A stretch of DNA of 64,000 nucleotides from Komagataeibacter xylinus NBRC 15237 (lineage in GTDB: Bacteria; Pseudomonadota; Alphaproteobacteria; Acetobacterales; Acetobacteraceae): contig NZ_BCTP01000009.1 in NCBI RefSeq assembly GCF_001571345.1, positions 1-64,000 of the forward strand. Direction: 5' to 3'. A model generated the notes under the pieces. It saw nothing but the letters and a program-made list of their open reading frames with translations. It was not told the DNA's origin and did not search any database. Shown one piece after another: positions 1 to 64,000 of this stretch. The stretch's first letter is position 1. Every line of letters starts with the position of its first letter. A program made the translations under genes and the position numbers.

Positions 1-16
1 GCTGGAGTATTTTTAT

Positions 17-289
17 ATGATCGTTTCCACCCGTCGTTTCCTGGCCGCCCTGTCCGCTGTTGCCGTCATGGGCGTTGCGGCACCTGTCATGGCGCAGACC
101 GCCGAGCCGACCACCCCGGCCGTTTCCGCGCCGCAGCACGTGCCTGACGCAGCCGATGCCTCGGCTCCGGCTGAAGAAGCTGGTGCGAAGAAGAAGCATC
201 ACGGTGGCCGCCATCACAATGGCACGCACCATCATGCCGCCAAGAAGGACGCGGCAGCTCCGGCTGCTGCTGCCCCGGTCGCTCAGTAA
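17..289 (+). CDS. Small exported His/Ala/Lys-rich protein
   Basis: This is a 90-residue protein of unknown function. The first 26 residues look like a Sec signal peptide: a basic start (STRR), a hydrophobic stretch and an A-x-A style cleavage site at PVMAQ. The mature part is low complexity. An Ala/Pro-rich segment is followed by a basic run with several His pairs and triplets (about residues 58-76), then an Ala/Pro tail. A His-rich exported peptide could bind metal or buffer acid, but that is a guess. A strong hairpin terminator follows at about 346-370. The start is placed at the only ATG that gives the signal peptide, though upstream sequence is cut by the window edge. Confidence 0.7.
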   Translation: MIVSTRRFLAALSAVAVMGVAAPVMAQTAEPTTPAVSAPQHVPDAADASAPAEEAGAKKKHHGGRHHNGTHHHAAKKDAAAPAAAAPVAQ

Positions 290-340
290 TTCCCGCATGC
301 CCGTAACCGGCTCCGTTGGGGGCTGGTTACGGCTGCAAGA

Positions 341-371
341 AAAAAGCCCGGCTCATGCCGGGCTTTTTTTG
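341..371. terminator. Bidirectional intrinsic terminator
   Basis: A perfect 7-bp stem (GCCCGGC at 346-352, GCCGGGC at 357-363) with a TCAT loop has five A's before it and seven T's after it. It can therefore stop transcription from the small exported protein on the plus strand and from dadA on the minus strand, which are convergent. Confidence 0.85.
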
Positions 372-438
372 CGCAAAATCCGGGCGGTGCCGCCTTGTTG
401 CGCAAAGGCGGCCCCCTGTTTGAAAGGCCTGTCCGGCT

Positions 439-1704
439 TCAGGCCGTGGCGTAGCGGTCGATGGACAGGTCGAGGCACGGGATCTCGGTGCGCTTGTTGC
501 TCATGCGGTCGGCCAGCACGCGGCCCGAGCCGCAGGCCATGGTCCAGCCCAGCGTGCCGTGGCCGGTATTGAGCCACAGATTGGCAAAGCGCCCCGCAGG
601 CCCGATCACCGGCGTGCCATCGGGCGTGCTCGGGCGCAGTCCGGTCCAGTAGGCACCCTGCGACAGGTCGCCGCCCCTGCCGAACAGTTCGCTGAACGAG
701 AGTTCAAGCAGTTCGCGCCGGTCGCGGCTCAGGCGCAGATTGTAGCCCGTCAGTTCCGCCGTGCCGCCAATGCGGATCCGCTCGCCCAGCCGCGTGATCG
801 AGACCTTGTGGGTCGCGTCATTGACGGTGGAAACCGGGGCGCGGGCAGGATCGGTTACCGGCAGCGTCAGCGAATAGCCCTTGGTGGGGTAAACCGGCAG
901 CCTGATGCCCAGCGGGCGTAGCAGCAGCGGGGAGTAGCTGCCCATCGACACCACATAGGCATCCGCCGTCATGCGGCCCATGGACGTGCGTACGCCCAGA
1001 ATGTCGCTGGCCGAGGCATCAAGGGCCTCGATATTGGTCTCGTAATGGAAGGTGACGCCAAGCTCCTCTTCCGCCTTCTGGGCCAGGCGGGCGGTGAACA
1101 TGTGGCAGTCGCCCGATTCATCGCCGGGCAGGCGCAGCCCGCCCTGAAACAGGTGGCGGTTTTCCATCAGGCCCGGCTCGTGGCGGGCAATGTCATCAGG
1201 GCTGAGGAACTCGTGGGCAATGCCTGCAAGATCGAGCAGCTTCATGTCGCGGGCGGCGGCGTCCACCTGCTTTTGCGTGCGGAAAAGCTGGATCAGGCCA
1301 CGCTGTTCGTCATCATAGGTGATGCCGGTATCGCGGCGCAGGGCATCAAGGCAGTCGCGGCTGTAGGTCGCGATGCGCAGCATGCGGGACTTGTTGACAT
1401 CGTAGTCATGCGCGTTGCAGTTGGCCAGAAGCTGCTCGAGCCAGCGCATCATGGCGAAGTCGAGACGCGGGCGCACGACGATGGGGGCGTGCGGCCCGGC
1501 CATCCAGCGCAGCACCTTGAGCGGCAGCGCGGGCTCGGCCCAGGGGGAGGAAAACCCCGGCGAGATCTGGCCCGCATTGGCAAATGAGGTTTCCATCGCG
1601 GCGGCGGGCTGGCGGTCAATGACCGTGACCTCGTGGCCTTCCTTGGCGAGATACCATGCCGCCGTCACGCCAACCACGCCCGCGCCCAGAACGATAACTT
1701 TCAC
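439..1704 (-). CDS. dadA: D-amino-acid dehydrogenase (DadA family)
   Basis: This 421-residue FAD enzyme belongs to the DAO/DadA family. It oxidises D-amino acids to 2-oxo acids and ammonia, passing electrons to the respiratory chain at the inner membrane. The N-terminus carries the dinucleotide-binding motif GAGVVGVTAAWYLA (residues 7-20), followed by an acidic end of the second strand (VID). The C-terminus has the FAD-contact sequence TGHGTLGWTMACGSG, typical of DadA. The length matches the family (about 415-435). No dadX racemase lies beside it. It is convergent with the small exported gene and separated from the reductase gene upstream by about 110 bp. Confidence 0.9.
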   Translation of the reverse strand: MKVIVLGAGVVGVTAAWYLAKEGHEVTVIDRQPAAAMETSFANAGQISPGFSSPWAEPALPLKVLRWMAGPHAPIVVRPRLDFAMMRWLEQLLANCNAHDYDVNKSRMLRIATYSRDCLDALRRDTGITYDDEQRGLIQLFRTQKQVDAAARDMKLLDLAGIAHEFLSPDDIARHEPGLMENRHLFQGGLRLPGDESGDCHMFTARLAQKAEEELGVTFHYETNIEALDASASDILGVRTSMGRMTADAYVVSMGSYSPLLLRPLGIRLPVYPTKGYSLTLPVTDPARAPVSTVNDATHKVSITRLGERIRIGGTAELTGYNLRLSRDRRELLELSFSELFGRGGDLSQGAYWTGLRPSTPDGTPVIGPAGRFANLWLNTGHGTLGWTMACGSGRVLADRMSNKRTEIPCLDLSIDRYATA

Positions 1705-1814
1705 GGTCTGTCCCTTATTCTTCCGTCATCAACACATTCGGGGATGCGCCACACGGAAGCAATGGTCAACCATTTGAGTTATGACAGGACCGGGTGGCTG
1801 AAATCCGCCCCCCG

Positions 1815-2840
1815 TCAGCCCGCGGGCACGCCCTTGCTGGTCGAATATTCAAAATGCAGCGCCGTATCCGGGTGCACGATGGGGTGGATGGCGTGGGCCG
1901 CCATGGCCCCTTCGGTAAAGCCCTGCAGGATCAGCTTGAGCTTGCCGGGATAGGTCGCGACATCCCCCACCGCGAAAATGCCGGGCAGGCTGCTCTCGCA
2001 GGTGGAAGGGGTGACGGGAATGGTGCCGCGCATGGTGTCGAGCCCCCACTGGGCAATCGGCCCGAGGTCGGTCGCCAGCCCGAAGAAGGGCAGCAGGTGG
2101 TCGCACGCCACATGCCTGATCGTGCCATCGAGTGTTGCCAGGTCCACGCCCGCAAGCGCGCCGTTTGTGCCGTGCAGGCCATGGAGCTGGTAGCCGATGA
2201 TCTTTTCCACCTCGCCCCGGCTGACGGCCTCGTCAAGCTGGCGCAGGCTTTCGGGGGCGGCGCGAAAGCGGTCGCGGCGGTGCACCAGCTTCACGCTGCG
2301 CGCCACCTCGCGCAATGACAGCGCCCAGTCCACCGCTGAGTCGCCACCGCCTGCAATCAGCACGTCCCTGCCCGCAAAATCGGCGCGGCGGCGCACGAAA
2401 TACTGCACGCTGCCCGTGGCCTCGAATGCTTCCAGCCCCTCAAGCGGGGGGCGGTTGGGGCCAAACGCGCCCGCACCGGCCGCAATGATGACGGCGCGGG
2501 CTTCAATCACGTCGCCTTTGGTGGTGCCCAGGCGGAAACTGCCGCGGGTGCCTTCAAGGCGCTCGACCCGGCGGCCAAGCAGGCGCGGCACGTCAAATGG
2601 CGCGATCTGGCGGTCAAGGGCCTCGATCAGCGCGCCACCCTCGATCGCGGGGTGGGCGGGAATGTCATAGATCGGTTTTTCGGGGTAGAGCGCTGCGCAC
2701 TGGCCGCCAATTTCATCAAGCGCGTCAATCAGCACGCAGCCAAGTTTGAGCATGCCGCATTCAAAGGCGGCGAACAGCCCGGCAGGGCCTGCGCCAATAA
2801 TGGCGACATCGGTGGTGTGGGTGGGGGAGGGCGTGGTCAT
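1815..2840 (-). CDS. Ferredoxin-NADP reductase, thioredoxin-reductase-like (type 2)
   Basis: A 341-residue NAD(P)/FAD oxidoreductase of the YumC-like ferredoxin/flavodoxin-NADP+ reductase group. Two Rossmann motifs are visible: GAGPAGLFAAFE near the N-terminus for FAD, and GGGDSAVDWAL near the middle for NADPH. There is no CxxC pair after the second motif, which separates it from true thioredoxin reductases. The C-terminus has the GDVATYPGKLKLI FAD-binding segment. A longer reading frame reaches 2918, but the ATG at 2840 gives the usual family length and begins just before the FAD domain. The role is probably NADPH-ferredoxin electron exchange. Confidence 0.85.
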   Translation of the reverse strand: MTTPSPTHTTDVAIIGAGPAGLFAAFECGMLKLGCVLIDALDEIGGQCAALYPEKPIYDIPAHPAIEGGALIEALDRQIAPFDVPRLLGRRVERLEGTRGSFRLGTTKGDVIEARAVIIAAGAGAFGPNRPPLEGLEAFEATGSVQYFVRRRADFAGRDVLIAGGGDSAVDWALSLREVARSVKLVHRRDRFRAAPESLRQLDEAVSRGEVEKIIGYQLHGLHGTNGALAGVDLATLDGTIRHVACDHLLPFFGLATDLGPIAQWGLDTMRGTIPVTPSTCESSLPGIFAVGDVATYPGKLKLILQGFTEGAMAAHAIHPIVHPDTALHFEYSTSKGVPAG

Positions 2841-3096
2841 GTCCGGCTCAGCTGTCCTGCAGTCCGTGGTCTGGGTAAAGGCATATGTCAGGTGCGGTTT
2901 TGCTTGGTTGTGCCCCACGGCGCAAGCCTCGGGCGCGCCCCGGCGCGTGACGATGGCGTGCGCAATGGCGCTAAACTATTGAAAAGACATTTCTCCTTGA
3001 CACAATCAGGGCGTGGAACAGGAAAGCGGTTTTTCGGTGCGCGCGCCCTGCCATGCCCCTTGTGCGTGGGGACAGGGCAGGGGCACACTGGTCGGC

Positions 3097-3582
3097 ATGG
3101 ATGCAAATTTTTCCCTGCATGAAATTTCCCTGCCCGACTCCCGGGCCACGCAGGCGCTGGGCCGGGCGCTGGCCGCCGTGCTGCGCCCCGGCGATGTCGT
3201 GCTGCTCGAGGGCGATCTGGGCGCTGGCAAGACCACGCTGGCCCGCGCCCTACTGCGCGCCCTGTGTGCGGACGGGGAAATGGAAGTGCCCAGCCCGTCC
3301 TATACTCTGGTGCAGGTGTATGAGGCCCCGGCAGCCCCGGTCTCGCATTTTGACCTGTGGCGGCTTGATGGGCCTGACGCCTTGCATGAACTGGGGTGGG
3401 ATGAGGCGTGCGAGGGCATCGTGCTGGTGGAATGGCCAGACCGGCTGGGCGATCTGGCGCCCCCTGATGCGCTGCGCGTGAGCCTCGTGCCGGATGCCGC
3501 GGGCGGGCGCGTGGCCCGGCTGGCAGGTAATGCAGCCCGGCTGGCGCCGTTGATGAACCCCGATACAGGAGATGCCCCATGA
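3097..3582 (+). CDS. tsaE: tRNA threonylcarbamoyladenosine biosynthesis ATPase TsaE
   Basis: A 161-residue P-loop protein of the TsaE/YjeE family. TsaE works with TsaB and TsaD to add the t6A modification at position 37 of ANN-decoding tRNAs. The Walker A motif is GDLGAGKTT (residues 39-47), and SPSYTLVQVYE plus HFDLWRL are family signatures. The frame is open from 3013, but the ATG at 3097 gives the standard length of 150-165. Its stop overlaps the next start as ATGA, so it heads a translationally coupled run tsaE-murU-addB-addA. A phosphotransferase gene (amgK) that often sits after tsaE in related genomes is absent. Confidence 0.9.
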   Translation: MDANFSLHEISLPDSRATQALGRALAAVLRPGDVVLLEGDLGAGKTTLARALLRALCADGEMEVPSPSYTLVQVYEAPAAPVSHFDLWRLDGPDALHELGWDEACEGIVLVEWPDRLGDLAPPDALRVSLVPDAAGGRVARLAGNAARLAPLMNPDTGDAP

Positions 3583-4340
3583 GCGTGAACATGCCCCGTA
3601 CCGCCATGGTTTTTGCCGCAGGGCTGGGCCGCCGCATGCGGCCTTTGAGCGAATCGGTGCCCAAGCCGCTGCTGCGCGTGGCGGGCCAGCCGATTCTGGA
3701 CCACGTGCTCGACCGGCTCGAGGCGGCGGGCGTGGCGCAGGTCGTGGTCAATGCCCACTGGCAGCCCGATGCCATCCATGCGGCCCTTGCCGCGCGCGCC
3801 GCCAGCCATCGTGGCCCCCGCACCGTGGAGCAGGTCGAGGATGCATTGCTTGAAACCGGCGGCAGTGCCGCGAGTGCCTTGCGCGCGGGCCGGATCGGGC
3901 CGGACCCGTTCTTCCTGCTCAATGGCGATGCCATGTGGCTCAACGGCCCGGTGCCCGCCCTGCGGCGGCTGGCGGCAGCGTTCGATCCCGCCTCCATGGA
4001 CGCCATGCTGCTGCTTGGCGGCATGACGCGGGCGGTAGGCGAGGTGGGTCATGGCGATTTTGCTGTTGATGCCCATGGCACGCCGCGCCGCCCGCGCGCG
4101 GGTGAGATCACGCCTTACATTTTTACCGGCGTGCAGATCGTCTCGCCCCGGCTGTTTGATGCAGCACCCGAGGGCGGCTTCAGCATGAACCGCCTGTGGG
4201 ACCGGGCCATGGAGGCAGGCCGCCTGGGCGTGATCGTGCATGATTCGCTGTGGTTCCACCTTTCGCGCCCGGCCGATATCACGGCCGCCGAGCACGTGCT
4301 GCATTCCACCCTCAACCCGGATTCGGATACCGGGCTATGA
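3579..4340 (+). CDS. murU: Nucleotidyltransferase, MurU-like (NDP-sugar pyrophosphorylase)
   Basis: A 253-residue sugar-nucleotide transferase. The N-terminal activation motif AAGLGRRMRPLSESVPKP begins near residue 13, and LLNGDAMW marks the metal-binding region. In Pseudomonas, MurU makes UDP-MurNAc from MurNAc-1-phosphate in peptidoglycan recycling, after AmgK phosphorylates the sugar. The position between tsaE and addB is the usual alphaproteobacterial site for the amgK-murU pair, so MurU is the best call. A mannose-1-phosphate guanylyltransferase cannot be excluded. The start overlaps the tsaE stop by 4 nt and the stop overlaps addB by 4 nt. Confidence 0.75.
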   Translation: MSVNMPRTAMVFAAGLGRRMRPLSESVPKPLLRVAGQPILDHVLDRLEAAGVAQVVVNAHWQPDAIHAALAARAASHRGPRTVEQVEDALLETGGSAASALRAGRIGPDPFFLLNGDAMWLNGPVPALRRLAAAFDPASMDAMLLLGGMTRAVGEVGHGDFAVDAHGTPRRPRAGEITPYIFTGVQIVSPRLFDAAPEGGFSMNRLWDRAMEAGRLGVIVHDSLWFHLSRPADITAAEHVLHSTLNPDSDTGL

Positions 4341-7300
4341 GCCAGCCCGCAGCGCCCTGCGTGCGCGGCCGCGCCGCCGTCATTGCGCCGCATGTGCCGT
4401 TTGTGGACCAGATCGCCGCGCGCTGGCTGGCGCAGGCAGGGCATGATGCGCAGGCGTGTGGCAACGGGCTGATCCTGCTGCCCAGCCGCCGCGCCGCCCG
4501 CGCCCTGACCGAGGCCTTCGTGCGGCAGGTCGATGGCCGCCCCATCCTGCTGCCGCGTATCGCCCCCATTGCGGGGCTTGATGAGGCGGCCCTTGCGCTG
4601 TCGGGCCGCAACGCGCTCGACCTGCCACCGGCGGTCGATCCCGTGCGCCGCCTTGCCACGCTCACGCTGCTGGTCATGCAGGCGGGCCGCGCCTTTGGCG
4701 ATGTGCAGGGCGTGGATCAGGCCTGGCCACTGGCCCGCGCGCTGGTTGACCTGATGGATGAGGCGGAATGGGCCGAATGCGACCTGCATGACCGCCTGCC
4801 CCATGCCGCCGAGGGTGATTTTGCCCAGCACTGGCACCTGACCGTGCAGTTCCTGTCCATCATCACCCAGGTCTGGCCCGCCTGGCTGGCCGAGCAGGGG
4901 GTCATGAACCCCGTCGCCCGCCAGACCGCCCTGCTGCACGCGCAGGCGCAGCGCTGGCTGGAGGCGCCGCCGCCTGCGGGCTACCCCATCTGGGCGGCGG
5001 GTTTTTCCGATGCGGTGCCATCCACCATCGCCATGCTGCGCGCCGTGCTTTCGCTGCCCGATGGGCTGCTGGTGCTGCCGGGCGTGGACATGGACTGCGC
5101 CGATACCGTCTGGTGCACCCTGCCGCCAGACCACCCGCAGGCTGGCACCGCGCATATGCTGGGCGAACTCGGCCTTGAGCGGGACTGCATGGAACAGTGG
5201 GGCGACCTGCCACGCGGCTGCGTGGCCAGCAGCCCCATCCCCCGCGCCAGCCTGCTGGCCCGCGCCCTGCTGCCCGCCCATGCGCTGGCGGGCTGGCGCG
5301 ACCCCGAGGCCCCGGTCATGGCCGATGGCCTGTCGGTATTGCGCAGCACCGACCAGCAGGAGGAAGCCGCCGCCATTGCGATGGTGCTGCGCCAGGTGCT
5401 CGAGCAGCCCGGCAGGCGCGCCGCCCTCGTCACCCCCGACCGCGCGCTGGCCGGGCGCGTTGCCACCGAACTGGTGCGCTGGGGCGTCATCGCCGATGAC
5501 AGCGCGGGCGAAAGCCTGCTCACCATACCGCAGACCGCTTTCCTGCGGCTGATCATACAGGCGGTGGATGGCGGGCTTTCGCCGGTGGCGCTGCTTTCGG
5601 TCATCAAGCACCCGCTGGCGGCGTGTGGCCTTGCGCCGGGCAACTGCCGCGCCAGCGCCCGCCAGCTCGAGCGGCTGCTGCTGCGTGGCCCCGCCCCGCC
5701 ACCGGGCATTGCCGGGCTGCGCGGCGCGCTGGCGCGGGCGGCAGAAGACCCGCATGGCGCATTGGCCGATGCGCCCGACGCACCGGAGGAAATCACCGCC
5801 TTCATCAACCGGCTTGAAACGGCCCTCGGCCCGCTGCTGGCCCTGCCACGCGCCAGTCTGGTGCCGGTTTCCACCCTGCTTGCCGCCCTGATCGAAACCG
5901 CGCAGGCCCTTGCCGCGACCGACACCACCGATGGCGCCGAGCGCCTGTGGGCAGGCGAGGAAGGCAACGCGCTGGGCCAGCACATGAGCGCCATGCTGGC
6001 ATGGTGCGACGTGTTGCCCGAGGCCCGGCTGGGTGCGCTGGACGGGCTGCTGGCCTCCTCGCTTGCGGGCATGACGGTGCAGGGGCGGCGCGCGGTGCGC
6101 GGGCGCGAGGGCACGGCGGTGCATCCGCGCGTGTTTATCTGGGGCCTGCTCGAGGCGCGATTGCAGACTGCCGATACCATCGTGCTCGGCGGCCTTGTGG
6201 AAACCGTCTGGCCCCCCGCCACCGATCCGGGGCCGTGGATGAGCCGCCCCATGCGCACCCGCGTGGGCCTGCCCTCGCCGGAATGGGCCATAGGCCAGGC
6301 CGCGCATGACTTTGTTGCATGCGCCTGCGCCGCGCCAAGGGTGGTGCTGTCCATGGCGGCACGGCGGCAGGGCGCGCCCACCGTGCCCGCGCGGTGGCTG
6401 GTCAGGCTCAATGCCTATCTGGCAGGCCACGGCCATGTCCTGCCGCAGCACCCCGCCCTGCGCTGGCTGGACAGCCTCGACCGGCCGCCCGGCGGGCTGG
6501 TGCAGCCAGCCACCCCGCCGCGTCCCTGCCCGGCAGTTTCCCTGCGTCCGCGCAGCCTGTCGGTGACCGAGATCGAGACATGGATGCGCGACCCCTACGC
6601 CATCTATGCCCGCCGCATCCTGCGCCTCAACCGCCTGGCCGACCTTGAGGAACTGGCCGATGCGGCGGATTACGGCCAGATCGTGCACGCCGCGCTTGAC
6701 CGCTGGTTCCGCGCCCACCCCACCGGCTGGCCTGCTGATGGCGAAGCACAGATGCAGGCCGTCTTTGCCGATGTGCTGCGCGCGGCCGAACTGCGCCCCG
6801 CCCTTGCCGCCTGGTGGGCGCCAAGGCTGGAACGCATCGCCATCTGGTGCGCTGCGACCGAACAGGCGCGCTGCACGGCGGGTGGCCCGCGCACGGTGCT
6901 GACCGAGCTGGGCGGGCGGATGCAGCTTGAAGACCTGCCCGGCGGTCCTTTCACCCTGCGCGGCCGGGCCGACCGGATCGACCGCCACGATGATGGCACG
7001 CTGAGCCTGTTCGATTACAAGACCGGCACCCTGCCCACGCGCCGCAGCGTGCTGGAGGGCTGGCAGTCGCAACTGGTGCTTGAGGCCGCGATGATTGAAA
7101 GCGGTGGCTTTCCGCCCCCCGTGGCGGGCACGGTGGCCGAACTGGTGTACTGGCGCCTGACCGGTGGCCATGTGCCGGCCCTCGTGCTCGACGTGGCGCG
7201 CGGGGCGGAACTGACTGACCTGATCGCCTCATGCCGCGCGGGGCTGCGTGATCTGGTGGCCGGGTATGACAATCCCGACCAGCCCTACCTGTCGCACCCC

Positions 7301-7390
7301 TATCCCGGCGAGGAACCCCGCTTTGCCGATTACGCCCATCTGGCCCGCGTTGCGGAATGGAGTGCGGCGCGTGAGGAGAATGGCGGATGA
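4337..7390 (+). CDS. addB: Double-strand break repair protein AddB
   Basis: A 1017-residue subunit of the AddAB helicase-nuclease, which resects double-strand breaks for RecA loading and replaces RecBCD in Alphaproteobacteria. The N-terminus has a degenerate P-loop region (LLPSRRAARALTEAF), as expected for the alphaproteobacterial AddB that has lost helicase activity. The C-terminal RecB-type nuclease domain shows GQIVHAALDRWF and the catalytic LFDYKTG, followed by QSQLVLEA. The ATG at 4337 overlaps the murU stop, and the stop overlaps the addA start, both as ATGA. The frame is open upstream to 4250, but that extension lies inside murU. Confidence 0.92.
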   Translation: MSQPAAPCVRGRAAVIAPHVPFVDQIAARWLAQAGHDAQACGNGLILLPSRRAARALTEAFVRQVDGRPILLPRIAPIAGLDEAALALSGRNALDLPPAVDPVRRLATLTLLVMQAGRAFGDVQGVDQAWPLARALVDLMDEAEWAECDLHDRLPHAAEGDFAQHWHLTVQFLSIITQVWPAWLAEQGVMNPVARQTALLHAQAQRWLEAPPPAGYPIWAAGFSDAVPSTIAMLRAVLSLPDGLLVLPGVDMDCADTVWCTLPPDHPQAGTAHMLGELGLERDCMEQWGDLPRGCVASSPIPRASLLARALLPAHALAGWRDPEAPVMADGLSVLRSTDQQEEAAAIAMVLRQVLEQPGRRAALVTPDRALAGRVATELVRWGVIADDSAGESLLTIPQTAFLRLIIQAVDGGLSPVALLSVIKHPLAACGLAPGNCRASARQLERLLLRGPAPPPGIAGLRGALARAAEDPHGALADAPDAPEEITAFINRLETALGPLLALPRASLVPVSTLLAALIETAQALAATDTTDGAERLWAGEEGNALGQHMSAMLAWCDVLPEARLGALDGLLASSLAGMTVQGRRAVRGREGTAVHPRVFIWGLLEARLQTADTIVLGGLVETVWPPATDPGPWMSRPMRTRVGLPSPEWAIGQAAHDFVACACAAPRVVLSMAARRQGAPTVPARWLVRLNAYLAGHGHVLPQHPALRWLDSLDRPPGGLVQPATPPRPCPAVSLRPRSLSVTEIETWMRDPYAIYARRILRLNRLADLEELADAADYGQIVHAALDRWFRAHPTGWPADGEAQMQAVFADVLRAAELRPALAAWWAPRLERIAIWCAATEQARCTAGGPRTVLTELGGRMQLEDLPGGPFTLRGRADRIDRHDDGTLSLFDYKTGTLPTRRSVLEGWQSQLVLEAAMIESGGFPPPVAGTVAELVYWRLTGGHVPALVLDVARGAELTDLIASCRAGLRDLVAGYDNPDQPYLSHPYPGEEPRFADYAHLARVAEWSAAREENGG

Positions 7391-10300
7391 ACGTCGCCCC
7401 CCCCAAGGCTGGCACCACGATGGACGCGATCGGCCTTGCCAATGACAGCCAGGCCCAGGCGTCCGACCCGCAGGCCTCGGTGTTTGTCTCGGCCTCGGCG
7501 GGCAGTGGCAAGACCAAGCTGCTGATCGACCGGCTGCTGCGCCTCATGCTGCCGCGTGACGTGCCCGACCGTGACGGCGTGCCCACCCGCGTTGCGGGCA
7601 GCGACCCGGGCCGCATCCTGTGCCTGACCTTCACCAAGGCGGCGGCGGCGGAAATGTCGATCCGCCTGCAGGACCGGCTGGGCCGGTGGGTCATGCTGCC
7701 TGATGATGCGCTTGATGGGGAACTCGCCCGCCTGTCCGTGCCGGTGGATGACCGCACGCGGGAGGTGGCGCGTGAACTCTTTGCCCGCGTGCTCGACCTG
7801 CCCGGCGGCATGCGCATCGGCACCATTCATGCCTTCTGCCAGTCGCTGCTGCGCCGCTTCCCCATCGAAGCCGCGATCAGCCCGCATTTCACCCTGATCG
7901 AGGAAACCGATGCCCGTCTGGCCCAGCGTGCCGCGGTGGAGGATGTGGTGGGCGCGGGTGGCCCCGCCGTGGGGCTGCTCGCGGGCCAGATCGGCGTGGG
8001 TGACTTTACTGCCCTGATTGCGCGATTGCAGGCGCATGCCCGCCGCATGCTGCCGGTGGCGCGGCAATGGGTGCGCGACCGGGCCAGTGTCGAGGCCGCC
8101 CTGATGCGCCTGCTGGGCATAAGCGGGCGCAGCGTGGAGGAGGTGCTGCGCCAGGCCTGCGCCACCATCCCCGATGAGGACGCCCTGCGCGATGGCCTGC
8201 GTTTCGCGGCGCAGGAGGGATCGCCCACGGTCAGGACGCAGGCCGAAACCATGCTGGCCTGGCTGGGGCAGGATGCGGCGGCCCGCGCGGCGCAATGGCC
8301 CGTGTGGCGCAAGGCACTGCTCAAGAACGATGGCGCCCCCCGCCAGCGCGGTGGCCTGAACGCCAAGCTTGCCACCCTGCGCCCGATTCTGGTCGAGCAG
8401 TTGCTGGCCGAGGCCACGCGCATCATCGCCATCGAGCAGCAGATGCGCGCGATCGCGGTGTTTGAACTCACCTGCGCCCTGCTCTCGGTCGCCCAGCCGG
8501 TGCTCGAGTGTTACGCCACGCGCAAGAGCGCGCAGGGCATGGTCGATTATGATGACCTGATCGACCGCACGCTTGAACTGCTGCGCGACCCCGGTGCGGC
8601 ATGGGTGCTGTACAAGCTCGATGGCGGCATCGACCACCTGCTGCTTGATGAAGTGCAGGATACCTCGCCCGACCAGTGGGCCATCGCAGGTGGCCTGACG
8701 GCGGAGTTCTTCGCGGGCGAGGGCACGCATGATGACGAGGGCACGCCGCGCACCATCTTCGCGGTGGGGGACTACAAGCAGTCCATCTATTCGTTTCAGG
8801 GGGCCGACCCCGAGGCCTTCCGCGCGTGGCGGCAGCGTTTTCGCCAGAGTGCCGCGGCAGCCGAGGCCCTGTGGCGCGAACCGGCCCTGACCGTCTCCTT
8901 CCGCTCCACCGCCCCGGTGCTCAAACTGGTGGACAGCGTATTCGCCAACCCCGCCGCCGCCCGCGGCGTGGCCGAGCCTGATGGCACCATTCCCCCCCAT
9001 GTCACCGCCCGCCCCGGGCAGGGCGGCCGGGTGGAGATCTGGCCCCCCGTGCCGGTGGAGGAGGATGGCGAGGCGGTCAGCCCCTGGCAGGCCCCCAGCC
9101 ACAATGCGGGCCAGTCCACCGCCCAGCAGCGCCTGGCCGATACGCTGGCCGCCTGGATCGCGGCCGAACTGCGCAGGCCGCCCGCATTGGGCGAGGCGTC
9201 GCTTGCGCCGGGGGATGTGCTGATTCTCGTGCCGCGCCGCTCGGCCTTTGCCCGCGCCCTGATCCGCGCGCTCAAGACCAACGACGTGCCGGTGGCCACC
9301 CTCGTGCGCACCGTGCTCACCGACCAGCTTGCGGTGCAGGACCTCATGGCGCTGTGCGCGTGCCTGCTCCTGCCGCAGGATGACCTGACGCTGGCCTGCG
9401 TGCTGACTTCCCCCATTGGCGGGCTGGATGATGAATCGCTCATGCATCTGGCAACGGGCCGTGATGGCAAGCCGTTGTGGGCCGTGCTGCGCGCGCGCCA
9501 TGCCGAGCGGCCGGACTGGGCGGCGGCGTGGCATATCCTCAACACGCTGTTCCGGCAGGTGGATTACGCAACGCCCTACCAGATTCTGGCCGAGGCCCTT
9601 GGCCCGCTGGGCGGGCGCACCCGGTTGCTGGCCCGCCTTGGGCCGGAGGCGGTGGAGCCGGTGGATGAACTGCTCTCCGCGGCACTCCGCTTTGAGGAGG
9701 CGCATGCCATCTCGCTGCAGGGCTTCCTGCACTGGCTCAATGCCTCGGACGAGACGGTGCGCCATGAACCCGATGCCTCGGCCAACATGGTACGCGTCAT
9801 GACCGCGCACGGGGCCAAGGGGTTGCAGGCGCGGCTGGTGGTGCTGCCCGATACCATCGCCAGCCCGCGTTCGGACACCAACATCCTGTGGAAAAAGGAC
9901 CGGCAGACCGGCCTCGACATTCCCATCTGGGTGCCCCGCCGCGAACTGGCCACCGACCTGACCGCAGCGATGCAGGAAAAGATAAAACAGGAGGCGGCGG
10001 AGGAATATAACCGCCTGCTTTACGTGGCGCTGACCCGTGCAAGCGACCGGCTGGTGGTCTGCGGCTGGAAGCCGAGCCGGGGCGTGCCCGATGGCTGCTG
10101 GTACGACCTGTGCCACCGTGGCTTCGAGCAGGCGGGTGCCGAGGCCCGTCCCTTCGATCTGGGCTGGGAGGGCGAAAGCCTTGTGCTGGAGGAACAGCGC
10201 AGCGTGCCCGCCCCCATGCCCAGACCGCAGGCCCCGGCGCTGGATGCGGAGCCGGTTGCCCTGCCGGAGTGGATGGGCCACGCGCCACTGTGGCGGCCCG

Positions 10301-10977
10301 TGCTGCCGGTCGTGGAAGGCCCGCTGGCCCGCCCGCTCGCCCCCAGCCGGCCCGATGACGTGGCCCTTGGCCCGCAGCCTGCCGTGCGCTCGCCGCTGGT
10401 CGCCGCCAGCACGGTGCGCGACCGGGCGGATGCCACGGCGCGGCGCGCCCACGCCCTGCAACGCGGGCAACTGGTGCATGCCCTGTTGCAGTACCTGCCC
10501 GACTGCGCGCGTGATGCACGGGCGGACCTGGCCCATGCCTGGCTGTCGCGCCCGGCGGCGGGGCTTGCGGCGGCGCTGCGTGATGAACTGGTGGCGGAGG
10601 TGCTCGAAGTCATGGACAGGCCGGAGCTTGCGGCCCTGTTTGCCCCCGGCAGCCGCGTGGAGCAGCCGCTGGCCGGAATCGTGGGCGAGCAGGTGATCGT
10701 GGGGCAGGTGGACCGCATGGCGGTCAATGCCGATACGGTTACGGTATGCGACTTCAAGACCAACCGCCACCCGCCCGCCGATATTGGCCAGACCCCGGTG
10801 CTCTATTTGCGCCAGATGGCGGCCTACCGCGCCCTGCTGCACGGGGTCTATCCCGGCAGGCAGGTGGTGTGCGTGCTTGTCTGGACCGAAGGCGTGCGCG
10901 TTGACATCCTGCCTGCGGCGTTGCTCGATCATTATGCACCGGACAGGGTTGCCTTAAAGGGATCGGTACAGGCTTGA
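7387..10977 (+). CDS. addA: Double-strand break repair helicase AddA
   Basis: A 1196-residue UvrD-like helicase-nuclease subunit of AddAB. Walker A is SASAGSGKTK (about residues 35-44), motif Ia CLTFTKAAAAEM follows, and the Walker B box is LLLDEVQDTSPDQW. Later helicase motifs include AVGDYKQSIYSFQGADPEAF and VMTAHGAKGLQARLV, then LLYVALTRASDRLVVCG. The C-terminal RecB-type nuclease carries CDFKTNRHPP with QMAAYRALL. It starts within the addB stop (ATGA), so the two subunits are coupled for equimolar synthesis. trxA follows after about 80 bp. Confidence 0.95.
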   Translation: MNVAPPKAGTTMDAIGLANDSQAQASDPQASVFVSASAGSGKTKLLIDRLLRLMLPRDVPDRDGVPTRVAGSDPGRILCLTFTKAAAAEMSIRLQDRLGRWVMLPDDALDGELARLSVPVDDRTREVARELFARVLDLPGGMRIGTIHAFCQSLLRRFPIEAAISPHFTLIEETDARLAQRAAVEDVVGAGGPAVGLLAGQIGVGDFTALIARLQAHARRMLPVARQWVRDRASVEAALMRLLGISGRSVEEVLRQACATIPDEDALRDGLRFAAQEGSPTVRTQAETMLAWLGQDAAARAAQWPVWRKALLKNDGAPRQRGGLNAKLATLRPILVEQLLAEATRIIAIEQQMRAIAVFELTCALLSVAQPVLECYATRKSAQGMVDYDDLIDRTLELLRDPGAAWVLYKLDGGIDHLLLDEVQDTSPDQWAIAGGLTAEFFAGEGTHDDEGTPRTIFAVGDYKQSIYSFQGADPEAFRAWRQRFRQSAAAAEALWREPALTVSFRSTAPVLKLVDSVFANPAAARGVAEPDGTIPPHVTARPGQGGRVEIWPPVPVEEDGEAVSPWQAPSHNAGQSTAQQRLADTLAAWIAAELRRPPALGEASLAPGDVLILVPRRSAFARALIRALKTNDVPVATLVRTVLTDQLAVQDLMALCACLLLPQDDLTLACVLTSPIGGLDDESLMHLATGRDGKPLWAVLRARHAERPDWAAAWHILNTLFRQVDYATPYQILAEALGPLGGRTRLLARLGPEAVEPVDELLSAALRFEEAHAISLQGFLHWLNASDETVRHEPDASANMVRVMTAHGAKGLQARLVVLPDTIASPRSDTNILWKKDRQTGLDIPIWVPRRELATDLTAAMQEKIKQEAAEEYNRLLYVALTRASDRLVVCGWKPSRGVPDGCWYDLCHRGFEQAGAEARPFDLGWEGESLVLEEQRSVPAPMPRPQAPALDAEPVALPEWMGHAPLWRPVLPVVEGPLARPLAPSRPDDVALGPQPAVRSPLVAASTVRDRADATARRAHALQRGQLVHALLQYLPDCARDARADLAHAWLSRPAAGLAAALRDELVAEVLEVMDRPELAALFAPGSRVEQPLAGIVGEQVIVGQVDRMAVNADTVTVCDFKTNRHPPADIGQTPVLYLRQMAAYRALLHGVYPGRQVVCVLVWTEGVRVDILPAALLDHYAPDRVALKGSVQA

Positions 10978-11056
10978 CCGCGTGCCGGGTGATTGCCATG
11001 TCAGCAGGACGCACGCACCAAGGCGGCCGCGGCTGCCCTAAAGGGAGAATTAAGTG

Positions 11057-11386
11057 ATGAGCGAAAACACGATTGCGGTCAGCGACGACCAGTTCAAGAC
11101 CCTGGTTCTCGATGCTAAAGAGCCGGTTCTGGTTGATTTTTGGGCTGAATGGTGCGGCCCGTGCAAGATGATCGCGCCAGCACTTGAAGAACTCGGCGGC
11201 GAGTTCAAGGGCCGCCTGACGGTGGCCAAGGTTGATATCGACAACAACCTTCGCACCCCCAATGAATATGGCGTGCGCAGCATTCCCACCCTGGTCCTGT
11301 TCAAGGACGGCAAGCCCGTGGCCCAGCAGACCGGCGCCATGCCCAAGAGCCAGCTCAAGGCATGGGTTGAATCCAAGCTGGGCTGA
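11057..11386 (+). CDS. trxA: Thioredoxin
   Basis: A 109-residue thioredoxin with the active-site motif WCGPCK and a conserved cis-Pro in RSIPTLVLFKDG. It reduces disulfides in the cytoplasm and supplies electrons to enzymes such as ribonucleotide reductase and PAPS reductase. The ribosome site AGGGAGAA (11042-11049) fits the ATG at 11057 better than the GTG at 11054. The location after addA is the conserved alphaproteobacterial addB-addA-trxA order. A copy of the dispersed three-stem repeat starts about 10 nt after the stop and probably serves as its terminator. Confidence 0.95.
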   Translation: MSENTIAVSDDQFKTLVLDAKEPVLVDFWAEWCGPCKMIAPALEELGGEFKGRLTVAKVDIDNNLRTPNEYGVRSIPTLVLFKDGKPVAQQTGAMPKSQLKAWVESKLG

Positions 11387-11394
11387 TCATCAGT

Positions 11395-11479
11395 AAAAAA
11401 AGTTTTGGGTGCCGCCTTTTTTTCAAAAAGGCGGCATTCTTCTGAAGTTTTTTGAGAAAAGCTTCACCAAAAACTTTTA
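11395..11479. repeat. Dispersed three-stem repeat, copy 1
   Basis: Located between convergent trxA and hpnK. The order is outer arm, then a GCCGCC/GGCGGC stem with T/A runs, then a GAAG/CTTC stem, then the outer arm CCAAAAACTTTTA. One arm of the second stem carries a change that still pairs as a G-U wobble. The AT runs flanking each stem make it a plausible two-way terminator. Confidence 0.85.
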
Positions 11480-11489
11480 TTCTGTCTGT

Positions 11490-12344
11490 TCAGCGCCCAC
11501 AGGCGACATCGGTCCATGTGGTGGGCATGGCCCCCGCATGGGCCAGCCCGGAGCGGAAGCCCGGCGCACACAGCGTGCGGAACTCGGCCTCATGCTCGTA
11601 AGTCGGCATGAGGCGCTGCAACAGCCTGTTCTTGGCCGTGGCCGGATGGAAATAGATTTCCGACAGGCCATCAGGCAGGTGGGCGGCCAGCGCCGAAACG
11701 CGCTCGGTGGTCATGTGCCCGCTCCAGGCCAGGCCAAAGCACCAGTCATTCGTCACCAGCCCGGCCTTGTGTGCCTGATGGCGCAAAAGCCCGGTCCAGC
11801 GCCGCAGGGCGGCATCGCCCAGCGTATCGGCATAGGTGCCGGCCGCGCGGAGTGGCTCGGGTGGCTCAAGTGGCACGCGCACGGCGCGCAGGCCGTGGCG
11901 CAGGCCGCTTTCAATCAGGTAGCGCCCCACGGTGGGGTGCAAGTGCATGTGCTTGTGCGCGTTGGCATGGTCCAGCGCCAGCCCCGTGGCGGCAAAGGCG
12001 CGGAACTGCGCCTCGATCTCGGCGGCAAGTTCACGGCGCACCGCAGGGCGGAAGAAATACTCAACCCCCAGCTTGAGCTGGTCGGAGGGGAATTGTCCAT
12101 CCTGCGGCACCAGCAGCGGAATATCGGCAGGCGGCAGGGTGGCCGGGCCTTCAATGGCCACAAGATGCAGCCCCACCCGGAGGTCAGGCAGTTTTTTGGC
12201 CCGGCGCACAGCATCGGCGGCGGCAGGGCCGGAGACCATCAGGCTTGCGGTTGACAGCAACCCATCCCGGTGGGCGATCTCGATGGCCTCGTTGACTTCT
12301 TCCGACAGGCCGAAATCATCGGCGGATATGATGACGCGCTTCAT
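11490..12344 (-). CDS. hpnK: Hopanoid deacetylase HpnK (ChbG/YdjC family)
   Basis: A 284-residue carbohydrate deacetylase. In Burkholderia, HpnK removes the acetyl group from the N-acetylglucosaminyl-bacteriohopanetetrol made by HpnI, giving glucosaminyl-BHT. The metal-binding pair is in ISADDFGLSEEVNEAI near the N-terminus, with GLHL and HANAHKHMHLHP supplying further His ligands. It is the last gene of the minus-strand hopanoid run. A hairpin terminator lies between it and hpnJ, so it may be partly uncoupled from the upstream genes or have its own promoter. A three-stem repeat follows its stop. Confidence 0.9.
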   Translation of the reverse strand: MKRVIISADDFGLSEEVNEAIEIAHRDGLLSTASLMVSGPAAADAVRRAKKLPDLRVGLHLVAIEGPATLPPADIPLLVPQDGQFPSDQLKLGVEYFFRPAVRRELAAEIEAQFRAFAATGLALDHANAHKHMHLHPTVGRYLIESGLRHGLRAVRVPLEPPEPLRAAGTYADTLGDAALRRWTGLLRHQAHKAGLVTNDWCFGLAWSGHMTTERVSALAAHLPDGLSEIYFHPATAKNRLLQRLMPTYEHEAEFRTLCAPGFRSGLAHAGAMPTTWTDVACGR

Positions 12345-12367
12345 GCTGGAAAACCGGGTGGCTTGAA

Positions 12368-12400
12368 AAAAGAAATGCCGGAACCCGAAGGTTCCGGCAT
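12368..12400 (-). terminator. UUCG-loop terminator after hpnJ
   Basis: On the minus strand an 11-bp perfect stem (12390-12400 with 12375-12385) closes on a TTCG tetraloop and is followed by TTC and then six T's. It lies 15 nt after the hpnJ stop and 30-56 nt before the hpnK start, so it should reduce hpnK readthrough. Confidence 0.8.
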
Positions 12401-12414
12401 GGATCGTGGCGTGA

Positions 12415-13839
12415 TCAGGCCGCGCGGCGTTCGCGCAGGAACTGGAAGAACTCCACCCCTTCGCGCAGGCGGCGCTTCATCATCTGCGGGCTGCGCACCA
12501 TCTCGTTCAGGATCGAGGCGATCTTGGGCGCGCGGAAGTAGAACTTCCGGTAGAATTCTTCCACGCTCTGGAAGATTTCGGTGTGCGACAGGTGCGGGTA
12601 GTGCAGCGGCGCGATCTGCACGCCGTTATCATCGATCAGCTCGGCATTCTTTTCATCCAGCCAGCCATTCTCGGTCGCCTGCTGGTGCAGGAACGTGCCG
12701 GGATAGGGCGCCGCCAGCGAGACCTGCAGCGTGTGCGGGTTGATCTCGGTTGCAAAGCGGATGGTTTCCTGAATGGTTTCCTTCGTCTCGCCGGGCAGGC
12801 CGAGGATGAAGGTGCCATGGATCTTGATGCCGAGTTCGTGGCAGTTCTTGGTGAACTCGCGCGCTGTCTCGACGCGCATGCCCTTCTTGATGTTGTGCAG
12901 GATCTGCTGGTTGCCGCTCTCGTAACCGACCAGCAGCAGGCGCAGGCCGTTGGCCTTGAGCACTTCCAGCGTCTTGCGGGGCACGTTCGCCTTGGCGTTG
13001 CACGACCAGGTCACGCCCAGCTTGCCCAGTTCCTTGGCAATGGCTTCGGCGCGCGGCAGGTCATCGGTGAAGGTGTCGTCGTCGAAGAAGAATTCCTTCA
13101 CCTGCGGGAAATACTGCTTCGCCAGGCGGATTTCGGCAGCCACGTGCTCGGGGCTGCGGGTGCGGTAGTGATGGCCACCCACGGTCTGCGGCCACAGGCA
13201 GAAGGTGCAGCGCGACTTGCAGCCACGGCCGGTATAGATCGAGATGTAGGGGTGCATCAGGTAACCGATGAAGTAATCTTCAATCTTCAGGTCACGCTTG
13301 TACACTTCGGTCACGAACGGCAGGCTGTCCATGTCCTCGATCATGGCGCGGTCGCGGTTGTGCACGATCTTGCCATCGGCGTCGCGCCAGGAGATGCCAT
13401 CGACATCCTTCCACTCGCGGCCTTCCGCCATTTCCTTGATGGTGAAGTCGAACTCGTTGCGGGCCACGAAGTCCACCGGCGGGGCGTTGAGCAGGCTCTC
13501 TTCGGGCTGCACCGCCACCTTGGCGCCAACCATGCCGATCTTGACCTTGGGGTTGGCATCCTTGAGCATCTGGGCCACGCGCACGTCCGATGCGAAGGAA
13601 GGCGTGGAGGTGTGCATGATGACGAGGTCGCGGTTGCGCACGTCTTCCAGGATCGGCTCCATGCCCATGCGGGCAGGCGGCGCGTCGATCAGGCGGCTGC
13701 CCTCGACCATGGCGGCGGGCTGCGCCAGCCAGGTCGGGTACCAGAACGACTTGATTTCCCGCTTGGCCTGATAGCGGGAACCGGCCCCACCGTCGAATCC
13801 GTCAAACGAAGGCGGCTGGAGAAACAGGGTTTTCATCAT
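12415..13839 (-). CDS. hpnJ: Hopanoid B12-binding radical SAM protein HpnJ
   Basis: A 474-residue radical SAM enzyme with an N-terminal cobalamin-binding-like region (about residues 1-170). The iron-sulfur motif is GRGCKSRCTFC, with Cys 207, 211 and 214 in C-x3-C-x2-C spacing. In the established pathway HpnJ converts glucosaminyl-bacteriohopanetetrol to the cyclitol ether by ring contraction. It lies between hpnI and hpnK, the standard arrangement. Two ATG codons in tandem mark the start; the first is used here. The product acts on membrane hopanoids in the cytoplasm or at the inner face of the membrane. Confidence 0.93.
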   Translation of the reverse strand: MMKTLFLQPPSFDGFDGGAGSRYQAKREIKSFWYPTWLAQPAAMVEGSRLIDAPPARMGMEPILEDVRNRDLVIMHTSTPSFASDVRVAQMLKDANPKVKIGMVGAKVAVQPEESLLNAPPVDFVARNEFDFTIKEMAEGREWKDVDGISWRDADGKIVHNRDRAMIEDMDSLPFVTEVYKRDLKIEDYFIGYLMHPYISIYTGRGCKSRCTFCLWPQTVGGHHYRTRSPEHVAAEIRLAKQYFPQVKEFFFDDDTFTDDLPRAEAIAKELGKLGVTWSCNAKANVPRKTLEVLKANGLRLLLVGYESGNQQILHNIKKGMRVETAREFTKNCHELGIKIHGTFILGLPGETKETIQETIRFATEINPHTLQVSLAAPYPGTFLHQQATENGWLDEKNAELIDDNGVQIAPLHYPHLSHTEIFQSVEEFYRKFYFRAPKIASILNEMVRSPQMMKRRLREGVEFFQFLRERRAA

Positions 13840-13942
13840 GCTACGCGTATCCTCGGGTTCTGGCGGGGAACGGGGTTCCCTTAATACCCGTTCTTATTGA
13901 CTACAGGGTGGTTTTTTAAACGGTCCGGCGGGCTGGCGGGGG

Positions 13943-15121
13943 TCAGTCACCGGGGGAGGCGGGTTGCGATCGTGGTGTCATGACCGAATGGGGCGTGACA
14001 TGCATTGTCTGCCCGCGCCAGGCAACCCTCGTGCCTGTAACGCTGCCCACCATGATCGCGGCTGAGATCCAGTCGCGCAGGGGGAGCAGCAGCAACGGCA
14101 GCAGGCTGCGCTGCGCCAGTGTCCGGTCAAGGATGAAGGAACATACGCCCCTCCATCCCCACGCACCAAGAAAGAAAAACCATGTCCACGCCGCATGGGG
14201 TGCCAGCAGCACCGCAACACTGGCCCAGAACAGGGGCAACTGGATGGCCGAGGCCGCATAGCCCGCCGGTTCCAGTGTTTTAACGGTGCGACCCCAGCGC
14301 AGTTCATGCGCCAGCACCTCACGCATCGAGGTTTCGCCCACGGTGGTCCATGTCATGCACGCGGCAATGGCAATGTCCTTGCCATGCTCGCGCACGTAGC
14401 GGCCAAGAATCGCATCATCGGCCACATGGGGCACAAGGGCTTCGAGCCCGCCAATGGCGTCGAGCATGGAGCGCCGCAGCGCCATGGTGGCGCCAAGGCA
14501 GTCCTGCCGCCCGAGGTAGCGCGACAGCATGACGCCGGGCAGGAAGTTGTGGTTGATCTGGCAGGCGGCAAGCAGGCGCGGCACGGTGTTCGAGGCAGGC
14601 AGCCCGGCATAGAGCGTGGTCACGAGCCCAACATTGTCGGGCACCATGGCGCCCACCACGTGGCGCAGGTAATCGGGTGCCACATGAATGTCCGAGTCGG
14701 AAATGACCAGCACATCATGCTTCACGCGCGTCATGATGTTGATCAGGTTGCCGATCTTGCGGTTCACGCCATGGAAGGTGGGGTCGATCACCAGTTCCAT
14801 CTGCACATCCGGATGGCGTTCCATCAGGCGGCGGACAATGGGAATGGCGGCATCATCCTCGGCCTGCACGCCAAAGACGATCTGCATCTGCGGATAGTCC
14901 TGGGTGCAGAAGCTTTCGAGGGCTTCCTCCAGCAGGGGTTCGTCGCCATGCAGCGGCTTGAGCACGGAGACCGGGGGCAGGTGTAATTCCCGGTCAACGC
15001 GTTTTTCCTGCCAGCGGAAACGCGAGACCAGAAAAGTGCCTACCGCTGCCTGCATGCACCCGGCGGCCGCGACAGTCGCAGCCAGTCCGGCGGGTGAAAC
15101 AAGAGCGTTGAAAACAGACAT
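13943..15121 (-). CDS. hpnI: Hopanoid glycosyltransferase HpnI
   Basis: A 392-residue membrane family-2 glycosyltransferase, like ceramide glucosyltransferase. HpnI transfers N-acetylglucosamine to bacteriohopanetetrol. An N-terminal membrane helix precedes VSVLKPLHGDEP. The metal-binding box is VISDSDIHV and the acceptor-site motif is ELRWGR. Two or three hydrophobic segments lie at the C-terminus. An in-frame ATG at 15154 also exists, but the ATG at 15121 has a purine-rich GGAAAA just upstream and gives the membrane helix near the N-terminus. It lies 62 nt after hpnM and 103 nt before hpnJ. Confidence 0.9.
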   Translation of the reverse strand: MSVFNALVSPAGLAATVAAAGCMQAAVGTFLVSRFRWQEKRVDRELHLPPVSVLKPLHGDEPLLEEALESFCTQDYPQMQIVFGVQAEDDAAIPIVRRLMERHPDVQMELVIDPTFHGVNRKIGNLINIMTRVKHDVLVISDSDIHVAPDYLRHVVGAMVPDNVGLVTTLYAGLPASNTVPRLLAACQINHNFLPGVMLSRYLGRQDCLGATMALRRSMLDAIGGLEALVPHVADDAILGRYVREHGKDIAIAACMTWTTVGETSMREVLAHELRWGRTVKTLEPAGYAASAIQLPLFWASVAVLLAPHAAWTWFFFLGAWGWRGVCSFILDRTLAQRSLLPLLLLPLRDWISAAIMVGSVTGTRVAWRGQTMHVTPHSVMTPRSQPASPGD

Positions 15122-15183
15122 TATTTTTCCGGCAAGGTCCCGCGCGTGAAACAAAATGAAAAAGACGACAGGGAAGGGTCAGG

Positions 15184-15846
15184 TTACTCTTCCGAGAAGG
15201 TCTTGATTTTCTTCTGTAACAGATTTGTCAGTTTTTGCACATTCCCGCCAGACAGGGCGGAACTGAAATCTGCACGCTGTGCCGCAACCTGGCTGATATG
15301 GGCATTGAGCAGCACGTCAACGATCTGCCAGCCTTTTGCACCCGAGCGCATCACGTAATTGATTTCGGTGCCGCTCGGATCATCGGATGAGCCGATATGT
15401 GTTATAACAATGCGGTCGTTACCCACCGGGGAGGGCGTGACGGAAGGGTCGATGGTGAAGCGCGCATCGCTGCCCGGCTTGAAGCTCGAGACATAGCGGG
15501 CAATGGTGAACTGGCGGAACGTGGTCAGAAGCTGCTGCTTCTGGTCATCGGGCAGGGCGGCGTAGCGCGGGCCGATGGAGGAGGCGAGCACGGCCTCCAT
15601 GTCATAGGCGCGGTCGATTGCCGGTGCCAGCATCTGCGAGCGCTGCTCGAACGTGCCGCTACCCTTGGCCTGCACGCGGTCGAGGGCAGCATACAGGGCC
15701 TTGATCGGCTCCTGCACCTGCGCGTCGGACGCGGCGGCAGCATGGGCTGCGGAAATGGGGAAGACGGCAGGGATGACCGGTGCCGCCATCAGGCCGGCGC
15801 ACAGCGCCAGTGCGGTGGTTTTCAGGGCATGTTTCATAATGTTCAT
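15184..15846 (-). CDS. hpnM: Hopanoid-associated MlaC/Ttg2D-like protein HpnM
   Basis: A 220-residue periplasmic protein of the toluene-tolerance Ttg2D/MlaC family. The first 37 or so residues form a signal peptide ending in AAHAAAA. The mature domain has the family pattern, with [26 protein letters not shown] and a C-terminal VVDVLLN-like segment (QIVDVLLN). MlaC proteins carry phospholipid across the periplasm; HpnM is thought to do the same for hopanoids or related lipids. Its ATG overlaps the dxs stop by 4 nt (ATGA), so the two are translationally coupled. The MCE operon at 56-60 kb has no MlaC of its own. Confidence 0.88.
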
Positions 15847-17858
15847 GATTTCGGTCCGTTTGCCGTCTTTAGCAAGGGCTGCGTCATGCTGATTCCGACA
15901 CCCAGCGCATCAAGGGCGGTATTGGTAATGGCCACCGCATCCAGCCCGGCCTCCTGGTACTGGGCCTCCTGGCTGTTATGGTCGATGAAGCGGTCGGGCA
16001 GGGTCATGGGGCGGAAGCGCACGCGGTCGAGCAGGCCGGTCTTGGCCAGATGCGTCATGACATAGGAGCCGAATCCGCCTACCGAACCTTCCTCGATGGT
16101 GATCAGCACGGCATGGTTGCGCGCAAGCTGCTCGATCAGCGCGGTGTCGAGCGGCTTGGCGAAGCGGGCATCGGCCACGGTGGGGGAAAGCCCCTGGGCG
16201 GCCAGCATGTCGGCAGCCTTCAGCGCATCGGCAAGCCTCGGCCCGAGCGAGAGGATGGCGATGCCACCCTGCTCGGGGCCGGACTGGCGCTGCATTTCAC
16301 GCACGATCCGCCCGCGCCCGATCTCGATGATCTGGCCCGCCGCCGGCAGCTCAAGCCCCAGCCCCGCGCCGCGCGGGTAGCGCAGGCCGAGCGGGCCTTC
16401 GTCAAACGCGATGGCGGTGGCGGTCATGTTCAGCAGTTCAAGCTCGTCGCTCGGCGCCATGAGCGTAATGCCCGGCAGGCAGCCCAGATAGGCAATGTCG
16501 AACGCACCGGCATGGGTCGCGCCATCAGCGCCAACCAGCCCGGCGCGGTCAATGGCGAAGCGCACCGGCAGTTTCTGCAGCACCACGTCATGCATCACCT
16601 GGTCATAGGCGCGCTGCAGGAAGGTGGAATAGATGGCGCAGAACGGGCGCAGCCCTTCGGTGGCCATGCCGGCGGCAAAGGTCACGGCATGCTGCTCGGC
16701 AATGCCCACGTCAAAGAAGCGGTCGGGATAGGCCTTGGCGAACTTGTCCAGACCCGTGCCGGACGGCATGGCGGCGGTGATCGTGACGATCTTGTCGTCA
16801 GTCGCGGCCTGGCGGACGAGTTCCTTGGCAAACACCGAGGTGTAGCTTGGCGGCCCGGACGGGCCCTTCTTCTGCTCGCCGGTGACGACATTGAACTTGG
16901 AGACGGCATGATACTTGTCACCCGCCGATTCGGCCGGGCTGTAGCCGTGGCCTTTTTCCGTGATGACATGCAGCAGCACGGGGCCGACATCCTCGGCATC
17001 GCGCAGGTTGCGCAGGATGTGGACAAGCTGGTTCATGTCATGCCCGTTGACGGGGCCGACATAATAGAAGCCGAGTTCCTCGAACAAAGTGCCGCCGGTC
17101 ATGATGCCACGCGCGTATTCATCGGCCTTCTTGGCCGTGCGCTCAAGGCGACCGGGCAGGCGCTTGGCCATCTTGGCGGCGAGTTCGCGCAGGCTCAGGA
17201 ACTTGCGCGAGGACATCAGCCGCGACAGGTAGCTTGACATGGCGCCCACGGGTGGGGCGATCGACATCTCGTTGTCGTTGAGCACCACGATCAGGCGCTC
17301 GGCGCCGGGGCCGCAATGCGACGCGTTGTTCATGGCTTCATACGCCATGCCCGCCGAGATCGAGCCATCGCCGATCACGGCAATCACATTGCGCTCGCGG
17401 TAGGAGGGGTCTTCCTCCGCGCGCAGGTGGTGGGCGACGGCCATGCCGAGGCCCGCCGAAATGGAGGTGGAGGAGTGCGCCGCGCCAAACGGGTCGTATT
17501 CGCTCTCGCTGCGGCGCGTGAAGCCCGAAAGGCCGCCCGGCTGGCGCAGGGTGCGGATGCGCTCGCGCCGCCCGGTCAGGATCTTGTGGGGGTAGGTCTG
17601 GTGGCCCACATCCCAGATCACGCGGTCGGCGGGCGTGTCGAACACGGCATGCAGCGCCACCGTGAGCTCAACCACGCCCAGGGATGCGCCAAGGTGGCCG
17701 CCGGTGGTGGACACGGTATCGATCGTTTCCGACCGCAGTTCCTCCGCAAGCTGCTTGAGCTGCTCGACCGAGAGGTTGCGCATGTCGTGCGGCCACTGCA
17801 CCCGGTCAAGCTGGGCGTAGCGCCCAAGGGTCGGAATCGCGGGTTTGGTCTGATCCAT
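15843..17858 (-). CDS. dxs: 1-deoxy-D-xylulose-5-phosphate synthase
   Basis: A 671-residue thiamine-diphosphate enzyme that condenses pyruvate and glyceraldehyde-3-phosphate, the first step of the MEP isoprenoid pathway. Visible motifs are [15 protein letters not shown] near the N-terminus, the ThDP/Mg box [15 protein letters not shown], and the transketolase pyrimidine domain [24 protein letters not shown]. Three in-frame ATGs (17897, 17873, 17858) are possible and none has a good ribosome site; 17858 is used because conserved sequence starts soon after. Coupling to hpnM suggests that isoprenoid precursor supply is co-expressed with hopanoid production. Confidence 0.93.
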
Positions 17859-18303
17859 GATGTTCGCGTCCATTGTTCTGTGTCGGCCCTTGCCCATATG
17901 GGAGGAACCGACCCGGTTTTCGGTTAGGCCCCGCGCCCCGGAAAGGGGCCGGGCAGGGCTGCCCCGGCGGCGATGAATGGCGGCTCATGGCAAAAAGACC
18001 ATGGCGACCTTAGCGTAATCGCGATGTGTTACTCCGGTTAGGCGTGCAAATACAGTCTCTAATTCCCCGACTGTTGTTAATTGGCCACACTGAAGGCAAT
18101 AGCAATTGAATACAGGATGGTTTCTGTCCTATACCCTCGCGAAAGGCTTCATGTGTCGTACAAGTTCGCATTCTCGGCATGCTCTATGTGCACGGCTGAG
18201 TGATGTTGGGCTTGTTTTCTTGTAGGTGGATGTGTCCATAGTCCGACCTACCAGACTTGAAATATGAGACCGGCGGTTGGGCCGGTGCAGGAGCAGAGGT
18301 TTC
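17859..18303. other. Divergent intergenic region between dxs and hpnH
   Basis: About 445 bp between divergent starts, with lower GC in the half nearest hpnH. It should hold the promoters of both hopanoid transcription units. No convincing small gene is seen. One candidate plus-strand promoter is listed separately. Confidence 0.6.
18106..18135 (+). promoter_or_regulatory. Candidate hpnH promoter
   Basis: TTGAAT at 18106-18111 and TATACC at 18130-18135 are separated by 18 bp, resembling a sigma-70 promoter. The position is about 170 bp before the hpnH start. This is a pattern match only. Confidence 0.35.
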
Positions 18304-19485
18304 ATGGCCGTTCCTATTATGCAGGCAGTCCGCGTCGGCGCCTATGTTGTCAAGCAGCATGTCACGCGGCGTAAACGTTATCCGCTCGTGCTTATGCTCG
18401 AGCCCTTGTTTCGCTGTAACCTGGCCTGCGCCGGGTGCGGCAAGATTGATTACCCCGCGCAGATCCTGAACCAGCGCCTGAGCGTGCAGGAATGCCTTGA
18501 TGCGGATACCGAGGCCGGTGCGCCCGTTATCGCCGTGGCCGGTGGCGAGCCGCTGCTGCACAAGGAAATGCCCGAGATCATCCGCGGACTGATCGCGCGC
18601 AAGAAGTACGTATATCTGTGCACGAACGCCCTTCTCCTTGAAAAGAAGATGGACGATTACGAGCCGAATCCGTTCTTCTCGTGGGATGTGCATCTTGATG
18701 GCGACCCGCAGATGCACGATGCCTCCGTCTGTCAGGACGGGGTGTACGAGCGCGCCGTGTCCGCGATCAAGAAGGCGAAGGCGCGCGGCTTCCGCGTGTC
18801 GATCAACTGCACCCTGTTCGATGGAGCCGACCCCAAGCGCGTCGCCACCTTCTTTGATGAAGTGATGGCCATGGGCGTGGACGGCATCATGACCGCGCCG
18901 GGCTATGCCTATGAGCGTGCGCCTGATCAGGAGCACTTCCTCAACCGGCAGAAGACCAAGCAGCTGTTCCGCGACATCTTCCGCCTTGGCAAGGGCAAGA
19001 AGTGGCGCTTCACGCAGTCGCCGCTGTTCCTGAACTTCCTGGCGGGCAACGAGCAGTATCACTGCACGCCGTGGGGCAAGCCGCTGCGCAACCCGTTTGG
19101 CTGGCAGCGCCCGTGCTACCTGCTGGGTGAAGGCTACGCCAAGAGCTTCAACGAGCTCATGACCGATACCGACTGGGATGCCTACGGCACCGGCAATTAC
19201 GAAAAATGCGCCGACTGCATGGTCCATTCGGGCTACGAGTCGACCGCGGTGATGGATGCGGTCCGCAGGCCGTGGCACATTGCCAAGGTTGCCCTGTTCG
19301 GCCCCGAGACGGAAAAGCCGATGGCGCCGGAAATCCCGCTCGACCACCAGCGCCCGGCGGAATACGTGTTCACCCAGCACGTCGATGCCAAGATGGCCGA
19401 GCTGGCCGCGCGCAAGAAGCCTGCGGCCCCGCCGCGCGTGAAGAAGGTCGCGGCCCCGGCCGAGACGGCAGACGCCGCCGACTGA
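18304..19485 (+). CDS. hpnH: Adenosylhopane synthase HpnH (radical SAM)
   Basis: A 393-residue radical SAM enzyme that joins the 5'-deoxyadenosyl radical to diploptene, making adenosylhopane, the first step of the bacteriohopanepolyol side chain. The cluster motif is FRCNLACAGCGK with Cys 38, 42 and 45. AGGEPLLHKEM is the SAM-contact GGE motif. The C-terminal region has YEKCADCMVHSGYE, a further conserved Cys set. The start at 18304 has a good ribosome site (GGAGCAGAGG, 18290-18299). It is divergent from dxs, and a strong hairpin terminator follows its stop. The Lys/Ala-rich tail is low complexity. Confidence 0.95.
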   Translation: MAVPIMQAVRVGAYVVKQHVTRRKRYPLVLMLEPLFRCNLACAGCGKIDYPAQILNQRLSVQECLDADTEAGAPVIAVAGGEPLLHKEMPEIIRGLIARKKYVYLCTNALLLEKKMDDYEPNPFFSWDVHLDGDPQMHDASVCQDGVYERAVSAIKKAKARGFRVSINCTLFDGADPKRVATFFDEVMAMGVDGIMTAPGYAYERAPDQEHFLNRQKTKQLFRDIFRLGKGKKWRFTQSPLFLNFLAGNEQYHCTPWGKPLRNPFGWQRPCYLLGEGYAKSFNELMTDTDWDAYGTGNYEKCADCMVHSGYESTAVMDAVRRPWHIAKVALFGPETEKPMAPEIPLDHQRPAEYVFTQHVDAKMAELAARKKPAAPPRVKKVAAPAETADAAD

Positions 19486-19524
19486 TCACGCAGTCCGGCA
19501 TCATATCGACCGGATGGTTAAGGG

Positions 19525-19555
19525 AAGGCGGGGCATTTGCTCCGCCTTTTCTTTT
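19525..19555 (+). terminator. Intrinsic terminator after hpnH
   Basis: A 10-bp stem AAGGCGGGGC / GCTCCGCCTT with one G-T pair and an ATTT loop is followed by T-rich sequence (TTTTCTTTT). It sits about 40 nt after the hpnH stop. Confidence 0.85.
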
Positions 19556-19616
19556 GCGCGCGGGCCGAGGGCAAAATATGCCCGCCTGACTGAATATGCT
19601 GTAAGAGCGTGGGATC

Positions 19617-20906
19617 ATGCTTGTTTCCCTGATTGTCATATTGTGTCTCGTTCTGCTCAACGGGCTTTTTGCCATGGGCGAACTGGCGCTGATTTCCGCC
19701 CGCCGGGCGCGGCTTGCCATTCTTGCGCGTAATGGCACCAAGGGGGCGGACCGCGCGCTGAAACTGGCAGGCGACCCGCAGAGTTTTCTGCCTACCGTCC
19801 AGATCGGCATGACGCTGGTCTCGATTCTCGAGGGCACGTTTGGCGGCAACAGCATCGAGGCCGGGGTCAGCCGGTGGCTTTCGCACATTGCGGCCCTGCG
19901 CTCGATTGCCGATGAACTGGCCATGTTCCTTGTGGTCAGCGCCATTACGGCGGTCATGCTGGTGCTGGGCGAACTGGTGCCCAAGCAGATTGCGCTGCGC
20001 CAGCCCGAACTGATCGCAGCGCGCCTGTCGCTGCTGCTGGAGTGGATGGCGTGGTTCACGCGCCCCATCGTCTGGCTGCTTGGCCGTTCATCGGAACTGG
20101 TGCTCAGGGTGATGGGCATCGGCAATGCCATCCGCCAGTCGGTCTCGGTGGAGGAACTGCGCGCCTATATTGCCGAGGGCGCGCAGGCGGGCGTGCTGGA
20201 GCAGGAGGAGCGCGACATGATCGAGCGCCTGCTGCGCCTGGCCGAGCGCCCGGTCCGCGCCATCATGACGCCGCGCACCGAACTGTGCTGGGTGGAGCGC
20301 CACGTGCCGCGCGCGCAACTGCTGCAGGTGCTGCGCTCGACCACCTATTCGCGCATCGTGGTGTGTGAAGGTGGCGTGGATAACCCGGTGGGCGTGATTC
20401 TGGCCAAGGACATGCTCGACCGGTTCCTTGATGGCAAGAGCCCCTCGGTCGAGATCGGGCTGCGCCACCCCATCTCCGTGCCCGATACGCTCTCCGCCTT
20501 TGACATGCTCGAGCGTATGCGGTCTTCCCCGCTGGGCATGGCGCTGGTGCTTGATGAATATGGCTCGTTTGAGGGAATCGTTACCTCATCCGACCTGTTT
20601 GGCGCGATCGTGGGCGAGCAGCACGAACTGGGCAATACCCCGCCGCAGCGTTTGGCGCATGACAATGTGCTGGTGCTCGATGGCGCCATGCCCGCCGATG
20701 AGGTCAAGGACCGGCTTGGCCTGTCCGACCTGCCGGCCGAGGGTAGCTACCACACGCTGGCAGGGCTGGTGCTGGCCCTGCTGCGTCGCGTGCCCGCCAA
20801 GGGGGACAAGGTGGTGTTCTCGGGCTGGCTGTTCGAGGTGCTGGAAATGGAAGGCCGCCGCGTCGTGCGCGTGCAGGCCAGCCGCCAGCTTCTGGCTGAG
20901 AACTGA
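19617..20906 (+). CDS. CNNM/CorC-type hemolysin-family membrane protein
   Basis: A 429-residue protein with the DUF21 (CNNM) transmembrane domain in the first 150 residues, then a CBS pair, then a CorC/HlyC C-terminal domain. The N-terminus has LNGLFAMGELALISARRARL, the DUF21 signature. VRAIMTPRTELCWVE starts the CBS region, and LDEYGSFEGIVTSSDL closes it. Family members (YtfL, YoaE-like, CorC) are linked to Mg2+/Co2+ efflux or cadaverine tolerance. The substrate cannot be told from sequence. It is a single gene after hpnH and separated from it by a terminator. Confidence 0.88.
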   Translation: MLVSLIVILCLVLLNGLFAMGELALISARRARLAILARNGTKGADRALKLAGDPQSFLPTVQIGMTLVSILEGTFGGNSIEAGVSRWLSHIAALRSIADELAMFLVVSAITAVMLVLGELVPKQIALRQPELIAARLSLLLEWMAWFTRPIVWLLGRSSELVLRVMGIGNAIRQSVSVEELRAYIAEGAQAGVLEQEERDMIERLLRLAERPVRAIMTPRTELCWVERHVPRAQLLQVLRSTTYSRIVVCEGGVDNPVGVILAKDMLDRFLDGKSPSVEIGLRHPISVPDTLSAFDMLERMRSSPLGMALVLDEYGSFEGIVTSSDLFGAIVGEQHELGNTPPQRLAHDNVLVLDGAMPADEVKDRLGLSDLPAEGSYHTLAGLVLALLRRVPAKGDKVVFSGWLFEVLEMEGRRVVRVQASRQLLAEN

Positions 20907-20967
20907 CGCAGCCTGCCTGAACATGAAGGCGTTTTTGGTTGCCGCATGTTTCCCGGGCTGACTTTTC

Positions 20968-21012
20968 AAACAGTCTTTAAAGACGGCATCTGGAAACTTT
21001 TATTCCAGAGCA
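20968..21012. repeat. Degenerate fragment of the long repeat
   Basis: This stretch contains CTTTTCAAACAGTCTTTAAAG and then GGAAACTTTTATT, which match the terminal repeat and outer arm of the longer dispersed element at 47.4 and 48.6 kb. The inner stems are missing. It lies between the convergent CNNM and lytic transglycosylase genes. Confidence 0.5.
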
Positions 21013-21055
21013 CATCTTCACCAGTTCGAATGTGTCCATTCAAACTGGATCCGCT

Positions 21056-23032
21056 CTAGTGGATGGTGTGGCCCGCCATGGCGATCTCGGCGCCAAAGCC
21101 GGGCCATTCATCGCGGGCCATCGTCTCGAGCGAGGGGGTCGCAAGACCCAGCCGGTCGGCATAGATCCATAGGTAGGTGAAGGCCCGGCGCACATATTCG
21201 CGTGTTTCGTCATTGGGCAGGCTCTCGATATAGAGCAGGGGATCTTCATCCTCATTCATCGTCGCACTGCGGCGCGAGATGGCGACCGGACCGGCATTAT
21301 AGCTGGCCAGCACGCGGATCATGTCACCACCCGCGGGCACATGCGTCCCGCCTGCCTGGGCGGAAATCTGGGCGAGATACAGCACGAAGCGTTGCCCGAT
21401 ATCGAGGTTGGTGGCGGGATCATGCAGGTCGGCCGGGCGGCGGATGAAGCGGTCCTTGTCATGGGCGATGAAACCGGCCGTCACCGGCATGAGCTGCATC
21501 AGCCCGTGCGCCCCGGAGCCGGAAACGATGTTGGGGTCGAAATTGGATTCCAGCCGCGTCAGCGCATAAACCAGCGCCGGGTCCATGCGGAAGCCATGCT
21601 CGGGCTGGAGTGGCGGCACCGGGTAGCGGGCCGCGTGGGTGTTGTGCTCGCTCTCGTTGGTGTCGATGAGCATGAGCATCTGCGATGACAGCTCCCTGAG
21701 CCCCATGGCGTCGGCCACCATCTGGGTGGAGTGGCACAGGGCGGCATCGTTCTGGATATCGGGCCACAGCCTGCGCAGCGCGGCCTCCGCCCGTTCGCGC
21801 TCACCCACCTGCATCAGGGCAAACGCCCTGCGCCCGGCAGGGGTGGCGGCGACCGCCTCGATATCGATTTCACCCAATACCGGGCTGCCCGCATGGATGG
21901 TCTGCTGGGCTGCCGCGAGCGTCATGTCGGGATCGGTGCTGATGGTATCGGGCGTGTGGGCCGACCGGCTGGCCGGTGCGGCCCGCAGGCCCAGGATCTG
22001 TGAGGCCAGAAGGCCATAGAACGTATGTGGCGCCGCTGCGGCCCGGTGCAGCCACGGCTGATAGGCCGCGACATCGCCCGTTGCCTGATGCGCGCGGGCG
22101 GCCCAGTAGGCCGCGCCCGCGCGAATGCTGCCCGGTGTCAGGCTGGCGCGTGATGCGGCCTCGAACAGGGGCCTTGCCATGTCGGCGCGGCCCTGCCGCC
22201 AGGCGGCAAGGCCGGCCACATACCCCGCGAAGCCAAGCCGCTGGCCGGATTTTTCAAATGCATCGCGTGCAATCGACATGGCCAGCCGGTTTTCGCCGTT
22301 GCTGAACAGCGTCATGGCAATTCCGGCATGCAGATGAGCGGCATACAGGTCGTTTATGCCCGGCGTCGTGGCAATCAGGTGCAGGGCGCTGCGGGCACCC
22401 TTCACGCCCTGGGCGGTACGCTCGCGCACGGCGCGGTCGAGCATGGCGCTGCGCGTGAACACCCGCAGGGAGGGATCATCCTCCTCCGGCAGGTGGATGT
22501 GCTGCGGCGAGCGGCGGCTGTCGAGCATGTCATGGCTGGGCGCGGGGGGGAGTGGCCCCCCACGGACCGGCGCGGGCATGGCGGCCAGCATGGAATAGAT
22601 GGCGGGTGAATCCGCAAGGCCCGAGAAGGTGCGCAGCCACAGCCGCAACTGCCCCGCATTGGGGTGATAGGCCGGGTTGAGGTAGCGGGCTGCCAGGATG
22701 TCACCAAGCAGGGTGTCATCATGGATGGCGGCAGTCTCGCGGATGGCGGCATCGAACTTGCCATCGGCCTGCAGGCGCAGCACCCGGCGGATGTGGCTTA
22801 CATCCTCGGGCGAGAGCGGGCGCGGCATTCCGGCATTGCCGTGCGCGTGCAGGCGTGGAAGGGCGAGCGCCGTTTCCTCGTTATGGTCGCCATGGCTGGC
22901 TGGATCATCGTCCAGTCGGCCTGGCGCCACTGTTTGGGCACGCAACGGCGCAAACGCCGCTCCTGCCAGAAATGCGGCGCCAGCCAGAAAGGCTGCCACC
23001 GCGTGATGGGGGGTATTGATTGTCCCTCGCAT
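21056..23032 (-). CDS. Soluble lytic murein transglycosylase (Slt-like)
   Basis: A 658-residue periplasmic enzyme that cleaves peptidoglycan with formation of 1,6-anhydroMurNAc. An N-terminal signal peptide of about 32 residues contains two repeats of AAFLAG. A long alpha-helical region follows, as in the superhelical Slt70 ring. The C-terminal SLT domain has the catalytic Glu in YALTRLESNFDP, then GAHGLMQLMPVTA, and RVLASYNAGPVAI with the conserved AYNAG-like box. It ends with a YVRRAFTYLWIYADRL segment. The anhydro sugars released would feed the recycling route that the MurU-like protein suggests. It stands alone on the minus strand. Confidence 0.9.
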   Translation of the reverse strand: MRGTINTPHHAVAAFLAGAAFLAGAAFAPLRAQTVAPGRLDDDPASHGDHNEETALALPRLHAHGNAGMPRPLSPEDVSHIRRVLRLQADGKFDAAIRETAAIHDDTLLGDILAARYLNPAYHPNAGQLRLWLRTFSGLADSPAIYSMLAAMPAPVRGGPLPPAPSHDMLDSRRSPQHIHLPEEDDPSLRVFTRSAMLDRAVRERTAQGVKGARSALHLIATTPGINDLYAAHLHAGIAMTLFSNGENRLAMSIARDAFEKSGQRLGFAGYVAGLAAWRQGRADMARPLFEAASRASLTPGSIRAGAAYWAARAHQATGDVAAYQPWLHRAAAAPHTFYGLLASQILGLRAAPASRSAHTPDTISTDPDMTLAAAQQTIHAGSPVLGEIDIEAVAATPAGRRAFALMQVGERERAEAALRRLWPDIQNDAALCHSTQMVADAMGLRELSSQMLMLIDTNESEHNTHAARYPVPPLQPEHGFRMDPALVYALTRLESNFDPNIVSGSGAHGLMQLMPVTAGFIAHDKDRFIRRPADLHDPATNLDIGQRFVLYLAQISAQAGGTHVPAGGDMIRVLASYNAGPVAISRRSATMNEDEDPLLYIESLPNDETREYVRRAFTYLWIYADRLGLATPSLETMARDEWPGFGAEIAMAGHTIH

Positions 23033-23213
23033 GGCGAAGCGGATGTAAGCCGTGCCTGCAAGGAAAGCAATAGCTAACGCCTGTCAGGGCAGTAAATAAG
23101 TTTTCAGAACAGAACGGGGGAACTTATGTAAACATCGTAAAACATATGCGCAAACAGGAATGAATAGCTGATTTGCACAGGCTAATATGCCGGAATGATT
23201 ATGTTAATACCCT

Positions 23214-24068
23214 TTATGATTTCAAGGGCATGTTTCCGATTGTTTCGCGTATGAGCAGCATGTCTTTCCATGCATCACGCCGCGCCGTGGCGCTGGCGCG
23301 CAACTGCAGCGGATGGCGCATGGCAAGGGCTGGCAGCGTGGTGGCGGGGGCGCCATCGGGGCCGGTGGGCAGGGTGATGTCGCGCCACCGCCCGCGCATG
23401 CGCGCCGCCGTGGTGTTCTGCCCCGTGATGAGGGAAACGGCGAGGTTGCCCAGCAGCACCACCCGCTCCGGCCGCGCGAGCACGATGGCGCGCTCGATGA
23501 AGGGCAGGCAGATCCGCGCCTCCGCCACGGAAGGCGGCCTGCCGCCGGGTGGCCGCCACGGAATGATGGGGGATGCGAGCAACTCGGCGCGGTCGATGCC
23601 GATGCTGGCGAACATGGTTGCGACCAGCGCGCCGCCTTCCCCCGCGAAGGGGTGGCCACTGCGGTCCTCATCCGCGTCCGGCGCCTCGCCAATCAGCATC
23701 AGCGGGGCCTGTTCCGGGCCTTCCACGCACACGCTATGGGTGGCGGTGGCCCGCAGCCCGCATGGCTCGAAACCGCTTATGGCCGCCCGCAGCGCGGGCA
23801 GCGTACCAGCCGCCGCCGCAGCAGCGCGGGCGGCGGCGACCGCCTCGTCAATCAGCGTGGCGCGCGAAGGCGGCGCTGGCGGGCGGGGCCTGCGGGCGGG
23901 TTTTGGGTGTCCATTCCCCGCATCTGGCTGTATGGGGAGGGGCTGTGCCGCAGGGGCAGGGTTGCGTGGCGGCGTGGGAAGCGCGAGCCTGTCATGCGGG
24001 TCGGGGTCCAGCGCGTCATCCGCGCCCCACTCCACATAAAGGCGTAACAGGGACAGGGAATCAGTCAT
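23214..24068 (-). CDS. Uracil-DNA glycosylase family 4/5-like protein
   Basis: A 284-residue protein of the UDG superfamily that removes uracil from DNA. A proline-rich linker of about 60 residues precedes the catalytic domain. The active-site motif is GEAPDADEDRSGHPFAG (residues 127-143), and MRHPLQLRA near the end is the second motif. Type-4 enzymes hold a 4Fe-4S cluster with four Cys. Here only Cys103 and Cys187 remain; the other two positions are Phe100 and Trp171. The ATG at 24068 is used rather than an upstream start at 24155. It is divergent from the TPR gene. Confidence 0.8.
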   Translation of the reverse strand: MTDSLSLLRLYVEWGADDALDPDPHDRLALPTPPRNPAPAAQPLPIQPDAGNGHPKPARRPRPPAPPSRATLIDEAVAAARAAAAAAGTLPALRAAISGFEPCGLRATATHSVCVEGPEQAPLMLIGEAPDADEDRSGHPFAGEGGALVATMFASIGIDRAELLASPIIPWRPPGGRPPSVAEARICLPFIERAIVLARPERVVLLGNLAVSLITGQNTTAARMRGRWRDITLPTGPDGAPATTLPALAMRHPLQLRASATARRDAWKDMLLIRETIGNMPLKS

Positions 24069-24173
24069 CGGATGGATATACCCCGCACCGGCACGGGCCA
24101 TGCAGCCGCGCGCCGTCCTGCCTCCCCGCTCAGGGTTTGGCAGCGGACGCCGCACGCGGTAGATTCTGGCGTC

Positions 24174-26003
24174 ATGCTCTTACCTCGTCTGTCACGCATG
24201 GTCGTGGCCTCCCTTGTTGTACCGCTCCTTGCCGGGATTCCCAACCGTGAAATGCGGGCCGCCCCGCCGGTTGACCCCATCATCGCGGCGGGAAAGCAGG
24301 ATCTGGCCACCAATCTGCTCGTTGGCAACGTGGCCGCGGCCGAGGGCGACAATGCCGAGGCCGCGCGGGCCTATGGCGTGGCGGCAGGGCTTGCGCCCAC
24401 CTTCCGGCTGTTTGGCGAGCGGGCGTTTTTCTACAGCATCCTCGCGGGTAGCCCGCAGGCCGCGGCCCTTGCCCACGCGCAGCCCTCCGGCGTGATGCCC
24501 GAGTTGATCATGGGCAATGCCGCGGCCCTTGCGGGGCAGTGGGATGAGGCGGCAACGCATTACCAGAATGCGCCCGCCGACCAGATCATGGGCCTGCTGC
24601 GCCCGCTGCTGCGTGGCTGGGCGCTGCAGGGCGCGGGCAAGACGGATGAGGCCCTCGCCGCCCTGGCGCCTGCCGAGGTCGATGCCCGGCTGGGCGGCTA
24701 CTATACCCTGCACTCGGCCCTGATCGCCCAGCTTGGCGGCATGCAGATGCGTGCTGATACGCTGTTCCGCCAGGCGGCGGAAAAGGGCAGCGGCGACTTG
24801 TTCACCACAATCGTCATGGCGCGCTGGCTCGTCACCCAGGGGCAGGAGGCGGCGGCGCGCGACCTGATCAACCAGCGCATCGCGGCCATGCCGGTGCTGG
24901 AAACGGCGCGCGGCAACATCATGGCCATGCTCCAGCACCCGGTGGTGAACCATGCCACCCAGGGGCTTGCACAGGCTTACGGGCTGGTGGCGCTGCTGAT
25001 CGACCAGCAGCTTTATGCCCATGAGGGCGCGGATGAAGACCACGCGGGCGATGCCGCGATGGAAATCGGCACCCTGCGCGGCACCGAGCAGATGATGCTG
25101 CGCATGGCGCTCACCCTTGACCCGGCGGATTCGGAGGCGCGGCTGCTGCTCTCCTCCATGCTGCATGCCCGCAAGCAGGACCGGCAGGCGCGCGCCGCCT
25201 TTGATGGCGCCCCGGCCAGCGACCCGCTGCTGCCGGTCTACCGCGCCGAGCAGGCTGATCTTGACGTGGTGCTGGGCCACAAGGAGCAGGCGGCGCAGGA
25301 ACTGCGCGACCTGCTGCGCCAGGCCCCCGATAACCGCACGTTGTGGAGCAGCCTTGGCGATGCCCTGCTCGACCAGCAGAAATGGCCCGAAGCCCTTGAT
25401 GCCTACCAGCATGCCACCGCACTCACTCCCCACCGGCTGGAAGGCGATGACTGGCGGCTGCTGTTTGGCCAGGCCATAGCGCAGGAGCGCCAGAACCACT
25501 GGCCCCAGGCGCGGGTGCTGTTGCAGCATGCCCTCCAGCTTGCGCCCAACGAGGCGGAACTGCTGAACTACCTTGGCTATTCCATGGTCGAGCACGGCGA
25601 GAACCCGGCTTTGGCCGAATCCTACCTGCGCCGCGCCCTCGCCCTTGCCCCGTCCGATAACCAGATCCGCGATAGCGTGGGCTGGGTGCTCATGCGGCTG
25701 GGCCATGTGGGGGAGGGCCTGCCGCTGCTTGAGCAGTCGGTCGAGCAGATGCCGCAGGACCCGGCCATCAACTACCACCTTGGCGTAGCGTACTGGATGG
25801 CGGGCCGCAGGCTGGAGGCGGTCAATGAATGGCAGAACGCCATCCAGTTCCAGCCTGACCCGATGGATCGCCGCAAGATCACGGCGGCGCTGGACTATGC
25901 CCATGCGTGGCAGGCCCACAGGCCCATGGCCGTGCCTGCCGACCTCAAGCCGGTGGCAACGCCGCCTTCTTCCCTTTCCCAGCCAAATGGAACCCGTCAC
26001 TGA
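24174..26003 (+). CDS. Exported tetratricopeptide repeat protein
   Basis: A 609-residue TPR protein. The first 30 residues look like a signal peptide (LSRMVVASLVVPLLAGI, then an Ala-rich cleavage zone). Repeats are clearest in the second half, for example EAARAYGVAAGLAP, DALLDQQKWPEALDAYQHATALTP, then NEAELLNYLGYSMVEHGENPALAESYL and GWVLMRLGHVGEGLPLLEQSVEQMP. It probably acts as a periplasmic scaffold, and no enzyme domain is present. The stop overlaps the ispE start by 1 nt (TGATG), so the two are translationally coupled, an arrangement found in related bacteria. Confidence 0.85.
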   Translation: MLLPRLSRMVVASLVVPLLAGIPNREMRAAPPVDPIIAAGKQDLATNLLVGNVAAAEGDNAEAARAYGVAAGLAPTFRLFGERAFFYSILAGSPQAAALAHAQPSGVMPELIMGNAAALAGQWDEAATHYQNAPADQIMGLLRPLLRGWALQGAGKTDEALAALAPAEVDARLGGYYTLHSALIAQLGGMQMRADTLFRQAAEKGSGDLFTTIVMARWLVTQGQEAAARDLINQRIAAMPVLETARGNIMAMLQHPVVNHATQGLAQAYGLVALLIDQQLYAHEGADEDHAGDAAMEIGTLRGTEQMMLRMALTLDPADSEARLLLSSMLHARKQDRQARAAFDGAPASDPLLPVYRAEQADLDVVLGHKEQAAQELRDLLRQAPDNRTLWSSLGDALLDQQKWPEALDAYQHATALTPHRLEGDDWRLLFGQAIAQERQNHWPQARVLLQHALQLAPNEAELLNYLGYSMVEHGENPALAESYLRRALALAPSDNQIRDSVGWVLMRLGHVGEGLPLLEQSVEQMPQDPAINYHLGVAYWMAGRRLEAVNEWQNAIQFQPDPMDRRKITAALDYAHAWQAHRPMAVPADLKPVATPPSSLSQPNGTRH

Positions 26004-26932
26004 TGTCGTCGCTGCACGAACTGGCGCATGCCAAGATCAACCTGTACCTGCATGTCACGGGGCGACGGCAGGCCGATGGCTATCACCTGCTTGACAGCCT
26101 TGCCGTATTCGCAGGTGCCGCGGACCGGCTGGACCTGGCATTGGGCAACGGCCGGGGCGGGCATGTGGCGCTTGACATCAAGGGCCGGTTTTCCGCAGGG
26201 CTGGGCGGTGAGGACTGTGCCGATAACCTGATCGTTCGCGCCGGGGCGATCCTGCGTGAACTGGCAGGCGAGGAGGTCGCGCGTAACCTGCCGGATGTAG
26301 GGATTACACTGCACAAGGAACTGCCGGTGGCCTCGGGCATTGGCGGTGGCTCGGCCGATGCGGCGGCTGCCCTGCGGCTGCTGCTGGGCGTGTGGAAGCT
26401 GTCGCTGCCGCCTGCCCGGCTCAATGCGGTGGCCACGCGGCTCGGCGCGGACGTGCCGGTCTGCCTTGAGCAGCGTGCCGCGCGCATGGAAGGAATCGGC
26501 GAGGTGCTTTCACCCGCGCCCCATCTGCCCCCCTGTGGCATGATGCTGGTCAATTGCGGGCGGAGCGTCTCCACCCCGCAGGTGTTCAAGGCCCGCGCGC
26601 CGGTCTTCACCCCGCGCGCCACGCTGCCCCCCGCCTGGGCCACGCTGGCCGACATGGTGCGCGACCTCGCCGACCAGACCAATGACCTGCAGGCGGCCGC
26701 CTGCGCCATCTGCCCGGAAATCGTGACCGTGCTCGACGCCCTGCGGGTCGCACCCGGCTGCCGCCTTGCACGCATGAGTGGCTCGGGGGCGACGTGTTTT
26801 GCCCTGTTCGACAGCCCCGACGCCGCCCGTGCGGCACAGGCCGCCGTGCAGCAGGCGGGCGCGCACTGGTGGGTATGGGCGGGTGACCTGTGCCGCAGCA
26901 CGACCGAGGCACGCACGTCCATTCCCGCCTGA
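26003..26932 (+). CDS. ispE: 4-diphosphocytidyl-2-C-methyl-D-erythritol kinase
   Basis: A 309-residue GHMP kinase that phosphorylates CDP-methylerythritol in the MEP isoprenoid pathway. The N-terminus AHAKINLYLHVTGRR is the family opening, the ATP-binding loop is PVASGIGGGSADAAAALRL, and MSGSGATCFALFD is the C-terminal GHMP motif. It is the second MEP gene in the window besides dxs. Both feed isoprenoid and hopanoid synthesis. The start is set by the TGATG overlap with the TPR gene. A three-stem repeat begins about 20 nt after the stop. Confidence 0.95.
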   Translation: MSSLHELAHAKINLYLHVTGRRQADGYHLLDSLAVFAGAADRLDLALGNGRGGHVALDIKGRFSAGLGGEDCADNLIVRAGAILRELAGEEVARNLPDVGITLHKELPVASGIGGGSADAAAALRLLLGVWKLSLPPARLNAVATRLGADVPVCLEQRAARMEGIGEVLSPAPHLPPCGMMLVNCGRSVSTPQVFKARAPVFTPRATLPPAWATLADMVRDLADQTNDLQAAACAICPEIVTVLDALRVAPGCRLARMSGSGATCFALFDSPDAARAAQAAVQQAGAHWWVWAGDLCRSTTEARTSIPA

Positions 26933-26952
26933 ACGGGAAGGGCGTTTTATAG

Positions 26953-27037
26953 ATAAAAGTTTTTGGGTGCCGCCTTTTTGCAAAAAGGCGGCGTTCTTTC
27001 GAAGCTTTTTGAAAAAAGCTTCACCAAAAACTTTTAT
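26953..27037. repeat. Dispersed three-stem repeat, copy 2 (archetype)
   Basis: Located between convergent ispE and the SDR gene. The outer arms ATAAAAGTTTTTGG and CCAAAAACTTTTAT pair perfectly over 14 bp. Inside are a perfect palindrome built from GCCGCCTTTTTG and its complement, and a second near-perfect palindrome starting GAAGCTTTTT. Together they can form a three-way junction on DNA or RNA. Confidence 0.9.
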
Positions 27038-27044
27038 CAGTTTT

Positions 27045-28031
27045 TCAGCTTTTTTTACGGCGCAGGGCCAGCAGCACGATGCCCATCAGCCCCGTTACGG
27101 TGGCAAGCTGGGCATGGCGGCTGGTTAGCAGGAACGGCATGGCCTTGCGCGTGACCATGTCAAACCGGCCATGGGCGGCATAGGCGCCGGGCACGGTTTC
27201 ATACAGGTCATCAGGCTCATTGCCGGCTACCGGGGTTTTTTCCAGTTGCTTCGCGTAGCCCTTGCCCGACAGCCAGCGGTCTGACAGACCGGGCAGGAAG
27301 GTGGACAGCGCCCAGTTGCGTACGCCCGACAGGCCCACCCAGATATCACGCTCGCGCCCGAAGGCGGCGCGGCAGATGGCCTCGGCGGCGATTTCAGGCT
27401 CATAGACCGGCCCCATCGGCTTGAGGCGCTTGCCGGTGTGGTTGCGTGTCCATGAAAAGCGCGGCGTGTTGATGGCGGGCAGGTGCACCAGCGCAATGTG
27501 GATGCGGTCGCCATCATGCAGGATTTCAGGGCGGATGCTCTCGGAGAAGGCCCGCACGGCGGCGCGCGCCCCGTTTTCCACCGCCTGCAGCGGCGGCGGC
27601 CGCAGGCTGGCCAGCCGGTCCAGGTTGACGATGGTGCCATGCCCGCGACGGCGCATGCGCGTCAGCGCCGCGCGCGTGCCGTTGACGGTGCCAAGATAGG
27701 TCACCTCGGTCGCGCGGCGGATCTCATCGGCTTCAAGGGCCGCGACCTGCCCGGTTACGGTCGCACCCGCGCAGTTGATCCATAACGTGATGGGGCCGAG
27801 CTTTTCTTCTATTTCCTCAGCCGCCTGTTCCACTGCCGCCGCATCCGCCACGTCGGCGCAGACGATATGGGTGCGCACCTTGAGTTCGCGCAGTTCGGCG
27901 GCGGCATCATTGAGCCGGTCGCGGTTGCGGCCAAGCAGGGCGACATCGCACCCGGCCCGGGCCAGTGTGCGGGCCGTGGCGCGGCCGATTCCCGCGCCCG
28001 CTCCGGTAATGACGGCAACCTGCTGCGGCAT
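27045..28031 (-). CDS. SDR-family protein lacking the catalytic triad
   Basis: A 328-residue short-chain dehydrogenase/reductase homologue with an intact cofactor motif (TGAGAGIGRATA) and NCAGA (residues 86-90). Homologues of this length carry Ser, Tyr and Lys in a segment shaped like S-A-L-A-Y-R...S-A-Y-C-x-x-K. Here the same segment reads NLDRLASLRPPPLQAVENGAR, with Arg139, Glu152 and Arg156 at the three catalytic positions. The downstream NTPRFSW motif is kept. A C-terminal hydrophobic helix ends in RRKKS and may anchor it to the membrane. It is probably a non-catalytic NAD(P)-binding protein. The start at 28031 has GGAG 8 nt upstream. Confidence 0.8.
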   Translation of the reverse strand: MPQQVAVITGAGAGIGRATARTLARAGCDVALLGRNRDRLNDAAAELRELKVRTHIVCADVADAAAVEQAAEEIEEKLGPITLWINCAGATVTGQVAALEADEIRRATEVTYLGTVNGTRAALTRMRRRGHGTIVNLDRLASLRPPPLQAVENGARAAVRAFSESIRPEILHDGDRIHIALVHLPAINTPRFSWTRNHTGKRLKPMGPVYEPEIAAEAICRAAFGRERDIWVGLSGVRNWALSTFLPGLSDRWLSGKGYAKQLEKTPVAGNEPDDLYETVPGAYAAHGRFDMVTRKAMPFLLTSRHAQLATVTGLMGIVLLALRRKKS

Positions 28032-28158
28032 GAATGATGCTCCCACCCGTTGGTAACAAGAACCGCGCGGGCAAGGCCGCGCGGGCTGAAAATCACGACC
28101 GGCACCCTATCACGGCCTGCGGCGGGCGAACACCATCACGCAGGCAGGGGTGCCCCTC

Positions 28159-28737
28159 TCAGATATATTTCAGCGCCACGATGCCGCCCACCAGCACGAC
28201 GGCGAACAGCCCGGCCACCAGCGGCAGGCGCTTTTCGATAAAGCCCTCGATCGACGCGCCATAGCGGCGCAGCAGGGCGGCCAGCAGGAAGAAGCGCGCG
28301 CCTCGCGTCACCGCGCAGGCCAGCAGGAACGGCACCAGCGACAGATGCGCGGCCCCACTGGCAATGGTGACGAATTTGAATGGAATGGGTGTCAGGCCCT
28401 TGATGAGGATGATCCACACGCCCCATTCGCGGAAGCGGTCCTGCAGGGTCTGCAATGTGTGCTCGGCATGATAGAAATGCACGATTGGCATGGCCGCGTA
28501 TTCCAGCAGGAACGAGCCGATGCACCAGCCCAGCACCGCCCCCGCCACGGAGGCAATGGTGCAGATGGCGGCGAGCCGGAAGGCCCGCTCGCGCTGTGTC
28601 AGCACCATGGGCAGCAGCATGATGTCGGGCGGCAGCGGAAAGACGCTGGCCTCGGCAAAAGCGAGCACTGCCAGCCATAAAACGGCATGCCGGCTGGCGG
28701 CGAGGGCAGTGACGCGGGCATACAGGCGATCAAGCAT
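28159..28737 (-). CDS. YqaA/DedA-like inner membrane protein
   Basis: A 192-residue protein of the YqaA family in the DedA/VTT superfamily. At least four hydrophobic segments are visible. The conserved region includes FAEASVFPLPPDIMLLPMVL and the re-entrant loop GLTPIPFKFVTIASGAAHLS, whose Pro and Gly residues are typical. DedA-like proteins act in lipid flipping or proton-motive-force homeostasis; the exact substrate here is unknown. The next minus-strand gene upstream encodes an OsmC protein, 40 bp away. Confidence 0.85.
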   Translation of the reverse strand: MLDRLYARVTALAASRHAVLWLAVLAFAEASVFPLPPDIMLLPMVLTQRERAFRLAAICTIASVAGAVLGWCIGSFLLEYAAMPIVHFYHAEHTLQTLQDRFREWGVWIILIKGLTPIPFKFVTIASGAAHLSLVPFLLACAVTRGARFFLLAALLRRYGASIEGFIEKRLPLVAGLFAVVLVGGIVALKYI

Positions 28738-28777
28738 TATCGGGCAATGCCATTAACCGCCTGCTGGCGGCAAGGAC

Positions 28778-29257
28778 TTATTGCGCGCTGGTCACGCGTG
28801 GCTCGCACGTCACGGGAAAGCGTACCGAGCGCGCGATGCAGCTGCGCATGGCGGCATCGTTGTGCAGGTCGATCACCTGCTGCACGTCATGCGCGGTGGA
28901 AAGGGCTGCGTGGGGCCGCAGGATGACCTGCGTGAAGGAAAATGACCCGTCCTCGAATTCCTCCAGAATGCCCTCGGCATGGTCGGCATAGGACAGGATG
29001 CCGATTCCCATCGCCGTGCACAGATGGATGAACCAGAGCTGGTGGTCCGCGCACAGCGCGCCGAGCAGCAGCTTCTCGGGGTTCCATTTCTGGGAGTCGC
29101 CGCGAAAGGCGGGGGAGGCCGATCCGTCAATGACCGGCCGGCCCGTGCAGTGCAGCTCGTAGCTGCGTTGATGATGGGCCTGCCGGGAAGCCCCGTCATG
29201 TTCGCCGCTTCCGGTCCATAAAAGGGAGACCTGATAACGGTGTGTTCTATCCGGCAT
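28778..29257 (-). CDS. OsmC-family peroxide-reducing protein
   Basis: A 159-residue OsmC/Ohr-superfamily protein. The two redox cysteines can be seen: one in LLLGALCADHQLWFIHLC, the second in AAMRSCIARSVRFPV. The first segment matches the core helix of OsmC-like (YhfA-type) proteins with His after the Cys. Family members reduce organic hydroperoxides by thiol chemistry in the cytoplasm. It lies 41 bp downstream of the histidine kinase gene and could share that transcript (regulator, kinase, OsmC, YqaA). Confidence 0.85.
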   Translation of the reverse strand: MPDRTHRYQVSLLWTGSGEHDGASRQAHHQRSYELHCTGRPVIDGSASPAFRGDSQKWNPEKLLLGALCADHQLWFIHLCTAMGIGILSYADHAEGILEEFEDGSFSFTQVILRPHAALSTAHDVQQVIDLHNDAAMRSCIARSVRFPVTCEPRVTSAQ

Positions 29258-29297
29258 CGAGCGCTATATCCTGAATTGTCCGTACTGGAATCGGACC

Positions 29298-30875
29298 TTA
29301 GCAGACAAGTGTGACCGTCACACGTAATCCATGCGGGTGTCGGTTGCCTAGCCGGATATCGCCCCCGAGCCCCCAGATAATATTGCGCGATATGGACAGG
29401 CCGAGCCCCGTGCCGCCGGTTTCGCGGTTGCGGCTCTGCTCGGCGCGCACGAAGGGGTCGAACATGCGCTCGAGATCCTCGGTGGGCAGGCCGGGGCCAT
29501 CATCCTCGATCAGGATGGTCACGGTGGATTCCGCGCCGTTTTCACCCGCGCCCTTATGGGGCGGCAGCAGCACGATCCGCACGCCGCCGCCATATTTTAT
29601 GGCGTTGGTGACAAGGTTGCTCAACGCGCGCTTGAGCGCCATGGGGCGCGCGCGCACCAGAACGTCGGGCATTTCCGATGAAAATGCGATGTTGTCAGCC
29701 GCATCGAGATAGGTCTCGGCGGCTTCATCGGCAATGGTCTGGAGGAGGGCTGTCAGGTTGACCTGCCCCATCGGCTCGCGCTGCGAGGCGTCGCGGCCAA
29801 AGGCCAGGGTAGCGGCCACCATGGCCTCGAGTTCATCGAGGTCGCCGAGCATCTTGGCCCGCATCTCGTCATCTTCGATGAATTCGGCGCGCAGCTTCAG
29901 GCGCGTGATCGGCGTGCGCAGGTCGTGGCCGATGGCGGTCAGCATCAGCGTGCGGTCGGTCAGGTAGCGGCGGATGCGGTGCGCCATCGTATTGAAGGCA
30001 TGGGCGGCGCGCGCCACCTCGCTTGGTCCATCCTCGGGCATGGGGGGGGCGTTGACGTTGCGGCCAAGTTCCTCGGCGGCGGCGCCCAGCGTGCTGACGG
30101 GCGCGATCAGCCTGCGCACGCCCCACAGGATCAGGATGCCGCCCGCGAAGGTCATGATGAGGAAGGCGATGGGGAAGGTGGGCGAGCGGAACGGGCTGGG
30201 CCGGGGCAGGGTATAATGGATCGTGACCCACCGCCGCTCATCGGGCAGCAGGAAGGCAACCGCCCGCCTGCGCCCCGATGTGGGCGTGATCAGCACCTGC
30301 TCGGGGCGCATCGATTGCGGCAGCGGCCCCATGCCGGGGTCGTTTTCGGGGCCGAATCCATGCGGGCCGCCGGGGCTGTCGGGGCCAAAGGGGCCACCCG
30401 GCCCGTGCGGGCCGCCGTGGCTGAAGGGCACCGGGCTCATGTCATCGGGCATGTGGCCGCCATTCCACTCACCCGGCGGCATGTGGTGCTGGGGGCGGGG
30501 CGGTAGCGCCATGGCGTTGATCATGTCCGGCTCGGGGCCGGGGGTCAGCGTGATGTGCACGCTCTCGGGCAGGTGCAGGGCCGCAAGCTCGCGGTCACGG
30601 TCCGAGGGCGCGGTCTCCACGATGGCGCGGTAATAGGTGAACATCTTGCTGCGCGCGCGCTCATAGATCATGCGCTGGTCAAAATCGAACCGGTCGAGCG
30701 CGTGGATGGTCAGCCCGATGATCTGGATGATGCCCAGGCCCCCGATCAGCAGCAGCGTGGTGCGCGCGGCAAGCGACTGTGGCAGGAGGCGACGCCACAG
30801 GCGCGGCCACGCGCCCGGCGGTTTTTCCGCCGGTGGGGGCGCTGACAGGAAGGAGGAACCGGGGAGCGGCTGCAT
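29298..30875 (-). CDS. Sensor histidine kinase (EnvZ/OmpR type) with Gly/Pro/His-rich sensor
   Basis: A 525-residue inner-membrane kinase. TM1 is at about residues 38-57 and TM2 at about 234-252, followed by a HAMP domain. The phospho-acceptor is His317 in AIGHDLRTPITRLKLRAEF, and the ATPase domain ends with GGTGLGLSISRNI. The periplasmic domain (about 58-233) includes a low-complexity run at about 124-187 made mostly of Gly, Pro, His, Met and Asp, which could bind metal. It is 8 bp downstream of its response regulator and very likely co-transcribed with it. Confidence 0.92.
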   Translation of the reverse strand: MQPLPGSSFLSAPPPAEKPPGAWPRLWRRLLPQSLAARTTLLLIGGLGIIQIIGLTIHALDRFDFDQRMIYERARSKMFTYYRAIVETAPSDRDRELAALHLPESVHITLTPGPEPDMINAMALPPRPQHHMPPGEWNGGHMPDDMSPVPFSHGGPHGPGGPFGPDSPGGPHGFGPENDPGMGPLPQSMRPEQVLITPTSGRRRAVAFLLPDERRWVTIHYTLPRPSPFRSPTFPIAFLIMTFAGGILILWGVRRLIAPVSTLGAAAEELGRNVNAPPMPEDGPSEVARAAHAFNTMAHRIRRYLTDRTLMLTAIGHDLRTPITRLKLRAEFIEDDEMRAKMLGDLDELEAMVAATLAFGRDASQREPMGQVNLTALLQTIADEAAETYLDAADNIAFSSEMPDVLVRARPMALKRALSNLVTNAIKYGGGVRIVLLPPHKGAGENGAESTVTILIEDDGPGLPTEDLERMFDPFVRAEQSRNRETGGTGLGLSISRNIIWGLGGDIRLGNRHPHGLRVTVTLVC

Positions 30876-30883
30876 GGGGCGGG

Positions 30884-31603
30884 TCAGTTGCGCTCGACCT
30901 CGGCTGCGAGCACGTAGCCCCCGCCGCGCACCGTCTTGATCAGCTGCGCGTTGCGGCCGTTATCTTCAAGCTTGCGGCGCAGGCGGCTGATGGCCACGTC
31001 GATGGCGCGGTCGAACGGACCGGCCTGCCGCCCGCGCAGGAGGTCGAACAGCATGTCGCGCGTCATGACCCGGTTGGCGCGGTCGAGCAGGGCGAGCAGC
31101 AGGTCGTATTCGCCGCCGGTCAGCGGCACTTCCACGCCTTCCGGGTTATGCAGCCGCCGCCGCCCGGTATCGAGCGACCAGCCCGCAAAGCGCAGCGTGT
31201 GCAGCACCGGCACGCTGCGCGGGTCGGGCGTGTCGCTCGCGCGGCGCAGCACGGCGCGGATGCGCGCCAGCAGTTCACGCGGGTTGAAGGGCTTGGGCAC
31301 GTAGTCATCCGCGCCAAGTTCAAGGCCGATGATGCGGTCGGTATCATCGCCCATGGCGGTCAGCATCACGATGGGCACGTTGGCCTGCGTGCGGAGCCAG
31401 CGCGAGATGTCCAGCCCGCTCTCGCCCGGCAGCATGAGGTCGAGGATGACGAGCTGGTAATGCCCTTCCCCCCACCGGCGGCGGGCTTCCTGCCCGTCAC
31501 GCGCGGTGGTGACGCGCAGTTCATTGCGTTCGAGGAAGCGTGCCAGCAGGTCACGGATCTCGCGGTCGTCATCGATGATGAGGATATGCGGCAGCGGGTT
31601 CAT
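30884..31603 (-). CDS. OmpR-family response regulator
   Basis: A 239-residue two-component regulator. The receiver domain shows the acidic pair in LIIDDDREIRDLL, the phospho-acceptor Asp in VILDLMLPGESG, and the Lys switch in VPKPFNPRELL. The C-terminal winged helix-turn-helix has the OmpR/PhoB ending IDVAISRLRRKLEDN and IKTVRGGGYVL. It precedes its kinase on the minus strand. The target genes are not visible from the sequence; the OsmC/YqaA genes downstream and the divergent side are candidates. Confidence 0.94.
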   Translation of the reverse strand: MNPLPHILIIDDDREIRDLLARFLERNELRVTTARDGQEARRRWGEGHYQLVILDLMLPGESGLDISRWLRTQANVPIVMLTAMGDDTDRIIGLELGADDYVPKPFNPRELLARIRAVLRRASDTPDPRSVPVLHTLRFAGWSLDTGRRRLHNPEGVEVPLTGGEYDLLLALLDRANRVMTRDMLFDLLRGRQAGPFDRAIDVAISRLRRKLEDNGRNAQLIKTVRGGGYVLAAEVERN

Positions 31604-31680
31604 GCGCTGATCCTACACCATGGCGCAGCGGCCCGCATCTGGTGTTTCACTCCGTTTCAATGGCTGTGACCGCAGGGTGT

Positions 31681-32703
31681 TCAGGCCAGCCAGGACGGCA
31701 CGGGCAGGTTTTTGCCGCGCAGGAATTCCGGGTTGAACAGCTTGGACTGGTAGCGCGCCCCCCCATCGCACAGGATGGTGACAATGCGGTGCCCCGGCCC
31801 CATGGCGCGGGCCACGCGGATGGCGGCGGCGATGTTGATGCCCGCCGACCCGCCAACCGAAAGCCCTTCATGGATCAGCAGGCTGTAGATCTGCTCCAGC
31901 GCCTCGGGGTCGGGGATGCGCACGGCATCATCGAAATGCAGCCCCTCAAGGTTGCCCGTCACGCGGGACTGGCCGATGCCCTCGGTCACGGAAGACCCGC
32001 TGACCGAAAGGTCACCCGACTTCACCCATCCATACAGACCCGAGCCTTCAGGGTCGGCCAGTACGATGCGCGGGCGCGCAACACCGGCCTTGCGGGCTTC
32101 ATCCTCCAGCCCCAGCGTAACACCCGCCAGCGTGCCGCCGGTGCCGCATGAGCAGGTGAAGGCATCGAGCCTGCCGCCCATCTGCTGCCAGATCTCGGGG
32201 GCGGTGGTGTGGCGGTGGCCTTCGCGGTTGGCGGTATTGTCGAACTGGTTGGCCCACACGCCGCCGGTTTCCTCGGCCAGGCGGCGTGACACATGCACGT
32301 AATTGCCCGGATCACGGAAGGGTTTGGCGGGCACGAGGCGCAGGTCGGCCCCGATCATGCGCAGGAAGTCGATCTTCTCGCGGCTCTGGGTCTCGGGCAT
32401 GACGATGATGGAACGGTAGCCGCGCGCATTGGCCACGAGGGTGAGGCCAATGCCGGTATTGCCGGCCGTGCCCTCGACGATCGTGCCGCCGGGTTTGAGC
32501 GTGCCGCGCCGTTCGGCATCATCGATGATGGCCAGCGCCGCACGGTCCTTGACCGAGCCGCCGGGGTTCATGAACTCCGCCTTGCCGTAGATCTCGCACC
32601 CCGTGAGGTCTGACGCATGGCGCAGGCGGATCAGCGGCGTATGGCCGATGGCTGCGGGCATGTCAGCACTGAGGGAGGAGACGGGATTTGCACTTTCGGC
32701 CAT
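31681..32703 (-). CDS. cysK: Cysteine synthase A family protein
   Basis: A 340-residue PLP enzyme of the O-acetylserine sulfhydrylase family. The PLP lysine is in MNPGGSVKDRAAL, the substrate loop is EGTAGNTGIGL, and the phosphate-binding loop is CGTGGTLAGV. It makes cysteine from O-acetylserine and sulfide. Cystathionine beta-synthase-like activity is possible because the loop reads TAGNTG instead of TSGNTG. The start at 32703 is preferred over a longer frame to 32766. It is divergent from a rhodanese gene, which suggests a sulfur-trafficking pair. Confidence 0.88.
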   Translation of the reverse strand: MAESANPVSSLSADMPAAIGHTPLIRLRHASDLTGCEIYGKAEFMNPGGSVKDRAALAIIDDAERRGTLKPGGTIVEGTAGNTGIGLTLVANARGYRSIIVMPETQSREKIDFLRMIGADLRLVPAKPFRDPGNYVHVSRRLAEETGGVWANQFDNTANREGHRHTTAPEIWQQMGGRLDAFTCSCGTGGTLAGVTLGLEDEARKAGVARPRIVLADPEGSGLYGWVKSGDLSVSGSSVTEGIGQSRVTGNLEGLHFDDAVRIPDPEALEQIYSLLIHEGLSVGGSAGINIAAAIRVARAMGPGHRIVTILCDGGARYQSKLFNPEFLRGKNLPVPSWLA

Positions 32704-32851
32704 AAGGCAGCACCTTCGCTTGATCTGGGTCGTACCATGCGGCACGGCAGGCCGGATGGTGGCCATGCAGTGCCTGTTGCATCCTTACTATCAGGAATGG
32801 GGCAGGGCTGGCATATCCCCGCTGCGCAGGTTTTTCCAGCCGAAAGGAAAC

Positions 32852-33265
32852 ATGATGATTGACGATATCTCGCCCGCCGCCGCGTGGGCTGCGGTCAGTG
32901 GCCGCCCTAACGCCCATCTGGTGGATGTGCGCACCCCCATGGAATGGGAACATATTGGCGTGCCTGATCTTTCCGGCGCGGGGCGCGAACTGGTGCGCGA
33001 CAGCTGGCAGCTCCCGCCTGCGGGGCAGGTCAACCCGGACTTCCTGACCACACTGGAAAAGGCCGGGATCGGCAAGGCCGACGAGATCTATTTCATCTGC
33101 CGCTCCGGCGCGCGCAGCATGGCTGCTGCCCATGCGGCGTATGACGCGGGCTATCACAATGTTTTCAACGTGGCTGATGGCTTCGAGGGGCCGGAAGATG
33201 CGACGGGCAGCCGTGGCCGCCTTGCGGGCTGGCAGGCATCCGAACTGCCGTGGACGCGCGGCTGA
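32852..33265 (+). CDS. Rhodanese-like sulfurtransferase
   Basis: A 137-residue single-domain rhodanese. The active loop is CRSGARS, with the catalytic Cys in YFICRSGARSMAAAHA. VDVRTPMEWEHIGVP is the domain opening. It carries persulfide sulfur or moves it to acceptors such as cyanide or thiols. A ribosome site (AAAGGAAA) lies just before the tandem ATGs at 32852 and 32855. A longer frame from 32603 runs antisense through the cysteine synthase start and is not used. A three-stem repeat starts 19 nt after the stop. Confidence 0.88.
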   Translation: MMIDDISPAAAWAAVSGRPNAHLVDVRTPMEWEHIGVPDLSGAGRELVRDSWQLPPAGQVNPDFLTTLEKAGIGKADEIYFICRSGARSMAAAHAAYDAGYHNVFNVADGFEGPEDATGSRGRLAGWQASELPWTRG

Positions 33266-33284
33266 GTGGCCTTGCGGGATTGAA

Positions 33285-33369
33285 GTAAAAGTTTCTGGGT
33301 GCCGCCTTTTTGCAAAAAGGCGGCGTTCCTCCGAAGCTTTCTGAAAAAAGCTTCACCAGAAACTTTTAC
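33285..33369. repeat. Dispersed three-stem repeat, copy 3
   Basis: Located between convergent rhodanese and DUF2272 genes. The outer arms read GTAAAAGTTTCTGG and CCAGAAACTTTTAC: the C in one arm is matched by a G in the other, a compensatory change from copy 2. The first inner palindrome is unchanged. Confidence 0.9.
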
Positions 33370-33384
33370 GGTTGAAAGCCTGCC

Positions 33385-34278
33385 TTACTGGTCGGCCTGC
33401 GGCTCGCGGTCCGCATCGTAGCCTACCTGCAGCACCACGCACCACGGGTAGCGGGAGTCGAGGCTCGTGCCATTCCTGTCGGTCAGGCGGCCATTGGGGC
33501 CGACGGGCACATGGGTCAGGGCCACGGCATCATCGATATTGCCGCCAATGATGCTGATCTCGTGGCCAAAGGGCGCATCATCATGCGGCCCGGCCACCAC
33601 GATGCCACAATGCGCGGGAAAGCCCTGCGGCGTGGGCAGGTCACGAAAGCGCACCGACTTGCTCGCCCCGCGCCCCACGCAGATCAGGTCGCCCATTTTG
33701 GGTGCGTAACGGGCGGGATTGCGGGCCTTGACGCCCTTTTCCTGCCCTGATGCGGCAGCGTTGATATAGGTGGCGTGGTTGGGCGAATAGGCGAATCGGT
33801 CATTCGCACCCGCCACCCGCATCACATACGAGATGAACGCCGCCGACCACGCATAGCGGCCATCATGCACGAAATCGGTGATATGGCCGTCCGCGTCGTG
33901 CTTGCCATCCCATGAGGATTCGTTCTCGGCCGGGTCCTGACCAATCCACCAGTATTCCCCCACGCGCTGCCACAGTCCGGCCGTGCGCTCGGGCTTGACC
34001 ACCGGGGTGGTCGGCTCGGGGCGCAGCAGCGGGTCGTCATCACTGACCGGCTGGCCGAACAGCCGCCATTCGCGCAGCGCAATCGCCACCACGTCCTGCC
34101 GGTTGAACGGCTCGTAGTTGCGCGTGGCAAAATCGGGCACGTGGGTGTTGACTGCCAGCGGCCCGGCCCCGTTGGCGTATTGCGCGACCGGGGTGGTGGC
34201 CCGATGGGCCTGGTTGGCCGGAGTATGCGCGCACGCAGTCAGCACGAGCAGGGGGGCGAGCAGGACTGTCTTGCGCAA
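33385..34278 (-). CDS. DUF2272 outer-membrane or periplasmic lipoprotein
   Basis: A 297-residue lipoprotein with the lipobox LTAC at about residue 16 after a basic, hydrophobic signal. The C-terminal domain matches DUF2272, with WSAAFISYVMRVAGANDRFAYSPNHATYI and GDLICVGRG. DUF2272 is related to amidase-like CHAP folds, and its function is unknown. The start codon is TTG at 34278; GGAG lies 5-8 nt upstream, and no better ATG occurs before the signal sequence. It is divergent from an aldo/keto reductase. Confidence 0.8.
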   Translation of the reverse strand: MRKTVLLAPLLVLTACAHTPANQAHRATTPVAQYANGAGPLAVNTHVPDFATRNYEPFNRQDVVAIALREWRLFGQPVSDDDPLLRPEPTTPVVKPERTAGLWQRVGEYWWIGQDPAENESSWDGKHDADGHITDFVHDGRYAWSAAFISYVMRVAGANDRFAYSPNHATYINAAASGQEKGVKARNPARYAPKMGDLICVGRGASKSVRFRDLPTPQGFPAHCGIVVAGPHDDAPFGHEISIIGGNIDDAVALTHVPVGPNGRLTDRNGTSLDSRYPWCVVLQVGYDADREPQADQ

Positions 34279-34528
34279 GGGGCACTCCGTAACAGGTCAG
34301 GTGCCTTTACCCATACGGCGCGGACCGGCCTTGCGGAAGGGGTGCGCCCCTTTCCAGCCCGAAAAAGAACGCAACGCCGCCACGCGCCCGGTGTTGTGCA
34401 GGGCACGGGCATGCATGCCGCCGTTTCGTGGGGGTGGGTAACGCCGCGTGTCGCGCCGTGGCACACTCTCGTGAATCTGGCGGTCACGCCATCGCCACGA
34501 CCATTTTACCACAAGGGAGAGCATTTCA

Positions 34529-35527
34529 ATGACGCAGGCGCCTGTTACGGAAACCATCCAGATCCGGGGGCTCAGACAGCCCGTCTCGCGCATTGCGCTG
34601 GGCACATGGGCCATTGGCGGGTGGATGTGGGGCGGCGCGGATGACCGCAATGCCATCGCCACCATCCATGAAGCCCTCGATCTGGGCATAACGCTGGTCG
34701 ATACCGCCCCCGTGTATGGTTTTGGCCATTCGGAGGAGATCGTGGGCCAGGCCCTGGCCGGACGGCGCGACAGGGTGGCCATCGCCACCAAGGTGGGCCT
34801 GGACTGGAAGGATGACCACAAGCCATTCCGCAATTCATCACCCGCGCGCATCCGCAAGGAAATCGAGGATTCGCTGCGCCGCCTGCGCACGGACTACATC
34901 GACCTCTATCAGGTGCACTGGCCCGACTCCGCGGTGCCGATGGAAGAGACCGCCCGCACGCTCGAGGCCCTTGTGCGTGAAGGCAAGGTGCTGGCGCTGG
35001 GGGTCAGCAATTTCTCCATTGCCCAGATGGAGGCATTCGGGCAATTCGCGCCGCTCTGTGCCGTGCAGCCGCCCTACAACCTGTTTGAGCGCGCGATGGA
35101 GCACGACATCCTGCCCTATGCCCGCCAGCACGATCTGGCCATTCTCGCCTATGGCCCGCTGTGCCGTGGGCTGCTGTCAGGCAAGATGACGGCGGAGACG
35201 AAATTCGGCGCCGATGACCTGCGCAGCGCCGACCCCAAATTCCAGTCACCCCGTTTTGCGCATTACCTTCAGGCCGTGCGTGAGCTGCAGGACTTCGCCC
35301 GTGAAAAACACGGCAAGTCGCTGCTCGCGCTGGCCATACGCTGGGTGCTGGACCAGGGGCCGACCATTGCCCTGTGGGGCGCGCGCCGCCCCGACCAGAT
35401 CGCCGCCGTGGCCGATGCAATGGGCTGGCACCTGAGCGCTGATGACCGGCGCGAGATCGATGCGATCCTGGCGCGCTGCATTCCCGACCCGGTCGGTCCC
35501 GGCTTCATGGCGCCTCCGGGCGCCTGA
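34529..35527 (+). CDS. Aldo/keto reductase
   Basis: A 332-residue NADPH-dependent reductase with a TIM-barrel AKR fold. The catalytic Tyr is in VDTAPVYGFGHSEEIVGQAL, Lys in AIATKVGLDW, and His in DLYQVHWPDS. The C-terminal segment ALRWVLDQGPTIALWGARRPDQI is typical of the YajO/YhdN group. The physiological substrate, probably a small aldehyde or sugar, is not evident. The ribosome site GGGAGAG lies 8 nt before the ATG. It is monocistronic, with a divergent lipoprotein upstream. Confidence 0.88.
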   Translation: MTQAPVTETIQIRGLRQPVSRIALGTWAIGGWMWGGADDRNAIATIHEALDLGITLVDTAPVYGFGHSEEIVGQALAGRRDRVAIATKVGLDWKDDHKPFRNSSPARIRKEIEDSLRRLRTDYIDLYQVHWPDSAVPMEETARTLEALVREGKVLALGVSNFSIAQMEAFGQFAPLCAVQPPYNLFERAMEHDILPYARQHDLAILAYGPLCRGLLSGKMTAETKFGADDLRSADPKFQSPRFAHYLQAVRELQDFAREKHGKSLLALAIRWVLDQGPTIALWGARRPDQIAAVADAMGWHLSADDRREIDAILARCIPDPVGPGFMAPPGA

Positions 35528-35566
35528 CGGGTGCTGCCCCGTGCCCTGCTGCGCTAACAGGAGGGT

Positions 35567-35926
35567 TCAGGGGTCGATCGAATCACCCACGCTGGTGCTG
35601 TAGCGGGGTTTCCATGCCCCGGCCTCGACCATGCATTCGGCGTAAAAGCTGGTGTGCCCGGATCCGACCCATGTCTGGGCGCTGCCGCTGTTTCCGCTCC
35701 CCATCGCGCCAACGCCAGCCTTGCTCTGGCATCGCTCCGACGCGGCAACGTAGAGGGGGTCTTTTTCGCTGACAGCAGGCATGAAGCCGCTAATATCGCC
35801 ATAGGGCGAGTTGCCGTGAGGATGATGTTCGCGCACGTTGAAGTGGTGCGAGCGGGCCTGTGCGCCTGCCGCCCCGACGGTGCCGAGGCACAGGCAGGCC
35901 AGCAGGATACGGATACGCAGCAGCAT
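35567..35926 (-). CDS. Small exported protein of unknown function
   Basis: A 119-residue protein with a clear signal peptide (LLRIRILLACLCLGTVGAAGAQA). The mature part is short and polar, with a His-rich start (HHFNVREHHPHG) and two Cys residues, one in SERCQSK and one in YAECMVEAG, that could form a disulfide. I do not recognise a family. It is convergent with the aldo/keto reductase and lies about 54 bp downstream of the antiporter. Confidence 0.65.
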   Translation of the reverse strand: MLLRIRILLACLCLGTVGAAGAQARSHHFNVREHHPHGNSPYGDISGFMPAVSEKDPLYVAASERCQSKAGVGAMGSGNSGSAQTWVGSGHTSFYAECMVEAGAWKPRYSTSVGDSIDP

Positions 35927-35980
35927 GGGGCGGTTCCTCTTGCAGTTTCGGTCTGCCGGGGCGGGGTGGAGGCTCTTTTA

Positions 35981-37750
35981 TCAGTCTGTCAGGGCGGGTG
36001 CCATGCATCCCGTTTCAGGCAGGGCTGCGCCACCATGGGTGCTGGCATGCGGCAGGCCATCGGGGCGGGGCAGGGAGCGGGCCTCGATCTGGAGTTCCTG
36101 CTCGATGAAATCAAGCTCCTGGTTGATGGTCAGCTCGGTCTCGTCATTGATGAGTTTCTGCACCACCCGCATGTGCAGCCGCTCGCGCATGTGGCGGATG
36201 AGGCGGAAGCGTAGCGCGAGCTCGGTCCGCTTTTCACGGATGGCGGTGGCGCGGATGCTGGCTTCCGCCGCGCGGGAATTGTCCAGCCTGCGCAGCGTGT
36301 CCTGGTATTCGTGCAGCAGGCGGCCAATGGCTTCCTGCTTGAGGTCCACGCTTTCCGAGCCATCAGGCATGGTGTCGAGTTCCTGCTGCGCCAGCACTGC
36401 CTGCTCGGCATGCAGGGCCTCGATGGCGGTCTGCGCCAGTTCGATGCGCATCATGTCCAGCTCGTGCAGGCTGGGGTCGTCCTCATCGGTGCTCATGCCG
36501 TGCAGCAGCGGCGGAATGGCCACGCTCGCCAGCACCAGCGAGCAGATGATCACGCCCGCCGCAAGGGTTACCAGCAGGTCGCGGCCCGGAAAGCCGGGGC
36601 CGGCCAGCGTTGCCACCGGCAGCGACAGCACGGCCGCCAGCGTAATGGCCCCGCGCGTGCCCGCCACGGTCATGAGCAGCACGTTGCGCGCGGACGGGAT
36701 GACCGTGTTGCGGTGGCGCAGACGGGCGAACAGCCGCCGGGCGGAAATGGAAATCCAGATCCACGCGAAGCGGATCAGGCTCATCATGAGCTGGATGCCC
36801 ACGATGGCCAGGATCAGGAACCACGGCGAGATGCCGCCCGCGCGCGCGATGGCGGCCCCCCCGGTTACCAGGTCGGGCAACTGCAGCCCCAGCAGCAGGA
36901 AGATCACGGCATTGAACGTGAAGTTCACCATGTCCCACACCGTGGTGGCCTTGAGGCGGGTTTCGGTGCGGGCCTCGTTCATCACGCCGGTGAACTTGAC
37001 CGTCATGCCGCCCGCCACGGCGGCGAGGATGCCCGAGCACTGCACCGCATCGGCCAGCAGGTAGATGCCAAAGGGCAGCATCATGGCCAGCGTGATGTGG
37101 GTGGGCGGGTCGTCATAGCCGCGCACCAGCAGCATGTGCTCCGCCCGGCACGCCGCCCACGCCACCACGATGCCGATCACGATGCCGCCCGTCGCCATGA
37201 AGATGAAGCTGCCCAGCGCCTGCTGGAACGAGAACAGCCCCGTCATGGCCGCCGCCACCGCGAACTTGAAGCATACCAGCCCCGAGGCATCGTTGAGCAG
37301 CGCCTCGCCATGCAGGATGTGCACCACGCGCGCGGGTGCCCGCCCGCCCTCGATCATGCTGCCCACCGAGACCGCATCGGTAGGCGACATGACGGCGGCA
37401 AGCGCGAAGGCCGCGGGCAGCATGATGGGGGGAATGAGCCAGTGGATGAAGTAGCCGCAGGCCAGCGTGGTGAACACCACCAGCCCCAGCGCCATCATGA
37501 TGATGATGTTGCGCAGCTCGCCAAACTCGCGCATCGGCATGCGGTAGGCATCGGCATAGAGCAGTGGCGGAATGAACAGCAGCAGGAACATGTCGGGGTC
37601 GAAGCCGATATTCAGCCCCGCAAGGGCCGCGATGGCCCCCACTGCAATCTGGATCAGGGGCAGGGGCACGGGAATGCGCCCCACGCGCGAAATCAGGCTG
37701 CTGATCCCGGTAACGGTCAGTAATGCAAGGGTGATGAAAACGGCATGCAT
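35981..37750 (-). CDS. Na+/H+ antiporter (CPA1/NhaP-like)
   Basis: A 589-residue cation/proton antiporter with ten or more hydrophobic segments in the first 400 residues. The unwound-helix motif is MSPTDAVSVGSMIEGG, and the nearby HGEALLNDASGLV holds the acidic transport residues. The cytoplasmic C-terminal 180 residues are charged and helical with Gln/Glu-rich segments, as in YjcE/NhaP-type proteins. It exchanges internal Na+ (or K+) for external H+, which suits a bacterium living in organic acids. The gene is monocistronic, with a roughly 280-bp AT-rich region upstream. Confidence 0.9.
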   Translation of the reverse strand: MHAVFITLALLTVTGISSLISRVGRIPVPLPLIQIAVGAIAALAGLNIGFDPDMFLLLFIPPLLYADAYRMPMREFGELRNIIIMMALGLVVFTTLACGYFIHWLIPPIMLPAAFALAAVMSPTDAVSVGSMIEGGRAPARVVHILHGEALLNDASGLVCFKFAVAAAMTGLFSFQQALGSFIFMATGGIVIGIVVAWAACRAEHMLLVRGYDDPPTHITLAMMLPFGIYLLADAVQCSGILAAVAGGMTVKFTGVMNEARTETRLKATTVWDMVNFTFNAVIFLLLGLQLPDLVTGGAAIARAGGISPWFLILAIVGIQLMMSLIRFAWIWISISARRLFARLRHRNTVIPSARNVLLMTVAGTRGAITLAAVLSLPVATLAGPGFPGRDLLVTLAAGVIICSLVLASVAIPPLLHGMSTDEDDPSLHELDMMRIELAQTAIEALHAEQAVLAQQELDTMPDGSESVDLKQEAIGRLLHEYQDTLRRLDNSRAAEASIRATAIREKRTELALRFRLIRHMRERLHMRVVQKLINDETELTINQELDFIEQELQIEARSLPRPDGLPHASTHGGAALPETGCMAPALTD

Positions 37751-38029
37751 CTGGCGTGGTCTTTTTTATAGTTCTATTTCATTGTGGAAATACTTCATTT
37801 TTGCATGAATTAAAAATACAAAAGATGTTATTTTGAAGTTCCTGTTGTGTTATTTTCTTCTGCCAGCCATGCGTGGATCGAAGATTTCCCCACCCTTCAT
37901 TGACCCTGCCTGCCCTACTTCCCATTATTGAAGCATGAAGGGCCGCAAGGCTGTATTGATGGTGTTCAGGGGGCACGGGCGTGGCGCATGGCCGGGCAGG
38001 CCCATTCCTGACGGAGGGATGATTTTTAA

Positions 38030-38941
38030 GTGAGCAAGGATCCATACGAAGTACTCGGCCTGACGCGCACGGCCAGCCAGGATGATATCCGCAAGGCCTA
38101 CCGCAAGCTGGCCAAGAAGTACCACCCCGACCTCAACCCCGGCGACAAGGTGGCCGAAGAACGCTTCAAGGCCATAGGGGCGGCCAATGCCCTGCTGTCC
38201 GATGAGGCGCAGCGCGCGCGCTACGACCGGGGCGAAATTGATGAAACCGGACAGGAAAAAGGCTTTGCCGGTGGTTACCGCGACCATGCCGAAGGGCCGC
38301 AGGGCTTCCATTACGGTGGTGGCCAGTTCTCGGAAGAGGATCTTGGCGACATCTTCGGCATGTTCGGTGGCGGCGGCGGTGGCTTCCGCCGCAGGCCGCA
38401 GGGGCCGATGAAGGGGGCGGACCGGCAGTACGCCCTGACCGTAAGCTTCCCTGTTTCCGTCAATGGCGGCACGGAACGGATCACGCTGCCCGGCGGCACG
38501 CAGCTTGATGTGAAGATACCGCCCGGCATTACCGATGGTCAGGTCATGCGCCTGCGCGGCAAGGGTGATGCAGGCCAGCAGGGCGGGCCTGCGGGCGATG
38601 CGCTGATCACCATCACCGTGGCGCCTGACAGCACCTACACGCGTGATGGCAACGACATTCGCATGTCGCTGCCGGTGGACCTGAAAACGGCGGTGCTTGG
38701 CGGCAGCATCACCATCCCCACGCCCGCGGGGTCGGTGAAGATGAACGTGCCCGCCCATTCCGACAGTGGCAGCGTGCTGCGCCTGCGCGGGCGCGGGGTC
38801 AAGGCGCATGGCAAGACCGAGGCGGGCAACCTGTATGTCAAGCTGGTCGTGACACTGGGCAAAATCGACCCGGCGCTGGAGGAATTCCTGCGCAATGACA
38901 CGGCAGGCGGGAAGGCAGAGCCTGCGGAGGGCAAGGCATGA
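38030..38941 (+). CDS. cbpA: DnaJ-class co-chaperone CbpA-like
   Basis: A 303-residue Hsp40 with an N-terminal J domain (HPD in KYHPDLNPGDK), a Gly-rich linker (GMFGGGGGGF) and two C-terminal beta domains (IPPGITDGQVMRLRGKGD, LRLRGRGVKAHGK). It lacks the DnaJ zinc finger, so it is the CbpA type. It stimulates DnaK. The start is GTG, because the only upstream ATG (38019) opens a five-codon micro-ORF whose TGA overlaps this GTG. GGAGG at 38013-38017 is the ribosome site. Its stop overlaps the next gene by 4 nt. Confidence 0.88.
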   Translation: MSKDPYEVLGLTRTASQDDIRKAYRKLAKKYHPDLNPGDKVAEERFKAIGAANALLSDEAQRARYDRGEIDETGQEKGFAGGYRDHAEGPQGFHYGGGQFSEEDLGDIFGMFGGGGGGFRRRPQGPMKGADRQYALTVSFPVSVNGGTERITLPGGTQLDVKIPPGITDGQVMRLRGKGDAGQQGGPAGDALITITVAPDSTYTRDGNDIRMSLPVDLKTAVLGGSITIPTPAGSVKMNVPAHSDSGSVLRLRGRGVKAHGKTEAGNLYVKLVVTLGKIDPALEEFLRNDTAGGKAEPAEGKA

Positions 38942-39267
38942 TCACGATCGAGACCCTGTGCCTGCGCATCGGCAACGTGCCCGAGCGTGACGTGCAGGCA
39001 TGGATCGACAGCGACTGGCTGCGGCCCGAGGGCGCGCCGGGGCATTACCTGTTCCGTGAGATTGACGAGGCGCGTGCCCGGCTGATCATCGAACTGCGCG
39101 ACGACATGGGCATCAATGACGAGGGCATGCCGGTGGTGCTGTCGCTGCTCGACCAGCTTTACGCCGCCCGCCGCCAGATGCTGCGCCTGCGCGAGGCAAT
39201 CAGCATTCCGCGTGAGAACGAACTGCGTTCGCGCCTGCGCGGCCTGCTGACCAGCGCGCAGGACTGA
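38938..39267 (+). CDS. cbpM: Chaperone modulator CbpM-like
   Basis: A 109-residue MerR-like helix-turn-helix protein. CbpM binds the J domain of CbpA and blocks its co-chaperone activity. The N-terminal WIDSDWLRPEG and HYLFREIDEARARLI match the CbpM pattern, with a Leu-rich dimerisation helix later. The 4-nt ATGA overlap with cbpA supports co-production of enzyme and inhibitor. A hairpin terminator follows. Confidence 0.85.
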   Translation: MITIETLCLRIGNVPERDVQAWIDSDWLRPEGAPGHYLFREIDEARARLIIELRDDMGINDEGMPVVLSLLDQLYAARRQMLRLREAISIPRENELRSRLRGLLTSAQD

Positions 39268-39275
39268 TACGACCT

Positions 39276-39316
39276 GCCCCCCCCCCGTGAGCGCATCCGG
39301 CCACGGGGGTTTTTGC
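39276..39316 (+). terminator. Terminator after cbpM
   Basis: CCCCCGTG and CACGGGGG form an 8-bp stem around a 12-nt loop, followed by TTTTT. It lies about 15 nt after the stop and also faces the convergent small exported gene. Confidence 0.8.
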
Positions 39317-39321
39317 CTGGC

Positions 39322-39729
39322 TCAGTCCGCGCGGCTGAGCGGCAGGTCCAGCTTCTGGCCCGACTTGGCGCCCTGCATCTGCAGGTCGGCGGCATTGGGC
39401 GAGGTCAGGCGGAAGACGGTGCGCGGGTCGTCATTGACCGAGCGCAGCGAGGTGTCATCCTGCACCTTCAGCTCGATGGTGCGGCCCGTCAGCCCCGTGA
39501 TCTTGCCCAGCGAATCCGGCAGCTTCAGGTAAAGCCGTGCCGCGGGCCCGAGCGCCTTGTTGGCGGTGATGGTGACGGGCTGGAGGCCAAGCGCCGTCCA
39601 GTCGCCCGTATAGGCGCCGGGGCCATAGGGGGGCTTGGGGTCGGGCTGGTCGGCGCGTGCCGCGCCAGCACCCGCGAGCACGCCGGTCAGGCCCAGGGCT
39701 GCAATCGCCATGTGGAGGGGTTTCATCAT
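39322..39729 (-). CDS. Small exported protein of unknown function
   Basis: A 135-residue protein with a signal peptide (MMKPLHMAIAALGLTGVLAGAGAARA). The mature part begins with Pro/Gly/Tyr residues (KPPYGPGAYTGDW) and continues with beta-rich, charged sequence (TGRTIELKVQDD, TVFRLTSPNAADLQM). No Cys is present in the mature part. I do not recognise the family. The tandem ATGs at 39729 and 39726 follow a ribosome site (GGCAGGA), which is why the upstream start at 39795 is not used. It is divergent from budA. Confidence 0.65.
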   Translation of the reverse strand: MMKPLHMAIAALGLTGVLAGAGAARADQPDPKPPYGPGAYTGDWTALGLQPVTITANKALGPAARLYLKLPDSLGKITGLTGRTIELKVQDDTSLRSVNDDPRTVFRLTSPNAADLQMQGAKSGQKLDLPLSRAD

Positions 39730-39828
39730 CGGGTCATCCTGCCTGTTCATTGATCGTTCACAATGCAGGCGGGGCGCGGGCAGGGCAAGTCGCAAGCCCC
39801 GTGTGGCCGCCCTGCGGACCGTGCCATC

Positions 39829-39847
39829 CCATATATTTTATATATGG
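39829..39847. promoter_or_regulatory. 19-bp dyad upstream of budA
   Basis: CCATATATTTTATATATGG is a perfect 8-bp inverted repeat with a 3-bp spacer in the divergent region before budA. It could be a regulator operator or an AT-rich promoter element. No factor is identified. Confidence 0.45.
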
Positions 39848-39971
39848 AAATAGCCTTGAATATATATTGGACGTACTGAACAACCTGCCCCACCATCATC
39901 GTGCCATCTACACATGATCGGGAAGCAGGTCGTGCTACTGCGCCGCCGCCCCGTTGCAGGAGACCCAGGTC

Positions 39972-40757
39972 TTGAAGCTGAAATGCTACTCGGTAGGCGA
40001 TATCGATACCCGCTCCAGCGCCGCTGACGCGACGGGCGTGCGTCCGCGCATGAACCGCCTGTACCAGACCTCCACCATGGCCGCGCTGCTCGATGCCGTC
40101 TATGATGGGGAAACCACGCTTGACGAACTGCTGCAGCACGGCAATTTCGGCCTTGGCACGTTCAATGCGCTCGATGGCGAGATGATCGTCAATGACAGCG
40201 TCATCCACCAGTTCCGCGCCGACGGGCAGGCCGGCCGCGTGCCCGGCGACCTCAAGACCCCGTTCGCCTGCGTCACCTTCTTCAACCCGGAGAAGGAGTA
40301 CATGATCGACACGGCACAGGACAAGGAAGGCTTCGAGGCGATTGTCGACCGTCTGGTCAACAACCCCAACCTGTTTGCCGCCGTGCGCTTTACCGGCCTG
40401 TTCGAGCGTGTCGAGACCCGCACCGTGTTCTGCCAGTGCCACCCGTACCCGCCCATGCTCGAGGTGGTCAGCCGTCAGCCCACCATGCAGCTTGGCGCGG
40501 CCGCCGGCACCATGCTCGGCTTCCGCACGCCGGGCTACATGCAGGGCGTGAACGTGGCGGGCTACCACCTGCACTTCCTGACCGAAGACGGCCGCCGTGG
40601 CGGCCACCTGACCGATTACGCCGTGCTCAAGGGCAGGCTGGAGGTGGGCATCATCTCCGATGTCGAGATCCAGTTGCCCCGCACCGAGCAGTTCGCGAAG
40701 GCCAACCTTTCACCCGAGAACATTCACGAGGCCATTCGCGTGGCCGAGGGCGGTTGA
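39972..40757 (+). CDS. budA: Alpha-acetolactate decarboxylase
   Basis: A 261-residue Zn enzyme that converts 2-acetolactate to acetoin. The metal ligands are the His residues of GYHLHFLTEDGRRGGHLTDY. LYQTSTMAALLDAVYDG and GNFGLGTFNALDGEMI are family signatures. The start is taken as TTG at 39972 because AGGAGA (39958-39963) lies 8 nt upstream and the product then matches the about 260-residue family length. No ATG occurs upstream in frame, and the ATG at 40050 lacks a ribosome site. alsS follows 75 bp later, giving a complete pyruvate-to-acetoin route. Confidence 0.9.
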   Translation: MKLKCYSVGDIDTRSSAADATGVRPRMNRLYQTSTMAALLDAVYDGETTLDELLQHGNFGLGTFNALDGEMIVNDSVIHQFRADGQAGRVPGDLKTPFACVTFFNPEKEYMIDTAQDKEGFEAIVDRLVNNPNLFAAVRFTGLFERVETRTVFCQCHPYPPMLEVVSRQPTMQLGAAAGTMLGFRTPGYMQGVNVAGYHLHFLTEDGRRGGHLTDYAVLKGRLEVGIISDVEIQLPRTEQFAKANLSPENIHEAIRVAEGG

Positions 40758-40832
40758 GGGGCCCTCCCTCCCGCCACATCCCTGCCCGGCGGCCAAGGCT
40801 GCGGCACATAATCTTTCAGGATAGCTGGAACA

Positions 40833-42524
40833 ATGACTGACAAGACCCAATCGGCCGCGCCTGAGTGCGGGGCGGACATGATCGTGCGCAACCTCGTGGC
40901 GCACGGCACGACCCACGTATTCGGCATTCCCGGTGCGAAGGTGGACCGCCTGTTCGACGCGCTGGTTGACAGCCCGATCGAGACGGTGGTGACCCGCCAT
41001 GAGCAGAATGCCGCCTTCATTGCCGGTGGCATTGGCCGCCTGACCGGCAAGGCGGGCGTTGCCATCGCAACATCCGGTCCCGGCGCCTCGAACTTCGTGA
41101 CCGGACTTGCCACCGCCAACTCCGAAGGCGACCCGGTGCTGGCCATCGGTGGCGCGGTGAAGCTGGCCGATCGCCTCAAGCTGACCCACCAGAGCATGGA
41201 TACGGTGGCCCTGTTCCAGCCCATTACCAAATACAGCGCGGAAATCACCTCGCCTGCCGCCGTGTCCGAATCCATTGCCAACGCGCTGCGCTTTGCCGAG
41301 AGCGGTCGCCCCGGCGCCGCCTTTGTCAGCACGCCGATGGATATCCTGTCCATGCCGGCGGAAGGCAAGGTGCTGGCCGGGCGCGAACTGCCCAGAAATG
41401 GCGCGGCCCCGGCCGAGGCCATCAACGAGGCACTCGGCCTGATCCGCAAGGCGCAGCGCCCGGTCATCCTGCTCGGCCTGCTGGCCAGCCGCCCCGATGT
41501 GTCCGACGCGGTGCGCGCGCTGGTGGCGACCACGGGCGTGCCGGTCATTGGTACCTACCAGGCTGCCGGTGCGGTATCGCAGGAACTGTCCGACCGCTTT
41601 GGCGGCCGCGTGGGCCTGTTCCGCAACCAGCCGGGCGACCAGTTGCTGCATGAGGCCGATCTCGTGATCTCGATCGGCTACAACCCGATCGAATATGATC
41701 CGTGGCTGTGGAATGTCGATAACGGCCGCAAGATCGTGCATGTCGATGTCGTCGCCGCCGAACTCGACACGCATTATGACCCGGCTGTCGAACTGATTGG
41801 CGATATCGCAGCGTCGATCAAGGCGCTGGCGGCACAGGCAGGCAAGCTTGCGCGTGCGCCGCAGCTTGAAGAGATCCTGAGCCAGTATCACGCCACCCGC
41901 CTTGCCGCGCTGTCAGGCGCGCGCAGCACCTCGAACACTGCGGTCCACCCGTTGCAGATCGTGCGCGAGCTTGAACAGTTCGTGACCCCGGACGTGACGA
42001 TGTGCCTCGACATGGGCACCTTCCACATCTGGCTGGCGCGTTACCTGCTGTCCTTCCGCGCGCGCCAGATGCTGATCAGCAACGGCCAGCAGACCATGGG
42101 CGTGGGCCTGCCGTGGGGCATTGCCGCAAGCCTGGTCAATCCGGGGCAGAAGGTCATCTCGATTTCAGGTGATGGCGGGTTCATGATGTCGTGCATGGAG
42201 CTGGAAACGGCGGTGCGGCTGAAGTGCAACCTCATCCACATGGTCTGGGTCGATCAGGCCTACAACATGGTTGAGATGCAGGAGAAGAAGAAGTACGGTC
42301 GCGGCTCGGGCGTGGATTTCGGGCCGATCGACTTCGCCATGTTCGCCCGCTCGTGCGGCGCGCACGGCATTGCCGTCCATTCCGCCGATGGCGTGGCCGG
42401 CGCCCTGCGCGAGGCCATGGACATTGAAGGCCCGGTGGTGATTTCGGTGCCGGTGGATTACTCGCAGAACCATCTGCTCATGAAGCCGCTGGCAACCCTT
42501 GGCGAGACCTCGGCCGCGGCGTAA
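40833..42524 (+). CDS. alsS: Acetolactate synthase, catabolic
   Basis: A 563-residue thiamine-diphosphate enzyme that condenses two pyruvates to 2-acetolactate. The catalytic Glu is in VTRHEQNAAFIAGGIGRLTG. The ThDP/Mg motif is GDGGFMMSCMELETAVRLKCN. The sequence resembles the catabolic AlsS/BudB group, which does not need FAD or a regulatory subunit; no small subunit lies nearby. It follows budA on the same strand, and a GC-rich hairpin that may be a terminator follows its stop. Confidence 0.92.
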   Translation: MTDKTQSAAPECGADMIVRNLVAHGTTHVFGIPGAKVDRLFDALVDSPIETVVTRHEQNAAFIAGGIGRLTGKAGVAIATSGPGASNFVTGLATANSEGDPVLAIGGAVKLADRLKLTHQSMDTVALFQPITKYSAEITSPAAVSESIANALRFAESGRPGAAFVSTPMDILSMPAEGKVLAGRELPRNGAAPAEAINEALGLIRKAQRPVILLGLLASRPDVSDAVRALVATTGVPVIGTYQAAGAVSQELSDRFGGRVGLFRNQPGDQLLHEADLVISIGYNPIEYDPWLWNVDNGRKIVHVDVVAAELDTHYDPAVELIGDIAASIKALAAQAGKLARAPQLEEILSQYHATRLAALSGARSTSNTAVHPLQIVRELEQFVTPDVTMCLDMGTFHIWLARYLLSFRARQMLISNGQQTMGVGLPWGIAASLVNPGQKVISISGDGGFMMSCMELETAVRLKCNLIHMVWVDQAYNMVEMQEKKKYGRGSGVDFGPIDFAMFARSCGAHGIAVHSADGVAGALREAMDIEGPVVISVPVDYSQNHLLMKPLATLGETSAAA

Positions 42525-42548
42525 AACCCGGCCCGGCGTATTTCAAAC

Positions 42549-42589
42549 CGGCCCGCCACGCCCTGACCGGCGGGCGGGCCGTTCTGTTT
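42549..42589 (+). terminator. GC-rich hairpin after alsS
   Basis: CGGCCCGCC (42549-42557) pairs with GGCGGGCCG (42573-42581), then TTCTGTTT follows. It is 25 nt after the alsS stop and is probably a terminator that separates budA-alsS from dld. Confidence 0.55.
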
Positions 42590-42725
42590 GGGCATGCGAC
42601 ATCAGCATTTTATGCGCACGTCGCCCGATGCGGAACATGCCAGACTACAAAACATCATTTCACGAATGCCCCCAGGTCATGACAGGCAAGCGGGCGCGAG
42701 GGAATGGCACCGAGGGAAAGTAAAA

Positions 42726-44459
42726 ATGCTGAAAGCAGCACAGGACATGGCATCCACAACGGGCGCGCAACTGGTTACGGAACTCCAGCAGATCGTGGGC
42801 AACCATCATGTGCTGACCGAGGATGGGGCGACCCTTCCTTACAGGCGGGGGTTCCGTTTTGGTGAGGGACGCGCCCTTGCGGTCGTCATGCCCGGCTCGC
42901 TCGTGGAGCAGTGGCGCGTGCTGCAGGCCTGCGTCAAGGCAGGCGTGATCGTGATCATGCAGGCGGCCAATACCGGGCTGACCGGCGGCTCCACGCCTGA
43001 TGGCAACACCTATGACCGTGATATCGTGATCGTGCACAGCATGCGCATGCGCACGATCCACCTGATTGGCGGTGGCAGGCAGGTGGTGTGCCTGCCGGGT
43101 GCCACGCTCGACCAGCTCGAGACCATGCTCAAGCCCATCGGGCGCGAGCCGCATTCTGTCATTGGCTCATCGTGCATCGGCGCTTCGGTATTTGGCGGGG
43201 TCAGCAACAATTCAGGCGGTGCGCTGGTGCGTCGTGGCCCGGCCTATACCGACATGGCGCTGTTTGCCCAGGTCTCGCCGCAGGGTGAGCTGCAACTCGT
43301 CAACCACCTTGGCATCGAACTCGGTGCCGACCCCGAGGAGATCCTCAAGCACGCGGAGGAAGGCAACTTCCCCGATGCCAGCATCAACTGGCAGGCTGGC
43401 CGCGGGCATGATGATGGGTACGCCACCCATGTGCGCGACGTGAACGCCGATACGCCCGCCCGTTTCAACGCCGACCTGCAGCGCCTGCACGAAGGGGCTG
43501 GCTGTGCGGGCAAGCTCGGCCTGTTTGCCGTGCGGCTTGACACGTTCGAGGCGGAAAAAGACCCGGTCGTCTTCTATATGGGCACCAACCAGACCGATGT
43601 GCTTGAAGATGTGCGCCGCCATATCCTGTCCGAATTCAAGGAACTGCCGATCGCAGGCGAATACCTGCACCGCGATGCGTTCAACATTGCCGAGAAATAC
43701 GGCAAGGACACTTTCGTCATCATCCGCATGATCGGCACCAGCCGCCTGCCCGCCATGTTCGCCATGAAAAATGCGTTTGACCGCATCGCGGACAGGATCG
43801 GCTTCCTGCCCAAGCATTTCAGCGACCGGTTCATGCAGTTCATGAGCCACTTCTTCCCGCAGCACCTGCCCGCGCGCATGCGTGACTACCGTGATCGCTT
43901 CGAGCATCACCTCATGCTCAAGGTCAGCGCCTCGGGCGCGCAGGAGGCGCGTGACTTCCTCAAAAGCCATTTCGCCACGCATGAAGGCGAATTCTTCGAA
44001 TGCACGCCCGATGAAGGGGCCAAGGCCTTCCTGCACCGCTTTGCCGCCGCCGGGGCCGCCGTGCGGTACCGCAATGTCCATGCCGACACCACCGAGAACA
44101 TCGTGGCCCTCGACGTGGCGCTGCGCCGCAACGACCGCGAGTGGTTCGAGGTGCTGCCCAAGGACATCGAGGACGAGATTATCGTCAAGCTGTACTACGG
44201 CCATTTCCTGTGCCACGTGATGCATCAGGATTACGTGGTGCGTAAGGGCTATGACTGTGTTGCGCTCGAGCACCGCATGCTGCCCGGCCTGGACAAGCGC
44301 GGCGCGCGCTATCCGGCGGAGCATAATTTCGGTCATCTCTATCAGGCACCCGAGGACGTGCTGGCCCATTACCGCCAGCTTGACCCGTGCAACTGTTTCA
44401 ATCCCGGCATTGGTCAGGCGACCAAGCGCCGGAACTGGGTTGCCGAAAGCGTAGGGTAA
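42726..44459 (+). CDS. dld: D-lactate dehydrogenase (quinone)
   Basis: A 577-residue peripheral membrane FAD enzyme that oxidises D-lactate to pyruvate and passes electrons to ubiquinone. The FAD-binding domain has MQAANTGLTGGSTPDGN and SSCIGASVFGGVSNNSGG. The C-terminal membrane-binding and cap region carries FPQHLPARMRDYRDRFEHHLML, and PCNCFNPGIGQ ends the protein. The length matches E. coli Dld (571). The ATG at 42726 has GAGGGAAAG just upstream. It sits between alsS and pdc and can feed both with pyruvate. Confidence 0.92.
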   Translation: MLKAAQDMASTTGAQLVTELQQIVGNHHVLTEDGATLPYRRGFRFGEGRALAVVMPGSLVEQWRVLQACVKAGVIVIMQAANTGLTGGSTPDGNTYDRDIVIVHSMRMRTIHLIGGGRQVVCLPGATLDQLETMLKPIGREPHSVIGSSCIGASVFGGVSNNSGGALVRRGPAYTDMALFAQVSPQGELQLVNHLGIELGADPEEILKHAEEGNFPDASINWQAGRGHDDGYATHVRDVNADTPARFNADLQRLHEGAGCAGKLGLFAVRLDTFEAEKDPVVFYMGTNQTDVLEDVRRHILSEFKELPIAGEYLHRDAFNIAEKYGKDTFVIIRMIGTSRLPAMFAMKNAFDRIADRIGFLPKHFSDRFMQFMSHFFPQHLPARMRDYRDRFEHHLMLKVSASGAQEARDFLKSHFATHEGEFFECTPDEGAKAFLHRFAAAGAAVRYRNVHADTTENIVALDVALRRNDREWFEVLPKDIEDEIIVKLYYGHFLCHVMHQDYVVRKGYDCVALEHRMLPGLDKRGARYPAEHNFGHLYQAPEDVLAHYRQLDPCNCFNPGIGQATKRRNWVAESVG

Positions 44460-44490
44460 GGCGCGAACAGCCTTACCGTGCTTTTGGCAT
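44455..44490 (+). terminator. Weak hairpin at dld stop
   Basis: GGTAAGGC (44455-44462) pairs with GCCTTACC (44470-44477) over 8 bp with a 7-nt loop, overlapping the dld stop codon. Only a short T-rich stretch (CTTTT) follows, so termination is likely weak. Confidence 0.35.
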
Positions 44491-44521
44491 GATGGCCCGG
44501 CTGCGGGCCATTCATGTGGAT

Positions 44522-44560
44522 CCTCCCCCCGTTGGGGGAGGGGCGCGGCCTGACGCGCCC
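44522..44560 (+). promoter_or_regulatory. Tandem hairpins upstream of pdc
   Basis: Two adjacent stems: CCTCCCCC/GGGGGAGG with a 4-nt loop (44522-44541), then GGGCGCG/CGCGCCC with a 6-nt loop (44541-44560). They share one G and end 28 nt before the pdc start, just ahead of the ribosome site AAGGAAAG. They could protect the transcript 5' end or modulate dld to pdc readthrough. Confidence 0.5.
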
Positions 44561-44588
44561 GCCACGCAAGGGAAGGAAAGTCGTCATA

Positions 44589-46283
44589 ATGACATATACA
44601 GTTGGCCATTACCTTGGTGAACGCCTGGCGCAGATCGGGCTCAAGGATCATTTCGCTGTTGCGGGTGACTACAACCTCGTCCTGCTCGACCAGCTTCTTG
44701 AAATCGAGGGCCTGCGCCAGGTCTATTGCTGTAATGAACTGAACTGCGGCTTCAGCGCCGAGGGCTATGCCCGCGCCAACGGGGCGGGCGCTGCGGTTGT
44801 CACCTTCAGCGTGGGCGCGCTGTCAGCACTCAATGCCATTGGCGGCGCCTATGCCGAGAACCTGCCGGTCATCCTGATTTCGGGCGCGCCCAATTCAAAC
44901 GACCACGGCAGCGGGCACATCCTGCACCACACCACCGGCACGCCGGATTATGGCTACCAGCTTGAAATTGCCAAACGCCTGACCTGTGCGGCGGTGTCCA
45001 TCACCTCGGCCGAGCATGCGCCGGTGCAGATCGACCACGCCATCCGCACGGCGCTGCGCGAGAAGAAGCCCGCCTATATCGAGATTGCGTGCAACGTGTC
45101 CGCCCAGCCCTGCTCGCGCCCTGGCCCGGTCAGCGCCATCCTGGCCGATGTGCCGTCCGACCCCGCCACGCTGAAAGTGGCAGTTGATGCGCTGGCCCGT
45201 TTCCTTGATGCCCGCAAGAAGCCCATCATTCTGGTTGGCAGCCGCCTGCGGGCCGCGGGCTGCGAGGAAGCGGCCATCCGCCTGGCCGATGCGCTGGGCT
45301 GCGCCGTGGTGAGCATGGCGGCGGCCAAGAGCTTCTTCCCCGAGGATCACCCGGCCTATGCCGGTACCTACTGGGGCGATGTAAGCAGCCCCGGCGCGCA
45401 GCAGATCTTTGACTGGGCGGACGGCGTGCTGTGCCTGACCCCGGTGTTCAATGATTACTCCACCGTTGGCTGGACCGCGTGGCCCAAGGGCGACAACGTG
45501 GCGCTGATGGAGGCGCGGCATATCGAGGCGGCAGGCACCATCTATGATGGCGTGCACCTGCGCGACGTGATTGATGCGCTGATCGCCCGCATCAAGGGCC
45601 AGCCCAAAAAGGATGCGACGCTGGTTGAATACAACCGCATCAAGGCGCCCGTGGCGCCGGTGGCACCTGCCGCCCCCGATGCCCCGCTGGTACGTGCCGA
45701 GATGGCGCGCCAGATTCAGGCGCTGCTGACATCCAGCACCTCGGTCATCGCCGAGACGGGCGATTCGTGGTTCAACGCCATGCAGATGAAGCTGCCGCGT
45801 GGCGCGCGCGTGGAACTGGAGATGCAGTGGGGCCATATCGGCTGGTCCGTGCCCGCCACCTTCGGCTACGCCGTGGCCGAGCCGGAGCGGCGCATCATCG
45901 CCATGATCGGCGATGGCTCCTTCCAGTTGACCGCGCAGGAAGTGGCCCAGATGGTGCGGCTCAGGCTGCCGGTCATCATCTTCCTGGTCAATAACCGGGG
46001 CTACACCATCGAAGTCCAGATTCATGACGGCCCGTACAACAACGTCAAGAACTGGGATTATGCCGGGCTGATGAAGGTGTTCAACGCCGAGGACGGCCAC
46101 GGCCTGGGCTTCCGCGCCACCACGGGTGCGGAGATGGAAAAGGCGATTGCAGCCGCCCTCGCCAACAAGGAAGGCCCGACCCTGATCGAATGCCAGATCG
46201 ACCGTGATGACTGCACGAGCGACCTGATCTCGTGGGGGCGGCGCGTTGCTTCCGCCAATGCCCGGCCGCCTGCCGCGCGCTGA
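44589..46283 (+). CDS. pdc: Pyruvate decarboxylase
   Basis: A 564-residue ThDP enzyme that decarboxylates pyruvate to acetaldehyde and CO2. Bacterial PDC is rare; it is known from Zymomonas and acetic acid bacteria, and this one resembles Zymomonas PDC through most of its length. Features include [17 protein letters not shown] with the catalytic Glu, the HH pair in [15 protein letters not shown], and the ThDP motif [18 protein letters not shown] followed by NNRGYTIE. The acetaldehyde can be oxidised to acetate. The start at 44589 follows AAGGAAAG and gives the family N-terminus MTYTVGHYL. Confidence 0.96.
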
Positions 46284-46311
46284 AACATGCATGCCTTCAT
46301 GGCCTGAAAGC

Positions 46312-46334
46312 GGGGGGTGCCTACGGGCGCCCCC
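46312..46334 (+). terminator. Possible hairpin after pdc
   Basis: GGGGGTGCC pairs with GGGCGCCCCC (one G-T pair) around a TAC loop about 30 nt after the pdc stop. The T tail is weak, so this is only a candidate. Confidence 0.35.
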
Positions 46335-46376
46335 TTGCTGTATGGGCCACGCATCAACTGCAGAAGGAAGGCTGAC

Positions 46377-46808
46377 ATGACCGGACAGACCGGCCCGCGC
46401 GTGGGCTGTGGCGCTGCCATTATTGATGGGGATGGGCGAATTCTGCTGCTCAAACGCCTGCGCCAGCCGCAGGCCGGGTGCTGGGGTTTGCCCGGCGGCA
46501 AGGTGGACGCAAACGAGACGACCTGCCAGGCAATGGCCCGCGAAATTGAGGAGGAAGTGGGGTTGCGCGTAGAAGCCCCGGAATTTTTATGCCTGGTGGA
46601 GGAACGCGACACCACGGCAGGGCATTTCTGGGTTTCCCCGGTTTATCTGGTTACGTCCTGGCAGGGCGAGCCACGGCTGATGGAGCCGGACAAGCATGAG
46701 GGGCCGCGCTGGTTCGCGTGCGATGCCCTGCCGGAAAACCTGACAACCCCCACCCGTTACGCGGTGGAGGAACTGGCGCTTCGGGCAACCCTGAATTGTA
46801 AAAAATGA
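46377..46808 (+). CDS. Nudix hydrolase
   Basis: A 143-residue Nudix protein. The box is GGKVDANETTCQAMAREIEEEVGL, matching G-x5-E-x7-REUxEExGU; it begins near residue 40. Family members hydrolyse nucleoside diphosphates linked to another group, such as oxidised dNTPs or ADP-ribose. The substrate cannot be set from sequence, though the size and ALLLL-type opening resemble small MutT/ADP-ribose pyrophosphatase proteins. The ribosome site AGAAGGAAGG precedes the ATG. The gene is separated from pdc by a possible terminator. Confidence 0.88.
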   Translation: MTGQTGPRVGCGAAIIDGDGRILLLKRLRQPQAGCWGLPGGKVDANETTCQAMAREIEEEVGLRVEAPEFLCLVEERDTTAGHFWVSPVYLVTSWQGEPRLMEPDKHEGPRWFACDALPENLTTPTRYAVEELALRATLNCKK

Positions 46809-46866
46809 CAAAGTTTGATTTTTGTCGTGGTTGCCGGGCGCGATTGGGTCTCAGATAGGCGAAGGA

Positions 46867-47052
46867 TCAGGACGGGTCGGCTGCCGTGTCGAGCGTGCGG
46901 GCATAATCGAGCAGGGCACGGCGGTGGCGGGCATGGATCATCCGCGTGGTCAGGGACCGGGTCGGGATTTCATCCGTGATTAACGGAAGGGCACCGGCTG
47001 CGATGGATGAAGCTGCGGCAGACGGGGCGATCGTATCAACTGCAGGGGTCAT
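46867..47052 (-). CDS. Short hypothetical protein
   Basis: A 61-residue frame with no recognised domain. The first half is Ala/Ser/Pro-rich (DTIAPSAAASSIAAGALP) and the second half is basic (TRSLTTRMIHARHRRALLDYARTLD), possibly a short helix. GGAAA lies about 9 nt before the ATG at 47052. Codon use fits the local GC content. The low-complexity content makes it uncertain that this is expressed. Confidence 0.4.
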   Translation of the reverse strand: MTPAVDTIAPSAAASSIAAGALPLITDEIPTRSLTTRMIHARHRRALLDYARTLDTAADPS

Positions 47053-47076
47053 TGCTGTTTTTCCGTTATGTGCCAA

Positions 47077-47353
47077 GGACAGGACAAGCTCCGGTGAGTC
47101 GGGTTGTTAACCGAGCGACACATTACCTAATGTTCATACATGTCGGAATTGAGGCATAAAAGACATACTGGCGCGGAAAGCTCACTTTTTCGTTCACATT
47201 TAATTTATCATATGAAACTCAGGAATAGGACCATGTTCCTCCTGAACCTTTCCGGAAAGTAATCTGGGCGCTTTATCGGTCCACAGGAATTAAAAAATTA
47301 TCTAAATTTTGTCGCCCGGCCGAAAAAAACCGGGCGGCTCGCCTTGGCCCACG
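47077..47353. other. AT-rich intergenic region
   Basis: About 280 bp with much lower GC than its neighbours, upstream of the 61-residue frame. It may hold its promoter. A 7-bp inverted repeat CGCCCGG/CCGGGCG occurs near 47311-47334. No convincing gene is seen. Confidence 0.5.
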
Positions 47354-47518
47354 GAGACTGTTTGAAAAATCAGCCCGGCAAACATCAAGGCATCATAAGG
47401 AAGTTTCTGGTGCAGCTTTTTTCAGAAAGCTTTGAAAAGACGTCGCCTTTTTGAAAAAAAAGGCGGCACCTAAAAACTTTTATCATTTTTTATCAAAGAG
47501 TTGTTTTCAAACAGCGTC
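47354..47518. repeat. Long dispersed repeat with terminal inverted repeats, copy A (contains three-stem copy 4)
   Basis: About 165 bp. The left end GAGACTGTTTGAAAA mirrors the right end TTTTCAAACAGCGTCTC. The core is the three-stem element in reversed order (AGCTT stem first, then the CGCC/GGCG stem). It shares an extra stretch (CATCAAGG, ATCATAAGGAAG) with the copy at 48551. The right end touches the phosphotransferase stop codon. Confidence 0.85.
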
Positions 47519-48502
47519 TCAGCCGAGATGGCGCAGGAGGCGCCCGTTCTTCCATGCCTCGCACAGGGCGAATGTGCGTCCGGTCCAGTCCCGGCCGAGG
47601 CTGCGCACCTGTTCGGTCCGGGCATGGGTGCCGGTCCACGCCAAAAGCTGGATGCGGCGCTGGATAACGAGGGCTGGCAGAATATCAAGGTCAGCCTGCG
47701 TCAGGTCGCCCATGGTGCCATAACCACTCAGCCAGTGGTCAACCCAGCGCGGAGCCTGCGGATGGTCTTCGTAAAAACTCAGCGCTGCCGCCAGGTCCTG
47801 CATGAACCAGCTTATGCCGCAGTCATCAAAATCGATCAGGCGGGTGTGCGTGCCGCTGATCAGCAGGTTGGCCAGCCGCAGATCGGCATGGATCAGCCCG
47901 AATCGCGCAGGCCCGGTGCCATAATCCGCCAGTTGCGCTGCAACCGTGCGCAGGCAGCCTGCAATCAGGTCGCGTCCGGCATCGGTCATGCCCGGCGCAT
48001 CGGGCCACCAGCCCCACGGGGCATCGGGGCCGGTCATGGTGGCAGGGGTCCAGACCTTGCGGGTGAAGCCGGGCGGGCGCTGCCACTGTCGGCTATGGGC
48101 ATGCAGGCGGGCCGTTACGCCCCCTAGCCGGGCGAAGGCGGCGGGATCGACATCGGTGGTGGGTTCGGTGCCCTCCATCCAGTCAAACAGCACGGCATGG
48201 CGGGGTATGCCATCAGTGCCGCAGAGGGTGCGGATGCGCCCGCCATCACGACCGGGCCGGGGCCTGGGCACGTCCAGCCCTGTTGCATGCAGGGCATCGA
48301 GCCAGGCCAGTTCGCTGCCAATCTCGGCGGCGGTATGATAGCCGGGCCGGTGCAGGCGCAGCACATGGCGCGGGCCCGATGGGGTATCGATGCGAAAGAC
48401 GACGTTTTCTGAAATGGAAAGCAGGCTGGGCTGGGCATCACGCAGCGGGTACTGGGCCAGCGCTGCGTGGGCCAGCCGGTAAAGGGAGGCGGGATCGGTC
48501 AT
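47519..48502 (-). CDS. Aminoglycoside-phosphotransferase-family kinase
   Basis: A 327-residue protein with the APH/choline-kinase fold. The catalytic loop is FGLIHADLRLANLL, with the Asp and Asn, and the metal motif is RLIDFDDCG. The N-lobe shows VLRLHRPGY. It resembles the SrkA/YihE or homoserine-kinase-like groups rather than a resistance enzyme. The substrate is unknown. GAGGGATC precedes the ATG. The gene is bracketed by two direct copies of the long repeat, and its stop lies at the edge of one of them. It is not adjacent to murU, so it is not an obvious AmgK. Confidence 0.8.
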   Translation of the reverse strand: MTDPASLYRLAHAALAQYPLRDAQPSLLSISENVVFRIDTPSGPRHVLRLHRPGYHTAAEIGSELAWLDALHATGLDVPRPRPGRDGGRIRTLCGTDGIPRHAVLFDWMEGTEPTTDVDPAAFARLGGVTARLHAHSRQWQRPPGFTRKVWTPATMTGPDAPWGWWPDAPGMTDAGRDLIAGCLRTVAAQLADYGTGPARFGLIHADLRLANLLISGTHTRLIDFDDCGISWFMQDLAAALSFYEDHPQAPRWVDHWLSGYGTMGDLTQADLDILPALVIQRRIQLLAWTGTHARTEQVRSLGRDWTGRTFALCEAWKNGRLLRHLG

Positions 48503-48550
48503 GATCCCTCTCCCATACCGCCTGGGCGCGTATTGATGAAGGCTGGGTTG

Positions 48551-48711
48551 GAGACTGTTTGAAAAGTCAGCCCTGAAACATCAAGGAATCATAAGGAAGT
48601 TTTTGGCGAAGCTTTTTTCGAAAAGCTTCGAAGAAGGCCGCCTTCTTGAAAAAAGGCGGCACCCAAAAACTTTTCTCATTTTTTATCAATGAGTTGTTTT
48701 CAAACAGTGTT
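48551..48711. repeat. Long dispersed repeat with terminal inverted repeats, copy B (contains three-stem copy 5)
   Basis: Same organisation and orientation as copy A. It starts GAGACTGTTTGAAAAGTC and ends TTTTCAAACAGTGTTTTAG. The core at about 48597-48674 has perfect inner stems (GAAGCTTTTTTCG with its complement; GCCGCCTTCTTG with a partner). It ends right after the oprB stop codon. Confidence 0.85.
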
Positions 48712-50193
48712 TTAGAGAATGCAGTTGAACTGCAGGCCCATCACCGCCGCATCATGATAGGTGGTGGTGCCGCCGGGGCGGTTGATATACTGGAAATCCG
48801 GCTGGAAGCTCATGCCGCGCGCTGTATGGATGTTGTAGAAAACTTCATACACGTCTTCATGCGTCTGGATGCCCCAGACCTTGCCCCACTGGTTGTTCAG
48901 GAAGGGCGTGCCCGCCAGCACCGAGGATTCCTGCTGCAGCACCGAGGCGCGGCTCATCTCGAAATAATGGAACATGGCGCCCACCGTATCGAGCGGGCGG
49001 CCCCAGGCGGCGCCGGTTTCCACCATGCCTGCCCAGGCGTGGTATTTCATCGCCGAGACCTTGCCTGACGTATACATGAAGCCTGAAAGCGCGATCAGGC
49101 CGTTGGTCGGGCCTTTGCCGTTGCGGATGAACATCTGGTCGGCCTGGAACCACGCGGTGCTGACACCGGACTGCTTGCGGAAAGGCTGGCCCGTCAGCAC
49201 GGCGGAGTTGCCGTTAATGTCGGAATACAGGTCGTTGTACTGCGAGTTGTCATAGCCGTAACCCGCCTTGTAGTGACCGGCGAGGTGGCTTTTACCGAAT
49301 TCGGGCAACCAGCCGAATTCCACCGGGGTGGAGAACTTGCCCAGCCCGCTCTGCGCCCAGGCCCAGCCCGAGATGCCGCCATTGAAGGAATGCGGGGATA
49401 CGGCGAACATCGAGGCCATGATGTAGGTATCGACCGTAGGCATGACGCGCATCACCACGCCAAGGTTGCCCGATGGCCAGTCGCGCCCGCCCGGCACGTA
49501 TTTGCCCGGCGCGGGATTGCCGCAGATCGACACGTTCATGAAGTCACAGAACAGGGGGGAGGCGGCAAAGAAGCTGCCCACCGGAATCCAGCCCGCGCTG
49601 ATGTCGAGCCGGTTATGGAACAGCGACTGTTCGGCATACATGTACACAAGGTGGGCGACCACGTTACCACGCGCGCCGTAGATCTGCTGCACGCCACCAA
49701 GCGAATCGTGGATGTTGTCCGTGCTTTCGTTCCGGCCATGACCGTTCACGATCATGGTATGGGTCCAGAAATTCTTGGGTGCGCCTGCCAGCTTGTGCCA
49801 GTCGATATCGATTTCCACGCCGACCTGGCCCGCATCGGTCACGCCTTTTTGCGCGCCGCCGTGGAAGTTGCCCGCGAGTTCCTCATGCACGTCGGCCTCG
49901 ATATGCACGCCGTGCTTCTGCAGATAGGGCTGAAGCCCTGCCCAGTCGCCAAAAAAGTGCTGGTTGCCGTAGGGCGCACTGTAAAACTGCCCCGGATCCT
50001 GCACTGTAACATTACGGCGTGAATTGATGTTGAGGCTCGGCTGTGCGCCAACCACGCCCTGGCCTTCCCCCGGAATGGCCTGTGCCCAGGCACCGCCTTC
50101 GCCACAGGTGAAAAAAGCAAGAAGAAACAGGGGGAGCAGCGCAAAAGAGCGGATAAATCTTCGGGTCATTCGCATATCGGTAGCATATTTCAT
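48712..50193 (-). CDS. oprB: Carbohydrate-selective porin, OprB family
   Basis: A 493-residue outer-membrane porin. A signal peptide precedes AWAQAIPGEG. The mature part has the OprB pattern: FFGDWAGLQPYLQKHGVHIEADVHEELAGNFHGG, a family-typical N-terminal periplasmic plug, then aromatic-rich beta strands such as WAGMVETGAAWGRPL, and a C-terminal QFNCIL strand. OprB proteins let sugars diffuse through the outer membrane. Three in-frame ATGs near the start are possible. The 260-bp AT-rich region upstream contains a 17-bp palindrome. Confidence 0.88.
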   Translation of the reverse strand: MKYATDMRMTRRFIRSFALLPLFLLAFFTCGEGGAWAQAIPGEGQGVVGAQPSLNINSRRNVTVQDPGQFYSAPYGNQHFFGDWAGLQPYLQKHGVHIEADVHEELAGNFHGGAQKGVTDAGQVGVEIDIDWHKLAGAPKNFWTHTMIVNGHGRNESTDNIHDSLGGVQQIYGARGNVVAHLVYMYAEQSLFHNRLDISAGWIPVGSFFAASPLFCDFMNVSICGNPAPGKYVPGGRDWPSGNLGVVMRVMPTVDTYIMASMFAVSPHSFNGGISGWAWAQSGLGKFSTPVEFGWLPEFGKSHLAGHYKAGYGYDNSQYNDLYSDINGNSAVLTGQPFRKQSGVSTAWFQADQMFIRNGKGPTNGLIALSGFMYTSGKVSAMKYHAWAGMVETGAAWGRPLDTVGAMFHYFEMSRASVLQQESSVLAGTPFLNNQWGKVWGIQTHEDVYEVFYNIHTARGMSFQPDFQYINRPGGTTTYHDAAVMGLQFNCIL

Positions 50194-50454
50194 GCCGAAT
50201 ATAAACCTTGGCAGGGGAATTGTATAAGAACTAATGTTTTACAAAATATTGGTAAAGATATTTTTTTTGTTATATCAATAGATTTATATAAAATGTTACT
50301 ATTCCTGACGGTGTTTTTTTGTGCAATGCACAAATACATCAGAATTTTGTGTTTGTTCTCACATATTACTCATTTGCCCTGTCCGGGCCAATGATATCAT
50401 ACCCCGCCCGGCCGCCCGTTGACGCAACCCCGTGGGAATGCTGAACATGGCCCC
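50194..50454. other. AT-rich divergent region between oprB and moaB
   Basis: About 260 bp, AT-rich in its first half, with the promoters of both genes expected here. A 17-bp palindrome lies at 50318-50334. No small gene is evident. Confidence 0.5.
50318..50334. promoter_or_regulatory. 17-bp palindrome between oprB and moaB
   Basis: TTTGTGCAATGCACAAA is a perfect 8-bp inverted repeat around one A. Its place in a divergent promoter region suggests an operator; the regulator is unknown. Confidence 0.45.
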
Positions 50455-51006
50455 ATGTCACGCCTTGATATGAAAAAACCTTTCCTGCCCGTTCGCATCG
50501 CCGTGCTCACGGTATCCGATACCCGCACGCCTCAAACCGACAGGTCAGGTGATATCCTGGTCGCGCGCATTGCCACGGCGGGCCATGAAGTCGCAGCACG
50601 CGCCATCGTGCCCGATGACGCGGAGCAGCTTGCGGCGACGCTGTCGGGCTGGATTGCCGACCCGCAGGTCGATGTCGTCATTTCCACCGGGGGCACGGGC
50701 GTTACCGGCCGTGACGTCACACCGGAAGCCTTCGACCGGGTGATCGAGAAGCGCATCGAAGGGTTTGGCGAACTGTTCCGCATGCTGTCGTACCAGAAGA
50801 TCGGCACCTCCACCATCCAGTCCCGCGCACTCGCAGGCGTTGCGGGCGGCACCTACCTGTTCGCCCTGCCCGGGTCGACCGGCGCGGTGAAGGACGGGTG
50901 GGATGACATTCTGGTCTGGCAACTCGATAGCCGTCATGTGCCCTGCAATTTTGTTGAGCTCATGCCCCGACTGCGTGAGCATCTGCCCCCCGGCCATGCG
51001 GACTGA
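50455..51006 (+). CDS. moaB: Molybdenum cofactor biosynthesis protein B
   Basis: A 183-residue MoaB/Mog-family protein. It binds molybdopterin and adenylates it or passes it on during molybdenum-cofactor synthesis. The signature VVISTGGTGVTGRDVTPEAF is complete, and FALPGSTGAVKDGWDDIL closes the domain. The ATG at 50455 is used; another Met lies at 50470. No other moa genes lie nearby. The upstream AT-rich region separates it from divergent oprB. Confidence 0.9.
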   Translation: MSRLDMKKPFLPVRIAVLTVSDTRTPQTDRSGDILVARIATAGHEVAARAIVPDDAEQLAATLSGWIADPQVDVVISTGGTGVTGRDVTPEAFDRVIEKRIEGFGELFRMLSYQKIGTSTIQSRALAGVAGGTYLFALPGSTGAVKDGWDDILVWQLDSRHVPCNFVELMPRLREHLPPGHAD

Positions 51007-51105
51007 GGCGGGGCGCCGCCAGGCAGAAGGATAACGGTTTGTGAGCGCCGTCTCTATTCAGAAAGGCGGCATCGATCAGGGTGAAGCAGGTCAAGGAGAA
51101 CAGGC

Positions 51106-51687
51106 ATGACGGGTACGAAAAGACTGCTGTTGCTGGCAGGCGACTATGTCGAGGATTACGAGATCATGGTGCCCTATCAGGCCCTGACCATGCTCGGCTA
51201 CACGGTTGATACGGTCTGCCCGGGCAAGAAGAAGGGCGATTGCGTACTGACCGCCATCCATGATTTCGAGGGCGCGCAGACCTATAGCGAGAAGCCGGGC
51301 CACCGCTTCGTGCTCAATGCTGATTTTGAGGCCATCAACCACGCCGCCTACGCGGGCCTGATCCTGCCCGGCGGGCGCGCGCCGGAATATCTGCGACTCG
51401 ATGCGGGGGTGATCGCACTCGTCCGCGCCTTTGCCGATCGCCCTCTGGCCGCGATCTGCCATGCCGCCCAGCTTCTGGCGGCGGCCCGCATCATTTCAGG
51501 CAGGCGGGTTTCCGCCTATCCCGCCTGCCGCCCCGATGTGGAACTGGCTGGCGGCGTTTATGCCGATATTGCGATTGATGCAGCGGTGACCGATGGCATG
51601 CTGGTCACGGCGCCCGCATGGCCCGCGCACCCGGCATGGCTTGCGCAGTTTATTGCCGTGCTGGGGGCGAAGGTTACGCTTGGCTAA
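51106..51687 (+). CDS. DJ-1/PfpI-family protein
   Basis: A 193-residue protein of the DJ-1/PfpI class-I glutamine amidotransferase-like superfamily. The nucleophile Cys is in [17 protein letters not shown], with [12 protein letters not shown] just before it. Possible activities in the family are glyoxalase III, deglycase or protease; none is assigned here. AAGGAGAA lies 7 nt before the ATG. A three-stem repeat follows the stop, before convergent folE. Confidence 0.87.
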
Positions 51688-51693
51688 AAACGG

Positions 51694-51778
51694 ATAAAGG
51701 TTTTGGGCAAAGCTTTTTGAAAAAAGCTTTGAAAAGACGCTGCCTTTTTTCAAAAAGGCAGCACCTAAAAACTTTTAT
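51694..51778. repeat. Dispersed three-stem repeat, copy 6
   Basis: Between convergent PfpI and folE, in reversed order. The stem that reads GCCGCC in other copies is here GCTGCC/GGCAGC, changed on both sides so that pairing is kept. The other stem is CAAAGCTTTTT with its complement. Outer arms ATAAAGG... and ...ACTTTTAT remain. Confidence 0.88.
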
Positions 51779-51790
51779 ATCGGACCGATT

Positions 51791-52396
51791 TCAGATGCCC
51801 GCGCTGCTCATGGCCGGGCGGTTGAGAATGGACAGGAATTCCCGCCGCGTGTCGGAGTTGGTGCGGAACGTGCCAAGCATGCGGCTGGTCACCATCGACA
51901 CGCCAGGGCGGTGCACACCGCGCGTGGTCATGCACTGGTGCGCCGCCTCGATCACCACGCCCACGCCATAGGGCTGGAGTTCTTCATTGATGGTGTTGGC
52001 GATCTGTGCGGTCAGGCGTTCCTGGATCTGGAAGCGCCGCGCATAGGCATCAACCACGCGGGCCAGCTTGGAAATGCCAACAACCCGCTTGCGCGGCAGG
52101 TAGGCCACGTGTGCTACGCCAATGATGGGCACCATGTGGTGCTCGCAATGGCTCTCCACGCGGATATCGCGCAGCAGCACCATCTCGTCATAATCATCCA
52201 CCTCCGAGAAGGTGCGGCGCAGCATGTCCACCGGGTCTTCGGCATAGCCTGCGAAGAATTCACCATAGGATTTGATCACGCGGGTTGGCGTGTCGCGCAG
52301 GCCTTCGCGGCCGGGGTCTTCGCCCGCCCAGCGCAGCAGGGTGCGTACGGCTTCTTCTGCTTCCGTGCGGGTGGGGCGGGAATCGATGGGGGTCAT
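51791..52396 (-). CDS. folE: GTP cyclohydrolase I
   Basis: A 201-residue enzyme that converts GTP to dihydroneopterin triphosphate, the first step of folate (and tetrahydrobiopterin) synthesis. Zn ligands are in [12 protein letters not shown] and [13 protein letters not shown]. The C-terminal half carries the typical [12 protein letters not shown] and TSRMLGTF. It is downstream of metZ-apaG on the same strand (about 56 nt after apaG), so all three may share a transcript under the SAM-II control region. Confidence 0.95.
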
Positions 52397-52452
52397 GCTG
52401 TGGGTTCTTGTTGCAGGGGACTGCCGCAGGGACAGGCCACGGAAGGAAAAAC

Positions 52453-52929
52453 TTAATGCAGGATGGTCGGGTGGTGCGGGCTGTCGAGGCTGAAGACCGG
52501 GATGCTGATATCGAAATGCTCCCGGCTGGCCGGGCGGATCATGTGGTACTGCCCGCCCATGAAGCCGGTTGGCGTTTCAAGGGCTGCGCCTGACATGTAT
52601 TCAAAACTGGCGGCGGCGTCGATCAGGGGCTGCTCGCCCACCACGCCTTCGCCTTCCACGCGCTCGATCCGGCCCTGCCCGTCCACGATGCGCCAGCTGC
52701 GGCGCAGGAGTTGCACCGCCGTGTCGCCGTGGTTCTCGATCCGCACCCGGTAAGCCCACACATAGCGGTGCTCATCGGGTTCGGACTGGTCATCGAGCCA
52801 GAAGGTCTGGACCACCACGCGCACCCTGTCGGTCGTCGCCTCGAAACACGGTGTATTGTCCAGTGTCTCGCCTAGTGCTGCGTCAGCACCTTCCCCGCCG
52901 GGGGGAAGGAAAGGCCGGTTCTTGCTCAT
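52453..52929 (-). CDS. apaG: ApaG protein
   Basis: A 158-residue protein. The beta-sandwich ApaG domain covers most of the protein, with [29 protein letters not shown] and [21 protein letters not shown]. coli ApaG (125 residues) is linked to Co2+/Mg2+ efflux; the biochemical role is not settled. The extra 30 N-terminal residues are low-complexity Pro/Gly. The start at 52929 is used instead of an upstream frame to 52989, which runs into metZ. It lies 19 bp after metZ. Confidence 0.9.
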
Positions 52930-52948
52930 GGTGGCGACGCTCCTGCGT

Positions 52949-54151
52949 TTACCGGTTGGCCAGCGCCGCGAGGCCGCGCCTGAGGTCATCGATCAGGTCA
53001 TCGGCATCTTCCAGCCCGACCGAGAAGCGGATCGCCCCATCGGTAATGCCAAGGCGGGCGCGCTCTTCAGGTGCGAGCTTCATGTGGGTGGTCGTGGCCG
53101 GATGCGTGACCAGCGAGCGGGCATCGCCAAGGTTGTTCGAGATCGAGATCAGCCGCAGCGCGTTCATGAAGGCAAATGCCCCCGCCTTGCCGCCCTCGAC
53201 CTCGAAGGCCACCAGCGTGGAACCCGCCGCCATCTGCTTCTTGGCCAGTTCGTATTGCGGGTGGTCCTTGCGGCCGGGATAGAACACGCGGGCAATGCCG
53301 GGGGCCTCGGCCAGGAAGTCCGCCACTTTGGCCGCGTTCTGCGTCATGGCGTTCACGCGCAGGGCCAGGGTCTCGATGCTCTTGAGCATGACCCACGCAT
53401 TGAACGGCGAGAGGCTGTTGCCGGTATTGCGCTGGAAGGGGCGCAGCACCTCGTTGATCCATTTTTCCGTGCCCAGCACGGCGCCACCGAGCACGCGGCC
53501 CTGACCATCGATGTGCTTGGTGCATGAATACACCACCACGTCGGCCCCGAGTTCGAGCGGCTTCTGGTACAGCGGGGTGGCGAACACGTTATCGACCACC
53601 ACGGTCGCCCCCGCCTTGTGGGCAAGGTCGCAGATCATGCGGATGTCGAGCACGTCGAGCATCGGGTTTGACGGGCTTTCGAGCAGCACGGCACGGGTGG
53701 GCTTGCCCAGTGCGTCCTTCCACGCCGCCATGTCGCCGCCATCGACGAACACCGTTTCCACGCCGTAGCGCGGCAGCAGTTCGGAGACGATCCAGTGGCA
53801 CGAGCCGAACAGCGCGCGCGAGGCCACCACGCGGTCGCCCGCGCGCACCTGTGCCAGTAGCGCGGAGGACACGGCCCCCATGCCGGTGGAGGTCAGGGCG
53901 CAGGCTTCAGCGCCTTCAAGATCGCACAGGCGGCGCTCGAGATTGGCCACCGTGGGGTTGCCAAAGCGGGTGTACTGGTAGTGCGAGACATCGCCGGTGA
54001 AGGTGCCTTCGGCCTGCTCGGCGCTGTCATAGACAAAGCCGGAGGTCAGGAACATCGCCTCGCTGGTCTCGCCATAGGGCGTGCGCTCGAGGCCCGCGTT
54101 GATCAGGCGCGTTGCGGGGCGAAAGGATTTGGGGTCGGGCTGGTCAGTCAT
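52949..54151 (-). CDS. metZ: O-succinylhomoserine sulfhydrylase
   Basis: A 400-residue PLP enzyme of the Cys/Met metabolism family. It makes homocysteine from O-succinylhomoserine and sulfide. The PLP lysine is Lys212 in YSCTKHIDGQGRV, and YTRFGNPTVANLERR and SPSNPMLDV are family motifs. The Met at 54151 has GCAGGAA about 12 nt upstream and is used; an in-frame ATG at 54253 sits closer to the SAM-II riboswitch and is a possible alternative start. ApaG follows 19 bp downstream, a common alphaproteobacterial pairing. Confidence 0.92.
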   Translation of the reverse strand: MTDQPDPKSFRPATRLINAGLERTPYGETSEAMFLTSGFVYDSAEQAEGTFTGDVSHYQYTRFGNPTVANLERRLCDLEGAEACALTSTGMGAVSSALLAQVRAGDRVVASRALFGSCHWIVSELLPRYGVETVFVDGGDMAAWKDALGKPTRAVLLESPSNPMLDVLDIRMICDLAHKAGATVVVDNVFATPLYQKPLELGADVVVYSCTKHIDGQGRVLGGAVLGTEKWINEVLRPFQRNTGNSLSPFNAWVMLKSIETLALRVNAMTQNAAKVADFLAEAPGIARVFYPGRKDHPQYELAKKQMAAGSTLVAFEVEGGKAGAFAFMNALRLISISNNLGDARSLVTHPATTTHMKLAPEERARLGITDGAIRFSVGLEDADDLIDDLRRGLAALANR

Positions 54152-54191
54152 GGTGGGTGGCAGTTCCTGCAAACAGGGTGGTGTGAAGGCA

Positions 54192-54223
54192 GGCCAGTGC
54201 CGGTTGATGCCCGGCAGCCTGGC
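54192..54223 (-). promoter_or_regulatory. Long hairpin in the metZ leader
   Basis: GGCCAG and GCCGG on one side pair with CCGGC and CTGGCC on the other (11 bp with a small bulge). It lies between the riboswitch and the metZ start. There is no T tract, so it may influence ribosome access or mRNA stability rather than terminate. Confidence 0.45.
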
Positions 54224-54283
54224 CCGAAGGCGGTGCACGACCGTGGAAACCATGATGCCCGCGCCCTGTCACCGGCGGGATCA

Positions 54284-54343
54284 GGCCTCTTTAGCGCGTA
54301 TGTTTTACCTCGCCGCAAGCCGGCCGTATCAAATCACGAGGGC
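54284..54343 (-). ncRNA. SAM-II riboswitch (metZ leader)
   Basis: On the minus strand, CCTCG and CGAGG form stem P1 (5 bp). They enclose TGATTTGATACGG and GGCTTGCGG, then TAAAAC and the conserved GCTAAAGAGG complete the pseudoknot side. This matches the SAM-II (metA) layout of Alphaproteobacteria. SAM binding hides the downstream ribosome site and lowers sulfur-amino-acid gene expression. The 3' edge is 30 nt before an in-frame ATG and about 130 nt before the preferred metZ start. Confidence 0.85.
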
Positions 54344-54470
54344 CCGGGCGCAACCTTGCCCCGACATGCATGCTTATTGCGGATCAGGGCCGGGTGCGTC
54401 AACTGCTGGCCTGACCCCTAAAGGGGTGATTGCATCTGCCATGCTTGTGCAGTATATGAGGGCGGGCCTG

Positions 54471-54544
54471 CGGGTGTAGTTCAATGGTAGAACGGCAGCT
54501 TCCCAAGCTGCATACGAGGGTTCGATTCCCTTCACCCGCTCCAA
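54471..54544 (+). tRNA. tRNA-Gly (anticodon CCC)
   Basis: A complete 74-nt cloverleaf. The acceptor GCGGGTG pairs with CACCCGC, the D-arm GTTC/GAAC, the anticodon arm GCAGC/GCTGC with loop TTCCCAA (anticodon CCC), and the T-arm has GTTCGATT. The CCA end is encoded. It reads GGG codons, which matter in this GC-rich genome. Confidence 0.95.
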
Positions 54545-54564
54545 CTTCCCTTGCAAATTGTTGG

Positions 54565-54963
54565 TCAGTCCCGGTGCATGCCATCGGCATAGCGGCCCGG
54601 GTGCCGGGCGGTGTAATCGGGGTAAAGGGTTTCCTTTGTCATCTCGCCCGCCCGCCATTTCCGGACCAGCTCGAAAGCATAGTCTGGCCTGAGTTTTTCA
54701 ATACCGCAGTGGAACAGGGCGCATTCGCTCAGGCCCCCTTCGCACATATCCCAGCATGTCAGGTTACCCTGGTCGTTTTCCAGAATGATGGCCGGCCTGT
54801 AACGGCAATCTTCAATAATGGTGCCGGGCGGGAAGCGTTTTATGGCGCGTCGTTCCATGTAATAGCGTTTCGGGTCGCGTATCCATAGCGATATGTTCCA
54901 GACGATGTGCTGATAAAACCAGTTTTCCACGCGCTCAAGAAAGCTGTCATTGCGCGCTGACAT
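54565..54963 (-). CDS. Hypothetical protein next to tRNA-Gly
   Basis: A 132-residue protein with no recognised domain. It has many aromatic and charged residues (VENWFYQHIVWNISLWIRD), a Cys-containing segment (LTCWDMCEGGLSECALFHCG), and GRYADG near the end. It lies 20 bp after the tRNA gene, in lower-GC sequence, and is divergent from the Imm26-like pseudogene. Codon use is less GC-biased than the neighbours, which suggests transfer. It could be an immunity or toxin-related gene, but this is only context. Confidence 0.6.
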   Translation of the reverse strand: MSARNDSFLERVENWFYQHIVWNISLWIRDPKRYYMERRAIKRFPPGTIIEDCRYRPAIILENDQGNLTCWDMCEGGLSECALFHCGIEKLRPDYAFELVRKWRAGEMTKETLYPDYTARHPGRYADGMHRD

Positions 54964-54985
54964 TGTCCGTCGCCTTAATTATTAA

Positions 54986-55010
54986 TATCGTGGTCCTGTT
55001 TAACACGATA
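54986..55010. promoter_or_regulatory. Inverted repeat in divergent promoter region
   Basis: TATCGTG and CACGATA are 7-bp inverted arms separated by 11 nt in the 66-bp AT-rich gap between the hypothetical gene and the Imm26-like gene. This spacing fits a dimeric regulator or a weak hairpin. Confidence 0.4.
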
Positions 55011-55029
55011 GCGGGTATTTGGGCAGGTA

Positions 55030-55495
55030 TTGATAAATGGTAAAATAGGGGATGTTTTCTACATCGATACAAAGAATGGCAGGTATTACCTTCAATATAT
55101 CAGGAAAATACCGAAATTTTCATACATGATCAGGGTGTTTTCCGGCTTTTGCCCTGATGAAGGCGCGCCAGATGTGACGGAAATCGTGAAATTGCCTGTT
55201 GCCCTCATCATATTTTTTTCCATTGGGCGCGGCGGACCGGCGCAGGATCGTCCATAAATGTGGCCATGTGCCGCTTGATGAAAAAGGCAGGGAAATGCCG
55301 GTGTTTCGTTATGGAATACCGGACTTCAGCACCAGAAATGTGCCGTTATGGTGTTTCTGGGATGGAGAAAAAGAGTGGCCTGTTGAAAATATTACTAATG
55401 AACAGAGAAAATTACCGATGAAAATAATCGTTAATGGTATAGCGCTGATCGATAAAATAGAAAATGGATGGCCCCCTGAAAACGATCCATGGTGA
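55030..55495 (+). pseudogene. Imm26-like immunity gene with a frameshift at a T7 tract
   Basis: Two overlapping frames look like one gene. Frame one (from 55030) begins INGKIGDVFYIDTKNGRYYLQYI, like the Imm26 opening. The second frame (from 55199) continues CGHVPLDEKGREMPVFRYGIPDF and ends NGWPPENDPW. They meet at a run of seven T's (55213-55219). Removing one T gives a 154-residue open frame, close to the usual Imm26 length. Imm26 proteins protect against polymorphic toxins. No toxin gene is nearby. The GC content is clearly lower than the window average. It could be a true pseudogene, a phase-variable gene or a sequence error. Confidence 0.65.
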
Positions 55496-55517
55496 ACACG
55501 ACTATAATTTAAAATAA

Positions 55518-55600
55518 CAAAAGTTTTTTGGTGCTGTCTTTTTTTCAAAAAGGCGGCGTCTTTCAAAGCTTTTTTGAAAAAAGCTTTACCAAAAACTTTG
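55518..55600. repeat. Dispersed three-stem repeat, copy 7
   Basis: Between the Imm26-like pseudogene and the convergent exported-protein gene. Forward orientation. The first stem (GCTGTC with GGCGGC) pairs less well here. The second stem, CAAAGCTTTTTTG, remains strong, and the outer arms CAAAAGTTTTTTGG and CCAAAAACTTTGG pair with one mismatch. Confidence 0.85.
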
Positions 55601-55607
55601 GTTTTTA

Positions 55608-56096
55608 TTATTGGGTTGGGGCCGGTTCGGTCGTGGCCTGCGTGTCGGTATAGGTCGTGCCGTTCCAGATCCATCGATCCGTGCCATCGACCAGCAGGTC
55701 ATGCATGCCCGCATGCATCTCGGGCGTGATGCTGATCGGACCGCTGACGGAATCCAGAACCTGTATCCATTTACGCCCGTCCGGCAGGTAAACGGAGGTG
55801 GAACACCCCGCCGAGCCGCACAGGCTGGCCGATTGCAACTGCACGAACAGCGCCGTGCGCGGCGGATCATCCGACAGGCGGCCCGAGCCGGTCAGCAGCA
55901 CCGGGCGCTCGTTCTGCATGGCGGCATCATGCAGATCAGGCGAGACCAGAAGCCGGGCTTGCCGGTCGAGTTCGGTGCCGGGATGCTGCGCCAGGATCAC
56001 CGGCCCGCCTTCCGCCCATGCCGCATTCATACCCGCCAGCCCCATGAGCGCGACAGGGAGCACGAGGGCGCGCAGCAGGGAACGGATACACGACAT
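55608..56096 (-). CDS. Small exported protein of unknown function
   Basis: A 162-residue protein with a signal peptide (CIRSLLRALVLPVALMGLAGMNAAWA). The mature part has two closely spaced Cys residues (SLCGSAGCSTSVYLPDGRKW) that may form a disulfide, and a C-terminal Thr/Pro-rich tail. The Met at 56096 is 10 nt after GGGAG; the Met at 56105 is too close to it. I do not recognise the family. It lies between two repeat copies and upstream of a fragment of the Imm26-like gene. Confidence 0.65.
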   Translation of the reverse strand: MSCIRSLLRALVLPVALMGLAGMNAAWAEGGPVILAQHPGTELDRQARLLVSPDLHDAAMQNERPVLLTGSGRLSDDPPRTALFVQLQSASLCGSAGCSTSVYLPDGRKWIQVLDSVSGPISITPEMHAGMHDLLVDGTDRWIWNGTTYTDTQATTEPAPTQ

Positions 56097-56192
56097 GAAG
56101 GGCATACTCCCGCAAGGACAGAACCATTGCGAACCCAATGCGTGGCACCCTTCAAGGTTCCGTGCCGTCTTCCTGCCCGTGGCAAAAGCCGC

Positions 56193-56250
56193 GTTTTCAA
56201 ACGGTCAGTGTTTCCTGAAGCCTCTTGAAAAAAAGCTTCACCAAAAACTT
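56193..56250. repeat. Partial dispersed repeat, copy 8
   Basis: Half of the element: GTTTTCAAACGGTCAGTG, then GAAGCCTCTTGAAAAAAAGCTTCAC fragments and CCAAAAACTTCTT. The first inner stem and left outer arm are missing. It directly precedes the decayed Imm26-like fragment. Confidence 0.6.
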
Positions 56251-56261
56251 CTTGATATTAC

Positions 56262-56343
56262 CAGAGAAAATTATCGCTAAAGGTCATCGTCAATACTACG
56301 GCCCTGATCGCCAGACTGGACGCCTGAAAACGATCCATGGTGA
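56262..56343 (+). pseudogene. Decayed 3' fragment of a second Imm26-like gene
   Basis: Read in one frame this encodes QRKLSLKVIVNTTALIARLDA, which aligns to QRKLPMKIIVNGIALIDKIEN at the end of the gene at 55.4 kb. A frame change then gives PENDPW and a stop, exactly as in that gene. About 80 bp remain. The pair of copies is separated by an exported-protein gene and repeat elements, so this looks like a duplication followed by decay. Confidence 0.75.
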
Positions 56344-56358
56344 ACCGGATTAAAACAG

Positions 56359-56440
56359 GTAAAAGTTTTTGGGTGTCGCCTTTTTTTAAAAAGGCGACGT
56401 TCGTGAAAGCCTGTTTGCAGCAGGCTTCACCCCAAACAGA
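56359..56440. repeat. Dispersed three-stem repeat, copy 9
   Basis: Between the Imm26 fragment and convergent pqiC. The first stem is GTCGCC/GGCGAC and the second GAAGCCTG/CAGGCTTC, both changed from the archetype on the two sides so pairing is kept. This copy gives the strongest covariation. The right outer arm is shortened (CCCAAAC). Confidence 0.88.
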
Positions 56441-56442
56441 CC

Positions 56443-57117
56443 TCAGTTCCGCCCATGATGGCCAGTGCTGGCGGCAGGTTGCGCTGCCGTGGTGGGCCAG
56501 CTTGCCTCGATGCGGTCGCTGAGCTGGTTCAGCAGGCCCTCGGTCACCTTGGCAATGTTGTCATTACTGCCAGTCGCCCCGCTGCCCAGGATGATGGTGC
56601 GGTTGCGCTGGATGGGCTGGCGCGAATCCTGCGGAATGATGGCCCAGTCCGCATTCAGCGCGGAGGAACCATCGCGGCTCACATCAAGGCGGCTGATATT
56701 GAGCTGCAAGCGCCAGGTGGGGCGGTCGGGCTGGGGCTGGTCGGTCACGAACAGGTTCGGCCATTTCTGCGCAAGCCGCGCGGTGATGAGGTCGGTTGCC
56801 CCCACGGAAAGACGGCTGGCCCAGCGGCCGAGCCCGCTGCGTTCGATCTCATGGCCATTGCGCACCATCATGTCCTGACTGTCCAGATAGTCGGGCAGGC
56901 GGGTTCGCTCGACCTCGATGACCGGCGTGCTGTCGGTAATGGGGGTGGTAGAGGTGGTTTCCGCACCCGTGGCGATGGCAGGCGCGCCCAGCGTGTAAAA
57001 GCGCACGGGGGCCGAGGAACAGGCCGACAGCACCATGGCTGACAGCAGCAGGCCACCACCCGCCCGCAGGGCCGGATACAGGCGCGAAAGGGAGAGAGCG
57101 GGCTGGCGCGTTTTCAT
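56443..57117 (-). CDS. pqiC: MCE-transport auxiliary lipoprotein (PqiC-like)
   Basis: A 224-residue lipoprotein with lipobox LSAC (Cys at about residue 33) in AMVLSACSSAPVRFYTLG. The rest fits the ABC-type transport auxiliary (PqiC, DUF330) domain, with VIEVERTRLPDYLDSQDMMVRNG. PqiC partners an MCE protein between inner and outer membrane. The ATG overlaps the mlaD stop by 4 nt (ATGA), which ties it to this transporter. It is the last gene of the operon. Confidence 0.85.
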   Translation of the reverse strand: MKTRQPALSLSRLYPALRAGGGLLLSAMVLSACSSAPVRFYTLGAPAIATGAETTSTTPITDSTPVIEVERTRLPDYLDSQDMMVRNGHEIERSGLGRWASRLSVGATDLITARLAQKWPNLFVTDQPQPDRPTWRLQLNISRLDVSRDGSSALNADWAIIPQDSRQPIQRNRTIILGSGATGSNDNIAKVTEGLLNQLSDRIEASWPTTAAQPAASTGHHGRN

Positions 57118-58067
57118 TGATTGCGTCCCATCAGCAGAAGTTGCGGATTACTTTCGACTTCATTGGCGAATCCGCGCAGCCCGTAGCCTGCTTCCATAAT
57201 ATCACGCATCGTATCGTCCAGATTGAGCCTGTCGCGCGATTGCGGGTCGAGCAGGGCGCGCAGGCCAGCAAGGGTTTCACGCGATTGCGCCATGGTTTGC
57301 CTCGTATTGGCAATGAGCGCCAGCAGTTCGGCACGGCGGCCCTCGAACTGGTGGGTATTGGTGGCAATCAGCTGGTCCAGCTTGTTTATGGTCACGCTGG
57401 CCCGGTTTTGCGCGTCAATTACGGTGGCGCGGATCTGGCGCACCGCCATCTCGCTGCGCGTGGAGGTGTCATGAATGCTGGTCATCATGCCCGGCACGGT
57501 GGCGTTCACGTCGGCCACAAGCTTATGCACGCTGGCCAGCGCGGTGGCCAAGTCATGGCGCAGCCCCTCCATGGAGGTGGAAACCATCATCGCTTCAAGC
57601 TGCTGCAACGCGGTCTGGCCCATCGGTATTTCGGGCAGGTCGGTCAGGTTGGGGTGTAGGTGCACGGGTGTTTCGGGGTCGAGGTCAAGGTCGAGTTCGG
57701 TCTGGCCCGTGACCAGGCTGTGCAGCGTCATGTCGGCGCGTAGCCCGTTGGCCACGAGTTGCGGCAGCGGCGGCAGGTCGCCCCGCCCTGGCGCATGGGC
57801 CGGGTCGAACAGGATATAGACCGGCATGTAGGTGTGGTGATCGACCGGGTCCACCTTGACCGTTATCCGCTCGACCGCACCCACCGGCACCCCGCGGAAA
57901 TTGACCGGCGAGCCGATATCCAGCCCGTTCGTGGGGCTTTCAAACACTACCACGGCCTCGCTGCTGCGACCGGGCAGCGGCAGGTCGCCCTTGAACCCCA
58001 GCACGCCAAGCCCCACGGCCGCCACCCCGAGCATGACCGCGCCAATCAGTGTCTGCCTGCCGGGCAT
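57114..58067 (-). CDS. mlaD: MlaD-family MCE substrate-binding protein
   Basis: A 317-residue MCE protein. One N-terminal membrane helix (LIGAVMLGVAAVGLGVLGF) anchors it; the MCE domain follows, with VVVFESPTNGLDIGSPVNFRGVPVGAVERI. A long helical C-terminal part follows, with MAQSRETLAGLRALLDPQSRDRLNL. Such proteins form hexameric rings that carry lipid between the membrane and periplasmic partners. It is 5 bp after the ATPase gene. Confidence 0.92.
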   Translation of the reverse strand: MPGRQTLIGAVMLGVAAVGLGVLGFKGDLPLPGRSSEAVVVFESPTNGLDIGSPVNFRGVPVGAVERITVKVDPVDHHTYMPVYILFDPAHAPGRGDLPPLPQLVANGLRADMTLHSLVTGQTELDLDLDPETPVHLHPNLTDLPEIPMGQTALQQLEAMMVSTSMEGLRHDLATALASVHKLVADVNATVPGMMTSIHDTSTRSEMAVRQIRATVIDAQNRASVTINKLDQLIATNTHQFEGRRAELLALIANTRQTMAQSRETLAGLRALLDPQSRDRLNLDDTMRDIMEAGYGLRGFANEVESNPQLLLMGRNQ

Positions 58068-58072
58068 CCGCC

Positions 58073-58876
58073 TTACCCGTTTCCATGGGAGCTGGAACTG
58101 TCCAGCTGTTCACGGTGCATGAAGGCGTGCACCGTGGGGTCGGTGCAGTGATCGCGCAGCCAGGTGGGCGAGCCATGGGCGATGGCGGTTTTCTGGTCGG
58201 CATCAAGAAAGATGCCATCATCGGCGATATGGAACAGGCTGGAAAGCTCGTGGCTGACGATGATGATCGTAGCCCCCAGCCCGTCGCGCAGGTTCAGGAT
58301 CAGTTCATCAAGCCTGGCCGAGGTAATGGGGTCGAGACCGGCAGAAGGCTCATCGAAGAACAGGATGTCAGGGTCGAGCGACATGGCGCGCGCCAGCCCC
58401 GCGCGCTTGCGCATGCCGCCACTGAGTTCGGATGGATACTGGTCAATGGCGTGCAGCATGCCCACGAGCCCCAGCTTGAGCTCCACAAGCTGGCGGATGA
58501 CGTGTGGTTCAAGCTTGGTGAACATCTGCATGGGCAGGGCCACGTTCTCGCCCACGGTCATCGAGCTCCACAGCGCCCCGCTCTGGAACAGCACGCCAAA
58601 GCGCCGCCCGATCCGAACGCGGCTATCATCATCGCCCGCCCAGTAATTATCCTTCTGCACCATGTAGGTGCCGTGGGTGGGGCGCAGCAGGCCGATCATG
58701 CTCTTGAGCAGGGTGCTCTTGCCGCAGCCCGAGCCGCCCATCACGGCAAAGATGCTGCCGCGCCGCACCTGGAACGACACATCATGCTGGATCACGCGCG
58801 GGCCGAAGGCCAGCGTCACGTCATTCACGTCGATCATGACGGGGCGGTCATCGGTGGAGGGCATCTGGTTATTCAT
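58073..58876 (-). CDS. mlaF: ABC transporter ATP-binding protein (MlaF-like)
   Basis: A 267-residue ABC ATPase. Walker A is MGGSGCGKSTLLKSMIG, the signature is ELSGGMRKRAGLARAMSLDP, and Walker B is DILFFDEPSAGLDP. The H-loop His is in IIVSHELSSLF. It pairs with the permease downstream of its own promoter side and powers lipid transport through the MCE complex. Gaps of 5 bp separate it from both neighbours. Confidence 0.93.
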   Translation of the reverse strand: MNNQMPSTDDRPVMIDVNDVTLAFGPRVIQHDVSFQVRRGSIFAVMGGSGCGKSTLLKSMIGLLRPTHGTYMVQKDNYWAGDDDSRVRIGRRFGVLFQSGALWSSMTVGENVALPMQMFTKLEPHVIRQLVELKLGLVGMLHAIDQYPSELSGGMRKRAGLARAMSLDPDILFFDEPSAGLDPITSARLDELILNLRDGLGATIIIVSHELSSLFHIADDGIFLDADQKTAIAHGSPTWLRDHCTDPTVHAFMHREQLDSSSSHGNG

Positions 58877-58881
58877 GGTGA

Positions 58882-60072
58882 TCAGATCCCGATAACATTG
58901 GCAATAACCGCGAAGACCGCATCCAGCGCGATCACGCCCACAATGCCCACCACCACGGCCTTGGTGGCCGCGATGCCCACATCGGCCGCACTCCGCCCGG
59001 CCTTGAGCCCGATGCGGCAGCTTGTCAGCCCGATGAAGGTGCCGAACACGAGGCTCTTGATGAAGCCGAAGGTGAACTGGTCGAGCGGCAGCGCCTGCAG
59101 GGTTTCATGAAAATAACCCAGCGGCGAGACATCGAGCATGATGTAGGAGACGAAGAACCCGCCCAGCATGCCGATCAGACAGCCATAGAGGTAAAGCAGC
59201 GGCATGGTGAAGGCGAGCGCCAGCACCGAGGGCAGGATCAGGTAGCTCGAAACCGGAATGCCGAACACCTGCAGCGCGTCGATTTCCTCATTGGCCTGCA
59301 TGGTGGAGATGCGCGCGGCATAGGCGCCACCGGTGCGGCCGGCCATGATGATGGCCGTCATCACTGCCGACATCTCGCGCACCATGGCAATGGCCACGAG
59401 GCTCGCCACATAGATGTCGGCGGCGAATTTATGCAGTTCCACCGACCCCACGAAGGCCAGGATCGCGCCGACAAGGAAGTTGACCACGCCCACGATCAGC
59501 AGCGCCGCAGGCCCCGCCGCACTCAGGTCGGACATGAGGTCCACGGTGCGCATCATGCCGCGCCCCACCACGGCGGCAAACCCGCCCCTGGCGGCGGCGG
59601 CCCCCATTTCGCTCACGCAGCCGACCTCGTCGAGCGTATCGAGCGTCAACTGGCCCACGGCGGTAACGGGCTGGAATTTATGCGGCGGCAGCGGCGCGGG
59701 CGTAGGCGGGATCTCGGGCAGCAGGTCGAGCAGCTTGCGCGCGGACTCGGGCAGGGTGTCGATGCGTAGCTGCACGTTGTCTTCACGGGCGGTGCGCTTG
59801 AGTTCCCACAGGAAGCTGATCAGCGAGGTATCCCATTTGCCAAGCTGGTCGGTGCTGAATTCAACCGGTTCGCCGTGTGGCACATCCCTGAACCCGGATT
59901 CCGGAAAGTCGGGGAGATGGCCCTGCTGTGCAATCCAGTCCCCGGACAATGTAACAAGGGTCCGGTTCGCCTCGGGCTGCAGATGCCATTGCGGCGCACC
60001 ATTGACGGACGTTTTCACCAGCCTCTCCAACCTCAGTGCCGCAACCTCGCCCACCCGGTTGCGGGGCGGCAT
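58882..60072 (-). CDS. mlaE: STAS-MlaE fused ABC permease
   Basis: A 396-residue permease of the MlaE family. The first 130 residues form a STAS-like domain (HLQPEANRTLVTLSGDWI and FLWELKRTAREDNVQLRI), which substitutes for a separate MlaB. The membrane part has MlaE motifs such as IIMAGRTGGAYAARISTMQANEEIDALQVFGI. It is first in the run mlaE-mlaF-mlaD-pqiC. The start at 60072 is used; another Met is at 60099. No MlaC homologue lies in this operon. Confidence 0.9.
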   Translation of the reverse strand: MPPRNRVGEVAALRLERLVKTSVNGAPQWHLQPEANRTLVTLSGDWIAQQGHLPDFPESGFRDVPHGEPVEFSTDQLGKWDTSLISFLWELKRTAREDNVQLRIDTLPESARKLLDLLPEIPPTPAPLPPHKFQPVTAVGQLTLDTLDEVGCVSEMGAAAARGGFAAVVGRGMMRTVDLMSDLSAAGPAALLIVGVVNFLVGAILAFVGSVELHKFAADIYVASLVAIAMVREMSAVMTAIIMAGRTGGAYAARISTMQANEEIDALQVFGIPVSSYLILPSVLALAFTMPLLYLYGCLIGMLGGFFVSYIMLDVSPLGYFHETLQALPLDQFTFGFIKSLVFGTFIGLTSCRIGLKAGRSAADVGIAATKAVVVGIVGVIALDAVFAVIANVIGI

Positions 60073-60233
60073 GCACAAAACGATCCCCGTTCTCGTCATC
60101 CGCCTGTTTGCTGGCAGGCAGGTGGCGGGTCTCTCACGGTGTTCTGTTTTCCATACCAGATGACCCGCCCGGCACAAGCCCCGCTGCCGTGAAGGCTCCG
60201 CGATGGGAGCGCATGGCTTTGGCCCGTCCGCGC

Positions 60234-61292
60234 TCAGGGCGGCGCGGGGGCGGGGGGCATCTCTACCGCCGGGTCGTCCACATGGCCGGTCGTGATGGCG
60301 GCGGTGATATCGGCCATGATGCGCCGGGCCACGGGCTGGCGGTAATGCAGCGGATCCCAGAAATTGTCCCGGTCTGCGGTCAGGGCGGTGTTGTGGCTGA
60401 AGTCGAGCACGAGCGTGTCGTGGCGGGGGGCCGTAACCTGGCTTACGCCCAGCCGGCAGGCCTCCAGCCGCGCATCGGCCACGCTGCCCGGCGTGCCGTG
60501 CAGGAAGGTGGAGGCAGGCGGAAACCACACGACGCGCCGCGTGGTGGCAGGCATGCGCGCCAGCATGTCGGCCAGCAGGTCCATGCCCGCAGGCGGGGTA
60601 TCGGCCATGCCGGGCGGGGCGGGGGTGGTGTCAGGTGGCGCCCAGCGGCTGAAAATGGCCTGCACGCGGGCGGGGTCGTACTGGCTGTCAGGCGGCACGA
60701 AGCTTGTATAGCCATCGGTGCCGAAGCGCTGGGCCTTGCGGCCTGCCAGCCACAAGAACTCATTGGCGGCTTCCTGCAGGGCATACAGGCTGGCCATGTG
60801 CAGGTAGCCCGCGGCTGGCGGGTGGCCGTACATCCATTCCGGCCAGGGGCGGTTGGGGCCGCTCAGGCTGCCGGGGCGGGGGTGGCACCAGGCGGCGTCG
60901 ATGCCGATCAGGACAACGCGCGGGGCGGGGTGCGTGCGCACGAAGGCATCGAGTTCGCGCGACTGCTCCCACGGGCTGGCGCTGTTCATGGCCATGTTGA
61001 GAAAATGCGCCCCCAGCGCCGGCCCCAGCACCGCAGGCTGCATGAGGCGGCTGGTCGAGGTGCCGATAATGACGGAGTCAAACTGCGGCGCGTGCGCCAG
61101 CGCGGGCATGGTGTAGCGCGCGTTGGAGGTAACGGGTATGCGCGCAAGAGGCGGCGAAAAGGGCAGGATGTTCCACGGGTCAACGGTTACGATGAACAGG
61201 TAGAGCCCGCCCCCCGTCACCGCCATCGCCAGCCCGGCCAGCAGGGCAAAGCGCCGCCATGGGCCTGCCTGCCCGGACCCGGCCTGCTTCAT
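60234..61292 (-). CDS. SGNH-like membrane-anchored protein
   Basis: A 352-residue protein with an N-terminal membrane helix (RFALLAGLAMAVTGGGLYLFI), so the bulk is probably periplasmic. SVIIGTSTSRLM (residues 73-84) resembles the Ser block of SGNH esterase/acyltransferase enzymes, and DNFWDPLHYRQPVA near the end resembles the Asp-His block. It may be a polysaccharide acylation or deacylation enzyme, as in AlgX/DltD-like proteins; this is inference. Its ATG overlaps the dioxygenase stop as ATGA. Confidence 0.65.
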   Translation of the reverse strand: MKQAGSGQAGPWRRFALLAGLAMAVTGGGLYLFIVTVDPWNILPFSPPLARIPVTSNARYTMPALAHAPQFDSVIIGTSTSRLMQPAVLGPALGAHFLNMAMNSASPWEQSRELDAFVRTHPAPRVVLIGIDAAWCHPRPGSLSGPNRPWPEWMYGHPPAAGYLHMASLYALQEAANEFLWLAGRKAQRFGTDGYTSFVPPDSQYDPARVQAIFSRWAPPDTTPAPPGMADTPPAGMDLLADMLARMPATTRRVVWFPPASTFLHGTPGSVADARLEACRLGVSQVTAPRHDTLVLDFSHNTALTADRDNFWDPLHYRQPVARRIMADITAAITTGHVDDPAVEMPPAPAPP

Positions 61293-62023
61293 TGATGGCG
61301 GAATGTCACGACCAGAACATCGCGGTAGGCCGGGCGGGCGGGGTCGAGCGGGCGCACCGCCGTGACGCCATGATAGACGCGGTTGTCATTGACCACCGCC
61401 GTATCAAGCGGCTGGTCGAGCATGAACCCGCCCAGCAGGGTGCGTTGCAGGTCATGGATGGAGGTCTCGCCCGACATGACGTTTTCACGCCGCACCATGA
61501 TCACCATCACCCAGTCCACGCCATCGCGGTGCAGGCCCTCGGGCGTGGGCTGGCCGGGGCTGTTCTCCAGCGCCTCGATGCGGAACTGGTGCACCTCGGT
61601 GTGCCACACATCGGGCTGGTTCGCGGGCTCGCTCAGGTCGGTCACGATGCGGTGCATGAGCCGCAGGATGGCCAGTAGCGCGGGGTGGCTGCCCATCTCG
61701 GGCTCGATGGCGCGGAACCAGCGCTCGATGCCGCCATTGAGCTCGTTGTAGTCGCGGCTCTGGTAGTGGGGCTGGTGCTTCTTGCGCCTTATGCCCTCGG
61801 CGGTGATGGCGAAGGTGGCATGGCGGCGGCGGCGGTAGCGGCCACCATCAGCCATGTAGCGGTCCAGCCCCAGCCGATTCCAGCTTGCGGCAAAGCTGGC
61901 CCAGTCCGCCACGGCCTGCTGGCCCAGCAGGGCGCGCATGGCCCCCGCGGGCACGAAGGCAAAGCCATCCGCGCGCAGGGGGGCCTCAAGGCAGGCCAGT
62001 GCGTCCGCTGTATCCTCAGCCAT
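61289..62023 (-). CDS. 2-oxoglutarate-Fe(II) dioxygenase family protein
   Basis: A 244-residue protein resembling the 2OG-Fe dioxygenase group (PF10014), which includes the Bacillus isoleucine 4-hydroxylase. Iron ligands appear as His165/Asp167 in GLHRDGVDWV and His218 in RVYHGVTAVRPL. NENVMSGE-like segment (RRENVMSGETSIHDL) is typical. A free amino acid is the likely substrate, but this is unproven. The start at 62023 overlaps the end of the MscS gene by 8 nt, and the stop overlaps the SGNH gene by 4 nt, giving a three-gene coupled unit. Confidence 0.75.
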   Translation of the reverse strand: MAEDTADALACLEAPLRADGFAFVPAGAMRALLGQQAVADWASFAASWNRLGLDRYMADGGRYRRRRHATFAITAEGIRRKKHQPHYQSRDYNELNGGIERWFRAIEPEMGSHPALLAILRLMHRIVTDLSEPANQPDVWHTEVHQFRIEALENSPGQPTPEGLHRDGVDWVMVIMVRRENVMSGETSIHDLQRTLLGGFMLDQPLDTAVVNDNRVYHGVTAVRPLDPARPAYRDVLVVTFRHQ

Positions 62024-63998
62024 GGGTGGGGTCATTTCCCTTTGGCGCGGGGTCGGCCTTGGGGGCCGCATCCCCTGCGCCTTCAGCCTTGGGCGCATCG
62101 GGTGCGCCATCCCCGGTTTCAGCCTGTGCGGGCTTCTCGAGGGCGGCCTTGGGGAAGTTCTCCTCCATGTTCATGCGCAGCGTGCCGGTTGGGCCATTGG
62201 CCAGCAGGTTGAGCGAGGTGGGGGTGGGGAACTTGACCTGTTCCTTCACCATGCGCGCGCTCAGGCGGCTGTAATACTCGCGGTAGACCTTCCACTTGGA
62301 CCCCGGCGAGGTGCGGATGGAGCCAAGGAACTTGGAGCCATTGCCATCAGCCTGCTCCAGCCCGAGGAAGGAGAAATCCGACTTGATGAGCGGGCCATAG
62401 ACATGGTCCTTGCGCAGGATCGCCAGTTCATCCTGCAGGATCGCGGCCACCCGGTGCGGGTCTTCGGACAGGTCGAGCATGAAGCTGACCACCACGAGGT
62501 TGTAGTCGCGCGAGGTATTGGCAATCGAGGTGACCGACGAGAACGGGATGATGTGCAGGTCGCCATTGACCGCGCGCAGTCGCAGCGTGCGGATGGACAG
62601 ATGCTCCACCGTGCCCGACACGGCGCCCGCCGTAACCCAGTCGCCCACCTGCATGGCGTTTTCAACCAGCATGAAGAAGCCGGTGATGAAATCCTTGACC
62701 AGGCTCTGGGAACCGAACGCGATGGCCGCACCCATGATGCCCGCACCCGTCAGCAGCGGGGCCACGTTGATGCCGATCTGCGACAGCGTGGTCACGGTCA
62801 CGATGATGATGATGAAGGTCAGCAGCACCGTGCGGATGATGGGCAGCACCGTGCGCAGCCGTGTCGCGCGCGAGGCCTGTTCCGATGTCTCGAAGCGGGT
62901 GATCTGGTTCTGCAGGGTTGCGTTGGCCACTTCCCACACCACGATGGCGATGGTGTAGGCGATCATGATCGTCAGCATCGCGCCCACGATCTTGGTGCCC
63001 AGCGAGCCATGCACGAAGAAGCGGATGGCCGGCAGCCCCCAGGACTGGAGCAGCAGCACGATCGTGAAGAACACCAGCAGCACCGACAGCGTGCGCCGCG
63101 CCATGGGGTAGTAGTAGTCCACGCGGGCCTGCAGGCCGGGATAGCGCTTCTCGGTCGCCTCGGGCACGTGGAAGATCTTGTTCTGCATGCTGAAGGCCAG
63201 CACCGACAGCAGCCGCGCGCCCAGAATGACCACGATGGTCAGCGACAGCGTGCGCAGGATCCAGGCATAGCCGCCCTGGATCTGGGTGGCCCAGACCAGC
63301 CACAGCGCGAAGTCGAAGAACATGGCGGGAATCCACCAGAAGCGGACCATCTTGCCCACGAACATCCAGAACGGCTTCTCGCGCAGGCGGCCAGAGGGCT
63401 GGAGTGCGGCACCCACATGGTGGCGGATGCGCCAGATGAAGATGGCGATCAGCATATGCTCGATCAGCACCACGGCGCGGATGATGGCCTCGGTGCCACG
63501 CGCGGGCATGTGGAACACGCCGCCAAGCGTGGACAGGCAGACCACGATGGAAGGTGCGGCCACCAGGAAGTTCCACCACCGCGTGACCATGCGCGCTGTC
63601 GCGTCGGATGCGCTGCACAGGCGGATGGTGGGCGAGTGCGGCACGAAAACAGTTTCGAGCAGCAGGTAGATCACGCGCGCGATGACATAGGCGTTGGTGA
63701 GCGTGATGGTGACCATCGCCGCCTGGTTGGTGGTGGTGAACAGGGCGGAGGCGCCATAGCCCAGCCCGAAGAACAGCGCGACTGGCAGCAGCTTGATGAG
63801 GAAATGCAGCAACGAAAAGGGAATGCGCGTGATGATGCGCAGCGTTTCATGCTGCTGGCGGTCATCCTGCTCGCGGGTCTGCTCGGTCTGCTGCTCGGCC
63901 TGGGCATTGGCGGCGGTGGCGGGCGGCGGGCTGGGCTGGTCGGCATCCGCCGCGTCCTCACGCGCGAGGCGCTGGTTCAGGCGCTGCTCGGTTGCCAC
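62016..63998 (-). CDS. Mechanosensitive channel, MscS/YbiO type (5' end not in window)
   Basis: A large MscS-family channel of at least 660 residues, with many N-terminal hydrophobic segments and a cytoplasmic domain. The pore helix and following segment read GAGIMGAAIAFGSQSLVKDF, then MLVENAMQVGDWVTAG. Family members open under osmotic downshock to release solutes. The frame runs to the window end with only GTG as a start at 63998, so the true start is probably outside. The C-terminus has a Pro/Ala/Lys-rich tail. It is first in the run that continues with the dioxygenase. Confidence 0.88.
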   Translation of the reverse strand: MATEQRLNQRLAREDAADADQPSPPPATAANAQAEQQTEQTREQDDRQQHETLRIITRIPFSLLHFLIKLLPVALFFGLGYGASALFTTTNQAAMVTITLTNAYVIARVIYLLLETVFVPHSPTIRLCSASDATARMVTRWWNFLVAAPSIVVCLSTLGGVFHMPARGTEAIIRAVVLIEHMLIAIFIWRIRHHVGAALQPSGRLREKPFWMFVGKMVRFWWIPAMFFDFALWLVWATQIQGGYAWILRTLSLTIVVILGARLLSVLAFSMQNKIFHVPEATEKRYPGLQARVDYYYPMARRTLSVLLVFFTIVLLLQSWGLPAIRFFVHGSLGTKIVGAMLTIMIAYTIAIVVWEVANATLQNQITRFETSEQASRATRLRTVLPIIRTVLLTFIIIIVTVTTLSQIGINVAPLLTGAGIMGAAIAFGSQSLVKDFITGFFMLVENAMQVGDWVTAGAVSGTVEHLSIRTLRLRAVNGDLHIIPFSSVTSIANTSRDYNLVVVSFMLDLSEDPHRVAAILQDELAILRKDHVYGPLIKSDFSFLGLEQADGNGSKFLGSIRTSPGSKWKVYREYYSRLSARMVKEQVKFPTPTSLNLLANGPTGTLRMNMEENFPKAALEKPAQAETGDGAPDAPKAEGAGDAAPKADPAPKGNDPTHG

Positions 63999-64000
63999 CG

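Follow-up and report, generated by a model that had tools for sequence, protein, structure and literature searches.

The two same-oriented repeats that flank a phosphotransferase (APH) gene in the window, by which we mean the whole 64,000-nucleotide stretch of DNA analysed here, very probably go back to two independent insertions of a single non-autonomous, MITE-like element of Komagataeibacter, with the APH gene bracketed by accident. The features observed are short size, paired terminal inverted repeats (TIRs) of about 15 bp, dispersed copies, empty sites, and a 3-bp TNA target-site duplication. This reading explains why dispersed repeats of one family in acetic acid bacteria start exactly at stop codons without any need for stop-codon recognition, and it carries the caution that two repeats around a gene need not mean a cassette.

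Structure of the paired elements

The left element (e1, 47354-47518, plus strand, 165 bp) and the right element (e2, 48551-48711, plus strand, 161 bp) lie 1.2 kb apart in the same orientation, and their BLAST alignment gave 87.2% identity over 164 columns, which bears out the matching ends and shared orientation described in the first-pass annotation. Both were recovered by BLAST and by the family profile, which e1 matches at positions 2-163 of 164. Each element has GAGACTGTTTGAAAA as its left end, and its right end is made up of TTTTCAAACAG and four more bases; the two ends form an inverted repeat. The left TIRs, on the plus strand (47354-47368 in e1 and 48551-48565 in e2), score 15/15 to GAGACTGTTTGAAAA, and the right TIRs, on the minus strand (47504-47518 and 48697-48711), score 13/15 to the consensus. 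Within the window, GAGACTGTTTGAAAA is found at 47354 and 48551 and nowhere else, and TTTTCAAACAG at 47504 and 48697, plus 20963. The last of these belongs to a solo left end of the element (20932-20977), which sits 25 bp past a predicted gene stop. At 165 and 161 bp, e1 and e2 leave no room for a transposase gene.

Precise abutment on two stop codons, also reported in that annotation, proved exact. The right end of e1 meets TCA at 47519-47521, the TGA stop of the minus-strand APH ORF, and the right end of e2 meets TTA at 48712-48714, the TAA stop of the minus-strand oprB ORF. The APH gene (47519-48502, minus strand; Pfam PF01636, 1.7e-30) and the porin gene oprB (48712-50193, minus strand; PF04966, 1.5e-98) are both resident genes. 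Since every NCBIfam match of the APH protein falls under its cut-off, we claim no function for it beyond the APH fold family.

Empty sites and age of the bracketed gene

Among the 19 loci of APH relatives, we used the 11 from Komagataeibacter and left out eight from other genera; the closest named relatives of the APH gene in the window are from Komagataeibacter species. The gene order pdc-nudix-APH-oprB-mocF is conserved in 11/11 of these loci, and APH adjoins oprB in 19/19 genomes of the genus, own genome included, though the two sets probably overlap. The e2 site is empty in every other genome compared, and the oprB-APH gap in the 11 loci is 45 bp and element-free. At the oprB end, K. xylinus CGMCC 21569 (L064) reads CTCTAA-CCCGG, against CTCTAA-161 bp-CAA-CCCAG in the window. 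From this empty junction, the oprB stop codon is the e2 target, and the far copy, TTG at 48548-48550 (CAA on the gene strand, for TAA), has one base changed. At the level of sequence comparison, it is thus shown that e2 entered the TAA stop and duplicated it, and the end of the oprB protein was left unchanged.

Outside its own genome, e1 is found only in L064 and in L181, with identical match coordinates. Here, empty-site alignment places the target at the APH stop TGA (47519-47521) and the far copy at ACG, 47351-47353 (CGT on the gene strand, 2/3 bases changed); L064 has GGA at this place (1/3 differs). As these far copies no longer match TGA, the duplication is deduced from the alignment, and e1 likely entered the APH stop, its far copy having since decayed. 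Given that e2 is absent elsewhere and e1 is present in one near relative only, the two elements arrived separately.

In the own genome, a third site (C4:27227) coincides with the stop codon of a LysR gene and reads TTA[152 bp]TTA; its joined flanks are matched by 14 of the 18 other genus genomes. The junction in these 14 is a single TTA or TCA, with two needing a small alignment shift; among the remaining genomes, G018 has the two sides separated by about 60 bp, another matches on a single side, and two lack a match. Insertion against empty site is hence documented at three sites (e1, e2, and C4:27227). A candidate for an additional empty site is L011, where two genomes (G007 and G018) match over the joined flanks and a different repeat in the flank dominates the search. 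Moreover, the copy on plasmid NZ_CP118676.1 abuts the stop of an annotated aldo/keto reductase CDS and has TTA on both sides.

A dispersed family and its target site

To place e1 and e2 within their family, we searched the own genome (3.62 Mb in 156 contigs) with e2. Out of 334 first-look candidates, we scored 40, which gave 45 match rows, five being short pieces. With at most one mismatch, GACTGTTTGAAAA occurs at 92 places in the own genome, versus 3 for the reversed control. A profile built on 19 copies gave 53 distinct near-full-length copies among the loci examined (41 in the own genome); these come from the loci of the better matches (30 loci; ten of the 45 e2 match rows; part of the 92 TIR places), so that the sample is biased to well-kept copies and is not a census. 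Both ends score at least 11/15 in 35 own and 8 other copies; the counts do not include the ten poor-ended copies (6 own, 4 other). The 35 own copies span 122-165 bp, with 22 at 159-165 bp, 9 at 150-153 bp, and 4 shorter. Among the short copies of the alignment, 7/8 carry the same deletion, of about 11 bp, which suggests that the short copies multiplied after the deletion arose. In a survey of 150 sampled genomes of the bacterial family, matches were found in 7 genomes and 3 of 102 genera, and the plasmid records with a match number six (five Komagataeibacter and one Novacetimonas).

TNA lies just outside at least one end in 32/35 own copies (8.9% expected) and in 8/8 other copies, and the surrounding bases lean to YTNAR. 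Target-site duplications at other full-length copies, which the first-pass annotation had suggested looking for, are present: the 3-bp flanks are identical in 15/35 own copies, 14 of these being TNA, and in 4/8 of the others. When flanks were re-paired at random, the mean was 5.7 identical pairs, and 15 was reached in 0 of 20,000 shuffles; the next 3-mers outward are identical in 2/35 own copies. With a looser criterion (2/3 bases alike), there was no excess among the 35 own copies (26 versus 23.0 in shuffles), and the flanks are non-identical in 20/35. The family hence has a 3-bp TNA target-site duplication.

Placement at stop codons and gene 3' ends

Eleven own copies touch the stop of an ORF. 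One (L030) was dropped, its ORF having no Pfam match and an unlikely composition, which leaves 10/35 at the stop of a supported gene, by the right end in eight and the left end in two; nine of these genes have a Pfam match and the tenth (L148) was called from its codon score. A gene 3' end is the neighbour of 34/35 full-length own copies. In fact, only 1 of the 30 copies with both neighbours called lies between divergent genes, whereas such gaps make up 27% of the intergenic length of the window (P 8e-4), and between tandem genes the right end is toward the 3' end of the upstream gene in 14/18 (P 0.03). Gene ends in the copy, core, and null counts come from a codon-score caller, whose first cut-off missed the Nudix gene and whose training took 4115-7171 on the strand opposite to the later call.

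That the placement at stop codons needs a reason, as the first-pass annotation had argued, is upheld, and the reason need not involve the stop codons themselves. It is possible to suppose that the element recognises them, or the ends of translation or transcription, as such. In favour of this, 10/35 copies at stops exceeds the 7.9% of intergenic TNA sites in the window that are stops (P 2.6e-4), also after repeats were masked (9.4%, P 1.1e-3), the null in each case being one 64-kb window and the codon-score caller. Yet, when compared with YTNAR sites, of which 18.75% are stops, the excess falls away (P 0.11), and stop codons make up 32% of those TNA sites that lie no more than 100 bp from a 3' end, versus the 29% of copies observed, which is therefore as expected. 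We thus regard stop recognition as very unlikely. A TNA target and confinement to 3' ends suffice to explain the abutment: TAA, TGA, and their reverse complements are all TNA sites, and an element with this target that survives almost only beside gene 3' ends is expected to have about one third of its copies exactly at stops. The confinement itself could come either from selection, with insertions away from gene 3' ends presumably purged, or from targeting.

The inner core and the IHF-like motif

The exact IHF consensus WATCAANNNNTTR, used for our motif scan as worded in a passage of PMC3281130, occurs in 22/35 copies, always at the same position, 28 bp inward of the right end, as against 0.3% in shuffled ends. 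In the window, its only two exact matches are those of e1 (47491-47503) and e2 (48684-48696), both on the plus strand. The motif may aid transposition or folding. Further inward lies a core that in e1 (47401-47479, plus strand) folds as an outer stem enclosing two hairpins and in e2 (48597-48672, plus strand) has perfect inverted ends. The gene-sense strand folds better than shuffles, with z -7.4 for the whole of e2 and -3.9 for e1. Covariation is weak, with a double change in 4/32 pairs and a covariation term of +0.26 in an alignment of 29 copies, namely the 31 of at least 145 bp minus L144 (badly aligned) and L026. Rfam gave three matches over 47000-49000, each far under its gathering score, which speaks against a known RNA, and terminator-like sites (hairpin plus T run) in the region 46800-48760 number 3 versus 2.3 in shuffles, with no excess that would point to a canonical terminator.

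The core with perfect inverted ends is found at 32 places, including some within full-length elements, versus 0 for the control. Eight of the 15 core loci examined are core-only; in seven of these, a 3' end is predicted at most 13 bp away, and in the eighth (L213) the distance is 84 bp. In the window, we noticed six strong core-only matches (11393-11480, 26952-27050, 33285-33366, 51697-51778, 55477-55599, and 56325-56438), each overlapping a predicted gene 3' end or at most 18 bp from one. The core also exists as an independent dispersed repeat, without the mobile ends. The copies at 55477-55599 and 56325-56438 share an extra end, TTCACCATGGATCGTTTTCAGG, that is missing from the MITE family, and are perhaps another composite repeat. 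Additionally, a partial core match (56188-56262, E 9.4e-9) sits beside an GACCGTTTGAAAA end, away from gene 3' ends.

Alternative explanations for the bracketed gene

Apart from stop recognition, we weighed two other accounts of the pair, as well as a broader one of the element itself. As the copies are direct, 87% alike, and 1.2 kb apart, they could in principle recombine with one another, and they could make up a composite cassette that brought the APH gene in or that recombines to delete it, as the first-pass annotation had proposed. The comparison with other species does not sustain such gain or loss: the gene is ancestral, adjoining oprB in all 11 Komagataeibacter loci and all 19 genus genomes, e1 and e2 differ in distribution, and each has its own target site, all of which makes the cassette extremely unlikely. 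A composite transposon was rejected on the same footing, as the APH gene and its neighbour are present without the copies and the outermost flanks of the pair, ACG and TTA, are not duplicated. According to the annotation, its proposal would be undone if sister strains all kept the gene and both copies, or if copies elsewhere bore no relation to gene ends; relatives do keep the gene, but most are without both copies, and copies elsewhere do relate to gene ends.

A less far-fetched account holds that the core is a functional, REP-like or terminator-like 3'-end element under selection, with the mobile ends secondary. The perfect inverted ends at so many places, the nearness of seven of the eight core-only loci and of the six strong window matches to 3' ends, and the folding of both e1 and e2 are consistent with it. 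On the other hand, TIRs, TNA duplications, and empty sites are seen for full-length copies, the number of terminator-like sites does not stand out against shuffles, covariation is weak, and both L213 and the match at 56188-56262 are away from 3' ends, and we consider this account unlikely. Also doubtful, but conceivable, is that the element is built to land harmlessly, with a TNA target that copies the stop, a core that ends or caps transcripts, an IHF site that mostly faces the gene, and insertion perhaps coupled to transcription ends; if true, it would be a portable 3' end that rewires gene tails across the genus. Under our preferred reading of two independent MITE-like insertions, the core might likewise end or protect transcripts. 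With filled and empty sites to compare, the order of insertion can be tested, and so can any influence of the core on where transcripts end.

Relation to known elements and candidate transposase source

By the features tested, the element belongs among the MITEs, and MITEs in 3' untranslated regions are already known. QMITE2 of Coxiella burnetii, as described in parts of PMC5896051 and PMC10969869, is a 150-190-bp MITE lying mostly in 3' untranslated and intergenic regions; by that description, it is set apart from the Komagataeibacter element by its other host and by direct repeats of 7-11 nt with variable sequence. The main text of a 2026 paper on the Komagataeibacter mobilome (PMC13028821) does not contain the words 'MITE', 'miniature', or 'IS1031', and no description of the element came up in the open-licence literature searched. 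Likened by description, the Correia elements of Neisseria are MITEs of similar size with an IHF site, though they have a TA target and another host.

Among autonomous elements, the IS1031-like IS5-family insertion sequences (ISs) of Komagataeibacter resemble our element in starting with GAG.CTG and in having TNA flanks, but differ in being about 880-930 bp with a transposase gene. IS1031 itself follows the TNA target rule. In the portion of PMC2516522 consulted, the IS1031 group is said to recognise three nucleotides at insertion. Three ISs come close: L043 (884 bp) scores 13/15 at both ends, has flanks TTA and TGA, and encodes a transposase matching NF033580 (IS5 family, 236 bits against a cut-off of 110); L086 (883 bp) scores 14/15 at one end and has flanks TAA and TTA; and L087 (897 bp) scores 12/15 and has TAA on both sides. 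A scan of 52 transposase loci (some being the same place) turned up no IS with exactly the ends of the element, and the IHF motif is absent from the four IS ends checked, which is why we only infer a helper transposase. Five of at least six GCCTGTTTGAAAA places in the own genome were examined, with no convincing paired end. The likely, if unproven, source of the transposase is the IS5-family ISs whose ends nearly match those of the element, and a transposase of this IS1031-like kind would move the element in trans. In contig C46 of the own genome (L050, about 1322-1415), two same-oriented ends (TTTCCAAACAGGCTC) of the 884-bp IS5-family IS lie 79 bp apart, and are perhaps a deleted or nested copy of the IS. 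Furthermore, one genome (G012) holds dozens of IS5-family transposase matches that are nearly identical to one another and share 49% identity with the L043 protein, and this is a recent IS expansion.
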